Below, one piece after another: positions 1 through 64,000 of a DNA stretch of 64,000 bases. The notes beneath the pieces are model-generated. The model made no database searches, was not told the DNA's origin, and saw nothing but the letters and a program-made list of their open reading frames with translations. The translations under genes and the position numbers were made by a program. The stretch is taken from positions 330,874 to 394,873 of the forward strand of contig VGGR01000001.1 in assembly GCA_016868585.1 (NCBI GenBank), given 5' to 3'. The DNA is from Bacteroidota bacterium (GTDB taxonomy: Bacteria > Bacteroidota > Bacteroidia > Chitinophagales > Chitinophagaceae). Within the stretch, counting starts at the first letter, position 1. Every line of letters starts with the position of its first letter.

Positions 1-1
1 T

Positions 2-151
2 CAGCAAGGCGTTACAATAAAGAAAATCGGATCGGAGGCGCGAAAGGACATCGAAGCATTTTTGCAAGAGAAAGTTTATTTGGAGCTTTTTGTAAAAGTG
101 AGACCCCGATGGCGAGACAATGAATTATTGTTGAACGAATACGGATATTAA
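2..151 (+). CDS. era: GTPase Era, C-terminal KH-domain end (5' truncated by window)
   Basis: Frame 2 reads QQGVTIKKIGSEARKDIEAFLQEKVYLELFVKVRPRWRDNELLLNEYGY*, typical Era C-terminus; followed by der. Confidence 0.9.
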   Translation, partial: QQGVTIKKIGSEARKDIEAFLQEKVYLELFVKVRPRWRDNELLLNEYGY

Positions 152-152
152 T

Positions 153-1466
153 ATGTCATTTACAGTTGCAATAGTCGGCAGACCTAATGTTGGAAAGAGC
201 ACCTTGTTTAATAGATTGTTAGAACAACGTAAAGCTATTGTCGATGACATCTCGGGAGTTACAAGAGATCGTCAGTACGGGGTAGCAGATTGGAATGGTA
301 AAAATTTTAATGTCATTGATACGGGTGGTTTTGTACACGGAAGTGAAGATGTTTTTGAGCGAGAAATTGCCAAACAAGTATTGGTAGCCCTGGAAGAAGC
401 TAATGTGATTTTATTGATGGTTGATGCGGCAACAGGCCGTACTGATCGAGATGACTCTATGGTTGGGTTACTGCGAAAAAGCACAAAACCCGTATTTGTA
501 GTGGTGAATAAAGTGGATGATAACGAGCGGCTATTGGAGGCTTCTGAGTTTTACTCCCTTGGATTGGAACCGGTATTTTTCATTGCCGCGGCAAGTGGAA
601 GTGGCACAGGAGAATTATTGGACGCAATTACTGCATTGATGCCAGTTGAGCTTTCCACCGGACAAACTGAAGAAAATAAGCTCCCCAAGATTGCTATTAT
701 CGGTCAGCCCAATACGGGGAAGTCCTCCCTTTTGAATGCATTGATAGGACAGGAGCGAACCATTGTAAGCAATATTGCAGGTACTACGCGTGATACGATC
801 CATACGCACTATAATTTATTTCAAAAGGAATTTGTGTTAATTGACACCGCAGGAATTCGCCGTAAGGCAAAGGTCCATGAGGACCTAGAGTTTTATGCTG
901 TGATCCGTGCAATCAAAGCAATGGATGAAGCGGATGTCTGTTTGCTACTATTGGATGCCGAAAAGGGCTTAACCGCACAGGACCTAAATATTTATAGTCT
1001 GGCAACAAAAAAAGGAAAGGGAATTGTGCTAGTGGTAAATAAGTGGGATTTAATGGTTAAGGGAACAAACACCGCTGTTCAAACCGAAAAAGAGCTTAGA
1101 AAAAGATTGGCTCCCTTTAACGATGTTCCTATTTTATTTGTATCTGCAGTAGAGAAGATTCGTATCCATAAAGCGATTGAAGCTGCGCTTCAAGTTTATG
1201 CCAGCCGACAGCAAAAGATCCCTACGTCTGAGTTGAATGAAAAAATGCTCAAAGCAATCGAGGCCTATCACCCCCCGGTTGTGAGAGGATATCCAATAAA
1301 GATTAAGTTTATCACCCAACTACCTACGGTTGTTCCCAGCTTTGCATTTTTCTGCAACTTTCCAGACGATATCAAAACTCCTTACAAAAATTATTTGGAG
1401 AACCAGTTACGCTCGCATTTTAATTTCACAGGCGTTCCCGTTCGGTTGTTTTTCAGAAAAAAGTAA
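153..1466 (+). CDS. der: Ribosome-associated GTPase Der (EngA)
   Basis: Two G domains (GRPNVGKSTLFN, GQPNTGKSSLLN) and C-terminal KH-like domain. Confidence 0.97.
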   Translation: MSFTVAIVGRPNVGKSTLFNRLLEQRKAIVDDISGVTRDRQYGVADWNGKNFNVIDTGGFVHGSEDVFEREIAKQVLVALEEANVILLMVDAATGRTDRDDSMVGLLRKSTKPVFVVVNKVDDNERLLEASEFYSLGLEPVFFIAAASGSGTGELLDAITALMPVELSTGQTEENKLPKIAIIGQPNTGKSSLLNALIGQERTIVSNIAGTTRDTIHTHYNLFQKEFVLIDTAGIRRKAKVHEDLEFYAVIRAIKAMDEADVCLLLLDAEKGLTAQDLNIYSLATKKGKGIVLVVNKWDLMVKGTNTAVQTEKELRKRLAPFNDVPILFVSAVEKIRIHKAIEAALQVYASRQQKIPTSELNEKMLKAIEAYHPPVVRGYPIKIKFITQLPTVVPSFAFFCNFPDDIKTPYKNYLENQLRSHFNFTGVPVRLFFRKK

Positions 1467-1496
1467 ACAGCAGCCGGTTTCTTTCTGCCATTCACA

Positions 1497-2207
1497 TTAA
1501 CCAGCAGTAGGGTCCGTTTTTTTGGAGATCGTTTTCAGTTGAATCACGTCTACTATTAAGGCAAACGCCAATGAGAAATAAATGTATTCTTTGGGAATAT
1601 GAAACCCTAGCCCATCTGCAAGCAGGGCTACTCCGATCATTAGCAGAAAGCAAAGAGCTAAAATTTTAAATGAGGGATGTCGGCGTATGAAATCGCTGAT
1701 CGGTCCTGCTGCTATCATCATAATTGCAACGGCGGTAATTACGGCAGCATACATGACCCAAAGTTCCTGCACCATGCCTACGGCAGTTATGATAGAGTCT
1801 ACTGAAAAAACCAGATCTAAAACCACTATCTCGCCCAAAAGCTGTACAAATGTGGCCTTGACAGGGATGGAAGCCATTGGATTGGCTGCCACCTCGGTTT
1901 GATAATAGATTTCTTTTGTGCTTTTGTACAACAGAAATAGTCCGCCTGTAAGTAATATCAATCCTTTGCCGGTGAATGCCGTAGTGCCTATTGAGAATAG
2001 CGTTGTATCCAGCTTAAGAATCCAGGCAATGAATGCAAGTAGAAGCAAACGCATTAACATGGCCAGCGTAAGCCCCCAAAACTTCAATTTTTTTCGTTGC
2101 TGATCTGGGAGTCTGTCTGCTAATATGGATATAAATATGATATTATCAATTCCCAGGATTACCTCAAGGACAATCAAAGAAAGGAGCGGAATCAGGGCTT
2201 CTGCCAT
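1497..2207 (-). CDS. TerC family integral membrane protein
   Basis: EVILGIDNIIFISILADRLP and DLVFSVDSIITAVGM motifs. Confidence 0.9.
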   Translation of the reverse strand: MAEALIPLLSLIVLEVILGIDNIIFISILADRLPDQQRKKLKFWGLTLAMLMRLLLLAFIAWILKLDTTLFSIGTTAFTGKGLILLTGGLFLLYKSTKEIYYQTEVAANPMASIPVKATFVQLLGEIVVLDLVFSVDSIITAVGMVQELWVMYAAVITAVAIMMIAAGPISDFIRRHPSFKILALCFLLMIGVALLADGLGFHIPKEYIYFSLAFALIVDVIQLKTISKKTDPTAG

Positions 2208-2267
2208 AGATATGAAATTTCAACAAAACTATTACTTTGCTATAGTTGATGACCAAACTGAAATAAA

Positions 2268-2296
2268 AAAGCCTCACAGCAAGGTTGTAAGGCTTT
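2268..2296 (-). terminator. Rho-independent terminator for tRNA-Glu
   Basis: AAAGCCT...AGGCTTT stem followed by T-tract on minus strand. Confidence 0.7.
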
Positions 2297-2297
2297 G

Positions 2298-2369
2298 TAG
2301 CCCGTACGGGATTCGAACCCGTATCACCACCGTGAAAGGGTGGTGTCCTAGCCCTTAGACGAACGGGCC
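2298..2369 (-). tRNA. tRNA-Glu(TTC)
   Basis: Cloverleaf; anticodon loop CTTTCAC; GGTTCGAATCC T-arm; complementary acceptor ends. Confidence 0.95.
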
Positions 2370-2382
2370 GTTTTGGGAGCGG

Positions 2383-2390
2383 CAAAGATA
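2383..2390 (-). promoter_or_regulatory. Bacteroidota -7 box TATCTTTG upstream of tRNA-Glu
   Basis: TAnnTTTG consensus just upstream of the tRNA. Confidence 0.65.
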
Positions 2391-2430
2391 GGGTGCTACT
2401 GTTAGCCAACCAAATCTCGCCTCCTTGCTT

Positions 2431-2438
2431 TACCTTTG
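2431..2438 (+). promoter_or_regulatory. Bacteroidota -7 box TACCTTTG upstream of gap
   Basis: TAnnTTTG consensus 18 nt before gap ATG. Confidence 0.65.
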
Positions 2439-2456
2439 CATCCTTAAAATTTATGT

Positions 2457-3467
2457 ATGGCATCTGTTAAGGTAGCAATCAATGGTTTTGGAAGAATTGG
2501 AAGGTTGGTATACCGGAAAATTTACAACATGGAGGGCATTGATGTAATTGCTATAAACGACTTAACCAGCCCAAAGGTTTTAGCTCATTTATTGAAGTAT
2601 GACAGCGCACAAGGCCGTTTTGATGCCGAAGTAAAGGCCAATGAAGATTCAATCATCGTGAATAATGATGTATTGAAAATATATGCTCAAAAGGATCCCG
2701 CACAAATTCCATGGGCTGCACATGAAGTGGATGTGGTATTGGAGTGTACAGGGTTTTTTACTGATAAGGAGAAAGCAGAAGCACATTTGCGTGCCGGCGC
2801 AAAAAGAGTGGTGATCTCCGCTCCTGCTACTGGGGATTTAAAGACAGTCGTTTTTAATGTCAATCATCAGATATTGGATGGTACGGAAACTGTGATCTCC
2901 TGTGCCTCTTGCACCACCAATTGTTTGGCTCCCATGGCAAAAGTGTTGGACCAGCAATATGGTATTGCAGTGGGCCATATGACTACCATTCATGCGTATA
3001 CGAATGATCAAAATACGTTGGATGCTCCACATCCCAAAGGGGATTTGCGTAGGGCAAGAGCTGCTGCCGGAAACATCGTCCCCAACAGTACGGGAGCTGC
3101 GAAAGCAATCGGATTGGTATTGCCTCAATTGAAAGGTAAATTGGATGGGGGTGCTCAACGTGTTCCTACTATTACCGGCTCACTCACAGAGCTAATTTCA
3201 ATCTTGAACAAAAAAGTTACCGTTGAGGAAGTAAATGCTGCCATGAAAGCGGCCGCTAATGATTCCTTTGGTTATACGGAGGACGAAATTGTTAGTACTG
3301 ACATTGTCGGTATTAGCTATGGCTCACTCTTTGATGCTACTCAAACTAAAGTCATAACCGTTGGAGACCACCAGTTAGTTAAAACGGTAAGTTGGTATGA
3401 TAATGAGATGAGTTATGTAAGTCAACTGGTTCGAACAGTAAATTACTTTGCAAAATTAATTCGATAA
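2457..3467 (+). CDS. gap: Type I glyceraldehyde-3-phosphate dehydrogenase
   Basis: [20 protein letters not shown] active-site motif. Confidence 0.98.
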
Positions 3468-4669
3468 TGCAAGGTGCGTTTGCGTCCTTTTCTTTCGATA
3501 ATCAAAAAGCATTGGTGCGGGTAGACTTTAATGTTCCGCTTGATGCACAACAGCAAATTACTGACGATACACGAATTTGTGCTGCCTTGCCAACGATCCG
3601 ACAAATTTTATCTCAAGGCGGATCTGTTGTTTTAATGAGTCATCTGGGCAGACCTAAAGAAGGCCCCACTGATAAATTCTCATTAAGACATTTGGTGGCG
3701 CGTTTGCAGCAATTACTTCCTAGTACCCCAATCAAATTTGCACCTGACTGTGTTGGAGAAGCGGCCAGAAAACTATCTGCGGCCTTATTGCCTGGTGAAG
3801 TACTCTTGTTAGAGAATCTTCGGTTTCATAAAGAGGAGGAAAGGGGTGATGTTGCCTTTGCAAAGCAATTGGCCCAATTAGGAACGGTTTGGGTAAACGA
3901 TGCATTTGGTACCGCTCACCGAGCGCATGCATCTACTGCAATTATTGCTCAATTCTTTTCTCCCCAGCAACGAGTGTTTGGGTTATTGATGGAGGCCGAA
4001 GTTGCGAGTGCCACACGCGTATTGCACGAGTCTACTAAGCCATTTGTGGCTATCATTGGAGGGGCTAAGGTTAGCGATAAAATACTGATCATTGAAAATT
4101 TATTGGAACCTGCCACGGATATTATTATTGGTGGCGGCATGGCTTACACTTTTTGGAAAGCACAGGGAAAAATGATAGGTAATTCGCTTTGCGAAGAGGA
4201 TCGGTTGATGCTGGCTGCTGAACTGTTGAATAAGGCTGCCTCAAAAGGCGTTACTATTCATTTGCCTGTGGATAGTACCATTGCGGATAAATTTGCAGCA
4301 GATGCTACTATCACTAATTGTGAAAGTTTTACTATTCCAGCCGGTTGGATGGGTTTGGATATCGGCCAAAAAGCGAGAGCGGATTTTGATTCGGTTATAT
4401 CATCCGCCCATACCATACTATGGAACGGCCCAATGGGGGTTTTTGAAATGAAGCCGTTTCAGGCGGGTACTTTGGCTATAGCGGCATCCATTGCCCGTGC
4501 AACTGAAAAAGGGGCATTTTCATTGGTGGGTGGCGGTGACTCAGTAGCTGCGGTCAATCAATTTGGATTCGCTAACCAAGTGAGCTATGTTTCAACTGGG
4601 GGAGGCGCACTCCTGGAATATTTCGAAGGTAAAATGCTGCCTGGAATTGCAGCTGTCCGGCAATCCTGA
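3467..4669 (+). CDS. pgk: Phosphoglycerate kinase
   Basis: RVDFNVPLD, LMSHLGRPK, GGGDSVAAV motifs; starts within gap stop codon (TAATG). Confidence 0.98.
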   Translation: MQGAFASFSFDNQKALVRVDFNVPLDAQQQITDDTRICAALPTIRQILSQGGSVVLMSHLGRPKEGPTDKFSLRHLVARLQQLLPSTPIKFAPDCVGEAARKLSAALLPGEVLLLENLRFHKEEERGDVAFAKQLAQLGTVWVNDAFGTAHRAHASTAIIAQFFSPQQRVFGLLMEAEVASATRVLHESTKPFVAIIGGAKVSDKILIIENLLEPATDIIIGGGMAYTFWKAQGKMIGNSLCEEDRLMLAAELLNKAASKGVTIHLPVDSTIADKFAADATITNCESFTIPAGWMGLDIGQKARADFDSVISSAHTILWNGPMGVFEMKPFQAGTLAIAASIARATEKGAFSLVGGGDSVAAVNQFGFANQVSYVSTGGGALLEYFEGKMLPGIAAVRQS

Positions 4670-4751
4670 TCAAAGTTTGACAGACCATCTTTTTGTAAAC
4701 TTATCGTATACTTTTCTTTTACACTAAATTTGTGGTATAAATAAAATAAAT

Positions 4752-5342
4752 ATGAAAGGAACTACGCTTGTCCTCTTAATTATCGGGGGTTTGTTTTTGA
4801 TCTTTGGTTTTTGGGGGTGCAATACCTACAATGGATTTGTTTCAGGTGATCAGGGGGTGAAAAAAGCTTGGAGCAATGTCGAAACAAATTATCAGCGTCG
4901 CAGTGATTTGTATGGAAGCGTTATTAAAACAGTAGAGGCCTCTGCTAATTTTGAAAAATCAACCTTACAATCAGTGGTAGATGCTCGGGCTGCTGCCACA
5001 CAGGTTAAAATTGACGTCAACGATCCCGCTTCATTACAAGCTTACCAACAAGCACAAGCAAATTTGCAAGGTTCGTTCAGTCGCCTGGTCGCAACCTTTG
5101 AACAGTATCCTGACTTAAAGACCACTCAAGCATTTCAAGATTTTCAAACACAAATTGAAGGAACTGAAAATCGTATCAATGTAGCACGTCAGGATTACAA
5201 CAAAGCTGTTGAATATTTTAATCTGCGCGTGAAGCGTTTCCCTGGAAATATCATGGCAGGGCTATTTAATTTTACTGATAAGCCTTATTACGAAGCGGAC
5301 AAAGGTTCAGAGAAAGCACCCGACATTAATTTCAATAGTTAG
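4752..5342 (+). CDS. lemA: LemA family protein
   Basis: N-terminal TM, WSNVETNYQRRSDLYGSVIKTV, ENRINVARQDYNKAVEYFN. Confidence 0.95.
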   Translation: MKGTTLVLLIIGGLFLIFGFWGCNTYNGFVSGDQGVKKAWSNVETNYQRRSDLYGSVIKTVEASANFEKSTLQSVVDARAAATQVKIDVNDPASLQAYQQAQANLQGSFSRLVATFEQYPDLKTTQAFQDFQTQIEGTENRINVARQDYNKAVEYFNLRVKRFPGNIMAGLFNFTDKPYYEADKGSEKAPDINFNS

Positions 5343-5346
5343 TAGT

Positions 5347-5808
5347 TTGTTTTCACTTTTTAATAAAAAAGCTGCTCATTTTTTTTCCGATCAGGATCGC
5401 ATGGCTATCCATGGTGCTATTGTCGTGGCCGAGCAAAAAACCAGTGGCGAAGTCTGCGTATACGTTGAAAGTAAATGCCGCTACATCAATGCTGCCGATC
5501 GTGCCGCCGAATTATTTCTCCAATTGGAAATGCATAAGACAGCTGCTAGAAATGGAGTTTTGTTTTATTTGGCAATCAAGGATCGTCAAGTAGCGGTTTG
5601 GGGCGACCAAGGTATTCATGAAAAACTGGGAACTGCATTTTGGCAGCTCCAGGTTGATAGGATTATTTCTGCATTTCAAGCGCAAGACCCTACGCCTGGC
5701 ATCTGTTCAGGTATCCAAGAAATCGGCACTGCATTGCACACCCATTTCCCATACGGGGGGGATAAAGACAAGAACGAATTATCAGACGAACTTTTTTTTG
5801 GTCGATGA
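5347..5808 (+). CDS. TPM domain protein without signal peptide
   Basis: Downstream of lemA; TSGEVCVYVES, AVWGDQGIHEKLG; TTG start. Confidence 0.85.
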   Translation: MFSLFNKKAAHFFSDQDRMAIHGAIVVAEQKTSGEVCVYVESKCRYINAADRAAELFLQLEMHKTAARNGVLFYLAIKDRQVAVWGDQGIHEKLGTAFWQLQVDRIISAFQAQDPTPGICSGIQEIGTALHTHFPYGGDKDKNELSDELFFGR

Positions 5809-6599
5809 AAATAGCGGGCTACCTTATATTATTCTGCTTTTTAATTGCAACAGTCGCTGACGCACAAATAGAAAAGAGTTTACCGGCAAGACCCAATCCA
5901 GCAAGACTGTACAATGATCTTACAAAATCGGCTACGTTCTTGACAAAGCCACAGGCTGATTTTCTCGAAAGAACATTGGTTTCTTTTGATGATAGTACCT
6001 CTACTCAAATTGCCATTGTGGTAGTGGAAAGCTTGGAGGGTTATTCGGCAAATGAATATGCCACTGCTTTAGGAAGAAAATGGGGAATAGGGAGGCAGGC
6101 TTTTAATAATGGAGTGGTGGTGTTGATTTCTACCGGGGGTAGAGATGCTAACCGAGACGCTTATATTGCAATAGGCTATGGTCTTGAAGGTGCCATACCT
6201 GATGTTACAGCCGATGCCATACTTGAGAAAGAATTAATTCCTTCGTTAAAAGAAGGAAATTATTTTTTAGGTTTTAAAAGGGCAATCGATGCATTAATAA
6301 AAGCATCGGCAGGCGAGTACAAGCTAGAAAGAAGAAAAAGAAAGTCGCCCAAAGTAGGGGTCCCTTCAATAGTTCTTGTGATCCTCTTGATATTAATTTC
6401 AATGTTATCATCACGTGGAGGAGGCACCATGATTAACCGTCGTGGTCACCGCGGCTGGACCGGGGTCCCCTGGCTGGGAGGTGGTTTTAGCGGAGGCAGT
6501 GGCTGGGGTGGCGGCTCAGGTGGAGGGTTTGGAGGAGGTGGTTTTGGTGGTTTTGGCGGGGGAAGTTTTGGAGGAGGCGGTGCCGGAGGGAAGTGGTAG
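5805..6599 (+). CDS. TPM domain protein with signal peptide, TM and Gly-rich C-terminus
   Basis: QIAIVVVESLEGYSANEYA, AIGYGLEGAIPD; C-terminal GGGSGGGFGGGGFGG tail. Confidence 0.9.
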   Translation: MKIAGYLILFCFLIATVADAQIEKSLPARPNPARLYNDLTKSATFLTKPQADFLERTLVSFDDSTSTQIAIVVVESLEGYSANEYATALGRKWGIGRQAFNNGVVVLISTGGRDANRDAYIAIGYGLEGAIPDVTADAILEKELIPSLKEGNYFLGFKRAIDALIKASAGEYKLERRKRKSPKVGVPSIVLVILLILISMLSSRGGGTMINRRGHRGWTGVPWLGGGFSGGSGWGGGSGGGFGGGGFGGFGGGSFGGGGAGGKW

Positions 6600-6619
6600 C
6601 TTTTAATGGTTATTTTTAG

Positions 6620-7603
6620 GTGCTAAAACCAAAAAACTTCATGAGATTTTTCCTTCTTGTTCTTTTACTATTTTTTTCAACGTATTTCTTGAGCGCACAA
6701 CGGTTAAATTTTGTATACATACAGTCGGAACCTGCTCAGTTTTTTTCAGTTATAATCAAAGCAGACACAATCAGCTCATCAAAGTCAGGTTATTTGATCT
6801 TGTCCAAATTGACCGACACGGCTTATCAGATTACAATTAGTTTTCCGGGGCAAAATTGGCCTGCGCAATATTTTACATTGGACGTATTTCAATCAGACAG
6901 GGGATATCTACTTAAGGATTATGGCGAAAAGGGGTGGGGATTATTGGACTGGAGAAGTTTGCTGGTGCAATATGGAAAAAGGAGTAATCCGATAGCAAAT
7001 ACCCAGGGCAAATCCACAGCAGCGTCGGATGAATTCTCAGACCTTCTTGCCATGGCCTCGGGCGATGCAACCTTGCGCGCCAGAGAAGAACCTCAGCAAT
7101 CAGGGGTAGTATCCACACAGCCAGCTGCCATAAAGGTATTGCCCGATTCCAGTCAACAAGCTGGCATTCTTATAGAGCAGCCTGTTAAGGACTCTGCTTT
7201 CCAAAATTCAGCAGCCTTAATAGAAAAAACAGCTGCAACGGCAATGCAAGCAGCGCATCCGGAAAAAGACACTACAGCTGTATTGTATACATCCCCGGTT
7301 ATAACAAATCCAAGATGTTCGGTTATTGCCACTCCCCAACAACTGAATCAGTTATTGGCTACTATGAATTCGTTGACAGTTGACATTAAGCGAGTGCTGT
7401 TGATTAGCAAATCGCTTCAAAAATTTTGTCTGACCGTATCTCAGGTTGCCGTATTAATTGAAAAATTTGACACAGACGAAGGACGATATGACTTTTTATT
7501 GGAGGCCTGGTTATACGTGAGCGATCGTTCGCGTTTTACTGATCTTTTTTCCGGTTTTAAAAACCCTGAGTTTGTAATTCGGCTCAAAGAGATGCTTCAA
7601 TAA
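6620..7603 (+). CDS. DUF4476-like exported protein
   Basis: Signal peptide; C-terminus LIEKFDTDEGRYDFLLEAWLYVSDRSRFTDLFSGF resembles DUF4476; ATG start more likely at 6641. Confidence 0.7.
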   Translation: MLKPKNFMRFFLLVLLLFFSTYFLSAQRLNFVYIQSEPAQFFSVIIKADTISSSKSGYLILSKLTDTAYQITISFPGQNWPAQYFTLDVFQSDRGYLLKDYGEKGWGLLDWRSLLVQYGKRSNPIANTQGKSTAASDEFSDLLAMASGDATLRAREEPQQSGVVSTQPAAIKVLPDSSQQAGILIEQPVKDSAFQNSAALIEKTAATAMQAAHPEKDTTAVLYTSPVITNPRCSVIATPQQLNQLLATMNSLTVDIKRVLLISKSLQKFCLTVSQVAVLIEKFDTDEGRYDFLLEAWLYVSDRSRFTDLFSGFKNPEFVIRLKEMLQ

Positions 7604-8346
7604 TGCCTAGATATTTTTTAGAAGTAGCGTACAAAGGAACTCCATACAGTGGTTTGCAGTCGCAGGAAAACGCATGGACCGTGCAAGCAGCAATTGAAAA
7701 AGCCTTTGCCACCTTGCAACGTGTACAGGTTAACATGACCGGTTCGTCCAGAACAGATGCAGGAGTTCATGCCTTGCAAAATTTTTTTCATTTTGATACT
7801 GATGAATTGATCCATTCTCAGTTTATCTATAAGATGAACGCCATTCTCCCTCCTTCAATTATTGTGAAATCCCTGCAAGAAGTCAACGCAGATGCACATT
7901 GTCGTTTTGATGCCTCGTATCGACATTACCAGTATTACCTATATTTTACAAAGGATCCTTTCATGGAGGACAGGGCTTGGTTTTATCCTTACCCGCTGAA
8001 TAGAGACTTGTTAAACCAAGCCGCAGCTATTTTGTTAGCCGTCAGCGATTTTACCAGTTTTTCAAAACGTAACACACAGGTAAAGACATTTACCTGTCAG
8101 TTAACTGAAAGTAAGTGGATAGAAGAACAAGGTTGTCTGGTCTATTCAGTCAAGGGCAATCGTTTTTTAAGGGGGATGGTAAGGGCACTTGTTTCCACTA
8201 TGACACTTGTTGGAAGCGAGAAAGTAAGTATAGACCAATTCAAAGAGATTATCGCTGCAAAGGATTGCACCAGAGCTAGTTTTGTGGCTCCCGCACATGG
8301 GCTTTTTCTCGTTAAGGTGGGATTGTTGCCTTTTAAAACCCAATAG
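7603..8346 (+). CDS. truA: tRNA pseudouridine(38-40) synthase TruA
   Basis: YKGTPYSGLQSQ, GSSRTDAGVHA catalytic motif, RGMVRALV. Confidence 0.97.
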   Translation: MPRYFLEVAYKGTPYSGLQSQENAWTVQAAIEKAFATLQRVQVNMTGSSRTDAGVHALQNFFHFDTDELIHSQFIYKMNAILPPSIIVKSLQEVNADAHCRFDASYRHYQYYLYFTKDPFMEDRAWFYPYPLNRDLLNQAAAILLAVSDFTSFSKRNTQVKTFTCQLTESKWIEEQGCLVYSVKGNRFLRGMVRALVSTMTLVGSEKVSIDQFKEIIAAKDCTRASFVAPAHGLFLVKVGLLPFKTQ

Positions 8347-8424
8347 GGGACTGTGTTCTGTTGATAATCAATATTTTTTCAGATTTTTTTTTACCCAAAT
8401 GTTCGCCAGTAACGCCAATTGCTC

Positions 8425-8432
8425 TATCTTTG
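8425..8432 (+). promoter_or_regulatory. -7 box TATCTTTG of rRNA operon promoter
   Basis: TAnnTTTG consensus upstream of 16S leader. Confidence 0.65.
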
Positions 8433-8598
8433 CCGTTCGCTTTGAAAAAACGGGAACAGATCTTTAGAAAACAATTGATTTTCAAGCTAAATGATTCAGT
8501 TTTTGTTGGAAAATAAATACTGAAAAATTTGGTAGACATAAATGGACGCTTACCTTCGCACTCCTGTTCAAAAAACCGGTAGGCTCGTAACGGCCGAA

Positions 8599-8608
8599 GA
8601 TCTTTGAA
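8599..8608 (+). promoter_or_regulatory. boxA-like antitermination element before 16S
   Basis: GATCTTTGAA resembles the rrn boxA core; matching CTCTTTGACA precedes 23S. Confidence 0.5.
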
Positions 8609-8614
8609 AGTTGG

Positions 8615-8666
8615 GAAACAATAGCACTCATTCTTGCTTCACGCGAGAATGAAACAAAAGGTAAGT
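8615..8666 (+). other. 5' half of 16S processing stem
   Basis: GAAACAATAGCA and AGGTAAGT complement TGCTATTGTTTC and ACTTACCT at 10283-10301; internal side hairpin CATTCTTGC/GCGAGAATG. Confidence 0.75.
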
Positions 8667-8739
8667 CAAACGAAAACAATTCGATTTGACACGTTAATTT
8701 TCTCTTGAGAATTTTAAAATGTCAGTATCAAACATCATT

Positions 8740-10272
<1,533 letters not shown>

Positions 10273-10282
10273 TAGAGTGTTT

Positions 10283-10301
10283 ACTTACCTGCTATTGTTT
10301 C
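10283..10301 (+). other. 3' half of 16S processing stem
   Basis: Complements 8615-8626 and 8659-8666. Confidence 0.75.
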
Positions 10302-10364
10302 TTCTTCTTTCATTGTTTTAGTTCTTTGTATCGGAAACCCGTAACACGGGGGCTACAAACAAAT

Positions 10365-10439
10365 AGATCCGTAGCTCAGCCTGGTTAGAGCACTACACTG
10401 ATAATGTAGGGGTCAGCAGTTCAAATCTGCTCGGGTCTA
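10365..10439 (+). tRNA. tRNA-Ile(GAT)
   Basis: Cloverleaf in ITS; anticodon loop CTGATAA. Confidence 0.95.
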
Positions 10440-10530
10440 CTGAAGGACGAACTCGTTTGGTCACTGGTTCCCTGGTCATGTAAAGCCCTGCCTGAACTGC
10501 CAACAGAACTACCAACTCCAGACTACAATC

Positions 10531-10604
10531 GGGGGATTAGCTCAGTTGGCTAGAGCATTAGCTTTGCAAGCTAAGGGTCATCGGTTCGACTCCGATATCC
10601 TCCA
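10531..10604 (+). tRNA. tRNA-Ala(TGC)
   Basis: GGGGGATTAGCTCAG...TTTGCAA...ATCCTCCA. Confidence 0.96.
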
Positions 10605-10613
10605 CAGATCTTT

Positions 10614-10661
10614 AGATGTGATTCATAATGGTGAATCATCTGGTTCAAGTCCAGCACATCT
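10614..10661 (+). other. tRNA-like element lacking a D-arm (candidate mini-tRNA or tRNA remnant)
   Basis: Perfect 7-bp acceptor-like stem AGATGTG/CACATCT enclosing hairpin ATTCA-TAATGG-TGAAT and T-arm CTGG-TTCAAGT-CCAG. Confidence 0.55.
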
Positions 10662-10692
10662 GCTTGTTCGCTATTTGCGAATCAGCTCTTTG

Positions 10693-10715
10693 ACATATTG
10701 GAAAATAAATGTTAG
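10693..10715 (+). other. 5' half of 23S processing stem
   Basis: ACATATTGGAAAAT and ATGTTAG complement CTAACATTTTCCAATATGT at 13659-13677. Confidence 0.75.
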
Positions 10716-10836
10716 ATGAGTATCTAACAATTCGATCACAATTTTAACAATCACACCATTTTTTGGTTGGTCTGAAGAAATGTGGTCGGGTAACAACTAC
10801 AAGAATAACAAATTCTAGTTTTTAATTTTTTTAAAG

Positions 10837-13622
<2,786 letters not shown>

Positions 13623-13658
13623 ATTTTTTTTCTTTTTTTAAAGAAAACAAGGTACTCG

Positions 13659-13677
13659 CTAACATTTTCCAATATGT
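13659..13677 (+). other. 3' half of 23S processing stem
   Basis: Complements 10693-10715. Confidence 0.75.
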
Positions 13678-13710
13678 TAATCTTATTGCTGCAGCAATGC
13701 AGTGAAGATC

Positions 13711-13822
<112 letters not shown>

Positions 13823-13828
13823 TTTATT

Positions 13829-13858
13829 AGCCCAATCGGTTTCCGGTTGGGCTTTTTT
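13829..13858 (+). terminator. rRNA operon terminator
   Basis: AGCCCAATCGG-ttt-CCGGTTGGGCT + T6. Confidence 0.92.
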
Positions 13859-13920
13859 ATTTCTTCCAATTGCTATTTATAGCGCAGCGATAATTTTTAT
13901 AATTTACATCCCAAGATTTA

Positions 13921-15660
13921 TTATTGTAAAACCCTAAATACCGGATAGCGGTTATGGTCGGGTTCGACCCAAGGTGAATTCCTATAAACAAAATCCAATT
14001 GTGCACGGGCACTTTTTGCAAAGTTTGTGTCTGCTGCTCTGCGTTGCTCCAGCTGTGTTCTTAGTGCAGGATTTTCACTTAAGTATTGAGTCGCTTTATC
14101 CTCAAAAACATAGGCGGAATAGCCTTCTTTTTGCCCCAGGATGGCATCAAAAAAGTTCCAGGCAAAATAAGAGTCCTCAGCTTGCGGTTCCAATGTTTCT
14201 ATTAAGAAACGATTGGCCGGTTGGTCCATGGGGATATACCAGTCTCCTTTGCGAAACCGATGTCTGGCATATTGCTTGCTCACCACTACGTCACTATTGA
14301 GGTGGTGCATTTCATACTGCCGCGGTGTTGTTTTGTAATCTTCAATTTTATACCATTCAACAAATTCCAGTGTGGTGTCCTTTTCGAATCTACTCATTTG
14401 TACATTGTTGGCTAAGAGCCGATCAATCACTTTCCACCATCCCTGTGGAATGATATACGCTTTTGGTTTTACTATGTACAGTTCAGGAACAAATTTGTCA
14501 ACTACTTTTATGGTTTTAGTGAATGGTTTTGATCGGTCATAATACAGTCTGCTTAGACCGGATACTTCGCTGGGCTTAGTTCCTGATTCATATCCCTTGA
14601 AGGTGTACTCAGTAAAGCCTGATTTGTCTGGTTTCCATTTGATCGGAAATCGATCAGCCGTTGCCGCTGCGCGCTTTGCTTCTTTGCGCAAGGCCTTTAT
14701 TTCTTGTCCATTTTTTCCAGTAAAGGACAGGAAGGTTTCCAGTAAGGCAAGCGTGGCCATCACTCGTTGATCATATGATTTTAACATATGGGTTTCTGGT
14801 ACAAAAGCAAAGCTGTGCCAGAGTGTAGCGTATCCGCTTGTATAGCGTGGGCTATCCCAATAGGTACTCCATCCATTTTCCGGTTTATTTCCAAAAGCAT
14901 TTACATAAGGAACCATATCAAATCCCCTTTCTTTCATTCCTGTAAATAGTGCGGGTTCAAACTGTGATCTAAGAAAATGCTCCATAACACCCCCCAACTT
15001 ACTAGGTTGGCTGGTGAGTAAGGTCATTACGTGTTGATAGTCTGCCCCATTGCTTACGTGGTTATCGATAAATACGTCTGGATCGCATTCCTGAAAAATG
15101 GAACTGAACGACAAAGCCTCTTTTGAATCGCATTTGATGAAATCTCTGTTAAGGTCCAAGTATTGCGAATTTCCTCTTGAGCCAAATGCTGTCGGACCTT
15201 CCTGATCCACTCTAAAGTTTGTGCTTCTATTTAGGCATCCCCCAATATTAAAAATCGGGATGATGGCGATCACTAGATTGGGCGACAGAGTTATTTTTTT
15301 ATCAATGATCTTTTTTACAAGCAACATACTGGCATCAATGCCATCAGGTTCTCCAGGGTGGATCCCATTGTTGATCAAAATAATGGTAGCGCCAGCTTCC
15401 CGGGCAGCACTAATGGAACTAAAGCCCTTACTACTTACCATTGCTAAGTGCAGGGGGAAGCCAGCGTCGGTTGGCCCTTTTGTTTGGAGGTTTAAAAGAG
15501 GAGAGTATTGATCCGCCTTTTTCCACCACGTAATTATTTCTTCATAGGTCGGTGTTTCATTTCCCTGTGTTTTTTCAAAATGAGTTTGAAGAATATTTTG
15601 TCCATGAAGAAAGCCTGTCGAAAAAAACAGGCTAATTGCCAATGTAAAAAGTATGCGCAT
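13921..15660 (-). CDS. M14 family metallopeptidase
   Basis: NNGIHPGEPDGIDASMLL zinc motif, signal peptide; start set to MRILFTLAISLFFSTG. Confidence 0.85.
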   Translation of the reverse strand: MRILFTLAISLFFSTGFLHGQNILQTHFEKTQGNETPTYEEIITWWKKADQYSPLLNLQTKGPTDAGFPLHLAMVSSKGFSSISAAREAGATIILINNGIHPGEPDGIDASMLLVKKIIDKKITLSPNLVIAIIPIFNIGGCLNRSTNFRVDQEGPTAFGSRGNSQYLDLNRDFIKCDSKEALSFSSIFQECDPDVFIDNHVSNGADYQHVMTLLTSQPSKLGGVMEHFLRSQFEPALFTGMKERGFDMVPYVNAFGNKPENGWSTYWDSPRYTSGYATLWHSFAFVPETHMLKSYDQRVMATLALLETFLSFTGKNGQEIKALRKEAKRAAATADRFPIKWKPDKSGFTEYTFKGYESGTKPSEVSGLSRLYYDRSKPFTKTIKVVDKFVPELYIVKPKAYIIPQGWWKVIDRLLANNVQMSRFEKDTTLEFVEWYKIEDYKTTPRQYEMHHLNSDVVVSKQYARHRFRKGDWYIPMDQPANRFLIETLEPQAEDSYFAWNFFDAILGQKEGYSAYVFEDKATQYLSENPALRTQLEQRRAADTNFAKSARAQLDFVYRNSPWVEPDHNRYPVFRVLQ

Positions 15661-15690
15661 AAGCTGTCTTTTTATAAAAATAAGTGAAAT

Positions 15691-15718
15691 AAAAAAGGCA
15701 CCCATATGGAGTGCCTTT
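15691..15718 (-). terminator. rpsT terminator
   Basis: AAAGGCACTCCATATGGGTGCCTTTTTT on minus strand. Confidence 0.85.
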
Positions 15719-15725
15719 AATAAAA

Positions 15726-15757
15726 TTATTTAGTAAGGTTATTTAGTAAGATTATTT
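15726..15757. repeat. 13-bp tandem repeat at rpsT 3' end
   Basis: TTATTTAGTAAGG-TTATTTAGTAAGA-TTATTT. Confidence 0.85.
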
Positions 15758-16003
15758 GACCGTATTTGCTTTCTTAGCCAACTTACTTTTCAAATTGGCG
15801 GCTTTGTTTTTGTGAATGATTCCGCGCTTGGCTAATTTGTCAATCATAGCAGCTACAGCAGGAAGTTGATCCTTCATTTCACTGGATCCAGCCGCCTTGA
15901 GGTCGCGGATGGCATTGCGGGTAGTTTTTCCGTAATATTTGTTACGTTCACGACGCTTGGCAGCCTGGCGGGTGTCTTTTTTGGTAGCACTATGGTTAGC
16001 CAT
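15752..16003 (-). CDS. rpsT: 30S ribosomal protein bS20
   Basis: MANHSATKKDTRQAAKRRERNKYYGKTTRNAIRDLK...IIHKNKAANLKSKLAKK. Confidence 0.97.
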   Translation of the reverse strand: MANHSATKKDTRQAAKRRERNKYYGKTTRNAIRDLKAAGSSEMKDQLPAVAAMIDKLAKRGIIHKNKAANLKSKLAKKANTVK

Positions 16004-16160
16004 CTAGCTTTGTTTAAGGGGTGCGAAGGTAGGGAATACCTACTTTTTAACCAAATTTGTCCCATCTCTTTGTACACTAATCTATTAGAGAACTTCCGAG
16101 TTCATGGATTTTGAACGATATTTGTGCCCCAAATCCGGGATATCTAACACCTTGGCATTC

Positions 16161-18911
16161 ATGAAGGATTTTTCCTACGTAACCCAATCGCATCCTGCAT
16201 ACATTGAAAATCTATATCAGGATTTTATAAAGGATCCGCAATCGGTGGACGCTGATCTAAGAAAGTTTTTTGAGGGCTTTGATTTTGCCATAAGCACAGG
16301 TAAATTTTCCGGTGAAACTTCTATTCCGGTTCCCGTCCAAAAAGATGAATCAGTTGCATCAAATTGGCAAGACGAACTAAAGGTTTATCGACTGATTCTT
16401 GGCTATAGAAATAAAGGGCATCTCATTGCAACTACCAATCCGATTCGCGCCCGTAAAGATCGTGGTGCGCATATCAAATTGGCAGATTTTGGGTTAAGTG
16501 AATTGGATTTAGAACGAACTTTTCAAGCTGGTCAATTAATTGGTTTAAACAATGCTTCGCTTCGTGTTATAGTAGAGAAGTTGGCAACTTTTTACGCCTC
16601 CTCCGTTGGTGTTGAGTACAAGTATATTAGTGACTCTGTAAAAACAAACTGGATAACGGAAGCCATTGAGCAGCGGCTTTTCCAGCCCCTGCCAATTGAA
16701 CAGAAAAGACGTGTGTTGGAAAAGCTCAACCAGGGCGTAATGTTTGAGCGATTTTTACACACCAAGTATGTTGGCCAAAAAAGATTTTCACTTGAGGGAG
16801 GAGAAACAACCATTGCGGCATTAGATGCTATCATCAATGCAGCGGCCTCTTATGATGTAAAAGAGGTGGTGATCGGAATGGCACATCGCGGAAGATTGAA
16901 TGTGTTGGCCAATGTGCTGGGCAAAACCTATGCGTATATTTTTAGTGAATTCGAAGGCACGGCAAAGGTTGATCAAACCATGGGCAGTGGAGACGTTAAA
17001 TACCACATGGGCTATGGTAGTGAAGTGAAAACTGACCATGAAAAAACTATTAGCTTAAAGCTGATGCCCAACCCCTCGCATCTGGAAGCAGTGAACCCTG
17101 TTGTGCTCGGATTTTCGCGAGCCAAGGCAGATGTGATGCATGGGTCAAATTTTAATCAAATTCTTCCTATTCTTATTCACGGTGATGCTTCCGTAGCTGG
17201 TCAGGGAATTGTCTATGAGGTGTTACAGATGAGTAACCTCGAAGGATATCATACCGGGGGAACCCTGCATTTTATCATCAATAATCAAATAGGCTTTACC
17301 ACGGACTTTGAAGATGCGCGGAGTTCCGATTATTGCACGTCTTTGGCAGCAGCCATTCAAGCTCCTGTTTTTCATGTGAACGGGGACCACCCCGAAGCGG
17401 TGGTGCGATGTGTGGAAATTGCAACCGCCTATCGACAACAATTTCATCAGGACGTTTTCATTGATATGGTTTGCTATCGCAGGCATGGGCATAATGAGGG
17501 CGATGATCCTAAATTTACACAACCCCACTTATATCAGCTGATAGAGAAACACGCCAACCCAAGGGAAATATATATCAATACGCTATTGCAAAAGGGAGGG
17601 GCTGAATTACAGTCATTAGCAAGGGAGATGGAGAAAAAGTTTTGGCAGGATTTGCAAGAGAGGCTGGATGAGGTAAAGCAAAATCCATTGCCCTATCAAT
17701 ATCAGCCACCCGAACTGGAGTGGAAGAAATTAAGAAGAGCTACTGCAGCTGATTTTTTAAATTCACCTGATACCTCGGTGCCGGAGCCGGTAATAAGAGA
17801 AATGTTGCGTGCACTGTTTAACTGGCCCGCTGATTTTAAGCCTTCACGAAAAGTCGAAAAAATAGTACAAGAAAAAGCCAAGTTGTTGGAGCAGGAGTCA
17901 AAAATCGACTGGGCTACCGCAGAGTTATTGGCGTATGCAAGTTTGCTTCGTGAAGGAAAAGATGTTCGGTTAAGCGGACAGGATGTTCGTCGCGGCACTT
18001 TCTCGCACCGTCATGCTGTGTTGCGCGACGAAAACAATGATAAACCATATAATCGACTATCCGCAATACCGGGTGCTACCGGGCAGTTTAGAATTTATAA
18101 TTCTTTATTGAGTGAATACGGTGTATTGGGATTTGAATATGGTTATGCATTAGCAAATCCCCAGGCATTGGTGGTGTGGGAAGCGCAGTTTGGGGATTTT
18201 GCCAACGGGGCTCAAACACTAATTGATCAGTTCATTGCGGCTGGGGAGCAAAAGTGGAATCGTATGAACGGGGTTACCTTATTGTTACCTCATGGCTATG
18301 AGGGGCAAGGGCCTGAGCACAGCAGTGCTCGTTTAGAGCGTTTTTTACAGTTGGCTGCAGAGTTGAATATGGTGGTTACCAATGTTACCACAGCGGCCAA
18401 CCTGTTTCATTTATTGCGTCGCCAGTTGACCTGGCCATTTAGGAAACCATTGATCAACTTTTCTCCAAAGGCAAATCTTCGCTATCCAGGCACTTATTCT
18501 GCACTAGATCTATTTAGCCAAGGAAAATTTCAAGAGGTGATCGACGATGCGCATGTAGATCCTACACAGACTAAAAAAGTGCTGCTTTGCGCAGGTAAAA
18601 TTTATTTTGAATTGCTTGAAAAGCGTGATAAAGAGGCCAGAAAGGATTTGGCTATTGTTCGGCTGGAACAATTCTATCCGCTGCCGATCAATCAACTTGA
18701 CATTTTACAGCAGCGTTATGCCGGTGCTACTTGGTTCTGGGCGCAGGAAGAGCCTCAAAACATGGGGGCAGCGGCTTACCTCAAAATGCAATGGCGTGGG
18801 GTAAACTTTGGAGTGGTTAGCAGGCAGCCTTCTGCTTCAACAGCAACTGGCTATAATAAAATTCATATTAAAGAACAGGCGGAATTAATCGAAACTGCCT
18901 TTACTGTCTAA
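16161..18911 (+). CDS. sucA: 2-oxoglutarate dehydrogenase E1 component
   Basis: GMAHRGRLNVLANVLGK, HGDASVAGQGIVYE, RRHGHNEGDDPKFTQP; start set to MKDFSYVTQSHPAYIENLY (ORF extends to 16104). Confidence 0.96.
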   Translation: MKDFSYVTQSHPAYIENLYQDFIKDPQSVDADLRKFFEGFDFAISTGKFSGETSIPVPVQKDESVASNWQDELKVYRLILGYRNKGHLIATTNPIRARKDRGAHIKLADFGLSELDLERTFQAGQLIGLNNASLRVIVEKLATFYASSVGVEYKYISDSVKTNWITEAIEQRLFQPLPIEQKRRVLEKLNQGVMFERFLHTKYVGQKRFSLEGGETTIAALDAIINAAASYDVKEVVIGMAHRGRLNVLANVLGKTYAYIFSEFEGTAKVDQTMGSGDVKYHMGYGSEVKTDHEKTISLKLMPNPSHLEAVNPVVLGFSRAKADVMHGSNFNQILPILIHGDASVAGQGIVYEVLQMSNLEGYHTGGTLHFIINNQIGFTTDFEDARSSDYCTSLAAAIQAPVFHVNGDHPEAVVRCVEIATAYRQQFHQDVFIDMVCYRRHGHNEGDDPKFTQPHLYQLIEKHANPREIYINTLLQKGGAELQSLAREMEKKFWQDLQERLDEVKQNPLPYQYQPPELEWKKLRRATAADFLNSPDTSVPEPVIREMLRALFNWPADFKPSRKVEKIVQEKAKLLEQESKIDWATAELLAYASLLREGKDVRLSGQDVRRGTFSHRHAVLRDENNDKPYNRLSAIPGATGQFRIYNSLLSEYGVLGFEYGYALANPQALVVWEAQFGDFANGAQTLIDQFIAAGEQKWNRMNGVTLLLPHGYEGQGPEHSSARLERFLQLAAELNMVVTNVTTAANLFHLLRRQLTWPFRKPLINFSPKANLRYPGTYSALDLFSQGKFQEVIDDAHVDPTQTKKVLLCAGKIYFELLEKRDKEARKDLAIVRLEQFYPLPINQLDILQQRYAGATWFWAQEEPQNMGAAAYLKMQWRGVNFGVVSRQPSASTATGYNKIHIKEQAELIETAFTV

Positions 18912-18925
18912 TTAAGTAATCTTCT

Positions 18926-20161
18926 ATGATAGAAATTAAAGTACCCACAGTAGGAGAGTCCATTTCAGAAGTCCAATTACTTCGCTGGAATAAAAAAACA
19001 GGCGACTATGTGGAGCGAGACCAAGTAATTGCTGAGCTTGAAAGTGAAAAAGCAACTTTTGAGGTCAATGCCGAAAAAGCAGGTGTGCTAACTACTATCG
19101 CCGCGGAGGGGGACCAACTGAAAATGGGAGAACTTCTTGCCACCATAGATGAAACGGCAAAAGCTCCACAGGCAACTATTGAAATCACCGCTCCCAAGCC
19201 TCCCGTAGTAACTACTATTCAGGCTACTGCTCCAACACAAAAGTCTGCTGCTAGTGAGCCTGCTACGGTTGAGATGAAAGCCACACCACTTGCTTCTGCT
19301 TTACTTGCCGAGAAAAAAGTAGATCCTTCTCAGGTAAAACCTACGGGACCGCAAGGAAAAATTGTAAAAGACGATGTCCTGAAAGCCTTGGAGCAGCCCG
19401 GTAAGCTCCCATTTGAAAATCAAACTTTGTCTGCCCGCGAGGAGCGTAAGGAAAAGATGAGTAATCTTCGAAAAACCATTGCAAAGAGATTGGTAGAGGC
19501 AAAAAATGGCACGGCAATGCTGACCACTTTCAATGAGGTTGATATGAGTGCCATCCTTGCTGTCAGAGCAGCTTACAAGGATAAATTTAAAGAGGTGCAT
19601 GGGGTGGGGCTTGGGTTTATGAGCTTTTTTACCAAAGCTTGTTCAGTGGCCTTGCGTGAATGGCCCTCAGTGAATGCTTCAATTGATGCGGACACGATCC
19701 TTTATCACGATTATGCAGATATCGGTATTGCGGTTAGCACACCACGCGGACTTACGGTTCCCGTAATGAGAAATGTTGAGAGCATGAGTATGGCAGATGT
19801 AGAGAAAAAAGTAGCGGAGTTGGCTGTGAAAGCAAGAGATAGTAAGTTGACTGCCGAGGAATTGACAGGCGGTACTTTTACCATTACCAATGGGGGTGTT
19901 TTTGGCTCGCTCATGAGCACACCAATTATCAATGCCCCGCAGAGTGCAATTTTAGGGATGCATAAAATTCAGGAAAGACCAACGGTTGAAAAAGGACAGG
20001 TGGTGGTTCGTCCTATGATGTATCTGGCGCTCAGTTATGATCATCGTATTATCGATGGCAGAGAGTCGGTTGGTTTCTTGGTGCGTGTAAAAGAGTTGCT
20101 TGAAAATCCCGCTCAATTGTTGATCGGTAAAGATCCGGTCAAAACACTGTTAGAGATTTGA
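18926..20161 (+). CDS. sucB: Dihydrolipoyllysine succinyltransferase (2-oxoglutarate dehydrogenase E2)
   Basis: Lipoyl motif [12 protein letters not shown]3-binding domain, [16 protein letters not shown]. Confidence 0.96.
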
Positions 20162-20300
20162 GTAGATATCACGCATATTTGAAAAGGGCTGTTTCCCTCT
20201 TAGAACAATATGATGGGGAAGAGCCTTTTTCCATTGATTATAAAAATGAAATTGCAAAGGATAAAAAAGTAGGGGCTACGGGTCGCTACAAAAAGCTAGT
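20158..20300 (+). pseudogene. Putative truncated N-terminus of RsmB/NOP-type rRNA cytosine-C5 methyltransferase
   Basis: [45 protein letters not shown] resembles the N-terminal helical domain of Bacteroidota RsmB-like proteins, but the ORF ends without a catalytic domain and runs into the 3' end of the convergent S8 gene. Confidence 0.45.
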
Positions 20301-22314
20301 AACTAACCATCCAGTCCTTGCTTTCTCTTTTAGTACTTCCTATCCAGAGTGTAATGGTGTAGACTCCCGAAGAAGCAGGTAAAAACGGTAGTTCCCCTCG
20401 ATAAATTCCTGCAGGTTTATTTAACGTTTTCGTGGCAAGAAGGCGTCCAGCTCTGTCATGTAAAGTAAGTTTACAATCCGATGCAGCTTCCATACTGTTT
20501 ATTACAAGCTGTGCTTTTGTTTTTCCAGGAGTGGGGTTAGGATAAATCCAGAGTAGGGAGGCAATATCATCAGAGGTAGTACATCGACTAGTCAATGTCA
20601 CAGTGGTGCTATCCAGGTAAACCAATTGACGGGTTGCTGTTAGGGTGTCAATCACCTGCGTAATTCTATATTGAATGTTACCGGGATTGATGGCGTTCAA
20701 TGCATCCTGATACGGATAGGTTTTATTGGTCAGTATAGTGCCACTGCTGGCATTGAATTGGCCTATTTTTTGAAAAGTGTTTTCGGTTGGCAGCTTACGT
20801 TCAATCAAAAATTGCATGCCTTCAACATCTTTTGTGCGCCAGGTTATAGCTGCTTTACAATTGTTGATTGAAGCAGTAACTGTGGCATATTCTGAAAGTA
20901 AATAAGCAAATGCATTCCTCATGTCTGGGATGCCATATCCAATTCTATCGTTTGGGTTGGTATACCGACTGGCGCTACGTTTAAGCGCATCAATTATTTT
21001 TACATTATTATACTCCGGGAATCCTTGCCATAGACAAGTGGCAAGGCCAGCCAAGTTGGGACAAGAAAAAGAAGTCCCGCTGGCTGAGCCAATTGTTCCA
21101 GCAGTAGATTGCACAATTGCTTGCCATCCTACGGAAGCTAACTCAGGTTTTATACGACCATCAGCAGTGGGGCCATAGCTGGAAAAGCCGGCCACAGCTC
21201 CCGCAGCGTTTACAGCTCCTACGGCCACTACACTATCTCCATCAGCAGGCGTAATGATATAGCGCCAAGCCCCGGTACCTTCATTTCCGGCAGAGTTTAA
21301 AACCATGAGCCCTTTTTTTGCAGCCAGGTCTGCTCCTTTCACCGACATTGTTGTTTTGCCATCCATTTGTGCATAGGTGTAGTTGAATATGGGGTTATCA
21401 AAATCATAATAACCCAAGGAAGATGAAATCAGGTCAGCGCCTACGCTGTCTGCTCTCTCCGCCCCAGCAACCCAGTTGAATTCTTCTATTGGAAATTCGC
21501 TATTGACATCCTCCGTCCTGTACAAGTGAAAGAAGGCTTGCGGAGCTTTCCCGACGAATCGGCCTGGGATATTGGCAGCGATTGTTGACAGGCATTGCAT
21601 GCCGTGGGGATGGTCTTCGCTTACCGAAGTATTTCCTGCCACAAAGTCCCAGGTGCTCAGTATTTGTCCTTTTTGATTTATACTATCAAAGGCTGGCAGC
21701 GTGTTGTAGTTGAAAAAACCAGCATCCAGTAAAACCACATGCATGCCTGATCCACGTAGTCCAATATTATGAAGAAACTCTGCACGATGTAATTTCATTT
21801 CTAAACCCGCATTGGTTCCGTAATTATAAAAATCGCCCGCGGTTTTTTCAGCAGGTTGAGTTGCTGTTATTGGTGAAATAACCGATTGATCATAAAACTT
21901 ATCAGGTCTATTGGGCTGTAAGGAAGAAGGACGTGCTGCCAAGCCAGCCACCTGTTGCACAAAAGGCAGGTTCTGAATTGTGGTCAATGCCACAGGAGAG
22001 GTGGTTTGAATGCAAAGCGCATTGAGCCATTTTGAAACATTCAAAAGGGTAACACCTGGAATAGCCCGAATGGCAGCTACATAAGCTGGAGATACAGGAA
22101 GGTCGGTGCTATCTACCTGAATGGAATAGCGCGTTCTTCTGGCAATTGATCTTGCTGAGAGGTAGGAGGAAGCATTACTTAGCGTATAACTATTGTTTCC
22201 TTTATTTTTTAACCAAATTATATGTTTGGAGAACTGGGCGCTTGCAACAGTTAGCAGTTGGCTGCTGAAAAGCAATAGAAAAAACAGAAATCGTATTGGA
22301 TAGAATTTGCGCAT
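20296..22314 (-). CDS. S8 family serine peptidase with T9SS type A sorting domain
   Basis: Signal peptide MRKFYPIRFLFFLLLFSS; VVLLDAGFF, HPHGMQCLSTIA, GTSFSCPNLAG; C-terminal LWIYPNPTPGKTKAQLVI...GVYTITLWIGS. Confidence 0.85.
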   Translation of the reverse strand: MRKFYPIRFLFFLLLFSSQLLTVASAQFSKHIIWLKNKGNNSYTLSNASSYLSARSIARRTRYSIQVDSTDLPVSPAYVAAIRAIPGVTLLNVSKWLNALCIQTTSPVALTTIQNLPFVQQVAGLAARPSSLQPNRPDKFYDQSVISPITATQPAEKTAGDFYNYGTNAGLEMKLHRAEFLHNIGLRGSGMHVVLLDAGFFNYNTLPAFDSINQKGQILSTWDFVAGNTSVSEDHPHGMQCLSTIAANIPGRFVGKAPQAFFHLYRTEDVNSEFPIEEFNWVAGAERADSVGADLISSSLGYYDFDNPIFNYTYAQMDGKTTMSVKGADLAAKKGLMVLNSAGNEGTGAWRYIITPADGDSVVAVGAVNAAGAVAGFSSYGPTADGRIKPELASVGWQAIVQSTAGTIGSASGTSFSCPNLAGLATCLWQGFPEYNNVKIIDALKRSASRYTNPNDRIGYGIPDMRNAFAYLLSEYATVTASINNCKAAITWRTKDVEGMQFLIERKLPTENTFQKIGQFNASSGTILTNKTYPYQDALNAINPGNIQYRITQVIDTLTATRQLVYLDSTTVTLTSRCTTSDDIASLLWIYPNPTPGKTKAQLVINSMEAASDCKLTLHDRAGRLLATKTLNKPAGIYRGELPFLPASSGVYTITLWIGSTKRESKDWMVSY

Positions 22315-22331
22315 AGTTGTTAATTGTTTAA

Positions 22332-22535
22332 TCATCCATTGTCGAATACAAAAACCAATCCTATAAGGGCCGCCACTGCCTCCCGTGTTGGGTTGGTATT
22401 CCCAAGATTCCCACTCTCTATATAGGAGTCCAATATTTTTTGCAAATCGATCGAGGGGCTGGGTCTGCAACTTGAGAGCGCCACCGCCAAGGCAATGAAA
22501 AGGGTGATTTTTATCCAATACAAAAATAATTGCAT
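22332..22535 (-). CDS. Small putative lipoprotein
   Basis: MQLFLYWIKITLFIALAVALSSC lipobox; lies between mnmA and S8 peptidase on the same strand. Confidence 0.5.
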   Translation of the reverse strand: MQLFLYWIKITLFIALAVALSSCRPSPSIDLQKILDSYIESGNLGNTNPTREAVAALIGLVFVFDNG

Positions 22536-22557
22536 TTCAAAAAACGGGATATGTGCG

Positions 22558-23667
22558 TTAGTTTTTCTCAAAGGCTTCACGTTGAATAATTCCTCCCCCT
22601 AATACATCCTCCTTCTCATAGAACACGGCACTTTGCCCGGGGGAAACTCCTTTGGCGGGTTCGTAAAATGCTACGCGGACGTTCGTGGCGGCTGTATATA
22701 AACGAGAATGTGTTCCTGCGTCTTTATATCGAATTTTAGTAGTGGCTTCCGTGCCATCGGCTACCTGTGAATACTTGATCCAATTTAATTTTGATACCCA
22801 CATTTCATTTTTATCGAGATCAACTTCATCTCCCAGCGTGACAGTGTTATTATGTGGATCAATCTGTGTTACAAACACTGGTTTTCCCAACGCTATATCC
22901 AGTCCCTTACGTTGTCCAATTGTATAAAAGGGGTATCCTTTATGTTTTCCTAATTTGGTTCCGTTTTTATCAATGAAATATCCCCCATTTACACGTTGTT
23001 CCAGTCCATCTACATTACGTTTCAAGAAACCACGATAGTCGTTGTCGGGTACAAAACAGATTTCATAACTCTCCGATTTTTTTGCTAAAGCAGGGTAGCC
23101 AAATTCTTCAGCCATTTTTCTAATCTCAGTTTTTCGAAATCCCCCAAGCGGTAACAAGGTTCGGCTCAACAAATCTTGTTGCAGCCCCCAAAGTACATAG
23201 CTCTGGTCTTTTGTATTGTCTACCGCCTTGCTTATTACATAGCGGTCATTTTCATATTTTCTGATTTTTGCATAATGCCCAGTGGCAATAAATTCACATC
23301 CCAGGGCATCCGCTCTTTTTAAAAGGGCTCTCCATTTTATATGGGTATTACACAACACGCAAGGATTGGGAGTGCGCCCAGCCAGGTATTCATCAACAAA
23401 GTTCTCCACAACAAAATCTCCAAATTCTTCACGTATATCTAGTATGTAATGCGCAAAGCCATGCTCAACAGCTGCTTGTCGGGCATCATTAAAGGAGTCC
23501 AGGTTGCAACATCCAGTTTCTTTCTTTTCGCCCCCGCTAGTGGCAAAATCCCAGGTTTTCATAGTGATCCCTACTACTTCATAACCCTCCTGATGCAGCA
23601 AAAGGGCTGCAACGGTGCTATCAATTCCACCGCTCATGGCTACCAATACTTTACCTTTCTTACTCAT
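22558..23667 (-). CDS. mnmA: tRNA-specific 2-thiouridylase MnmA
   Basis: VAMSGGIDSTVAALLL, NPCVLCNTHIKW, GHYAKI, YEICFVPDNDY, SPGQSAVFY. Confidence 0.97.
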   Translation of the reverse strand: MSKKGKVLVAMSGGIDSTVAALLLHQEGYEVVGITMKTWDFATSGGEKKETGCCNLDSFNDARQAAVEHGFAHYILDIREEFGDFVVENFVDEYLAGRTPNPCVLCNTHIKWRALLKRADALGCEFIATGHYAKIRKYENDRYVISKAVDNTKDQSYVLWGLQQDLLSRTLLPLGGFRKTEIRKMAEEFGYPALAKKSESYEICFVPDNDYRGFLKRNVDGLEQRVNGGYFIDKNGTKLGKHKGYPFYTIGQRKGLDIALGKPVFVTQIDPHNNTVTLGDEVDLDKNEMWVSKLNWIKYSQVADGTEATTKIRYKDAGTHSRLYTAATNVRVAFYEPAKGVSPGQSAVFYEKEDVLGGGIIQREAFEKN

Positions 23668-23672
23668 CATTA

Positions 23673-23680
23673 CAAAGATA
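23673..23680 (-). promoter_or_regulatory. -7 box TATCTTTG upstream of mnmA
   Basis: TAnnTTTG consensus just upstream of the start. Confidence 0.6.
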
Positions 23681-23734
23681 CGGACCATCTTTTAAGTGAA
23701 TAATCTTAACTTGAACACCTTAAAATCAATTGCC

Positions 23735-26323
23735 ATGCGAGCAGTTTTATCTTTTTTGATTTTTATTTTATCGTTCTCAGTAACTCAAGCTCAGCCGCTT
23801 TCGTATTATCTGCCTACCGGGGTAACCTATGACCCTGTTGTTCCTACGCCATCCCAAATAATTCATCATGAAGTGGGAGAATGGCATGTTACGCACGATC
23901 GGCTGGTGAATTATATGCAAGCTGTTGCCAAAGCAGCACCTGGACGTATTGCTATCGAAGAGATGGGATATACCTACGAAAAAAGACCTCAATTACTTTT
24001 GATCATCACCTCACCTAATAACCATAAAAAGTTAAATGAAATACGTGCGCAACATTTGGCGTTGACAGATCCTGCTGCATCCGATCCGGCTATTGAAAAA
24101 ATGCCAGTTGTTTGTTGGATCGGGCACTCTATTCATGGAAATGAGGCCAGTGGTGCTAACGCGTCTCTACTATCTGCCTATTACCTTGCTGCCGCACAGG
24201 GGCCCGCTATTGATCAACTGTTGGAGAACACAGTAATCCTATTTGATCCCTCTTTTAATCCCGATGGACTTCAACGCTTTTCAACCTGGGCAAACCAACA
24301 TAAAAGCAAAAATTTGGTATCAGACCCTAATTCCAGAGAGTATAACGAAGTTTGGCCGGGTGGAAGATTCAATCACTACTGGTTTGACTTGAACCGTGAT
24401 TGGTTGCCGGCCGTGCACATTGAGAGTCAAAATAGATTAAAATGGTTTCAGGCATGGAGGCCAAATGTATTTACAGATCACCATGAGCAAGGGGCCAATG
24501 CAACATTTTTCTTTCAACCCGGAGTGCCTTCGCGTGTAAATCCACTTACACCTTCCAATAATCAAGTATTAACTGGCAAATTAGCTGCTTATCATGCACA
24601 GGTATTAGACAGTATTGGTTCGTTCTATTTTACCAAGGAAAATTATGACGATTTCTATTATGGTAAAGGTTCAACTTATCCTGATATTCATGGGGGTATC
24701 GGTATTTTATTTGAACAAGCCTCCTCAAGAGGTCATCTACAAGAAACTGCAAATGGACTTCTTTCATTTCCTGCTACCATTCGCAATCAATTTGTAACTG
24801 CCTTATCAACCTTACGGGGAACGGTAGCACTAAGAAAGGAACTGCTACAGCACCAACGAGACTTTTACAAACAAGCTGCCGCTAGAGCAGCAGCCTATTC
24901 CACTAAGGGATATGTGGTAGGGGATAAGCAAGACCCTGTTCGGTTACTTGAATTTGCACAGTTATTACAACGCCATCAAATCAAGATCTACAGTCTTCCT
25001 GCTAGTATGGCAGACAAGCAGTTTGCTGCTTCCCATTCTATTTTGGTGCCGCTGGACCAGCCGCAACACAGCCTGATTCGTACCATTTTTGAAAAAACAC
25101 TAACCTATCAGGATAGTTTGTTTTATGATATCACTGCTTGGACCTTGCCATTGGCCTATGGGCTTGATTTTAAAGAACTCAGTGTGGTCAATCTCACTGG
25201 CGCGCAACAAATACCTGATTTATTTAGTGAAAAATCTTTTTTGCATGCTGTGCAAGATGAATTTAGCCTGCCCAAAGACGCCGTGGCTATCCTAATGGAG
25301 TGGAGTCATCTGTATGCGCCCGCCGCCCTCAATCAGCTTTTGAAGGCGGATATATTGGTGAAAGTGGCCACGCAACCTATACAAATCCAAACCACTAACC
25401 AGATTCGTTCGTTTGGTTACGGAACCTTGCTGATTCCTGTTCGGCAGGAAAAAATAAATACTGTGGATTTGGAAAGATTAGTTGATGATCTTGTTAACAA
25501 TTATGGCGTACGTGCTTATGCAGTAGCTACTGGTTATTCAAGTGAGGGGGTCGACTTGGGAAGTAGCAAGTTCATGGCACTGCAGCAACCCAGTGTTGCT
25601 TTAATTACCGGAGCGGGGGTAAATGCAACGGATGCCGGTGAAGTTTGGCATTTATTGGATAAACGCATGGACATCCAACTAACTCATCTTGAACCCTCAG
25701 TATTAAATCGGGCTGATCTAAGTCGTTATACAGCTATTATCATGGCCGGAGGGTCCTACTCAACCATAGATAAGGAAAAATTGAAAAGTTGGGTGCAAGC
25801 GGGTGGTACATTAATTGCAATGGAAGAGGCGGTTGCCTGGGCAGCACAGCAGGGAATTTCCAACACCACATTCAAACGCCCTCGCTCCAATACAGATAGC
25901 ACACAATTCAGGCCTTATGAAACAAGAGATGAAGTAAGTGGGGCGCAACAAGTGCGGGGGACTATTTTGGGGGCTACATATGATGCGTCTCATCCACTTG
26001 CTTTTGGTTATTCATTACCGATTGTGTCCTTGTTCAAAGCCAATCGAATATTCCTTGAAAAAAGTAAAAATCCCTATGCTACGCCATTTATATATGGAGA
26101 ACAGCCCATACAAAGTGGTTGGATGAGTAAGGAGAATAAAGATGCGGTTGCCAGTACGGCAGCTGTAACCGTAAGTCAGTTGGGGAGTGGCCGGGTTATC
26201 AACATTGCGGATAATCCTAATTTCCGTGCCTACTGGTTAGGGGGTGCAAAATTGTTCCTCAATGCTATCTTTTTTGGTTCCATTATTGACCCGTCCAGCG
26301 CACGTATCGGGGGTAATGAATAA
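23735..26323 (+). CDS. M14 family zinc carboxypeptidase, secreted
   Basis: Signal peptide MRAVLSFLIFILSFSVTQAQ; GHSIHGNEASGANA zinc motif; FDPSFNPDG; FEQASSRG. Confidence 0.88.
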   Translation: MRAVLSFLIFILSFSVTQAQPLSYYLPTGVTYDPVVPTPSQIIHHEVGEWHVTHDRLVNYMQAVAKAAPGRIAIEEMGYTYEKRPQLLLIITSPNNHKKLNEIRAQHLALTDPAASDPAIEKMPVVCWIGHSIHGNEASGANASLLSAYYLAAAQGPAIDQLLENTVILFDPSFNPDGLQRFSTWANQHKSKNLVSDPNSREYNEVWPGGRFNHYWFDLNRDWLPAVHIESQNRLKWFQAWRPNVFTDHHEQGANATFFFQPGVPSRVNPLTPSNNQVLTGKLAAYHAQVLDSIGSFYFTKENYDDFYYGKGSTYPDIHGGIGILFEQASSRGHLQETANGLLSFPATIRNQFVTALSTLRGTVALRKELLQHQRDFYKQAAARAAAYSTKGYVVGDKQDPVRLLEFAQLLQRHQIKIYSLPASMADKQFAASHSILVPLDQPQHSLIRTIFEKTLTYQDSLFYDITAWTLPLAYGLDFKELSVVNLTGAQQIPDLFSEKSFLHAVQDEFSLPKDAVAILMEWSHLYAPAALNQLLKADILVKVATQPIQIQTTNQIRSFGYGTLLIPVRQEKINTVDLERLVDDLVNNYGVRAYAVATGYSSEGVDLGSSKFMALQQPSVALITGAGVNATDAGEVWHLLDKRMDIQLTHLEPSVLNRADLSRYTAIIMAGGSYSTIDKEKLKSWVQAGGTLIAMEEAVAWAAQQGISNTTFKRPRSNTDSTQFRPYETRDEVSGAQQVRGTILGATYDASHPLAFGYSLPIVSLFKANRIFLEKSKNPYATPFIYGEQPIQSGWMSKENKDAVASTAAVTVSQLGSGRVINIADNPNFRAYWLGGAKLFLNAIFFGSIIDPSSARIGGNE

Positions 26324-26407
26324 GTTTTTTCAGTGAACCCTTGCGCATCCATTGAATTCAGAGTAATTTAGTTGTTCAATCAATTTAGTAACCATAAAAC
26401 GAGCACT

Positions 26408-26827
26408 ATGATTAAAATGCAAATCATCGGGAATTTGGGTAAAGATTGTGTGGTAAACACGGTCAATGGTAAAAATGTCATCAACTTCACTGTGGCCCAC
26501 ACAGAAAGGTACCGGGACAGCCAAGGAAACCAACAGGAGAAAACAACCTGGGTTGACTGCGCTTACTGGACTGATCGCACTGGTATTTCACAATACCTGA
26601 TCAAAGGCAAACAAGTTTATGTAGAGGGACAGCCAGAGGCAAGATCTTTTCAACGCAATGATGGTACACCTGGTGCCTCTCTTTCTCTAAGGGTAAGAGA
26701 TGTTCAGTTACTGGGTGGAAGAGGGGAGGCTGGATCAGCTGGCGGTTATGCTGCTACTGGTCAATCAGCAGCCCCAGTTTCTGGAGCTCCGGATAATACT
26801 GACGAGCCAGATGATCTTCCATTCTAA
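26408..26827 (+). CDS. ssb: Single-stranded DNA-binding protein
   Basis: OB fold MIKMQIIGNLGKDCVVNTVNGKNVINFTVAHTERYRD; acidic DEPDDLPF tail. Confidence 0.96.
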   Translation: MIKMQIIGNLGKDCVVNTVNGKNVINFTVAHTERYRDSQGNQQEKTTWVDCAYWTDRTGISQYLIKGKQVYVEGQPEARSFQRNDGTPGASLSLRVRDVQLLGGRGEAGSAGGYAATGQSAAPVSGAPDNTDEPDDLPF

Positions 26828-26856
26828 GCTGAATGATCATTGTAATCGATTCCAGT

Positions 26857-26884
26857 GCCCCGGCCCTTTGCCGGGGCTTTTTTT
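26857..26884 (+). terminator. ssb terminator
   Basis: GCCCCGG-ccctttg-CCGGGGC + T-tract. Confidence 0.88.
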
Positions 26885-27152
26885 GTTTATTTGCGTATCC
26901 CCAACTTTTTCTATCGGCAAAATGCCTGGCACCAATCCCATTGCTGAGGCTGCAGCAGCAGGGAATTAACCGCCTTTTGTCGCAGACTTAGCAGCCACAA
27001 CAGCTACTAATGGATTGCAATTCGCATGATGAGTAGCCGGATGCTGTTGGCTTATGTTTTTTTGAGAAAGATATTTGAAGTGTTTGAAAAATACCGAACT
27101 CCGATTGATATGATCACTACAGGTGAATAAGGAAGTATTTGGCCTTGGCTGA

Positions 27153-28202
27153 TTAAATGATCAACAACGCATCTCCATAACTAAAAAAGCGATACTTGTC
27201 CTTGATTGCTTTTTTGTAAGCTTCCATAGTTAACTCGTATCCTGCAAAAGCACAGGTCATGATCAACAAGCTGGTCTTAGGGAGATGAAAATTGGTTACC
27301 AGTGCATCCGCGATATTAAAATCATAAGGTGGATGAATGAACGTATTGGTCCAACTTTCCGAAGGCTTTAGAAATTTCTGTGCTGTAAATGAAGATTCCA
27401 TGGCTCGCATAGTGGTGGTGCCAATGGAACAAACGCGGTGACCGTATTCTTTGGCGCGGTTTACCATCTTGCAGGCGGCTTCGTCGATGCGATAGTATTC
27501 TGCATCCATTTTATGCTTGCTCAAGTCTTCCACTTCAATCGGGCGGAACGTACCTAAACCTGTATGAAGCGTAACTTCGGCAAAGCGAATTCCTTTGATC
27601 TCAAGACGCTTGATCAATTCCCTACTAAAGTGCAAACCAGCTGTGGGGGCGGCAACTGCACCTTCATGTTTTGCGTAAACAGTTTGATAGCGCTCTTTGT
27701 CTTCTTCGTCCGGTTTACGTTTAATGTATTTAGGTAAAGGAGTTTCGCCCAGCTTTTCTAACTGCGCTCTGAAACTGGCTTCATCACCCTCCCATAAAAA
27801 ACGGATGGTTCTTCCTCGGCTGGTTGTATTGTCAATTACTTCCGCAACCAGGTCCTCGTTATCTCCAAAATACAGTTTGTTACCCACTCTTATTTTACGA
27901 GCAGGGTCTACGATCACATCCCAAAGGCGGTTGGGTTTGTTTAATTCTCTCAGCAGGAATACTTCAATTTTTGCTCCTGTTTTTTCTTTCCTCCCGTACA
28001 TACGTGCAGGGAAAACCTTGGTGTTATTCACTACAAAGCAATCCTTGTCATCAAAATAATCCATGATGTCACGGAAATGCTTGTTTTCAATTACACCAGT
28101 GTGACGGTGAACCACCATCAAACGGGAATCCTCTCTTTTTTTTGCAGGTGTCTGCGCAATAAGATTAAGAGGCAAATCAAAACGGAATTGCGAAAGCTTC
28201 AT
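27153..28202 (-). CDS. queA: S-adenosylmethionine:tRNA ribosyltransferase-isomerase
   Basis: [62 protein letters not shown]. Confidence 0.97.
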
Positions 28203-28322
28203 GCGTTAGTATTTTCTACCAATTCTGCAAACGCATTCCGAACGGAAGGCACTGATCCTAAAGATTCCTCTCCGGCCTTACGGCGCCGGGTTTGGTTGGC
28301 AGGACTGCTTTTAATAAGTGCG

Positions 28323-28330
28323 CAAAGGTA
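28323..28330 (-). promoter_or_regulatory. -7 box TACCTTTG upstream of queA leader
   Basis: TAnnTTTG consensus about 120 nt before queA ATG. Confidence 0.6.
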
Positions 28331-28388
28331 AGAAATCGAAGAGCCGTTTCCAAGTTTATTTGAAACGGTAATTGCAGTTAGCAGATTA

Positions 28389-29159
28389 TCAAAACTTTAG
28401 GTGGCGAACCGTTAATCCGTCGTTGATCAACTGTTTGAGCGAATCGATTCCAATGCGGAGATGGTCCTCCACATATTTTCGGGTAACCTCTTTGTCGCTT
28501 TCCTCTGTTTTAACCCCTTCTGGTATCATGGGTTGGTCGCTGACTAATAAAAGCGCACCTGTGGGGAGTTTATTGTAAAAGCCAACAGCAAAAATGGTTG
28601 CAGTCTCCATGTCAATTGCATAAGCCCTGATTTTTTGTAAATATTCCTTGAATTCCTCATCGTGTTCCCAAACACGTCGGTTGGTGGTGTATACGGTACC
28701 CGTCCAATAATCTACCTCATAGTCACGTATCGTGGTTGAAACAGCTTTTTGTAAGGCGAACGCAGGAAGGGCTGGCACTTCAGTTGGAAAATAGTCATTA
28801 GAGGTGCCCTCGCCTCTGATGGCTGCAATGGGAAGAATTAAATCGCCTATTTTATTTCGCTTTTTTAGCCCCCCGCATTTTCCTAAAAAAAGTACAGCCT
28901 TGGGTTCTACGGCTGTTAATAAATCCATTACCGTGGCAGCAGTAGGGCTGCCCATCCCAAAGTTTATAATACTGATGTCATTGGCCGTTGCGCATTGCAT
29001 GGGCTTGCCAATTCCCTTTACTTCAACCTGGTTCCATTGTGCAAACAGTGTTACGTAATGACTAAAATTGGTGAGTAATATATATTTCCCAAAGCTATCC
29101 AGGTTCTCTCCGGTGTATCGGGGCAACCAGTTTTGTACTATATCTTCTTTTGTCTTCAT
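28389..29159 (-). CDS. amn: AMP nucleosidase
   Basis: PNP/UDP phosphorylase fold: INFGMGSPTAATVMDLL, FLGKCGGLK, AIDMETATIFAVGF. Confidence 0.88.
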   Translation of the reverse strand: MKTKEDIVQNWLPRYTGENLDSFGKYILLTNFSHYVTLFAQWNQVEVKGIGKPMQCATANDISIINFGMGSPTAATVMDLLTAVEPKAVLFLGKCGGLKKRNKIGDLILPIAAIRGEGTSNDYFPTEVPALPAFALQKAVSTTIRDYEVDYWTGTVYTTNRRVWEHDEEFKEYLQKIRAYAIDMETATIFAVGFYNKLPTGALLLVSDQPMIPEGVKTEESDKEVTRKYVEDHLRIGIDSLKQLINDGLTVRHLKF

Positions 29160-29189
29160 GACATAAAGTTAACCAATTAACTTCGATTC

Positions 29190-29630
29190 ATGATTGAGTT
29201 AGATTATCCTGCAGTAGAATTACATGAGCGCCAACAGGGTAGAGTAGCTCAACTTTTTGATCCTTTTCGTAAAAGTTGGGTGCAACGCACACCTGAAGAG
29301 TGGGTGCGCCAACAATTTCTTCAACTTTTAGTACATAAGCATCATTATCCGGTTTCGTTAATTGCTGTTGAAAAAAGCATTCAAGTAGGCTTGGTCACCA
29401 AGCGATTTGACATTTTGATCTACGACAAGGGTCTTGCACCCTGGATGCTGATTGAATGTAAAGCGCCCTCGGTAAAATTAGACCACACTGTGTTGGAGCA
29501 AGTGATACAATATAATATGGGTGTTCCAGTTTCTTATATGATTATTGTGAATGGCCCTATTTGTCATGGCTGGAAGCGAGTAAATGGCCAGCTTGCTGCA
29601 CTTGAAAAAATACCTGATTTTTCTGTGTAA
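29190..29630 (+). CDS. Orphan HsdR N-terminal (PD-(D/E)XK) domain protein
   Basis: RFDILIYDKGLAPWMLIECKAPSVKL nuclease-fold motif; no HsdM/HsdS nearby. Confidence 0.75.
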   Translation: MIELDYPAVELHERQQGRVAQLFDPFRKSWVQRTPEEWVRQQFLQLLVHKHHYPVSLIAVEKSIQVGLVTKRFDILIYDKGLAPWMLIECKAPSVKLDHTVLEQVIQYNMGVPVSYMIIVNGPICHGWKRVNGQLAALEKIPDFSV

Positions 29631-29683
29631 GTACCTTGTTGAATAGAATAGTTACCGATTAGACTTTCGGTCAAACTATTCCT

Positions 29684-31219
29684 ATGAGAAATTTGCTCCT
29701 TTCGCTATTAGTCTGCTTGCTGATTCTGAGTTGCAGAAAAACAGATTCTGTAAGCATTATTGATAGTACACAAAATAAAAGATCAACTGTTGATACACTT
29801 CGGATAATTATTCAGCAATCGCTTATTAATAAAGGAAATTTCGAATGGGCATCTGTATCTCCTGCTCTACTTTGGTCAGCCATACAACGCAGTAATGGAG
29901 TTGTATCGGTGGGTTATCAGATCGCAGCAAAATCGTTTCGGGAAGACCAATTAGCCACAATTGATATCAAGGCAAGGGAGTGGTTGGACGCCAAACAGAT
30001 TTTATTAGAGGAACTTTTACTTCTTGAACAGAGGCTTAATCCTGCGTTGGCATTGACCTCTATTTTGCCTTGGGAGGAGCATGTTCTTCCAGTTATTAAT
30101 ATCGTGCTAAAAAATCCCCACTCATTATCTTATTTGTTACAGTCTCCATTGGTGCGTTATGTGGAACCCATGGAATATGATCAGCTTTTATTTGCTGTAG
30201 AGGACCAGAGATTCAGTGGGTGCGCCAGTAATCTTCCTACCCGCGGTTTAGTACCAGGTGTGCATTATGGTGTTGTTACGCCAAACGTAAAAGCATCATG
30301 GAATTATCCAGCACATGGGATATTGGATGCCTGGCGCTATGTATCGGGAAAGGGCATTAAAGTTTTTTTGATCGATACAGGAATTGGCTATGATCAAGAA
30401 TGTCTGGGTGTCAACTTTAATCAGGGATTTTCAGGTGCCAGAACCCTGGAGCGGCTGGTAACATTGCCCCGAAAACGATTCTTAGGTATTATCAACCTGG
30501 GCCCTGTTGAAACTCCGGAGGACAGATGCGGTCATGGGACGGCAATGGCTGGGGTATTGGCTGCACCCAGGGGAATCAGCGGAAATATGGTGGGAATTGC
30601 TTACAATTCCAACTTGGTTACCTGCAGAGCAGCTGCAGATGTTTTTATTGATGAGGCCCGAGAAGTAAAAGGGGTAAGCGATGCATTCACTACGGCGGCG
30701 CAACGTGCAGATGTGAAAGTGATCAGCATGAGTATGGGTAGAATAACGGTCAGTTCCCAAATAAGAGATGCCATCCAATATGCACATGCCAAAGGAAAAT
30801 TGATTTTTTGTGCAGCAGGTACTTCTTTTGCATTTACGGCAAATTGGGCGGGTGTGGTTTTCCCGGCAACACTTCCGGAAGTGCAAGCTGTTACCGGAGT
30901 AAAACAATTCACAAATTTTGAAGCCTGCACACTATGCCATTCTGGCCCCGAAGTTGATTTTGTGGTAGAGATGGAACGGGCCGGGGATGCAACCCATCCT
31001 CTAACAGTTGCGGATCGTGGAAATGAGCCCTCCACCATTGGAGGTTCATCAGTGGCAACCGTGTCAATGGCAGCTATGACAGCATTAGTATGGAGCCGAT
31101 TCCCTTACTACTCTCGGGATCAGATTTTAACTCTGCTGGAACGTTATAGTACTTATTATCCGCAGCGGGATTCAAGGTGGGGTTGGGGCAAATTTCAGCC
31201 GGTACTGGCTGTTGACTGA
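29684..31219 (+). CDS. S8 family serine peptidase, lipoprotein
   Basis: Lipobox LLILSC; VFLIDTGIGYD, DRCGHGTAMAGVLA, GGSSVATVSMAAM triad motifs. Confidence 0.83.
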   Translation: MRNLLLSLLVCLLILSCRKTDSVSIIDSTQNKRSTVDTLRIIIQQSLINKGNFEWASVSPALLWSAIQRSNGVVSVGYQIAAKSFREDQLATIDIKAREWLDAKQILLEELLLLEQRLNPALALTSILPWEEHVLPVINIVLKNPHSLSYLLQSPLVRYVEPMEYDQLLFAVEDQRFSGCASNLPTRGLVPGVHYGVVTPNVKASWNYPAHGILDAWRYVSGKGIKVFLIDTGIGYDQECLGVNFNQGFSGARTLERLVTLPRKRFLGIINLGPVETPEDRCGHGTAMAGVLAAPRGISGNMVGIAYNSNLVTCRAAADVFIDEAREVKGVSDAFTTAAQRADVKVISMSMGRITVSSQIRDAIQYAHAKGKLIFCAAGTSFAFTANWAGVVFPATLPEVQAVTGVKQFTNFEACTLCHSGPEVDFVVEMERAGDATHPLTVADRGNEPSTIGGSSVATVSMAAMTALVWSRFPYYSRDQILTLLERYSTYYPQRDSRWGWGKFQPVLAVD

Positions 31220-31247
31220 AAGAGGAGTACCACTTTTTCAGATAAAA

Positions 31248-31274
31248 AAAGCTGTCCGACCTGGACAGCTTTAA
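31248..31274. terminator. Bidirectional terminator between S8 peptidase and Glu dehydrogenase
   Basis: AAAGCTGTCC-gacct-GGACAGCTTT between convergent genes; A/T tracts on both sides. Confidence 0.85.
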
Positions 31275-31293
31275 TTTTGTATTAAAGGAATTT

Positions 31294-32712
31294 TTATGGA
31301 AATATCCCTAGCTCAGCATAGATTATTGCAACCTTGTTAATGGCTACAACATAGGCTGCGGTACGCATATCGGGTATGGCAGGGTTTTCTTTCCATACGG
31401 TCATGATCTCATGTGTTGCGTTGATCATGGTTTCTTCCAATCCACTATAAACAAAATCTACTTCATCAGGGCCGCGCATAATTAATTCCCTGGCGTGAGC
31501 ATTTGATTTTTTCCCTGTCAATTCTTCAATTTGGTTCAGGATGCTGCTATGTACGTTTTCAGTAAAGCGCTTCTCCATTCTACCGTATCTGACATGACTT
31601 AAATTCTTAAGCCACTCGAAATAGGATACGGTTACCCCTCCTGCATTCAAATACATGTCAGGAATTACAATGGTTCCCTTTTTAGCAAAGTAGTCATCTG
31701 CCTCAGGGGTTAATGGACCATTGGCCCCTTCTCCTATGATCTTAGCTTTTATGCGGGGGGCGTTTTCCTCATTGATCACGTTCTCCAAAGCGGCGGGGAT
31801 AAGAATGTCACATTCAAGCTCAAGGGCTTCATTAGCATGCTTAATGTGTTTAGCTCCGGGGAAATTTAATATTGACCCTGATTTTTTCCGATGTTGAAAT
31901 ACAGCTTCAACATCTAATCCTTTTTCATCAAATATGGCTCCTTCGTATTCGGCTAAGGCTATTACTTTTGCGCCTGCAAGCTGAAAAAAATGAGCTGCCC
32001 AATATCCCACATTGCCCAAACCCTGGACAATGACCCTCTTATTTTCAATACCTAATGGCAAACTTAGTTTGCTCATGATGTCAGGGATATTACAAACCTC
32101 TCTGGTGCCATAGAATACACCAAGGCCAGTGGCTTCTCTTCTTCCTCTCACACCTCCCTGCGTGATTGGTTTACCGGTCACGCAACCAGCTGCATCCAGC
32201 TCGCCAGATCTCATAGAAACATAGGTATCCAGCACCCAAGACATCTCGCGTTCTCCGGTTCCGTAATCCGGCGCTGGTACATCAATTCCAGGGCCAATGA
32301 AATTCTTTTTGATCAGCTCTGATGTATAACGTCGGGTAATGCGCTCTAATTCACCAACCGAATATTTTTTTGGGTCTATTTTGATCCCCCCCTTTCCTCC
32401 ACCAAAAGGAACATTCACAATGGTGCATTTATAGGTCATCAACGCGGCTAGGGCCATCACTTCATCCTGATTGACCTCAGCAGCAAATCGAATTCCTCCT
32501 TTACAAGGAGTCTTATGGTGAGAATGCTGGACACGATAAGCTTCGATTACTTCAATTTCTCCGTTGTCTCTTTTGATCGGGAATCGAAGCTGAAGCACCG
32601 CATTACATTGTCTGATATGATTGAGTAATCCAGAATCCCATTTTGTGAATCGGGCAGCCTTATCGAAACTTCTTTCTACGGCTCCGAAAAAACTGTAATT
32701 TTTGTCCGACAT
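31294..32712 (-). CDS. Glu/Leu/Phe/Val dehydrogenase (glutamate dehydrogenase)
   Basis: [60 protein letters not shown]. Confidence 0.95.
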
Positions 32713-32750
32713 AAATTGTTTTTTTGTTTGAGCAATCGTTTTGTATTGGC

Positions 32751-32960
32751 TTATTTTAAGTTCTCCATTTTAGCAATCTTTCTGTCAAGTCGAATCAGGT
32801 AGAGAATTAACCCGGCGAGAATCGCTAACATAACGGCAACAACAACATAAATACGGCCATCACTTCGCATCAGGTGGGCCATTTCAGCTTTAGGGGCTTG
32901 ACTTAATAGTGGTTGATTAAACAGGAGAAATATGGCAGCAAGGGGTAATAATTTTTTCAT
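32751..32960 (-). CDS. CcmD-like small membrane protein
   Basis: 69 aa, single [26 protein letters not shown], between ccmC-like and dehydrogenase genes. Confidence 0.7.
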
Positions 32961-33667
32961 AATCCAAATTTTTTACCGGCAAGCACCTGTAAGCGAATTT
33001 TTAACTGGGTTATCCAAATTCCTAAAAGCGTCCACCCTACTACAGCAGGGTAGAAGACAATTCGCATATCAGCGCTAATGTCATTTTCAACATCGAGAGC
33101 AGGATTGCCTTCATTTCCAGGATGCAGACTGGGAAGCACGCGTGGAAGAATCCATATGGCCGGGAATAACAGCACAAAAGCAAATATGTTGTAAACAGCA
33201 CTTATCCTTGCTCTTTTGTCTATATCGTTTATGGAATCTCTGAGAATCATATATGCAGCATAAACCAATAAGGCAACCGCTGCTCCAATAAGTTTGGGAT
33301 CCCTTGCGATGGTGCTAAAAGAATCGAGTAGGGGAATATTGGGATCTGCCCAAGTAAATGAAGCCCAGATAGCACCAGTCCCATACCCTAATAGCCCAAA
33401 AAGGATCCCCGTTCCTGCATATAATCGAGCTGCGCGATCAAGCTTGGGCTGCAGGGTGCTGAGATAACGAATAGAATGAACTAGAGAGATCATGAAAAGT
33501 ATCATCATGGCAAACCACATGCAAACATGAAAATAAAGATTGCGAATGGTTTCCTGCAGTGGGGGAAGTCGGGGTACTGGTCCCAACAAGCCCGCTATAA
33601 ATGTGTAGGCGAGCAATAAGATTGTCAATATCTTCCACCAATGCTTCTTCATGAATTTCCACTGCAA
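32957..33667 (-). CDS. ccmC: Cytochrome c biogenesis protein CcmC/CcsA-like
   Basis: Multi-TM; WASFTWADPNIPLLDS WWD-like region. Confidence 0.85.
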   Translation of the reverse strand: MQWKFMKKHWWKILTILLLAYTFIAGLLGPVPRLPPLQETIRNLYFHVCMWFAMMILFMISLVHSIRYLSTLQPKLDRAARLYAGTGILFGLLGYGTGAIWASFTWADPNIPLLDSFSTIARDPKLIGAAVALLVYAAYMILRDSINDIDKRARISAVYNIFAFVLLFPAIWILPRVLPSLHPGNEGNPALDVENDISADMRIVFYPAVVGWTLLGIWITQLKIRLQVLAGKKFGL

Positions 33668-33704
33668 AATTAAGGAGATAGGATCAAAAGGGCAGATTAA
33701 ACAC

Positions 33705-34352
33705 TTAGTCTTTCCACAAAAACGGGAATAGAATCACGGCTAACAAGATAACCAGTGCATCCAGTGCCAGTAACAACAAAATGGTTGGAATGGGTATGCT
33801 TACTAAGGGAGAAAATGCGGTTGAGGATAGTCTCATCAATAACACCACTTGCGGAATTATTACTGGGAAGCCCATAATGGCCATCACAGCGGCATTTTGT
33901 TGAGCACGGGCGGCAATGGCCGCCAAAAAGCCAAAAACTAAACTCAGACTAAAGCCTCCTAAAAAAACCATTCCAACAAAAGCTCCCATCTTATCTACCG
34001 GGTTTCCCATCAATACTAAGAAAAACAGGAGACTGATGGCGCTCATCGCCAACATCAATATACCATTGTAAAATAATTTGGCAAGGATAAAGCTGGTAGG
34101 GTGGTTAAGTGTAAAGTAATAAAGCATTCTGCCTCTGCTTTCTTGTAAAAAGGCTTTAGCCACTGCGTTTATACATATAAAAAGTTGTGTTATCCAAAAT
34201 AATCCATTCCATATATTGGCTTCCGGCGACTCAATGGCCATGAAAAGAAGAAAAAGAGTAGCAGCACCATAAAGCAGCAAGCCATAGAAGCTATATTGTT
34301 GCCGAAGCTCCAAGAGGAGATCTTTTTTTATGAGAGAAAAAATATGGCTCAT
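33705..34352 (-). CDS. ccmB: Heme exporter protein CcmB-like
   Basis: LIKKDLLLELRQQYSFYGLLLYG, FLQESRGRMLYYFTL. Confidence 0.85.
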   Translation of the reverse strand: MSHIFSLIKKDLLLELRQQYSFYGLLLYGAATLFLLFMAIESPEANIWNGLFWITQLFICINAVAKAFLQESRGRMLYYFTLNHPTSFILAKLFYNGILMLAMSAISLLFFLVLMGNPVDKMGAFVGMVFLGGFSLSLVFGFLAAIAARAQQNAAVMAIMGFPVIIPQVVLLMRLSSTAFSPLVSIPIPTILLLLALDALVILLAVILFPFLWKD

Positions 34353-34355
34353 ACA

Positions 34356-34922
34356 TTAGGATTGCTGATAACACTTGCGACAACGCGCTTCATAGGAGTC
34401 AGTTGCGCCCAACATTACTTGTTCCTCGTTCGCTACTTTTCGATAGGAATAATTGGCAATTCCGCCACATTGTTGACAGATCGCATGCAGTTTTGTTACA
34501 TAATCTGCCTTTGCCAGGATTTGTGGCATTGGACCAAATGGTTTCCCTAAATAATCCATATCTAATCCTGCTACTATTACGCGAATTCCCCGGAATGCCA
34601 ATAAGTCGCAACAGTCAGCAATTTCCGGGTCAAAAAATTGCGCTTCATCAATACCAACAACATCGACATTCTCGATTTTATTAAAAATCTCTTTTGATAT
34701 CCGAATGGGGATTGAGTCAAAAAAGTTTGTATCATGGGATACGATCTTTTCTTCCGCATATCGATTGTCAATAAATGGTTTGAAAACAGCAATGCGCTGG
34801 TTGGCAATCCGAACACGTTTAAGGCGTCTGATCAGTTCCTCTGTTTTTCCACTAAACATTGATCCGCATATTACTTCTATGCTTCCTTTTCTTTCACCAC
34901 TATTATTGGGTTCTATAAACAT
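34356..34922 (-). CDS. tdk: Thymidine kinase
   Basis: CGSMFSGKTEELIRRLKR, GIDEAQFFD, CQQCGGIANYSYR. Confidence 0.96.
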   Translation of the reverse strand: MFIEPNNSGERKGSIEVICGSMFSGKTEELIRRLKRVRIANQRIAVFKPFIDNRYAEEKIVSHDTNFFDSIPIRISKEIFNKIENVDVVGIDEAQFFDPEIADCCDLLAFRGIRVIVAGLDMDYLGKPFGPMPQILAKADYVTKLHAICQQCGGIANYSYRKVANEEQVMLGATDSYEARCRKCYQQS

Positions 34923-34956
34923 CTATTGCAGAATTATGTTGAAAGGTACAGTGACT

Positions 34957-36258
34957 TTAATTGAATGCCCATCTTTTTCTGATAAAATCCATAATCGTTG
35001 CAGTGGCTCCTTTTTTTGAGTGAACATATTGGTAAGCTGCATCACCCATTTTAGTAAGTTTTAAAGGATCAGTAAGTAATGATTTTAGGTGAAGCCCAAG
35101 CATATTACCGGGATCCTCATCGGTTTGCAGGGCTATCGCGCCCTTGATGGCGATCAATTCAACAGCTTCCAGAGATCGCTGGTGGTGCGGTCCAAAAAAA
35201 ACGGGCACTCCATAAACAGCCGCTTCGAGGATATTATGAATGCCAGGAAATTTAAAGCCCCCGCCTACATAGGCAAAGGTAGCATAACGATAAAGCGAAG
35301 AAAGTATTCCAATCGAATCGATAATTAATACAGAGGTAGCTGGGGTAGGGGCGTGCTGATAGGTTGAAAATAATTGAGCTGTTGGGAAAAGTAATTGCAG
35401 CTCTTTCAAATGGTTGACATTTACTTCATGAGGAGCAATGATAAGCTTGAGATCGGATAAGGCAGGATTTTCAAACGCACGTGCTATGACCCTTTCATCC
35501 CCAGGCCAGGTACTGCCAGCCACAAGTAATGAACTATCTCCTTTAAATTGTTCTATGACCTTAAAAGATGTATGGTTTTCGGCGATCTCAATTACCCGGT
35601 CAAATCGAGTATCTCCTGCAATGGAACTGATCGATCCCAATCCCATTTTATTCAGTAAGGCTAGCGATTGCTTATCCTGCACAAACAAATGATCAAATCG
35701 AGCTGCCATTTTTCTGTAGATAGCTCCATACCATCTAAAAAAAGACATTTCTTTTCTGAATAGCGCGGCGATCAGCAAGAGAGGTATTTTCCTGTAGCTT
35801 ATTTTCTTTAAGTAATAAAACCAGAACTCGTATTTGACAAAAAGAACCAGTTCAGGGTGTGCAATATCCAAAAAACGTTTAGCGGTTTTAGGTCCATCCA
35901 TGGGCAAATAAAACACCCAGTCAGCTCCCTTGTAATTTTTTTGTACCTCATAGCCGGAGGGCGAAAAAAAAGTGAGTAGTATCTTATGCGTAGGATATGC
36001 TGTTCTTAGTTGTTCAATCAGTGGTCTTCCTTGTTCAAATTCGCCAAGTGATGCTACATGCATCCAAATTACCCGATCCTGAGGATTAATTTGAGATCGC
36101 ATTTTTTTTAATCCCCCTTTTCGTCCCATTACCCAGGACCTTGCCTTGCCATGGAAGGGCGCGGCCACCCAAAGACAAATTTTAAAAAACAATAAAAAAA
36201 TATGGTAAAACACCAGGTACAAGGCTATTCGTTTAAGGTGTTGCAAAGTTAGTTGCAT
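34957..36258 (-). CDS. waaA: 3-deoxy-D-manno-octulosonic acid transferase
   Basis: WMHVASLGEFEQGRPLIEQLR, AGSTWPGDE, YVGGGFKFPGIHNILEAAVYGVPVFFGP. Confidence 0.94.
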   Translation of the reverse strand: MQLTLQHLKRIALYLVFYHIFLLFFKICLWVAAPFHGKARSWVMGRKGGLKKMRSQINPQDRVIWMHVASLGEFEQGRPLIEQLRTAYPTHKILLTFFSPSGYEVQKNYKGADWVFYLPMDGPKTAKRFLDIAHPELVLFVKYEFWFYYLKKISYRKIPLLLIAALFRKEMSFFRWYGAIYRKMAARFDHLFVQDKQSLALLNKMGLGSISSIAGDTRFDRVIEIAENHTSFKVIEQFKGDSSLLVAGSTWPGDERVIARAFENPALSDLKLIIAPHEVNVNHLKELQLLFPTAQLFSTYQHAPTPATSVLIIDSIGILSSLYRYATFAYVGGGFKFPGIHNILEAAVYGVPVFFGPHHQRSLEAVELIAIKGAIALQTDEDPGNMLGLHLKSLLTDPLKLTKMGDAAYQYVHSKKGATATIMDFIRKRWAFN

Positions 36259-36308
36259 TAGATTGAACTGTATTCATTTCGTTACTTTTGTCAATCATTG
36301 ATTAAGCT

Positions 36309-37436
36309 ATGCGCCCCATTCAAATGGTAGATACTAAAACACAGTATCTCAGAATTAAACAAGAAGTAGATGATGCCGTTCAACAGGTGATGGAGAGTAG
36401 CGCCTTTATCAACGGGCCTGCTGTTGCTGCTTTTTCTCAATCCTTGTCAGCTTATTTGGGTGTTAAGCATGTAATTCCTTGCGCCAATGGTACGGATGCT
36501 TTGCAAATTGCAATGATGGCTTTGGGTTTACAACCTGGCGATGAAGTGATAACTCCATCTTTTACGTATATCGCAACCACGGAAGTAATCGGCTTATTGA
36601 GGTTGAAACCAGTTTTTGTTGAAGTGGATCAACATACTTTTTGTATGGATCCTGCCTCTTTGCGGAAGGCTATTACCCTGCGAACCAAAGCTATTGTGCC
36701 GGTTCATTTATATGGGCAGTCTGCGCCGATGGAAGAAATTCTTCAGATAGCTCAGGAGCACAATCTGTTTGTTATTGAGGACAATGCACAGGCAATCGGA
36801 GGCCGATACCAGTTTAGTGATGGGGTAAAAAAGATGACGGGCACAATTGGACATATTGGTTGCACTTCCTTTTATCCCTCAAAAAATTTAGGGGCCTTTG
36901 GCGATGGAGGGGCAATATTCACTAATGACGATGCATTAGCAAACCGCATAGCTATGATTGCTAATCATGGACAAAGCAAACGTTATTACCATGATGTGGT
37001 GGGTTGCAATAGCCGATTGGATGCTATACAAGCTGCCCTATTATCAGTAAAGTTGAAGTATCTTGATTCTTACAACCTGGCCCGTAAAACAGCCGCTGAT
37101 TTTTATGACCAGGCTTTTGCCTCTTGCGCGTCATTGACTACTCCTTACAGGGCTCCTTATGCAGATCATGTTTTCCACCAATACACCTTGCTGCTTGAAG
37201 GAGTAGATCGTGATCAATTAGCAGCCTTTCTCAGCGAAAGGCAAATTCCTTCCATGATCTATTATCCTGTGCCTGGCCATCGTCAAAAAATGTTTGGTCT
37301 CTCAGGAACTTCGCTTCCTGACCTGCCAGTAACAGATTGGCTAACGGAACGTGTTTTTTCCCTTCCGATTCATACGGAACTAGATCAAGAGCAATTAGCT
37401 GCCATTTCCGGTGCCGTTTTGGAATTTATTGGATAA
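36309..37436 (+). CDS. DegT/DnrJ/EryC1/StrS family aminotransferase
   Basis: GTDALQIAMMALGLQPGDEVITPSFTYIAT, VIEDNAQAIGG, FYPSKNLGAFGDGGAI. Confidence 0.93.
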   Translation: MRPIQMVDTKTQYLRIKQEVDDAVQQVMESSAFINGPAVAAFSQSLSAYLGVKHVIPCANGTDALQIAMMALGLQPGDEVITPSFTYIATTEVIGLLRLKPVFVEVDQHTFCMDPASLRKAITLRTKAIVPVHLYGQSAPMEEILQIAQEHNLFVIEDNAQAIGGRYQFSDGVKKMTGTIGHIGCTSFYPSKNLGAFGDGGAIFTNDDALANRIAMIANHGQSKRYYHDVVGCNSRLDAIQAALLSVKLKYLDSYNLARKTAADFYDQAFASCASLTTPYRAPYADHVFHQYTLLLEGVDRDQLAAFLSERQIPSMIYYPVPGHRQKMFGLSGTSLPDLPVTDWLTERVFSLPIHTELDQEQLAAISGAVLEFIG

Positions 37437-37444
37437 TTAGTTTT

Positions 37445-38746
37445 ATGTCTGACAAACCGCTTAACCGATTTCTCGATAGGTTTGACTCGATAGCAGTTAT
37501 CGGTTTGGGCTATACAGGATTGCCCCTTGCTCTTCGGTTAGCGGAACGATTTAGTGTGATTGGTTATGATAGCGATCCAGTCCGTATCCAGCAGTTGCAA
37601 GAGGGGTATGATTCAAATCATGAGCTTGAGTTAGGTCAGTTTCCTGATTTATTACCCGTTTTTACCAGTGACCTATTGCAATTGACCCATGCATCAGTTT
37701 ATATTATTGCGGTTCCAACGCCAGTTGATAAAAACAATTTGCCTGATTTACGCTTTTTAAAAGAAGCCGTTGAGCAAATTGGCAAATTTTTAAAAAACGG
37801 GGATTGTGTAGTGGTTGAGTCAACTGTTTATCCGGGTTGTACAGAAGAATTTTGTGCTCCCTTATTGGAAAAGATTTCTGGTCTTCAGCTAGACAAGGAT
37901 TTTTCAATGGGATATTCCCCCGAGAGAATAAGTCCGGGGGATGCAGTCCATCATATAGGTGCGGTTATTAAATTGGTGGCGGCATCCGATCCTGTTACTT
38001 TACGCTTCCTGACTCAATTATATCAGCAAGTAACTATGGCGGGTGTTCATGCCTGTGTGTCGATTCGGGTTGCGGAGGCAGCAAAGTTAACCGAGAATAT
38101 TCAGCGAGATGTAAATATTGCTTTGTTGAATGAGCTGTCTTCTGTTTATGAGACATTAGGTATTGATCCTGGGGCTGTTTGGGAGGCGGCAGCTACAAAA
38201 TGGAATTTTTTGCCTTTTCGCCCAGGTCTTGCCGGAGGACATTGTATTAGCGTGGATCCATATTATCTGATTAATGCCATTAAAGAACAAGGGGGAAAAG
38301 CTTCGCTTGTTGAAGAGTCAAGACGCATTAACGAAGGGATGGTTGCACGTATAGCTGCTCAAGTGTTTCAGCATTTTCAATCTACTATCATTGGAAATGA
38401 TAAAAAACGGGTTTTGGTTCTGGGGGCCAGTTTTAAGCCTGATGTAAGAGACTTCCGAAATTCAAAACCTGTGGCACTGACCAAATTATTGATGAGAAAT
38501 AACATTGAGGTTGAACTGGTTGATCCCTTGGTTGATGGTCAACATCTTGAGAAGGTATCTGGTTTGCGACTGACTAGTCAGCCAACTGGCTATTATCAGG
38601 TAATGATCATAGCGGTTAATCATACCGTATTTAAAGAACTGGAAGAAAGCTATTTTTGTAACTGCACCAGTGATACTTCCCTGGTTATAGATTTAACAGG
38701 GGAATACAAGCGTGTAATCTCTAATCGAAAATACTGGACTATTTAA
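37445..38746 (+). CDS. Nucleotide sugar dehydrogenase (WbpA/WbpO/TviB-like UDP-HexNAc 6-dehydrogenase)
   Basis: AVIGLGYTGLPLALRLAE, STVYPGCTEE, KWNFLPFRPGLAGGHCISVDPYYL. Confidence 0.9.
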   Translation: MSDKPLNRFLDRFDSIAVIGLGYTGLPLALRLAERFSVIGYDSDPVRIQQLQEGYDSNHELELGQFPDLLPVFTSDLLQLTHASVYIIAVPTPVDKNNLPDLRFLKEAVEQIGKFLKNGDCVVVESTVYPGCTEEFCAPLLEKISGLQLDKDFSMGYSPERISPGDAVHHIGAVIKLVAASDPVTLRFLTQLYQQVTMAGVHACVSIRVAEAAKLTENIQRDVNIALLNELSSVYETLGIDPGAVWEAAATKWNFLPFRPGLAGGHCISVDPYYLINAIKEQGGKASLVEESRRINEGMVARIAAQVFQHFQSTIIGNDKKRVLVLGASFKPDVRDFRNSKPVALTKLLMRNNIEVELVDPLVDGQHLEKVSGLRLTSQPTGYYQVMIIAVNHTVFKELEESYFCNCTSDTSLVIDLTGEYKRVISNRKYWTI

Positions 38747-38747
38747 C

Positions 38748-39302
38748 ATGTCATTTACTACTACTCAACTTCCTGGTTTGCTCATCTTTGAACCCCAAGT
38801 CCATAGGGATGGTCGTGGATATTTTTTCGAGTCTTACAACCAAAATACTTTCAAGGAGCAGGGGTTTGATTTTCATTGGGTACAAGACAATCAATCTTCC
38901 TCCAGTTATGGGGTGATCCGTGGATTGCATTTTCAAACCCCACCTCATGCACAAACAAAACTAATTCAAGTGGTACGGGGAAGTATTTTGGATGTGGTTG
39001 TTGATATCAGAAAAGGGTCCCCAACCTATGGGCAAGTGTTTGCCCTTGAATTAAGTAGTGAAAATAAAAAGCAGCTACTGGTGCCTCGTGGTTTTGCGCA
39101 TGGATTTTCTGTACTCAGTGAGCAGACTGTGGTTTTATACAAGTGTGACGCATTGTATAATAAGCCCAGTGAGCAAGGAATCCTATTCTCTGACCCTGGC
39201 CTTGATATTGATTGGAAAATACAGCCAGGAAAAGAGATCGTGTCGGATAAGGACCAAACGCTTCCTATGCTCAGTGATTTTGATTCCCCCTTTTATTTTT
39301 AA
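38748..39302 (+). CDS. rfbC: dTDP-4-dehydrorhamnose 3,5-epimerase
   Basis: VHRDGRGYFFESYN, QDNQSSSSYGVIRGLHFQ, VPRGFAHGFSVLSE. Confidence 0.95.
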   Translation: MSFTTTQLPGLLIFEPQVHRDGRGYFFESYNQNTFKEQGFDFHWVQDNQSSSSYGVIRGLHFQTPPHAQTKLIQVVRGSILDVVVDIRKGSPTYGQVFALELSSENKKQLLVPRGFAHGFSVLSEQTVVLYKCDALYNKPSEQGILFSDPGLDIDWKIQPGKEIVSDKDQTLPMLSDFDSPFYF

Positions 39303-39307
39303 GAAAC

Positions 39308-40186
39308 GTGAATGAAGTAAATGATAATAGGCCATTGGTATTGGTAACTGGTGCCAACGGGCAATTGGGTAAGGAACTGCAAAGACTTGAAAAAAAATGG
39401 TCCTCGTTCAGATTTCTATTCTTGTCTCGTGAGGATTTGCCTATTCATCATTTTGAACTTGTTCGTAATTATTTTAAAGGATGCAGACCTGCTGTGCTGA
39501 TAAATTGCGCAGCTTATACGGCTGTCGATAAAGCTGAGCAAGAGCCTTTGTTGGCGCATCAGATTAATGCCGAAGCGGTTGGAGTACTATCCGCAATTTG
39601 TGCGGCCAATCACTGCAGGTTCATTCATGTTTCAACTGATTATGTTTTTGACGGTACTGCAACAATAGCCTATACGGAAAGGGATATAGCATCCCCTCAA
39701 AGTGTATATGGGCAAACAAAATATGAGGGGGAGAAGCAAGCGCTATTGGCTAACCCAGATGCTTTAATTATCCGTACTTCGTGGGTCTATTCTTCCTTTG
39801 GAAAAAACTTTGTAAAAACCATGATTCGGTTCTTAGGGGAGAAGCCTCAGGTCAGTGTTGTCGTGGATCAATTTGGGTCTCCTACATTTGCGGCCGATCT
39901 GGCTAATGCAATACTTCAAATTTCATCTTCAAACAATTGGATTTCAGGGATATATAATTATTCTAACGGAGGGGTAATTAATTGGTTCCAATTTGCCTGT
40001 GCAATTAGAGAAATGATAGGATCTTCCACTCCAATAAAGGGTATTTCAACTGCTGAATATTTAACTCCCGCAAAACGTCCGGCATGGTCAGTGCTGAACA
40101 CTTCTAAAATTGTAGCTACCTACGGGGTAACTATCAGAGATTGGCGGGAGAGTTTGGCCCAGTGTTTGAGTGAAATGGGAGATTAG
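39308..40186 (+). CDS. rfbD: dTDP-4-dehydrorhamnose reductase
   Basis: VTGANGQLGKEL, NCAAYTAVDKAEQE, STDYVFDG, YGQTKYEGE; GTG start. Confidence 0.95.
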   Translation: MNEVNDNRPLVLVTGANGQLGKELQRLEKKWSSFRFLFLSREDLPIHHFELVRNYFKGCRPAVLINCAAYTAVDKAEQEPLLAHQINAEAVGVLSAICAANHCRFIHVSTDYVFDGTATIAYTERDIASPQSVYGQTKYEGEKQALLANPDALIIRTSWVYSSFGKNFVKTMIRFLGEKPQVSVVVDQFGSPTFAADLANAILQISSSNNWISGIYNYSNGGVINWFQFACAIREMIGSSTPIKGISTAEYLTPAKRPAWSVLNTSKIVATYGVTIRDWRESLAQCLSEMGD

Positions 40187-40224
40187 GCAGATTAAAAGCA
40201 AGCTTTGCATGCCTCTCGAATAAA

Positions 40225-40250
40225 AAACCCTGGCAATGTTGCCAGGGTTT
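40225..40250 (-). terminator. Terminator for tRNA-Gln (possibly bidirectional with rfbD)
   Basis: AAACCCTGGCAACATTGCCAGGGTTTTTT on minus strand. Confidence 0.82.
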
Positions 40251-40253
40251 ACA

Positions 40254-40270
40254 GCTGGCCCATAAGGATT
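40254..40270 (-). repeat. Partial duplicate of tRNA-Gln 3' end
   Basis: GCTGGCCCATAAGGATT vs GCTGACCCATAAGGATT at 40316-40332 (16/17). Confidence 0.7.
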
Positions 40271-40316
40271 ACTTCGCTCCTACGGAGCTCAGTGATCCGC
40301 TAATGTTCTCAATTTG

Positions 40317-40387
40317 CTGACCCATAAGGATTCGAACCTTAACAGACAGAACCAAAATCTGTAGTGCTACCGTTACACCATGGGTCA
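40317..40387 (-). tRNA. tRNA-Gln(TTG)
   Basis: TGACCCATGGTGTAACGGTAGC...TTTTGGT...GGTTCGAATCCTTATGGGTCA. Confidence 0.93.
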
Positions 40388-40456
40388 ATCCAATTCCGTA
40401 AACGGGAGTGCAAAAATAGGGCAGTTCGGCTTTTGCCCCAAACGGAATTTGACATG

Positions 40457-41740
40457 TTAAACCGCTTTTACAGTTATCAGGAAATAATTCTTTTTTCCCT
40501 TTTGAATAAGGATATACCGGTTGTGAAGAAGAAAGGATTCATTTACTATAAAGTCTACAGTTTCTACTTTTTTTCGGTTAATACTTACTCCACCCCCTTG
40601 AGTTGTTTTTCTGGCTTCTCCTTTACTGGGGAATATGCCAGTAATGGCTAATAATGTTACCATATCAACTCCTTCTTTAAGGATCTTGCGTTCAATCTCA
40701 ACTTTTACTATTCCTTGTATTTGTTCCAGGTCAGCTTCAGCTAAAGACTCAATTGGGGCTTGCTGATTGGAAAATAATTTTTCAGTGGTTTCAATCGCTT
40801 TGGTCAACTCTTCCTGACCATGCACAAAACTGGTGATTTCGGCGGCCACTATTCGTTGGAGTGTCCGAGCAGCGGGATTTTGTTCATGTAATTCAGTGAT
40901 CTTTTCAATGTCTTCCTGCGTCATAAACGTGAATAGCTTTATCCAACGTGTTGCATCAGCGTCACTCGCATTGAGCCAAAATTGATAGAACTGGTAAGGG
41001 GAAGTTTTGGCGGGGTCAAGCCAAATATTCCCTGCATCCGTTTTTCCGAACTTTCCACCACCTGATTTAGTCATTAACGGATTGGTGAATACAAATGCTT
41101 CGCCTCCGCATTTTCTTCGAATCAGTTCTGTGCCGGTAGTCATGTTGCCCCATTGATCACTTCCACCCATTTGGAGTTTACATTGTTTATGTTGGTGCAG
41201 CCAATAGAAATCGTAGGCTTGCATAAGTTGATAAGCAAATTCAGTGTAGCTAATTCCCGAATCACCTTCGATCCTTTTCTTAACACTATCCTTGGCCATC
41301 ATATAGTTGACCGTAATATGCTTTCCTGTATCTCTAAGGAAATCTATAAAAGTGATCGACTTAAACCAATCGTAGTTATTTACTAACTCAGCCGCATTGG
41401 GCAGTAAGGGAGAAAAGTTTAAGAATTTCGCAAGTTGCGCTTTTACTCCAATTATATTTCGTTGCAGGGTCTCTTCATTCAATAAATTTCTTTCTTCACT
41501 TTTTCCACTGGGATCACCAACCATTCCGGTGGCCCCGCCAACGAGGGCTATGGGCTTATGCCCAGCTTTTTGAAGATGAACCAGCAGCAGTATGGGAACT
41601 AGGCTGCCAATATGCAGACTATCCGCTGTTGGATCAAAGCCAATGTATCCGGTTGTCATTTCTTTTTCTAATTGTTCCCGGGTACCTGGCATGATATCCT
41701 GAATCATACCTCTCCAACTCAGTTCGTCCAGCAAATTCAT
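40457..41740 (-). CDS. tyrS: Tyrosyl-tRNA synthetase
   Basis: GFDPTADSLHIGSLVPI, MGGSDQWGNMTTG, KFGKT motif, S4 domain. Confidence 0.97.
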   Translation of the reverse strand: MNLLDELSWRGMIQDIMPGTREQLEKEMTTGYIGFDPTADSLHIGSLVPILLLVHLQKAGHKPIALVGGATGMVGDPSGKSEERNLLNEETLQRNIIGVKAQLAKFLNFSPLLPNAAELVNNYDWFKSITFIDFLRDTGKHITVNYMMAKDSVKKRIEGDSGISYTEFAYQLMQAYDFYWLHQHKQCKLQMGGSDQWGNMTTGTELIRRKCGGEAFVFTNPLMTKSGGGKFGKTDAGNIWLDPAKTSPYQFYQFWLNASDADATRWIKLFTFMTQEDIEKITELHEQNPAARTLQRIVAAEITSFVHGQEELTKAIETTEKLFSNQQAPIESLAEADLEQIQGIVKVEIERKILKEGVDMVTLLAITGIFPSKGEARKTTQGGGVSINRKKVETVDFIVNESFLLHNRYILIQKGKKNYFLITVKAV

Positions 41741-41937
41741 TAAAGATTAGTTTTCGCAAATGTAATATACCCCTTTTACAATATGCCAATCTGTGTCAAA
41801 CATTAACAGGTTTGGACCCCGTTTAAATTTCACACTATCATTTGCGGTACTAAAGAAAGTGGGCATTCACCCCGCTAAGAAGTTGAACCTTTACTGCTTT
41901 ATAAGCGTTACTTTTGCCTCCTGTTTTTAGTTAGTAT

Positions 41938-43797
41938 ATGCCTAAAATCGGAATTAATATAGCAACGGGTAGTCTGCAGCAAACAGAAATGATCGTGGGG
42001 ATTGATTTGGGAACCACCAACAGCTTGGTTGCAATTGTTCATCCTGATACAAGAACGCCATTTGTTTTAAAAGATCAAAGTGGACTTGCGCTGATCCCTT
42101 CTATATTGCATATTGGAAAGCAGGGAAACATTACGGTTGGCGAGGCAGCCCGCCCTTTTTTGCAAACTGAACCTGCTCAAACTATCTTTTCAGTCAAGCG
42201 ATTGATGGGAAAATCTTATCAGGATCTTGCCAAAAGTCAGGATCTTTTTACTTATAAATTTAGTGAAGAGGATAGGGAGGGTTTAGTAAAAATCCAGGTT
42301 GAGCAGCAGTATTTTTCTCCTATTGAACTCTCTTCTTTTATTCTGCGCGAACTGAAGAGTAGGGCAGAGCATATGCTTAAAACGCCAGTATCCAAGGCGG
42401 TAATCACAGTGCCAGCTTACTTTAACGATGCACAACGACAAGCTACTCGTGATGCTGGTAAACTAGCCGGGCTAGACGTTTTACGGATTATTAATGAGCC
42501 AACAGCTGCGAGCCTTGCCTACGGGCTTGGCGTGTCAGCAGCGGAAAGCAAAACCATTGCCGTGTATGATCTGGGGGGAGGAACTTTTGATGTATCAATA
42601 CTTCAAATTAATAATGGGATTTTTGAGGTTCTCTCTACACATGGAGATACTTATTTAGGGGGTGACGACGTGGATCGAGCCATTGTTGATTTCTGGTTAC
42701 AACAAATTCCGGAAGTACAAGGACCTCAAAAAGAGAACAGCACCACGTTACAGTCTTACCGCCTTGCGGCCATTCAGGTCAAACATCAATTAACAACCCA
42801 TCCCATTGCCGAGGGAATCGTGGAAGGACAAACTTTTTCACTTGATCAAACACAACTGGAACAAATCGTAATGCCCTTGGTTGAAAGAACATTAAATTGT
42901 TGTCAACAGGCATTGGTTGATGCGAAGCTTGCTGTTCAAAACATTGATGAAGTGGTTCTGGTGGGCGGTTCAACTCGAATGCCTGCTATCAAAAAAAAGG
43001 TGACTGCATTTTTTGGAAGACCTGTTCATGATACACTGGACCCAGATCAGGTAGTGGCCTTGGGTGCCGCAATTCAAGCTGATATTTTGGCTGGGAATAA
43101 CAAAGACTTTTTATTGCTGGATATCACGCCTCTTTCTTTGGGTATTGAAACAATTGGGGGCCTGATGGATGTATTAATTCCGCGCAACGCTAAGATCCCT
43201 TCGCGTATAGCCAGACAATATACTACGCAACAAGATGGACAGGATAGCATGCGAATAGCTGTTTACCAGGGAGAGCGGGATATGGTTCAAGATAATAGAA
43301 AGCTGGGGGAGTTTAATCTCACAGGCATACCGGGGATGCCTGCGGGGTTACCGAAAGTAGAGGTTGCTTTTGTGATCAATGCTGACGGCATTCTTACAGT
43401 CCGTGCCAAAGAACTTCGGAGTGGGGTTGAACAACAAATTGCAATCAAACCGCAATATGGTTTGACGGATCATGAGGTGGAGCGATTATTGTTGGAAAGC
43501 ATCACTCATGCAAAAGATGATATTAGCAAAAGGGCATTGGTTGAGGCGCGCACTGAGGGTGAGCAGCTAATGAAAACAACGGAGAAATTTGTCACTAAGC
43601 ATGCTGCATTGTTGTCAAAAGAAGAACTGTCAGCAACCGCGGCTGCTATGCAGGCCTTGCAATTAGCGCTGACCATGCAAGATAAAAGTCTGATAAACCA
43701 GCGAATGGAGGCCTTGAATGAAATTAGCCGCCCTTATGCAGAAAGGGTTATGGACCGGGCTGTTTCTGCCGCCTTGAGTGGGCAAAAGATCAAGTAG
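41938..43797 (+). CDS. Hsp70 family chaperone (HscA-like)
   Basis: [38 protein letters not shown]; HscA-like length; alternative start 41989. Confidence 0.88.
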
Positions 43798-43820
43798 TTT
43801 TTTTTATTTCCAAATTCCCC

Positions 43821-43828
43821 TAACTTCG
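43821..43828 (+). promoter_or_regulatory. Near-consensus -7 box TAACTTCG upstream of rpsU
   Basis: One mismatch to TAnnTTTG; 26 nt before rpsU ATG. Confidence 0.5.
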
Positions 43829-43840
43829 CACCTCCATTAA

Positions 43841-43847
43841 AGGAGGT
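43841..43847 (+). promoter_or_regulatory. Shine-Dalgarno AGGAGGT upstream of rpsU
   Basis: AGGAGGT with 7-nt spacing to ATG at 43855; complementary to CCTCCTT at 16S 3' end. Confidence 0.8.
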
Positions 43848-43854
43848 ATTATTT

Positions 43855-44052
43855 ATGTTAATTATCGATTCTAAAGATTGCGAAAACATTGACAAGGCGT
43901 TGAAGAAGTACAAAAAGAAATTTGAAAAGTCTAAAACACTTATTCAACTCCGTGAACGTCAAAGTTTTACCAAACCTTCCGTAAAGCGTCGTGGGGAGGT
44001 ATTAAAGGCAATCTATCGCCAACAATTGGCATCTGGTAAGATTGAAGGTTAA
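43855..44052 (+). CDS. rpsU: 30S ribosomal protein bS21
   Basis: NIDKALKKYKKKFEKSKTLIQLRERQSFTKPSVKRR. Confidence 0.96.
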   Translation: MLIIDSKDCENIDKALKKYKKKFEKSKTLIQLRERQSFTKPSVKRRGEVLKAIYRQQLASGKIEG

Positions 44053-44075
44053 TTTTTTTTACTACTAAAAATACT

Positions 44076-44104
44076 AACCCGCGGTTCTGCTGCGGGTTTT
44101 TTTA
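44076..44104 (+). terminator. rpsU terminator
   Basis: AACCCGC-ggttctgct-GCGGGTT + T-tract. Confidence 0.86.
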
Positions 44105-44137
44105 TTTATTGGCCTCATAAGTTTTGTAGTTTTAATT

Positions 44138-45046
44138 ATGCAAAAGGAGGAAGCCATTGGAGCGTTGATTGATCAGTTTATCGACCACATTAAGTTTGAA
44201 CGAAGGCTCTCTGCACATACACAAACAGCTTATCGTAAAGATCTGTTTGACTGGTCTCATTTTTTGGCGCAGGAAATGAATGTGGAGCGCATTTCCCAAG
44301 TTAGTCCCTCCTTCATCAGAAGTTGGCTAGCTTCCTTACGTGATGCGGGAGTCACTCCTCGCAGTATTATAAGGAAGATCTCCGCACTAAAGTCTTTTTA
44401 TAAATTATTAATCCGAAACGGGGTATTGTCCATTAGCCCCATGTCACAAATTACGCCCCCAAAAATGGGGAAATCACTTCCCGTTTTTATTAAGGAAGAT
44501 GAAGCGGTGGCGCTAGGAGAATTGGTGGCAGTGTCCAGTGAAGATTGGAAGGGAATGAATACACGTCTGTTGGTTACCTTGTTTTATTACACGGGAATGC
44601 GTTTGAGCGAACTAATTAATTTAAAAGACCAACAAGTGGAATTGGACCGGGGGCAACTAAAAGTGTTAGGTAAGGGAAATAAAGAACGCATACTTCCGCT
44701 CCATGCAGCAATAATCCAAGTGATTAAGGATTATATATTTAAAAGGGACCAATTATTTACAGAGAAGGATTCCTATTTATTGCTTACCGAAAAGGGTAAA
44801 AGAATGTATCCTCGTTATGCCTGGCAATTGGTCAATCAGGTATTAGCGGCTGCAACCACTGTTCAAAAGAAAAGTCCACACGTGCTTAGGCATAGTTTTG
44901 CAACACACCTGCTTAACAATGGGGCCGATCTAAATGCTGTTAAAGAGTTGTTGGGCCACAGCAGTTTGGCCGCAACGCAGGTGTATACTCACAATACAAT
45001 TGAAAAGCTGAAGGAGGTCCACAAAAAGGCCCATCCCCGTCGTTAA
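44138..45046 (+). CDS. Tyrosine recombinase XerC/XerD
   Basis: TGMRLSELINL, HVLRHSFATHLLNNGADL, LGHSSLAATQVYTH. Confidence 0.94.
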   Translation: MQKEEAIGALIDQFIDHIKFERRLSAHTQTAYRKDLFDWSHFLAQEMNVERISQVSPSFIRSWLASLRDAGVTPRSIIRKISALKSFYKLLIRNGVLSISPMSQITPPKMGKSLPVFIKEDEAVALGELVAVSSEDWKGMNTRLLVTLFYYTGMRLSELINLKDQQVELDRGQLKVLGKGNKERILPLHAAIIQVIKDYIFKRDQLFTEKDSYLLLTEKGKRMYPRYAWQLVNQVLAAATTVQKKSPHVLRHSFATHLLNNGADLNAVKELLGHSSLAATQVYTHNTIEKLKEVHKKAHPRR

Positions 45047-45125
45047 GGGCCTGTTAATATGGATGCTGATTTTTTGCAATAGTTTGGGGAAAAATGTAAA
45101 TTACCCGTAACTAAATTTTTCAGTC

Positions 45126-45431
45126 GTGAACACAAAAATCCAAACAGTACACTTTGTACCCGCCACTAATTTGATTGAGTTAGTGAAAAGAAAAATAGGG
45201 AGGTTATCCAATTTCGAAAGTCGAATTACAGATGTTTGTGTTTTTCTCAAACTGGATAATATGGCTCACCATATTAAAGACAAGGTCGTGGAAATTCGGG
45301 TGCACATACCACGTTATGACTTTTTTGTAAAAGCTACCAGTAAAAATTTTGAGCATTCCGTTGGGGATGCTTTTGCCTCCATAACCAAATATATGAAGCG
45401 GAAAAAAGATCGTGAACTGACCACCAACTAG
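45126..45431 (+). CDS. hpf: Ribosome hibernation promoting factor (HPF/RaiA family)
   Basis: 100 aa beta-alpha protein between xer and tRNA/tuf cluster; GTG start. Confidence 0.85.
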   Translation: MNTKIQTVHFVPATNLIELVKRKIGRLSNFESRITDVCVFLKLDNMAHHIKDKVVEIRVHIPRYDFFVKATSKNFEHSVGDAFASITKYMKRKKDRELTTN

Positions 45432-45511
45432 GTTTATTGGCCGCATTGATTTTTTTATGCCGGGAACGGGTAAAAAATCGACTTAAAATTTTTCCAGTTT
45501 CCAAATTCCCT

Positions 45512-45519
45512 TAACTTTG
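45512..45519 (+). promoter_or_regulatory. -7 box TAACTTTG of tRNA-tuf transcript
   Basis: TAnnTTTG consensus upstream of tRNA cluster. Confidence 0.65.
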
Positions 45520-45622
45520 CCTTCCCAAATTTTTGGGGTAGCTCTTTATTGCCCGGATTGGGTGAATTTGATCTCGTGCGATCTGGTTTGGCCAACTCAC
45601 CAGCAATTGGCAAAGAAAACAG

Positions 45623-45695
45623 GCCACCTTAGCTCAGCTGGTAGAGCAACTGATTTGTAATCAGTAGGTCGCCAGTTCGATTCTGGCAGGTGGCT
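45623..45695 (+). tRNA. tRNA-Thr(TGT)
   Basis: GCCACCTTAGCTCAGCTGG...TTTGTAA...AGGTGGCT. Confidence 0.95.
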
Positions 45696-45701
45696 CAGGG
45701 C

Positions 45702-45784
45702 GGGCAAGTAGCCAAGTGGCCAACGGCAACAGACTGTAAATCTGTCCTCTTCGGAGTTCGGTGGTTCGAATCCATCCTTGCCCA
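45702..45784 (+). tRNA. tRNA-Tyr(GTA)
   Basis: Class II tRNA with long variable arm, anticodon loop CTGTAAA. Confidence 0.95.
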
Positions 45785-45863
45785 CAACAATTTCAACGTT
45801 ACAAGAACAACGAAATTGTTAAGATAAAATTGAAATCACGACGGTTCCGAAAGGGGTCCAAAA

Positions 45864-45936
45864 GCGGGAGTAGCTCATTTGGTAGAGCGGTAGCCTTCCA
45901 AGCTTCAGGTGGCCGGTTCGAGCCCGGTCTCCCGCT
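45864..45936 (+). tRNA. tRNA-Gly(TCC)
   Basis: GCGGGAGTAGCTCATTTGG...CTTCCAA...CTCCCGCT. Confidence 0.95.
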
Positions 45937-45977
45937 CAAGTTGAGAATAGTCGGAAGTAGGCTCTCGGGCTATATCA

Positions 45978-46049
<72 letters not shown>

Positions 46050-46109
46050 CAAGAAGTAAAAAGAATTTTGTAAATATAAATTGTCAACACAACCTAAAAA
46101 CCGATAAAA

Positions 46110-47297
46110 ATGTCAAAAGAGACCTTTAAGCGGGACAAACCCCACGTTAACGTAGGTACCATTGGGCACATCGACCATGGTAAAACTACCCTGACTGCTG
46201 CCATCACTACAATTTTGGCTGCAAAAGGTATGGCGCAGGCCAAGAAGTACGAAGAAATCGATGCTGCCCCTGAAGAGAAGGAGCGTGGTATCACCATTAA
46301 CACAGCTCACGTTGAGTATCAAACTGAGAAACGTCACTATGCACACGTGGACTGTCCTGGTCACGCTGACTATGTAAAAAATATGATTACAGGTGCCGCC
46401 CAGATGGACGGTGCAATTCTTGTTGTGGCTGCTACGGATGGTCCAATGCCACAAACTAAGGAGCATATCCTTCTTGCTCGTCAGGTAGGTGTACCTAAGA
46501 TCGTTGTGTTCATGAACAAGGTTGACCTTGTAGATGATCCAGAATTGCTTGATCTGGTTGAAGAGGAAATTCGCGACCTGTTGAAGTTCTACGGTTTTGA
46601 TGGTGCTAACACACCGATCATCAGAGGTTCTGCTACCAAAGCCCTTGATGGTGATGCAACAGCAGTGAAACAAGTTGATGAATTAATGGCAGCGGTTGAT
46701 ACTTATATCCCGCTTCCTCCCCGTCCTGTTGACCAACCCTTCCTGATGTCTGTAGAGGATGTATTCTCTATCACAGGTCGTGGTACAGTTGCTACAGGTC
46801 GTATTGAGCGTGGTCGTATTAAAGTGGGTGAATCAGTTGAAATCGTAGGATTGACTGCTGAGCCACTTGCCTCAACTGTTACTGGTGTTGAAATGTTCCG
46901 CAAGATCCTGGATGAAGGTGAGGCTGGAGACAACGCCGGATTGTTGCTTCGTGGTATTGAAAAAACACAGATCCGTCGCGGTCAGGTTATCGTGAAGCCT
47001 GCATCTATTACTCCACATACGGAATTCAAAGCTGAGGTTTACGTATTGAGCAAAGAAGAAGGGGGACGTCACACTCCGTTCTTCCAAAAATATCGCCCTC
47101 AGTTCTATTTCCGTACTACAGATGTGACTGGTGAAGTAGAATTGCCTGCTGGAACTGAAATGGTGATGCCTGGAGACAATACCAAACTTACTGTTAAGTT
47201 GATTCAGCCTATTGCGATGGAAAAAGGTCTTAAGTTCGCTATCCGTGAGGGTGGGCGTACTGTGGGTGCCGGACAGGTTACCGAGATCCTGAAGTAA
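46110..47297 (+). CDS. tuf: Elongation factor Tu
   Basis: [47 protein letters not shown]. Confidence 0.99.
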
Positions 47298-47370
47298 TCG
47301 CTTATATTTGTATTCTCAAAAGTCATTGGTTGTCAGGATATTTCCGAACAACCGGTGACTTTTGATTCAT

Positions 47371-47441
47371 ACGGGCATAGTTCAATGGTAGAATAGCGGT
47401 CTCCAAAACCGTTGATGGGAGTTCGAGTCTCTCTGCCCGTG
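47371..47441 (+). tRNA. tRNA-Trp(CCA)
   Basis: ACGGGCATAGTTCAATGG...CTCCAAA...TGCCCGTG. Confidence 0.95.
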
Positions 47442-47454
47442 CAAAACAAATTGT

Positions 47455-47649
47455 ATGAATAAGATTACCGCCTACGTAAAAGACAGTTTTCGCGAACTAA
47501 GCGAAAAAGTGGCCTGGCCTACTTGGGTGCAGTTGCAGCAATCCACAATGATTGTATTGGTAGCTACGCTGATAATTACCCTCATTATATTAATTATGGA
47601 TTTTGCAACAGGTAATGGGTTGCGTTTCATCTACAAACAATTATTTTAA
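47455..47649 (+). CDS. secE: Preprotein translocase subunit SecE
   Basis: 64 aa, YVKDSFRELSEKVAWPTWVQLQQSTMIVLVATLIITLIIL. Confidence 0.95.
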   Translation: MNKITAYVKDSFRELSEKVAWPTWVQLQQSTMIVLVATLIITLIILIMDFATGNGLRFIYKQLF

Positions 47650-48230
47650 TGGAAGCTGTTACAGATACAACTACTATTCCGCAGGTGGAAACCAAGTGGT
47701 ATGTGCTGCGTGTAATCAGTGGCAAAGAAAAAAAAGTAAAGGAATATCTCGATAAAGAGATTAGCCGCGGGGGCTGGAGTGAGCTTGTAAAGCAAATATT
47801 TCTTCCGGTTGAAAAGGTTTATAAAGTTGCCGCCGGTAAAAAAGTAGTGCGGGAGAGAAACTACTACCCCGGCTATGTGATGATAGAAATATTGGAAGGC
47901 AAATTGAGTGATGATCTCAGGGATGTCATAAAAAATACTACCAACGTTATTCATTTTCTGGGTAAGGATAATCCCATTGCCTTACGTAAAGCCGAGGTCA
48001 ACAAGATGCTGGGCAAAATGGACGAAATGAGCGAAGCTGGGGGTATCAGCATGATGGAGCCCTATATCGTTGGCGAGACCATAAAAATTATTGAAGGTCC
48101 CTTCAATGATTTCAATGGTACCATTGAAGAGGTGAATGATGAAAAGAAGAAATTGAAAGTGACAGTTAAGATATTTGGTCGTGCAACCCCTGTTGAACTA
48201 AGCTATATGCAGGTGGAGAAGCTTAGCTGA
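47649..48230 (+). CDS. nusG: Transcription termination/antitermination protein NusG
   Basis: KWYVLRVISGKEKKVKEYL, YPGYVMIEI, GPFNDFNGTIEEVN. Confidence 0.97.
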   Translation: MEAVTDTTTIPQVETKWYVLRVISGKEKKVKEYLDKEISRGGWSELVKQIFLPVEKVYKVAAGKKVVRERNYYPGYVMIEILEGKLSDDLRDVIKNTTNVIHFLGKDNPIALRKAEVNKMLGKMDEMSEAGGISMMEPYIVGETIKIIEGPFNDFNGTIEEVNDEKKKLKVTVKIFGRATPVELSYMQVEKLS

Positions 48231-48250
48231 CTTTAATGCTGTTTTTAGTA

Positions 48251-48278
48251 AAGCCTCCCGTCGGGAGGCTTTTTTTTC
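48251..48278 (+). terminator. nusG terminator
   Basis: AAGCCTCCCG-TCGGGAGGCTT + T-tract. Confidence 0.9.
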
Positions 48279-48346
48279 TTGAAATTCAATAGGATAGCGG
48301 GCTTAAAAAAAACAAAGAATTGTATGGTAAATCGCTTCTGTCTGCC

Positions 48347-48354
48347 TAACTTTG
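48347..48354 (+). promoter_or_regulatory. -7 box TAACTTTG upstream of rplK
   Basis: TAnnTTTG consensus about 75 nt before rplK. Confidence 0.65.
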
Positions 48355-48429
48355 CCGCCCCAATTAGTTCTTTCTGCAAGGAATTTGGGAGTGCCGTTAA
48401 AGCACGCTTGAACCAATAAATTGTAAGAC

Positions 48430-48873
48430 ATGGCAAAAGAAGTATCCGGCTTTGTAAAGCTACAGTGCAAGGGTGGCCAAGCCAACCCCGCACCTCCCAT
48501 CGGACCTGCATTAGGTTCTAAGGGAATCAACATTATGGAGTTCTGTAAGCAATTCAATGCGAGAACACAGGACAAACAAGGGAAAATACTCCCAGTTCTT
48601 ATCACCGTTTATTCAGACAAGAGTTTTGACTTTGTGATCAAGACTCCTCCGGCTGCAGTACAGTTAATGGAAGCTGCTAAAATTCAAAAAGGTTCAAAGG
48701 AAAGTAACCGTTCAAAGGTTGGTAAAGTTACCTGGGACCAGATCAAGGTGATAGCGGAGGACAAGATGCCTGACTTAAACTGTTTCACTGTGGAAAGCGC
48801 CATGAAAATGGTAGCTGGTACAGCACGCAGTTTGGGTTTGAATGTGTCAGGGAAAGCCCCTTGGGAAAATTAA
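48430..48873 (+). CDS. rplK: 50S ribosomal protein uL11
   Basis: [35 protein letters not shown]. Confidence 0.98.
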
Positions 48874-48896
48874 TGGTCAATCTAAAGAACTGAATC

Positions 48897-49592
48897 ATGG
48901 CATTTGTAAGTAAAAAAAGAAAAGTGGCTGACACAAAGTTGGACGCCAAAAAATCATACTCCCTAAAGGAGGCCTCTTCATTGGTAAAGCAAATCACTAC
49001 TTGTAAGTTCGACGCTTCTGTTGATTTGCATATCCGGTTGGGTGTAGACCCTAAGAAAGCCGACCAGGCTATTCGTGGAACCGTTACGCTTCCGCATGGA
49101 ACTGGTAAGACCAAGCGTGTGTTGGTGTTATGTACACCCGATAAGGAAGCTGCTGCTAAAGAAGCAGGTGCTGACTATGTTGGATTGGACGAATTTGTAA
49201 CAAAAATTGAAGGCGGATGGGTGGATGTCGATGTAATTATCGCTACGCCCAGCGTAATGCCTAAAATTGGTAAGCTTGGTAAAGTATTGGGTCCTCGCAA
49301 CCTGATGCCCAATCCTAAAACTGGTACGGTTACCAATGATGTGGCTGGAGTGATCAATGATGTTAAAGGCGGTAAAATTGCATTCAAAGTAGATAAAGTA
49401 GGCATTGTGCATGCTTCCATTGGGCGTGTGAGCTTTGCTCCTGAGAAAATTGCTGAGAACAGCCAAGAACTGCTCAATGCGATAATCAAAGCAAAGCCAT
49501 CTTCGGCAAAGGGCACCTACTTAAAAGGCATCAGTATGGCCTCAACGATGAGTCCTGGTATCGCCATCGACACGCAAGCATTTATCAACTGA
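48897..49592 (+). CDS. rplA: 50S ribosomal protein uL1
   Basis: [32 protein letters not shown]. Confidence 0.98.
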
Positions 49593-49631
49593 TTCTCTCA
49601 AACCTAATTACCACAGTCTAATTTCAATACA

Positions 49632-50144
49632 ATGACTAAAGAGCAAAAAAATGAAGTGATCGAAGTGCTGAAAGGGAAATTCTCTCAGTATAACAACTTC
49701 TATGTAACGGATACAGAATCGCTAACAGTTGAGCAGGTTGGCAAATTGCGTCGTGCTTGTTTTAACAAACAAGTGGAGATGAAAGTGGCTAAAAATACAT
49801 TAATTAAAAAGGCACTTCAATCTTTGGACGATGAGAAGTATGCAGGAATGTATGATTCACTTCATAGCGTAACGGCCCTTCTTTTCTCCGAAAATCCAAA
49901 AGAGCCTGCTTTAATTATTTCTTCATTCCGTAAGGAAAGCAACGGAGACAAACCCGTATTAAAGGCGGCATTTATCAACGGCGATGTATACAGCGGAGAT
50001 TATCAATTGGTGGCGCTTACTAAGATCAAGACTAAGAACGAATTGATCGGTGAAGTGATTGGACTATTGCAATCACCAGCAAAGCGTGTATTGGCTGGGT
50101 TATTGCAACACCACAAGAAGCAAGCGGCGGCTACTGCCGAGTAA
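49632..50144 (+). CDS. rplJ: 50S ribosomal protein uL10
   Basis: uL10-like YVTDTESLTVEQVGKLRRACFNKQVEMKVAKNTLIKKAL between rplA and rplL. Confidence 0.96.
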   Translation: MTKEQKNEVIEVLKGKFSQYNNFYVTDTESLTVEQVGKLRRACFNKQVEMKVAKNTLIKKALQSLDDEKYAGMYDSLHSVTALLFSENPKEPALIISSFRKESNGDKPVLKAAFINGDVYSGDYQLVALTKIKTKNELIGEVIGLLQSPAKRVLAGLLQHHKKQAAATAE

Positions 50145-50282
50145 TGTATTTTGTCGTCACTGGACGAATGAAATAAATACCCAGGCCTGAGGGTGTTTTC
50201 GAATGAAACGAACAAAGGCAAAATTTTTTTAAACCTGCCGTTGGAGCTACTGAGCAGTGAAAACGGTAAAAATTGAAACAAA

Positions 50283-50660
50283 ATGGCTGATGTAAAATCA
50301 CTTGCGGAAAGTCTAGTGGCTTTGACCGTGAAAGAAGTTCAGGAACTCGCTGATGTCCTGAAAAATGATTATGGTATTGAACCCGCTGCTGCTGCAGTTG
50401 TTGTAGCAGGTGGCGGTGATGGTGGTGGCACTGCCGCGGCTGAAGAGAAAACTGCTTTCAATGTAATTTTGAAAAGCGGAGGTGCGTCTAAATTGAATGT
50501 TGTAAAAATCGTGAAAGACCTCACCGGACTTGGCTTGAAAGAGGCAAAGGATATGGTAGACGGTGCTCCGAAAACAGTGAAGGAAAATGTTTCTAAGGCC
50601 GAAGCAGAAAAAATTGCTGCTAAGTTGAAAGAAGCTGGTGCTGATGTAGAGATCACTTAA
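50283..50660 (+). CDS. rplL: 50S ribosomal protein bL7/L12
   Basis: [50 protein letters not shown]. Confidence 0.98.
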
Positions 50661-50680
50661 GGTCTTTGCGCGACCAAATA

Positions 50681-50710
50681 AAAACGCCCTCCCATGCGGA
50701 GGGCGTTTTT
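50681..50710 (+). terminator. rplL terminator (likely bidirectional)
   Basis: AAAACGCCCTCC-catgc-GGAGGGCGTTTTT. Confidence 0.9.
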
Positions 50711-50712
50711 AT

Positions 50713-51441
50713 TTACTGGTTGAATGTTGAGTCAAAGCTGAGGTAGGGTAGCAGTTTGTCTAATTTATTATTTTCAAGGCCCCAAATACTGATTAGCTGC
50801 TCATTGTTATAAAAGGCACCGTGTGCTTGGCGGTATCGCACAATCAGTTTTGCTTCCTTCCATCCAATGTAGGGGTGCTCTGCAATTGTTTTTTCGTCGG
50901 CCTTGTTTATGGCTATTTTTTTTACTACAGGTTGTATTAGTTCAAGGTGAGTGCTAATTTTCTGATAAGTTGAGTCGGGTAATCCATAAACCTCTTGCAA
51001 TTGTGCTGTAGAATGGAATCCTCCCAGTTTTTCTCTGTATTTGACTATTCTGGCGGATAGTACAGGACCTATGCCCTGGAGCTTCATCAGGGTTAAGGAA
51101 TCGGCGGAATTTAGATCTATCTTTTTTTGCTTTTTTGTTATCAAAGGCTTGCTTGCTGTTTTTTGTGATAGGCTGTGTTCAGGATCTGATTGTCTTTCTT
51201 TACCACTGTTTTCCCATTCTTTTGAGCGCTTATTTTTTATAGAATAAACCGAATCTATAGCGCTGATATTTAACACTTTAAAATTTTTTACTGGATAATC
51301 TTTTTCTGAAAAGTCCTTAAAAAATTGTGGGATAAGCCAATAAATGCCTATCCCGACCAGGATAAATAAAAGGCCCCTTTGATTTTTTTTGGACAGGCTT
51401 AGCGGGACCACTGATTGCCTTTTGTTAGTCATTTTATTCAT
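50713..51441 (-). CDS. Membrane-anchored helix-hairpin-helix (ComEA-like) protein
   Basis: N-terminal TM; KIDLNSADSLTLMKLQGIGPVLSARIVKYREKLGGF and INKADEKTIAEHPYIGWKEAKLIVRYRQAHGAF HhH repeats. Confidence 0.88.
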   Translation of the reverse strand: MNKMTNKRQSVVPLSLSKKNQRGLLFILVGIGIYWLIPQFFKDFSEKDYPVKNFKVLNISAIDSVYSIKNKRSKEWENSGKERQSDPEHSLSQKTASKPLITKKQKKIDLNSADSLTLMKLQGIGPVLSARIVKYREKLGGFHSTAQLQEVYGLPDSTYQKISTHLELIQPVVKKIAINKADEKTIAEHPYIGWKEAKLIVRYRQAHGAFYNNEQLISIWGLENNKLDKLLPYLSFDSTFNQ

Positions 51442-51542
51442 ATGGCAAGTTTCGCTCCCTTCTGTTTTAAGAAAAAGGGGAAGTTTTTTGATTTTGGCCG
51501 GATTTTTGTGGGAACAAATTTTGGTCATCAGTTTTCAATGCT

Positions 51543-51550
51543 TACCTTTG
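51543..51550 (+). promoter_or_regulatory. rpoB promoter -7 box TACCTTTG (TTTG at 51522-51525)
   Basis: TTTG-17 nt-TAnnTTTG architecture of Bacteroidota housekeeping promoters. Confidence 0.65.
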
Positions 51551-51690
51551 CAATCCTTTATTTTGGCCAAACCTATTTTCGACATTGAGTACCATTCGTA
51601 AGTGATTCATTCACAGCGATTTTTGTAAAAAAATTACTTTAATCGCGGGGTGATCTCTATGTCTGAACGCAGAAAAAACCGGTATAGCAT

Positions 51691-54600
51691 ATGTCATTGA
51701 CAAAAAACAATGCAAGAATTGATTTTGGTAAGATCCGGCATCTTGCAGCAACTCCGGACCTACTTGAAGTCCAGATTCAATCCTTTAAAGAGTTCTTTCA
51801 ACTTGAAACTACGCCTGATAAGCGTAACATCGAAGGACTATTCCGTGTGTTCAAAGACAACTTCCCTATTACGGATACAAGAAACATTTTCGTACTAGAG
51901 TTTTTGGATTATTTTATCGATCCTCCTCGCTACACTATTGAAGAGTGTATGGAGCGAGGTTTAACCTATGCCTTACCCTTAAAGGCAAAGCTACGGTTAA
52001 GCTGTAACGACGAAGAGCACGTCGATTTCCAAACCATTGTTCAGGACGTATTCTTGGGTAATATACCCTACATGACTCCCCGTGGTACATTTGTTATCAA
52101 TGGGGCGGAGCGGGTAGTGGTTTCTCAATTGCATCGTTCCCCTGGCGTATTCTTTGGGCAATCTATTCACCCGAATGGAACAAAAATTTACTCTGCTCGT
52201 GTGATTCCTTTCAAAGGGGCATGGATGGAGTTTGCTACGGATATCAATAATGTGATGTATGCGTACATCGATCGTAAGAAAAAATTTCCGGTAACAACCC
52301 TGTTGCGTTCAATCGGCTACGAGACTGATAAAGACATTCTGGAATTATTTGGCATGGCAGACGAAGTGAAGGCAGACAAGAAAACACTTGCCAAACATAT
52401 TGGCAAGCGTTTGGCTGCTCGTGTACTTCGCACATGGGTGGAGGATTTTGTAGATGAGGATACCGGAGAAGTTGTTTCCATTGAGCGGAATGAGATTGTC
52501 ATGGAGAGAGACACCTTGTTGGATGAGGCTGCCGTTGACACAATTACTGCTCTGGAAGTAAGCAGTGTGTTCATCCAACGTGAAGATGTGGGAGGGGATT
52601 ATGCAATTATTTACAACACGTTGAACAAGGATACTACTAACAGTGAGTTAGAAGCTGTTCAATTTATCTATCGGCAATTACGCGGAGCAGATGCCCCCGA
52701 TAATGAAACAGCACGCGGCATCATTGATAAATTATTCTTTAGCGACAAACGATATGATCTGGGTGAAGTGGGACGTTACAAAATCAACCGTAAGCTGAAT
52801 GTAAATCTGCCACTGGGAAAGAAAACACTTACCAAAGACGATATCATTCTGATCATTAAATACCTTGTTCGTCTTACCAATGGTAAAGCGGAGATTGATG
52901 ATATTGACCACTTGAGCAACCGTCGTGTTCGCACCGTGGGTGAGCAGTTGTATGCACAGTTCGGAGTAGGCTTGGCGCGTATGGCTCGTACAATACGGGA
53001 GCGTATGAACGTAAGAGACAATGAAGTGTTTACTCCCGTTGACTTGATCAATGCCCGTACGCTTTCTTCTGTTATCAATTCATTTTTTGGTACTTCTCAG
53101 CTTTCTCAATTCCTTGATCAAACCAACCCCTTATCCGAGATCACACACAAGCGTCGTATCTCAGCTTTGGGACCCGGTGGATTAAGTCGTGAGCGTGCTG
53201 GATTTGAGGTGCGTGACGTGCATTACTCTCACTATGGTCGCCTTTGTACCATAGAGACTCCTGAAGGACCAAACATTGGTTTGATCTCAACGCTTTGCGT
53301 TCATGCCAAGATTAACGACATGGGCTTTATTGAAACACCTTACAGAAAGGTAGAAGAAGGTAAAGTAAACATGAAGGAATTGACTTTCCTGAGTGCAGAG
53401 GAAGAAGATCAGGCAAAAATTGCGCAAGCAAATACTACATTGGATGAGAAGGGAAATGTGATGGATGTTAAAGTAATAAGCCGTGAAACTGGAGATTTTC
53501 CAATTCTGGATAAGCGTGAAGTGGAATTCATGGACGTTGCTCCCAACCAAATTGTGGGGCTGAGTGCTTCCTTAATTCCATTCTTGGAACATGATGACGC
53601 CAACCGTGCCTTGATGGGATCAAACATGCAACGTCAGGCGGTTCCATTGCTTCGTCCAGATGTTCCTGTAGTAGGAACTGGATTTGAAGGGAAGGCCGCG
53701 CGAGATGCAAGAATACAAATTCATGCAGAAGGAAATGGCATAGTCGAGTTTGTGGACGCAAGCGAAATACATATTCGATATGAACGCGATGCCAATGAAA
53801 AACTGGTAAGTTTTGAAGATGATCTCCGCATATATAAGCTGACTAAATTCATCAAGACCAACCAGGAGACCTGCATCAACCTGCGTCCGGCTGTGAAGAA
53901 GGGGCAGAAAATTAAGCAGGGAGATTTCCTTACAGAAGGATATGCAACACAAAATGGCGAATTGGCTTTAGGTAAAAACCTTAAAGTGGCGTTCATGCCA
54001 TGGAAAGGCTACAACTTCGAGGATGCCATTGTGATCAGTGAGCGAGTAGTTAAGGAAGACTTGTTTACTTCTGTCCATATTTCTGAATATGAATTAGAAG
54101 TCCGTGATACCAAATTGGGTGAAGAAGAATTGACGCCGGACATTCCGAATGTTTCGGAGGAAGCCACAAAGGATCTGGATGAAAATGGAATTATTCGAAT
54201 TGGCGCACTTGTAAAAGAAGGCGATATCCTCATTGGAAAGATCACTCCGAAAGGAGAAAGCGATCCAACGCCCGAAGAAAAATTACTCCGTGCCATCTTC
54301 GGTGATAAGGCGGGTGATGCCAAAGATGCTTCTCTCAAAGCCCCTAATGGGGTGGAGGGCGTGGTGATCGGAAAGAAACTCTTCCAGCGCGCAAAGAAAG
54401 ATAAGCATGCTAAAGTGCGTGAAAAGGGTGCTCTTGAGCAATTGGGAAAGGTGCATGAGAAAAATGAAATTGGTCTGAAGGAAGTACTACTTGAAAAATT
54501 GGGGAATCTGTTGAAAGACCACTCTTCTGCCGGGGTGAGTAACAACTTTGGAGAAATCCAAATAACAAAGGGCGCAAAGTTTTCTGACAAGAGCTTACGG

Positions 54601-55494
54601 GCAATTGACTATTCAAATGTTAATCCGCTAGGTTGGACAGGCGATAAAAAAACCGATGATCGGGTCAACACGTTATTGCATAACTACAGTATTAAATTCA
54701 ACGAGGAGCTCGGCAGGTACAAACGCGAAAAATTCAATATCAGTATCGGAGACGAATTGCCTGCTGGTGTATTGAAATTGGCAAAAGTGTATCTGGCTGT
54801 AAAGCGGAAGTTGAAGGTGGGAGATAAAATGGCGGGTCGCCATGGTAACAAGGGAATTGTTGCAAAAATTGTGCGTCAAGAAGATATGCCTTTTCTGGAA
54901 GATGGAACGCCAGTTGATATTGTGCTTAACCCGCTCGGGGTACCCAGCCGTATGAATCTGGGGCAGATCTATGAAACAATCCTTGGATGGACCGGGGAGA
55001 AACTAGGTCTCAGATTTGCAACACCAATCTTTAATGGTGCTACCGTAGATGAGATTGGATCTTATTGTCAGCAAGCGGGTATACCTATGTTTGGCCATAC
55101 TTATCTCTATGATGGTGAAACAGGTGACCGTTTTGACCAAAAGGCAACAGTGGGTATCATTTACATGATTAAACTACACCACATGGTCGATGACAAAATG
55201 CACGCTCGTTCCATCGGACCTTACAGCCTCATCACACAACAACCATTGGGTGGTAAAGCACAGTTTGGAGGACAGCGTTTTGGCGAGATGGAAGTATGGG
55301 CACTTGAAGCCTATGGTGCATCCAACATACTGCAGGAATTGCTCACGATCAAGAGTGACGATATCATTGGGAGAGCTAAAACATATGAAGCGTTGGTTAA
55401 AGGAGATAACGTTCCCCGCGCCGGCGTTCCTGAGTCCTTCAATGTATTGGTACACGAATTGCGAGGGCTGGGACTTGACTTGCAGTTTGATTGA
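51691..55494 (+). CDS. rpoB: RNA polymerase subunit beta
   Basis: Full-length Rpo[61 protein letters not shown]. Confidence 0.99.
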
Positions 55495-55541
55495 TCCTTC
55501 CTTAATCATCATTTGATAACTAATTAACCGATCTATTGATC

Positions 55542-58500
55542 ATGGCTATAAAAAAAGAAAACCGTCCGAAATCCGCCTTCTCCAAGATCACAATTGGTCT
55601 TGCTTCTCCGGACAATATTCTGGAGAGAAGCTTTGGAGAAATTCTAAAGCCGGAAACTATTAACTACCGCACGTACAAACCAGAACGTGATGGTCTTTTC
55701 TGTGAGCGCATCTTTGGTCCGGTAAAGGATTACGAATGTGCTTGTGGAAAATACAAACGAATTCGTTACAAAGGGATCGTTTGTGACCGTTGCGGCGTTG
55801 AGGTGACCGAGAAAAAAGTACGACGTGAAAGAATGGGGCATATTAAGCTGGTAGTTCCAGTAGTTCATATTTGGTATTTCAAATCGCTTCCGAATAAAAT
55901 CGGATATCTGCTGGGAATAAGCTCCAAGAAATTAGAGACCATCCTTTACTACGAGCGTTATGTAGTAATTCAACCGGGTATTCGCTATGAAAAAGGGCAG
56001 CGATTAGCTGACTTGCTGACAGAGGAGGAATACCTCGATATTTTGGAAACTCTTCCAAAAGAAAATCAATATCTCCCAGATGATGATCCGCAAAAGTTCA
56101 TTGCAAAAATGGGAGCGGAAGCCGTAAATGATCTTTTGGCAAGCATCGATCTCGATCAGCTGTCTTTTGATCTACGCAATGCAGCAGCCAACGAAACTTC
56201 ACAGCAGCGTAAAGCTGAAGCGCTCAAGCGTCTCAGTGTAGTAGAGGCATTCCGGGATGCCAACCTGCGTATTACTAACCGTCCTGAATGGATGGTCATG
56301 CAATACATACCTGTTATTCCGCCAGAACTTCGTCCACTTGTTCCTTTGGATGGCGGTCGATTTGCCTCTTCTGATCTGAACGATTTATACCGTCGCGTTA
56401 TCATTCGTAATAATCGTTTGAAGCGTTTGTTGGAAATTAAAGCCCCTGAGGTGATTCTGCGCAATGAGAAACGTATGTTACAGGAGGCTGTTGACTCATT
56501 GTTCGATAATAGCCGTAAATCAAATGCGGTGAAAGCGGAAGGCGGACGTGCATTGAAATCCTTGAGCGATGTATTGAAAGGAAAACAAGGTCGATTCCGT
56601 CAGAATCTTTTGGGTAAACGCGTAGACTATTCTGGTCGTTCCGTTATTGTGGTGGGGCCAGAGTTAAAATTGCATGAGTGTGGTCTTCCCAAGGATATGG
56701 CAGCCGAATTATTCAAGCCATTTATCATTCGGAAATTAATTGAAAGAGGAATTGTAAAAACAGTTAAGTCTGCTCGTAAACTGGTCGATAAGAAAGAGGC
56801 CGTTATTTGGGACATCCTTGAAAATATTTTGAAAGGGCACCCTGTTATGTTAAATCGTGCCCCCACACTTCACCGTCTCTCTATTCAAGCTTTCCAACCA
56901 AAATTAATCGAAGGAAAGGCTATTCAATTACACCCGCTGGTTACGTCTGCCTTTAATGCGGACTTTGACGGTGACCAAATGGCGGTTCACGTTCCATTGA
57001 GCAACGCAGCTATTTTGGAAGCACAGTTATTAATGCTGGCTTCACATAATATCCTGAATCCTCAGAATGGTACACCCATCACACTCCCTTCTCAGGACAT
57101 GGTGTTGGGATTGTATTATATCACTAAGGGAAAGCGAACCACCGATAAGGAGAAAATGAAAGGGGAGGGTATGACTTTCTACTCAAGTGAAGAAGTGATC
57201 ATTGCGTATAACGAAAGAAAGATTGATCTGCATACATGGATCAAGGTAAAGGCCAATGTTCGCAATGAGAGCAATCAATTGGAGAAAAAGTTAATTGAAA
57301 CAACGGTAGGTCGGGTGTTGTTTAATCAACATGTTCCTGCTGAGGTAGGGTTTGTCAATGCATTGCTTACAAAGAAAAACCTACGCGAAATCATTGGCGA
57401 CATCATTACTATTACCAATGTTCCCAAGACGGCCAAATTCCTCGACAACATCAAGCAACTTGGTTTCCGTACTGCCTTTAAAGGAGGACTTTCCTTCAAC
57501 ATCAATGACTTGATTATCCCTGATACCAAGCAGGAGTTGTTGGAGAATGCTAAAATTGAAGTGGAAGAGGTTTGGGAGAGCTACAACCTGGGTCTAATCA
57601 CCAACAACGAGCGTTATAATCAGATCGTAGATATTTGGAGCCGTGTAGACACTCGCATCACAGAAACATTGATCAAGGAATTGAGCAATGATAAACAGGG
57701 CTTCAATTCGGTATACATGATGTTGGATTCCGGAGCCCGTGGTTCTAAGCAGCAGATCAAACAGCTGGCCGGTATCCGCGGATTGATGGCTAAGCCACGA
57801 AAATCCGGATCTACAGGCAGTGAGATCATTGAGAATCCTATTCTTTCCAACTTCAAAGGCGGATTGAACGTATTGGATTATTTTATCTCCACGCATGGTG
57901 CTCGTAAAGGTCTTGCCGATACAGCCCTCAAAACAGCTGATGCCGGATACCTGACTCGTCGTCTGGTGGATGTTGCGCAGGATGTTGTAATCACGGAAGA
58001 GGATTGCGGTACACTTCGCGGCATAGCCACTACGGCTTTAAAGGACAATGAGGATATCATTGAACCATTGAGTGATCGTATCGAAGGGCGTAATTCATTG
58101 CACGATGTATATGACCCTGTCTCTGAAAAATTAATCGTTGCAGCCGGTGAGCAGATCACCGAACTGTTAGCGAAGCAAATTGAGGAAGCTGGTGTGGAAA
58201 CCGTTGAAATTCGGTCAGTATTGACTTGTGAAAGTAAGCGTGGTGTATGTGTGAAATGTTATGGAAGAAACCTGGCTTCTAGAGTTACGGCCCAGAAAGG
58301 TGATGCAGTGGGTATCATTGCTGCCCAATCAATTGGTGAACCTGGTACTCAGTTGACGCTTCGTACTTTCCACGTTGGTGGTGTGGCGGGTTCTACTTCT
58401 GTAGAATCTACTTTGGTCGCAAAGTTTGATGGGACCATTCAGTTTGACGGGCTTCGCACGGTGGCTATCGCAAACACTGCGGGTGCGGGAGCTAAATCTC

Positions 58501-59840
58501 AGGTTGTTATTGGTCGTACGGGCGAAGTACGAATTGTTGACACCAATGCAGATCGTCTATTGATCACTAACAATATTCCTTATGGTGCCACACTTAATGT
58601 TAAGAATGGTCAAAAAGTGGCTAAGGGCGACGTGATCTGCACTTGGGATCCATTCAATAATGTGATACTTTCTGAGATTGATGGGAAGATCAAGTTTGAA
58701 AGTGTGATTGATGGGGTAACTTACCGTGAGGAATCAGATGAACAAACTGGCCACCGTGAAAAAGTAGTTATTGAAACGCGCGATAAGACTAAGATCCCAG
58801 CGATTCTGGTAGAAGGAAAGGATAAAAAATCATATAGCCTTCCCACCGGAAGTCATATTATCATTGAAGAGGGTGACGATGTGAAAGCCGGTCAAGTCAT
58901 AGTAAAGATCCCTCGTATCCTTGGAAAACTCCGTGATATCACCGGAGGTCTGCCACGTGTTACCGAGTTGTTCGAAGCACGTAATCCGGGCAACCCTGCT
59001 GTTGTTACCGAAATTGATGGTGTCGTAATCATGGGTGCAGTTAAGCGTGGAAATCGTGAGATCACCATTGAAGCCAAGGATGGGGTTCAAAAGAAGTACT
59101 TGGTACCGCTAACTCGTCAGATCCTGGCTCAGGATGGGGACTTTGTGAAAGCGGGCACAGCACTTTCTGATGGTCAAATTGCGCCTTTCGACATTCTTTC
59201 AATCAAGGGTCCTTTTGCCGTTCAGGAATATGTGGTAAATGAAATACAGGAAGTTTATCGATTACAGGGTGTTAGAATCAACGATAAGCACATCGAAGTG
59301 ATAGTTCGTCAGATGATGCGTAAGGTTAACATTGTGGATCCGGGTGATACTCGATTCCTTGAAGACGACCTGGTTGATAAGTTTGAGTTTGTAGAAGAAA
59401 ATGATCTCATCTTTGATAGAAAGGTGGTTACAGAACCAGGTGATAGCACAAAACTTCGTGCTGGACAGATTGTAAATCTAAGAGAGCTGCGTGAAGAGAA
59501 TTCTATTCTTCGTCGTTCCGACAAGAAAACAGTAGAGTATCGCGATACCAAGCCTGCTACCTCCTCACCCACACTTTTGGGAATTACAAAGGCTTCTCTT
59601 GGCGTCCAAAGCTGGATTTCAGCCGCTTCTTTCCAGGAAACCACCAAAGTACTTTCATCTGCCGCCATCAACGGTAAAACAGACGAAATGCTGGGTCTCA
59701 AGGAAAATGTTATCACCGGTCATCCAATACCAGCCGGAACGGGTTTGCGCGAGTTTGAACGCATGATTGTTGGCAGCAAGGAGGAATACGAATTGCTCCA
59801 AACAACCCAGGGGGCCATGGCCTTTGATGAGGAGGAATAA
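55542..59840 (+). CDS. rpoC: RNA polymerase subunit beta'
   Basis: [16 protein letters not shown] catalytic motif; zinc-binding [20 protein letters not shown]. Confidence 0.99.
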
Positions 59841-59853
59841 GATGCAAAACACT

Positions 59854-59885
59854 AAGGCCGCTTCTGAAGAAACGGCCTTTTTTTT
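59854..59885 (+). terminator. rpoC terminator
   Basis: AAGGCCG-cttctgaagaaa-CGGCCTT + T-tract. Confidence 0.88.
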
Positions 59886-59959
59886 AAATTACGCCTATTA
59901 ACAATTAACTATCTCAACAAAAGTTTACTGGGAGATACTTACCTTCAAAAGAAAATGTA

Positions 59960-60544
59960 ATGAACAAAGGTTTTATAGTTTGGAATGTACTGCTAACGGC
60001 TGCTTTGCTTTTTTTGGGAATCCGTTATTATAGTGGAACAGGCACGCCCCGGTCTGCACAGCCAAGTGGCCCTAATACTTTTAAAATGGCCTATTTCGAA
60101 ATGGATTCAATAGAAGCCAACTTTGAACTGGTGAAAGAGTTGAAAGAAGAATTGGCAAAGAAAGAGCAAGCGATAGAACAGGAAATGCAAAAAATGGCGA
60201 GTCATGCACAGCAGCGTTACAACTATTACCAACAACAAGCCAGCACCGGATTGATGAATGAGAGTCAACGTGAAGCGGCGGAGAGAGAATTGAGAAATCT
60301 GGAAGAGCAAATGAAAAACAGGAAGCAAGCCTTAGATGCAGAATATGGTGATTTTGTAATGCGTCGTCAAAATGAAATTAAGTCTAAGATCGAAGCGTAT
60401 TTGCAAGAGTATAACAAAAGTCACAGCTACTCTTATATTGTCTCTTATGAACAAGGGCTTTTTTATTATAAGGACTCAGTCAACAATATCACGCCTGATC
60501 TGATCAAAGGACTCAACAAAAAATTCAAACCTTCTACCAAGTAA
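59960..60544 (+). CDS. OmpH/Skp family periplasmic chaperone-like protein
   Basis: N-terminal signal/TM, long coiled coil, NKSHSYSYIVSYEQGLFYYKDSVNNIT C-terminus. Confidence 0.82.
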   Translation: MNKGFIVWNVLLTAALLFLGIRYYSGTGTPRSAQPSGPNTFKMAYFEMDSIEANFELVKELKEELAKKEQAIEQEMQKMASHAQQRYNYYQQQASTGLMNESQREAAERELRNLEEQMKNRKQALDAEYGDFVMRRQNEIKSKIEAYLQEYNKSHSYSYIVSYEQGLFYYKDSVNNITPDLIKGLNKKFKPSTK

Positions 60545-60551
60545 TACAGGT

Positions 60552-61157
60552 ATGAACGCGGCAGCTTGCAATACAATCTTTAGTATGACAATTGATGATT
60601 ATCATTTGATAGACCAGGTAGAGGCGCCATTGACCAATCCCTATCCGCCCGACTCCATTGAATTTCTTCTTTATCAAAAATGTTGGGTGGATACTGTGCA
60701 GTGGCATTTAGAGGATCTGGTAAGAAACCCTTCTATAGATCCTGCTTTGGGACTGGCGTTAAAACGTAAGATTGATGCTTCTAATCAGGTTAGGACAGAT
60801 TTGGTTGAGCAAATCGATGATTATCTTTTGCATGTAAATAGCACAACTCCGGTTTTACCAACAGCACGCCTTAATACGGAAAGTCCTGCCTGGGCAGTTG
60901 ACAGGTTATCCATTTTAGCACTCAAGATCTACCATATGGACCTTGAAGTCAGGAGAAAAGATGCCACTTCAGCGCACCAACAACGATGTGCAGCAAAATT
61001 GGCTGTTTTGATTGAGCAGCGGGCGGACCTTTCTCTCTCAATAGATCAGCTATTAGAGGCTATTCGGTCTGGTAATGTGCAGATGAAAGTGTACAGGCAG
61101 ATGAAGATGTACAACGAGGTTACATTAAATCCGGTATTGTATCAGCAAAAGTCATGA
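60552..61157 (+). CDS. DUF4254-like protein
   Basis: LLYQKCWVDTVQWHLEDLVRNPSIDP...LALKRKIDASNQVRTDLVEQIDDYLL; coupled to GT9 gene. Confidence 0.75.
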   Translation: MNAAACNTIFSMTIDDYHLIDQVEAPLTNPYPPDSIEFLLYQKCWVDTVQWHLEDLVRNPSIDPALGLALKRKIDASNQVRTDLVEQIDDYLLHVNSTTPVLPTARLNTESPAWAVDRLSILALKIYHMDLEVRRKDATSAHQQRCAAKLAVLIEQRADLSLSIDQLLEAIRSGNVQMKVYRQMKMYNEVTLNPVLYQQKS

Positions 61158-62170
61158 GTCGCTCAGCTACAAAATCCATGTTGGTGATTCGTTTTTCATC
61201 TATGGGAGATGTGGCCATGACAGTTCCTGTTTTGAAAAATTTATTGCTACAGCACCCTTCCTTAAGAGTGATCATGGTTTCAAAACAAACCTTTGCTCCA
61301 TTATTTGACAATATTGATGGTTTAGAGTTTTTTGGGGTTGATTTAAAAGGGCGCCACCGAGGATTGACAGGAGCATGGAAATTATTCAAGGAGTTATCCG
61401 AAAAAACAGGCGCTACCCTTGTTGCTGATCTACATAATGTATTACGCACCAAATTACTGGTTTTTCTATTTAAGTTGAACGGAGCAGCGGTTGCAACTGT
61501 AGATAAGGGAAGAAAGGAAAAGCGGGCATTGACCAGGCAAAAGCATAAGGTAATTAAGCCGTTGACCACTACGTTTGATCGCTATGCGAGCGTCTTTCAT
61601 TCACTGGGCTTTACACTAAGATTGGAGCCTGTTATTTTTTCAAAAAAATCAATCGAAAAAGATCGGTTACAAATTGGGTTTGCCCCATTTGCCAAACATG
61701 CTGGAAAATCGCTACCCGCATCTTTGGCAAAACAATTTATAGAGGCCCTGGTTGAGGCAATACCCTGCCAACTTTTTCTCTTTGGTGCACCTGGAGAAGA
61801 GGCAGCTGTATTGTCAAGTTGGGAGAGAGAGTTCCCTAATACAAGTAACAGGGCTGGTCAGTTAGCGTTGAGTCAAGAGCTTCAATTGATCGCTAATATG
61901 GATCTGATGATTACAATGGATTCTGCCAATATGCATCTGTCTTCTCTGGTTGGAACACCAGTAATTTCAATATGGGGTGCTACACACCCTTTTGCCGGAT
62001 TTCTGGGGTGGGGGCAGTCTATTGATCAAGTGATTCAAACTGACTTAACTTGCCGTCCCTGTTCGGTGTTTGGCAACAAACCCTGTTTTAGAGGGGATTA
62101 TGCTTGTTTACATCAGCTACTACCACAGCAAATGGTCCAACAGGTTCGCGCTTATCTTTGTGAAAAATGA
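61154..62170 (+). CDS. Glycosyltransferase family 9 (LPS heptosyltransferase-like)
   Basis: LVIRFSSMGDVAMTVPVLKNL; MDSANMHLSSLVGTPVISIWGATHPFAGFLGWGQ. Confidence 0.92.
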   Translation: MSRSATKSMLVIRFSSMGDVAMTVPVLKNLLLQHPSLRVIMVSKQTFAPLFDNIDGLEFFGVDLKGRHRGLTGAWKLFKELSEKTGATLVADLHNVLRTKLLVFLFKLNGAAVATVDKGRKEKRALTRQKHKVIKPLTTTFDRYASVFHSLGFTLRLEPVIFSKKSIEKDRLQIGFAPFAKHAGKSLPASLAKQFIEALVEAIPCQLFLFGAPGEEAAVLSSWEREFPNTSNRAGQLALSQELQLIANMDLMITMDSANMHLSSLVGTPVISIWGATHPFAGFLGWGQSIDQVIQTDLTCRPCSVFGNKPCFRGDYACLHQLLPQQMVQQVRAYLCEK

Positions 62171-62847
62171 AAAAGCACGCAATAATCGTAGCCGGTGGTG
62201 CGGGTGTGAGAATGGGAAATGCACAACCAAAGCAATTTTTGGAAATAGAAGGCGAGCCTATCATCATACACTCACTTCGGGCCTTTGTAGATGCCTTTTC
62301 AGATATTCAACTTACCGTAGTCTTACCCATAAACCATTTTCAGGAAGGGGCTGCATTAATAGCCAGTAGATTTGATTATCCAGTTCAATTGGTAGCTGGA
62401 GGGGATACTCGTTTTCATTCTGTACAAAATGGTCTTGCTACAGTAAAGGAACACTCCATAGTTTTTGTGCATGATGCGGTACGTTGTCTGGTGAGCACAG
62501 CCTTGCTACAATCTTGCTATGATAATGCGTTGGTGTCAGGCAGTGCGGTACCTGTTTTACCTTCGAGAGACAGCATTCGGTTTATGGAGAAAGGAAAGCA
62601 CCAAGTCGTAGATCGTGAGCAAGTACTATTAGTGCAAACGCCACAAGTTTTTCTTTCCAGTTTGATCCTGCCTGCTTTCCAGATTGCTTATGATCCATCC
62701 TTTACTGATGAAGCAACGGTGGTGGAAAGAACCGGGCACGTCATTAATTTTGTGGCAGGGGAGGAGTCCAATATTAAAATTACCCGCCCCATTGATTTGC
62801 GCATTGCAGCCGAGTGGCTGCAAGCAAAAAAAGAGGTCAAAGACTAA
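62167..62847 (+). CDS. ispD: 2-C-methyl-D-erythritol 4-phosphate cytidylyltransferase
   Basis: AIIVAGGAGVRMGNAQPKQFLEIEGEPIIIHSLRAF; VFVHDAVRCLVS; QTPQVF. Confidence 0.95.
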   Translation: MKKHAIIVAGGAGVRMGNAQPKQFLEIEGEPIIIHSLRAFVDAFSDIQLTVVLPINHFQEGAALIASRFDYPVQLVAGGDTRFHSVQNGLATVKEHSIVFVHDAVRCLVSTALLQSCYDNALVSGSAVPVLPSRDSIRFMEKGKHQVVDREQVLLVQTPQVFLSSLILPAFQIAYDPSFTDEATVVERTGHVINFVAGEESNIKITRPIDLRIAAEWLQAKKEVKD

Positions 62848-63823
62848 CCAACTGTTGATTGATTTTCTCTACTATCTGATGGGCCACGTCCATGGCAAGC
62901 ATTCCATCATTTTCTGAAACCATGGTTCGCGAATTTTGCAAAATCGCATCTCTGAATGAGGTTAGTTCCGATTGAATGGCGTTGGAGGATGGGATTGCTG
63001 GGCTGGAAATAGCAATAGTCTTTACACCCGCATGCGTTTCTATGTCAAAGGTGAATGCATGCTCTTCTTCCTGTTCCCCTTTTAGTTTAATGACTTCTGT
63101 TTTTTTGTCCAGAAAGTCAATCCCGATATAGGCATCTTTTTGAAACAAACGAATTTTACGCATTTTTTTCATTGAGATGCGACTGCTTGTCAAATTGGCC
63201 ACACACCCATTATGAAATTCTATTCGTACGTTGGCTATATCAGGGGTGTCTGTTAAAACGGCCACGCCACTAGCAGAAATTTGTTTGATGTCACTATTCA
63301 CCAGGCAAAGTATAATGTCTATATCGTGGATCATTAAGTCCAGGATAACACTCACCTCAGCGCCTCTTGGATTGAACTGAGCCAGGCGGTGCACTTCAAT
63401 AAACATTGGTTGTAAGGAAAGGTCTCTAATGGCCAGAAAAGCTGGATTAAATCGCTCCACATGTCCCACTTGTAATTTTACGCCAGACTCACGGGTTAGA
63501 GCAACAATTTTTCGGGCCTCTTCCAAGGTTGCTGCCAATGGCTTTTCCACAAAAACATGCTTCCCTTTGCGAATTGTTTTTTCGCACCATTCTGAATGAT
63601 GGTTGGTGGGAGCTGTAATATCAATGGCATCGCAGGCATCAATTAGTTCTTCCCCTGATTCAAAAGAAGGAATGGAAAATTTGTGGGCAACAGCTGCAGC
63701 AGTTTCGGGATTGGGGTCATAAAAGCCAATCAAATCAACCTGTTCTATTTGTTTCCAATTAGACAGGTGAATTTTACCTAAATAGCCAGCACCTATAAGC
63801 CCTACCTTTAGATTTGCTCTCAT
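62837..63823 (-). CDS. Gfo/Idh/MocA family oxidoreductase
   Basis: VGLIGAGYLGKIHLSNW; HVFVEKPLAATLEEARKIV; VGHVERFNPAF. Confidence 0.93.
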   Translation of the reverse strand: MRANLKVGLIGAGYLGKIHLSNWKQIEQVDLIGFYDPNPETAAAVAHKFSIPSFESGEELIDACDAIDITAPTNHHSEWCEKTIRKGKHVFVEKPLAATLEEARKIVALTRESGVKLQVGHVERFNPAFLAIRDLSLQPMFIEVHRLAQFNPRGAEVSVILDLMIHDIDIILCLVNSDIKQISASGVAVLTDTPDIANVRIEFHNGCVANLTSSRISMKKMRKIRLFQKDAYIGIDFLDKKTEVIKLKGEQEEEHAFTFDIETHAGVKTIAISSPAIPSSNAIQSELTSFRDAILQNSRTMVSENDGMLAMDVAHQIVEKINQQLVSL

Positions 63824-63835
63824 AGATTTAGCTAA

Positions 63836-63866
63836 AAACCCCGGTATTTTGCTACCGGGGTTGTCC
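63836..63866 (-). terminator. Terminator for tRNA-Asp
   Basis: CCCGGTA/TACCGGG stem followed by T-tract on minus strand. Confidence 0.8.
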
Positions 63867-63874
63867 GGTTTTAG

Positions 63875-63948
63875 CGGACCGGACGGGACTCGAACCCGCG
63901 ACCTCCGCCGTGACAGGGCGGCATTCTAACCAACTGAACTACCGATCC
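63875..63948 (-). tRNA. tRNA-Asp(GTC)
   Basis: GGATCGGTAGTTCAGTTGG...CTGTCAC...CGGGTTCGAGTCCCGTCCGGTCCG. Confidence 0.95.
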
Positions 63949-63969
63949 GTTTCCCGATTTTTGGGAGGG

Positions 63970-63977
63970 CAAAGATA
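63970..63977 (-). promoter_or_regulatory. -7 box TATCTTTG upstream of tRNA-Asp
   Basis: TAnnTTTG consensus upstream of the tRNA. Confidence 0.65.
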
Positions 63978-64000
63978 GCGTCGGACCTTTTCTGTTCCAA

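Follow-up and report, generated by a model that had tools for sequence, protein, structure and literature searches.

A shortened tRNA-like structure in the rRNA operons of Chitinophagaceae

Between the tRNA-Ala and 23S rRNA genes of the window (the whole stretch of DNA analysed, 64,000 nt) lie 48 nucleotides that resemble a shortened tRNA, which raises the question of whether they are a chance fold, the relic of a gene or a structure with a role of its own. The element occupies positions 10614–10661 of the plus strand, on which all features given below also lie, and it was characterized by its sequence, fold, covariance model and covariation. A sequence-only reading had reported it with a sequence and coordinates that proved exact on re-reading. 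Its acceptor-like stem, seen in both fold and covariation, is formed by AGATGTG (10614–10620) and CACATCT (10655–10661). These strands enclose a single hairpin, ATTCA-TAATGG-TGAAT (10621–10636), whose loop has a final G, like that of most relatives, the trinucleotide CAT, and a T-arm, CTGG-TTCAAGT-CCAG (10640–10654). The element is followed by G-C-T (10662–10664), an N73-C74-W signature resembling the 3' ends of the tRNAs of the same genome.

The minimum-free-energy fold of the element is the structure just described (−15.2 kcal/mol). Shuffled versions reached −9.85 ± 2.28 (z −2.35), and 3 of 200 shuffles folded equally well. This fold energy is modest and, taken alone, suggestive rather than decisive; it is the comparative evidence that shows the fold to be no accident. 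ARAGORN called tRNA-Ile and tRNA-Ala upstream in the window and nothing at the element, and on the element itself it made no tmRNA call with a tag peptide. At the gathering threshold, Rfam identified 16S, 23S, 5S and two tRNAs in the rrn region of the window and left the element unmatched. The Rfam search proposed in the sequence-only reading found no relevant family at E ≤ 10 either, with no match to tRNA (RF00005) and nothing meaningful. The best weak match, HPnc0260 (minus strand, E 0.96), merely mirrors the T-arm and is irrelevant. The literature searched contained precedents and no description of this element.

The upstream tRNA-Ala (TGC) extends from 10531 to 10604 and does not encode CCA. 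Its discriminator is A10604, followed by C10605, and the end called by ARAGORN, 10605, takes in this C74; counted from A10604, the gap to the element is indeed the 9 nt reported earlier. Upstream of the element stands a boxA-like motif, AGATCTTT (10606–10613; AGTTCTTT in most relatives), and such a motif is found 7–25 nt upstream in 47 of 56 matches. Downstream, a small hairpin, TTCGC-TATTT-GCGAA (10667–10681), separates the element from boxA-like AGCTCTTTGACATATTGG (10684–10701), the 3' part of which opens the 5' strand (10694–10717) of a 23S leader-trailer helix predicted from pairing with CTAACATTTTCCAATATGTTAA (13659–13680). This predicted helix starts inside AGCTCTTTGACATATTGG and so leaves the element slightly outside pre-23S. 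BoxA-like motifs stand on both sides of the element before 23S, and also before 16S; the window genome has a boxA-like sequence in its 16S leader, AGATCTTTGAAAGTTGGGAAAC (8598–8619), and, unlike some relatives, no copy of the element there.

Some spacers of relatives showed further features. In three of them (L012, L016 and L057) the sequences flanking the first boxA and the element seemed complementary by eye. Four (L012, L031, L050 and L064) share a stretch upstream of the element, TTACCGGCAGCA ... TTGTGTCACTCACTGCA ... CCGGTAA, which has complementary ends, lacks parts in some members and by eye resembles a structured insert. In L009 (G163), a degenerate second tRNA-Ala-like copy directly follows tRNA-Ala, 5' of the element.

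Conservation and covariation in Chitinophagaceae

Spacers of the family were collected by similarity to tRNA-Ala/23S, their sequence was inspected between the last tRNA and 23S, and a covariance model was built from 21 sequences. As the sequence-only reading had proposed, they were compared across the family: of 44 readable tRNA-Ala/23S spacers, taken from 43 Chitinophagaceae genomes with the window counted, 41 matched the model in the corresponding position, two of them weakly (L010, E 0.22; L056, E 0.017). The three spacers missed by the model look altered by eye, with T-loop AGCGAGA in L012, an enlarged element in L027 and no T-arm in L064. Nearly all spacers carry an element of 44–57 nt with a common plan and differing sequence, as illustrated by AGATGTT-GAC-TACAG-GTC-TG-CAGA-TTCGTAA-TCTG-AACATCT (L016) and TGATAAT-GGC-ATTGAG-GCC-TA-AAGG-TTCGTAA-CCTT-A-ATTATCA (L021). 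Named genomes identified as carriers by a pattern scan belong to Segetibacter, Terrimonas, Niabella, Hydrotalea, Puia, Pseudoflavitalea, Paraflavisolibacter and Pollutibacter, all Chitinophagaceae, while four short carrier contigs assigned to Saccharimonadia/Saccharibacteria and Amoebophilaceae have most likely been mis-binned. These results confirmed that the original observation was genuine and concerned something bigger than first claimed.

A whole-genome search with the model gave extra matches about 2.1–2.2 kb upstream of the spacer element. They show that at least seven genomes have a copy in the 16S leader (G005, G023, G121, G004, G056 and G192; weaker in G117 and G059). The leader copy is flanked like the spacer copy by AGTTCTT / AGTTCTTTGA motifs, and stands directly before the 16S leader-trailer helix, preceded by a promoter-proximal AGTTCTT-like motif and followed by AGTTCTTTGAAAGTTTGGAA. 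Leader and spacer copies of one genome differ in sequence. No model match was obtained in the 16S leaders of the window, G162, G118, G019, G069, G087 and G068. The existence of a second copy indicates that the element is not merely a decayed third spacer tRNA. Six 16S leaders (L065, L124, L126, L134, L138 and L142) have tandem promoters (TTTG...TTTGCA), followed in several by an AGTTCTT motif of their own.

Covariation was assessed on 56 model-aligned rows (54 distinct), and one of these, L131, a chance match away from any rrn operon, was still included in the pairing count and the covariation test. In this alignment, which was fitted to the structure, 91.1% of cells were paired, against 69.0% after shuffling and 34–43% when the structure was slid. 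Changes on both sides were observed in 13 of 14 pairs, and the covariation score was 0.546, compared with 0.179 ± 0.013 for shuffled and at most 0.110 for slid controls. The covariation test used a G-test with average-product correction and 40 alignments simulated on a FastTree tree, which was built from the same short columns; 7 of the 14 pairs, spread over all three helices, were unmatched by any simulated pair, and no significant pair fell outside the structure. The compensatory changes sought in the 7-bp and T-stems were therefore found, in the hairpin as well, and together with the tree-based test they strongly support the earlier proposal of a maintained structure. Moreover, the conservation of U55-C56-R57 and C74 is confined to one strand, a sign of selection on the RNA. 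The element is thus a conserved structured RNA without an Rfam family and undescribed in the literature searched.

Among the genomes tested, the element was shown to be restricted to Chitinophagaceae. Model R1, run over 290 genomes of the class, gave weak matches at most outside the family; in the seven that were inspected (L038–L044), the retrieved flanks contained no start of 23S, and one of the matches was an ordinary tRNA-Val. Model R2 found none in 30 sister-family genomes and one match in 40 other Bacteroidota genomes (E 0.037), away from any rrn operon. Empty results in draft genomes carry little weight, as such assemblies often lack rrn operons. When 27 spacers of other Bacteroidota were scanned with a descriptor, none matched at 7 bp, and a looser rule retrieved one 43-nt case (L075/L206/L207).

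This 43-nt sequence, present in both rrn operons of G567 (L206 and L207), a member of another Bacteroidota family, is a compact tRNA-like TTCCGCG...CCGGG-TTCGATT-CCCGG-GGCGGAA-ACA. Other tRNA-like pieces were sporadic in the spacers of family f41, and the L197 spacer, also outside Chitinophagaceae, contains a tRNA 3' half. Spacers L092/L176 (G338) and L089/L202 (G367) contain, from tRNA-Ala to 23S, a tRNA-like sequence of full size, which ARAGORN does not call and which most relatives in their family lack. It comprises an acceptor, a D-arm-like hairpin, a long anticodon-arm-like hairpin and a T-arm (TTCGACT / TTCGAGA); the D-arm-like hairpin of L089, GCC-ATTGG-GGC, loosely resembles the Chitinophagaceae hairpin. 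In family f84 (L079, L080, L081, L085 and L090), the region from tRNA-Ala to boxA has a shared stem with a GGGY..GYAA..CCCCGG core that is not tRNA-like.

tRNA-like anatomy and possible roles

Anatomical features were counted in 53 distinct rrn copies, L131 having been removed. In the T-loop, U55-C56-R57 is invariant (53/53), T54 is present in 46 and A58 in 24. The description of TTCAAGT as a canonical T-loop holds in the window, but fewer than half of the relatives keep its A58. The T-stem of the element has 4 bp. N73 is a purine in 44 of the 53 copies and C74 is present in 46, with A or T next in 46; full RCCA is encoded in four. Real tRNAs of these genomes end alike: the tRNA-Ala and tRNA-Ile of the spacers terminate in A73-C74, and in the window all ten tRNAs have C74 and none has full CCA. 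The invariant parts of the element are thus those of the tRNA elbow and 3' end. The hairpin joins the acceptor without a gap, and its loop, mostly 5–6 nt long and without a constant triplet, has G as its last base in 41 of the 43 copies parsed by the stem finder. In tRNA, the D-loop nucleotides G18 and G19 are contacted by U55, C56 and R57. A hairpin directly after the acceptor, with a G-ended loop, is therefore best read as the equivalent of a D-arm, and the T-loop may contact the hairpin-loop G in an elbow-like manner. The missing arm is then probably the anticodon arm, so that anticodon-arm-less describes the element better than the D-arm-less of the sequence-only reading; that reading was right that there is no 7-nt anticodon loop, which no copy has, and probably wrong about the D-arm.

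As its shape was kept while its sequence changed, the element very probably has a role, so far undescribed, in making ribosomes. We consider it about 50% probable that it mimics a tRNA in cis, within the pre-rRNA of Chitinophagaceae, and that RNase P and/or RNase Z recognise it; a cleavage guide for these enzymes, as suggested in the sequence-only reading, is still the leading idea. The acceptor stem and T-arm would stack as an 11-bp rod beside one D-arm-like hairpin. The element precedes boxA and the leader-trailer helix in pre-23S and, for some species, in pre-16S as well. Its elbow and acceptor end would be recognised by RNase P, cutting at the 5' end, and/or by RNase Z, cutting after N73, and the cut would detach upstream RNA (the tRNA-Ala trailer or the promoter leader) from the pre-rRNA, with a putative benefit to ribosome maturation. 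This mimicry is favoured because the kept features are those that tRNA enzymes read, because the window genome encodes an RNase Z homologue and CCA-less tRNAs, and because an archaeal precedent exists; a separating cut would also make sense outside the predicted 23S leader-trailer helix. The main counterpoints are redundancy with the neighbouring tRNAs and non-canonical T-loops. In the spacer, a further cut a short way downstream looks redundant, since RNase P and RNase Z would already cut its two real tRNAs. More than half of the relatives lack A58, which the classical T54-A58 pair requires; in four copies, A54..T60 could form a longer T-stem instead. In addition, the acceptor/T rod has 11 bp and not 12, and the leader copy is absent from many members, including the operon of the window. 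More tentatively, such an anticodon-arm-less, family-specific mimic may belong to an antitermination/processing module used before both 16S and 23S, where tRNA machinery would act on pre-rRNA as it is made. Ribosome production might in this way be tied to the state of tRNA processing, and a stable mini-tRNA with a CCA tail might be released.

The main alternative gives the same position another meaning. As a counterpart of boxB, the element would stay uncut and, as a nascent-RNA structure beside boxA, bind a Nus-type factor or RNA polymerase in support of rrn antitermination or co-transcriptional folding. Its position fits the boxB-boxA-boxC order of E. coli (PMC10250234), with flanking boxA-like motifs before 23S and 16S and the leader-trailer helix directly after boxA. 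This explanation is possible if doubtful, for it accounts neither for the tRNA-elbow residues and N73-C74 tail nor for the retention of a three-helix junction in place of a simple hairpin. The tRNA-like top half, the 3' end suited to CCA addition and the copies that encode full RCCA would also suit a decoy or tether for tRNA-handling proteins or a ribosome-assembly factor, or a released stable RNA of about 50 nt, perhaps CCA-tailed. We regard this as unlikely: covariation speaks for the structure and not for a released product, and embedding in rrn operons beside boxA suggests a local role.

Two further explanations would deprive the tRNA likeness of its function, and both are very improbable. 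Unannotated tRNA-like sequences do occur at times in the same spacer of other Bacteroidota (L092, L089 and L197), as would suit a functionless, drifting remnant of an ancestral third spacer tRNA, an origin that the sequence-only reading had also considered. This origin is now disfavoured, and drift is largely refuted by the family-wide compensatory changes; 16S leaders carry copies too, no copy in leader or spacer has an anticodon loop, and in L034 a complete tRNA-Val stands between tRNA-Ala and the element. The likeness might otherwise be superficial, the element being a three-way junction for pre-rRNA folding or RNase III/E access in which the T-like hairpin is a longer stem with a short loop. 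Among 52 loops, further closure could indeed occur through T54-A60 in 29, A54-T60 in 4 and T55-A59 in 38. However, the TTCAAGT of the window's group is unable to close further, columns 54-60 and 55-59 were below significance in the covariation test, and U55-C56-R57 is invariant whichever bases close the loop.

Comparison with known systems

Shrunken tRNA-like folds recognised by tRNA enzymes include D-arm-less mitochondrial tRNAs and the MALAT1 mascRNA. The element is a fold of this kind, for which enzyme recognition is predicted. D-arm-less mitochondrial tRNAs keep a 7-nt anticodon loop, which the element lacks, and decode; mascRNA is eukaryotic and is cut from a lncRNA. Like the tRNA-like domain of tmRNA, the element keeps the acceptor and T-arm of the upper tRNA half and has no normal anticodon arm. 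The tmRNA, whose 5' end is cut by RNase P (PMC3985003), is long, free and equipped with a tag ORF, whereas the element is a 48-nt cis structure without an ORF or SmpB context. The element offers a natural minimal substrate for asking which tRNA parts RNase P and RNase Z require.

In the rrn operons of E. coli, boxB, boxA and boxC follow one another after the promoter and before 23S, and the role of boxB has been called puzzling (PMC10250234). The element occupies the boxB position: it is structured and precedes boxA and the leader-trailer helix in the 16S leader and the 16S-23S spacer, though the leader copy is absent from the window and several relatives. The E. coli boxB is a plain hairpin, whereas the element is a junction of three covarying helices with tRNA-elbow residues and a 3' end of tRNA type. 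Should it work together with boxA, it would be a natural, structured and variable boxB counterpart.

Holzle et al. (2008, 2012) reportedly described 'tRNA-like elements' in Haloferax volcanii, with a tRNase Z substrate upstream of 5S. In that archaeon a tRNA-like structure preceding the 5S rRNA is a proposed tRNase Z substrate (PMC5627344). In both systems the precursor carries a tRNA-like fold just ahead of a mature rRNA, and this fold is a candidate signal for tRNA enzymes. The Chitinophagaceae element differs in being bacterial, in lying before 23S and 16S by boxA, in lacking an anticodon arm and in its family-wide covariation, and its cleavage is putative. If it is cut by tRNA enzymes, bacteria would mark rRNA borders by tRNA mimicry besides real tRNAs and RNase III helices. 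Whether it acts in this way or with boxA, the element of these soil and freshwater bacteria adds a conserved and so far undescribed RNA to an operon that ranks among the most intensively studied in biology.
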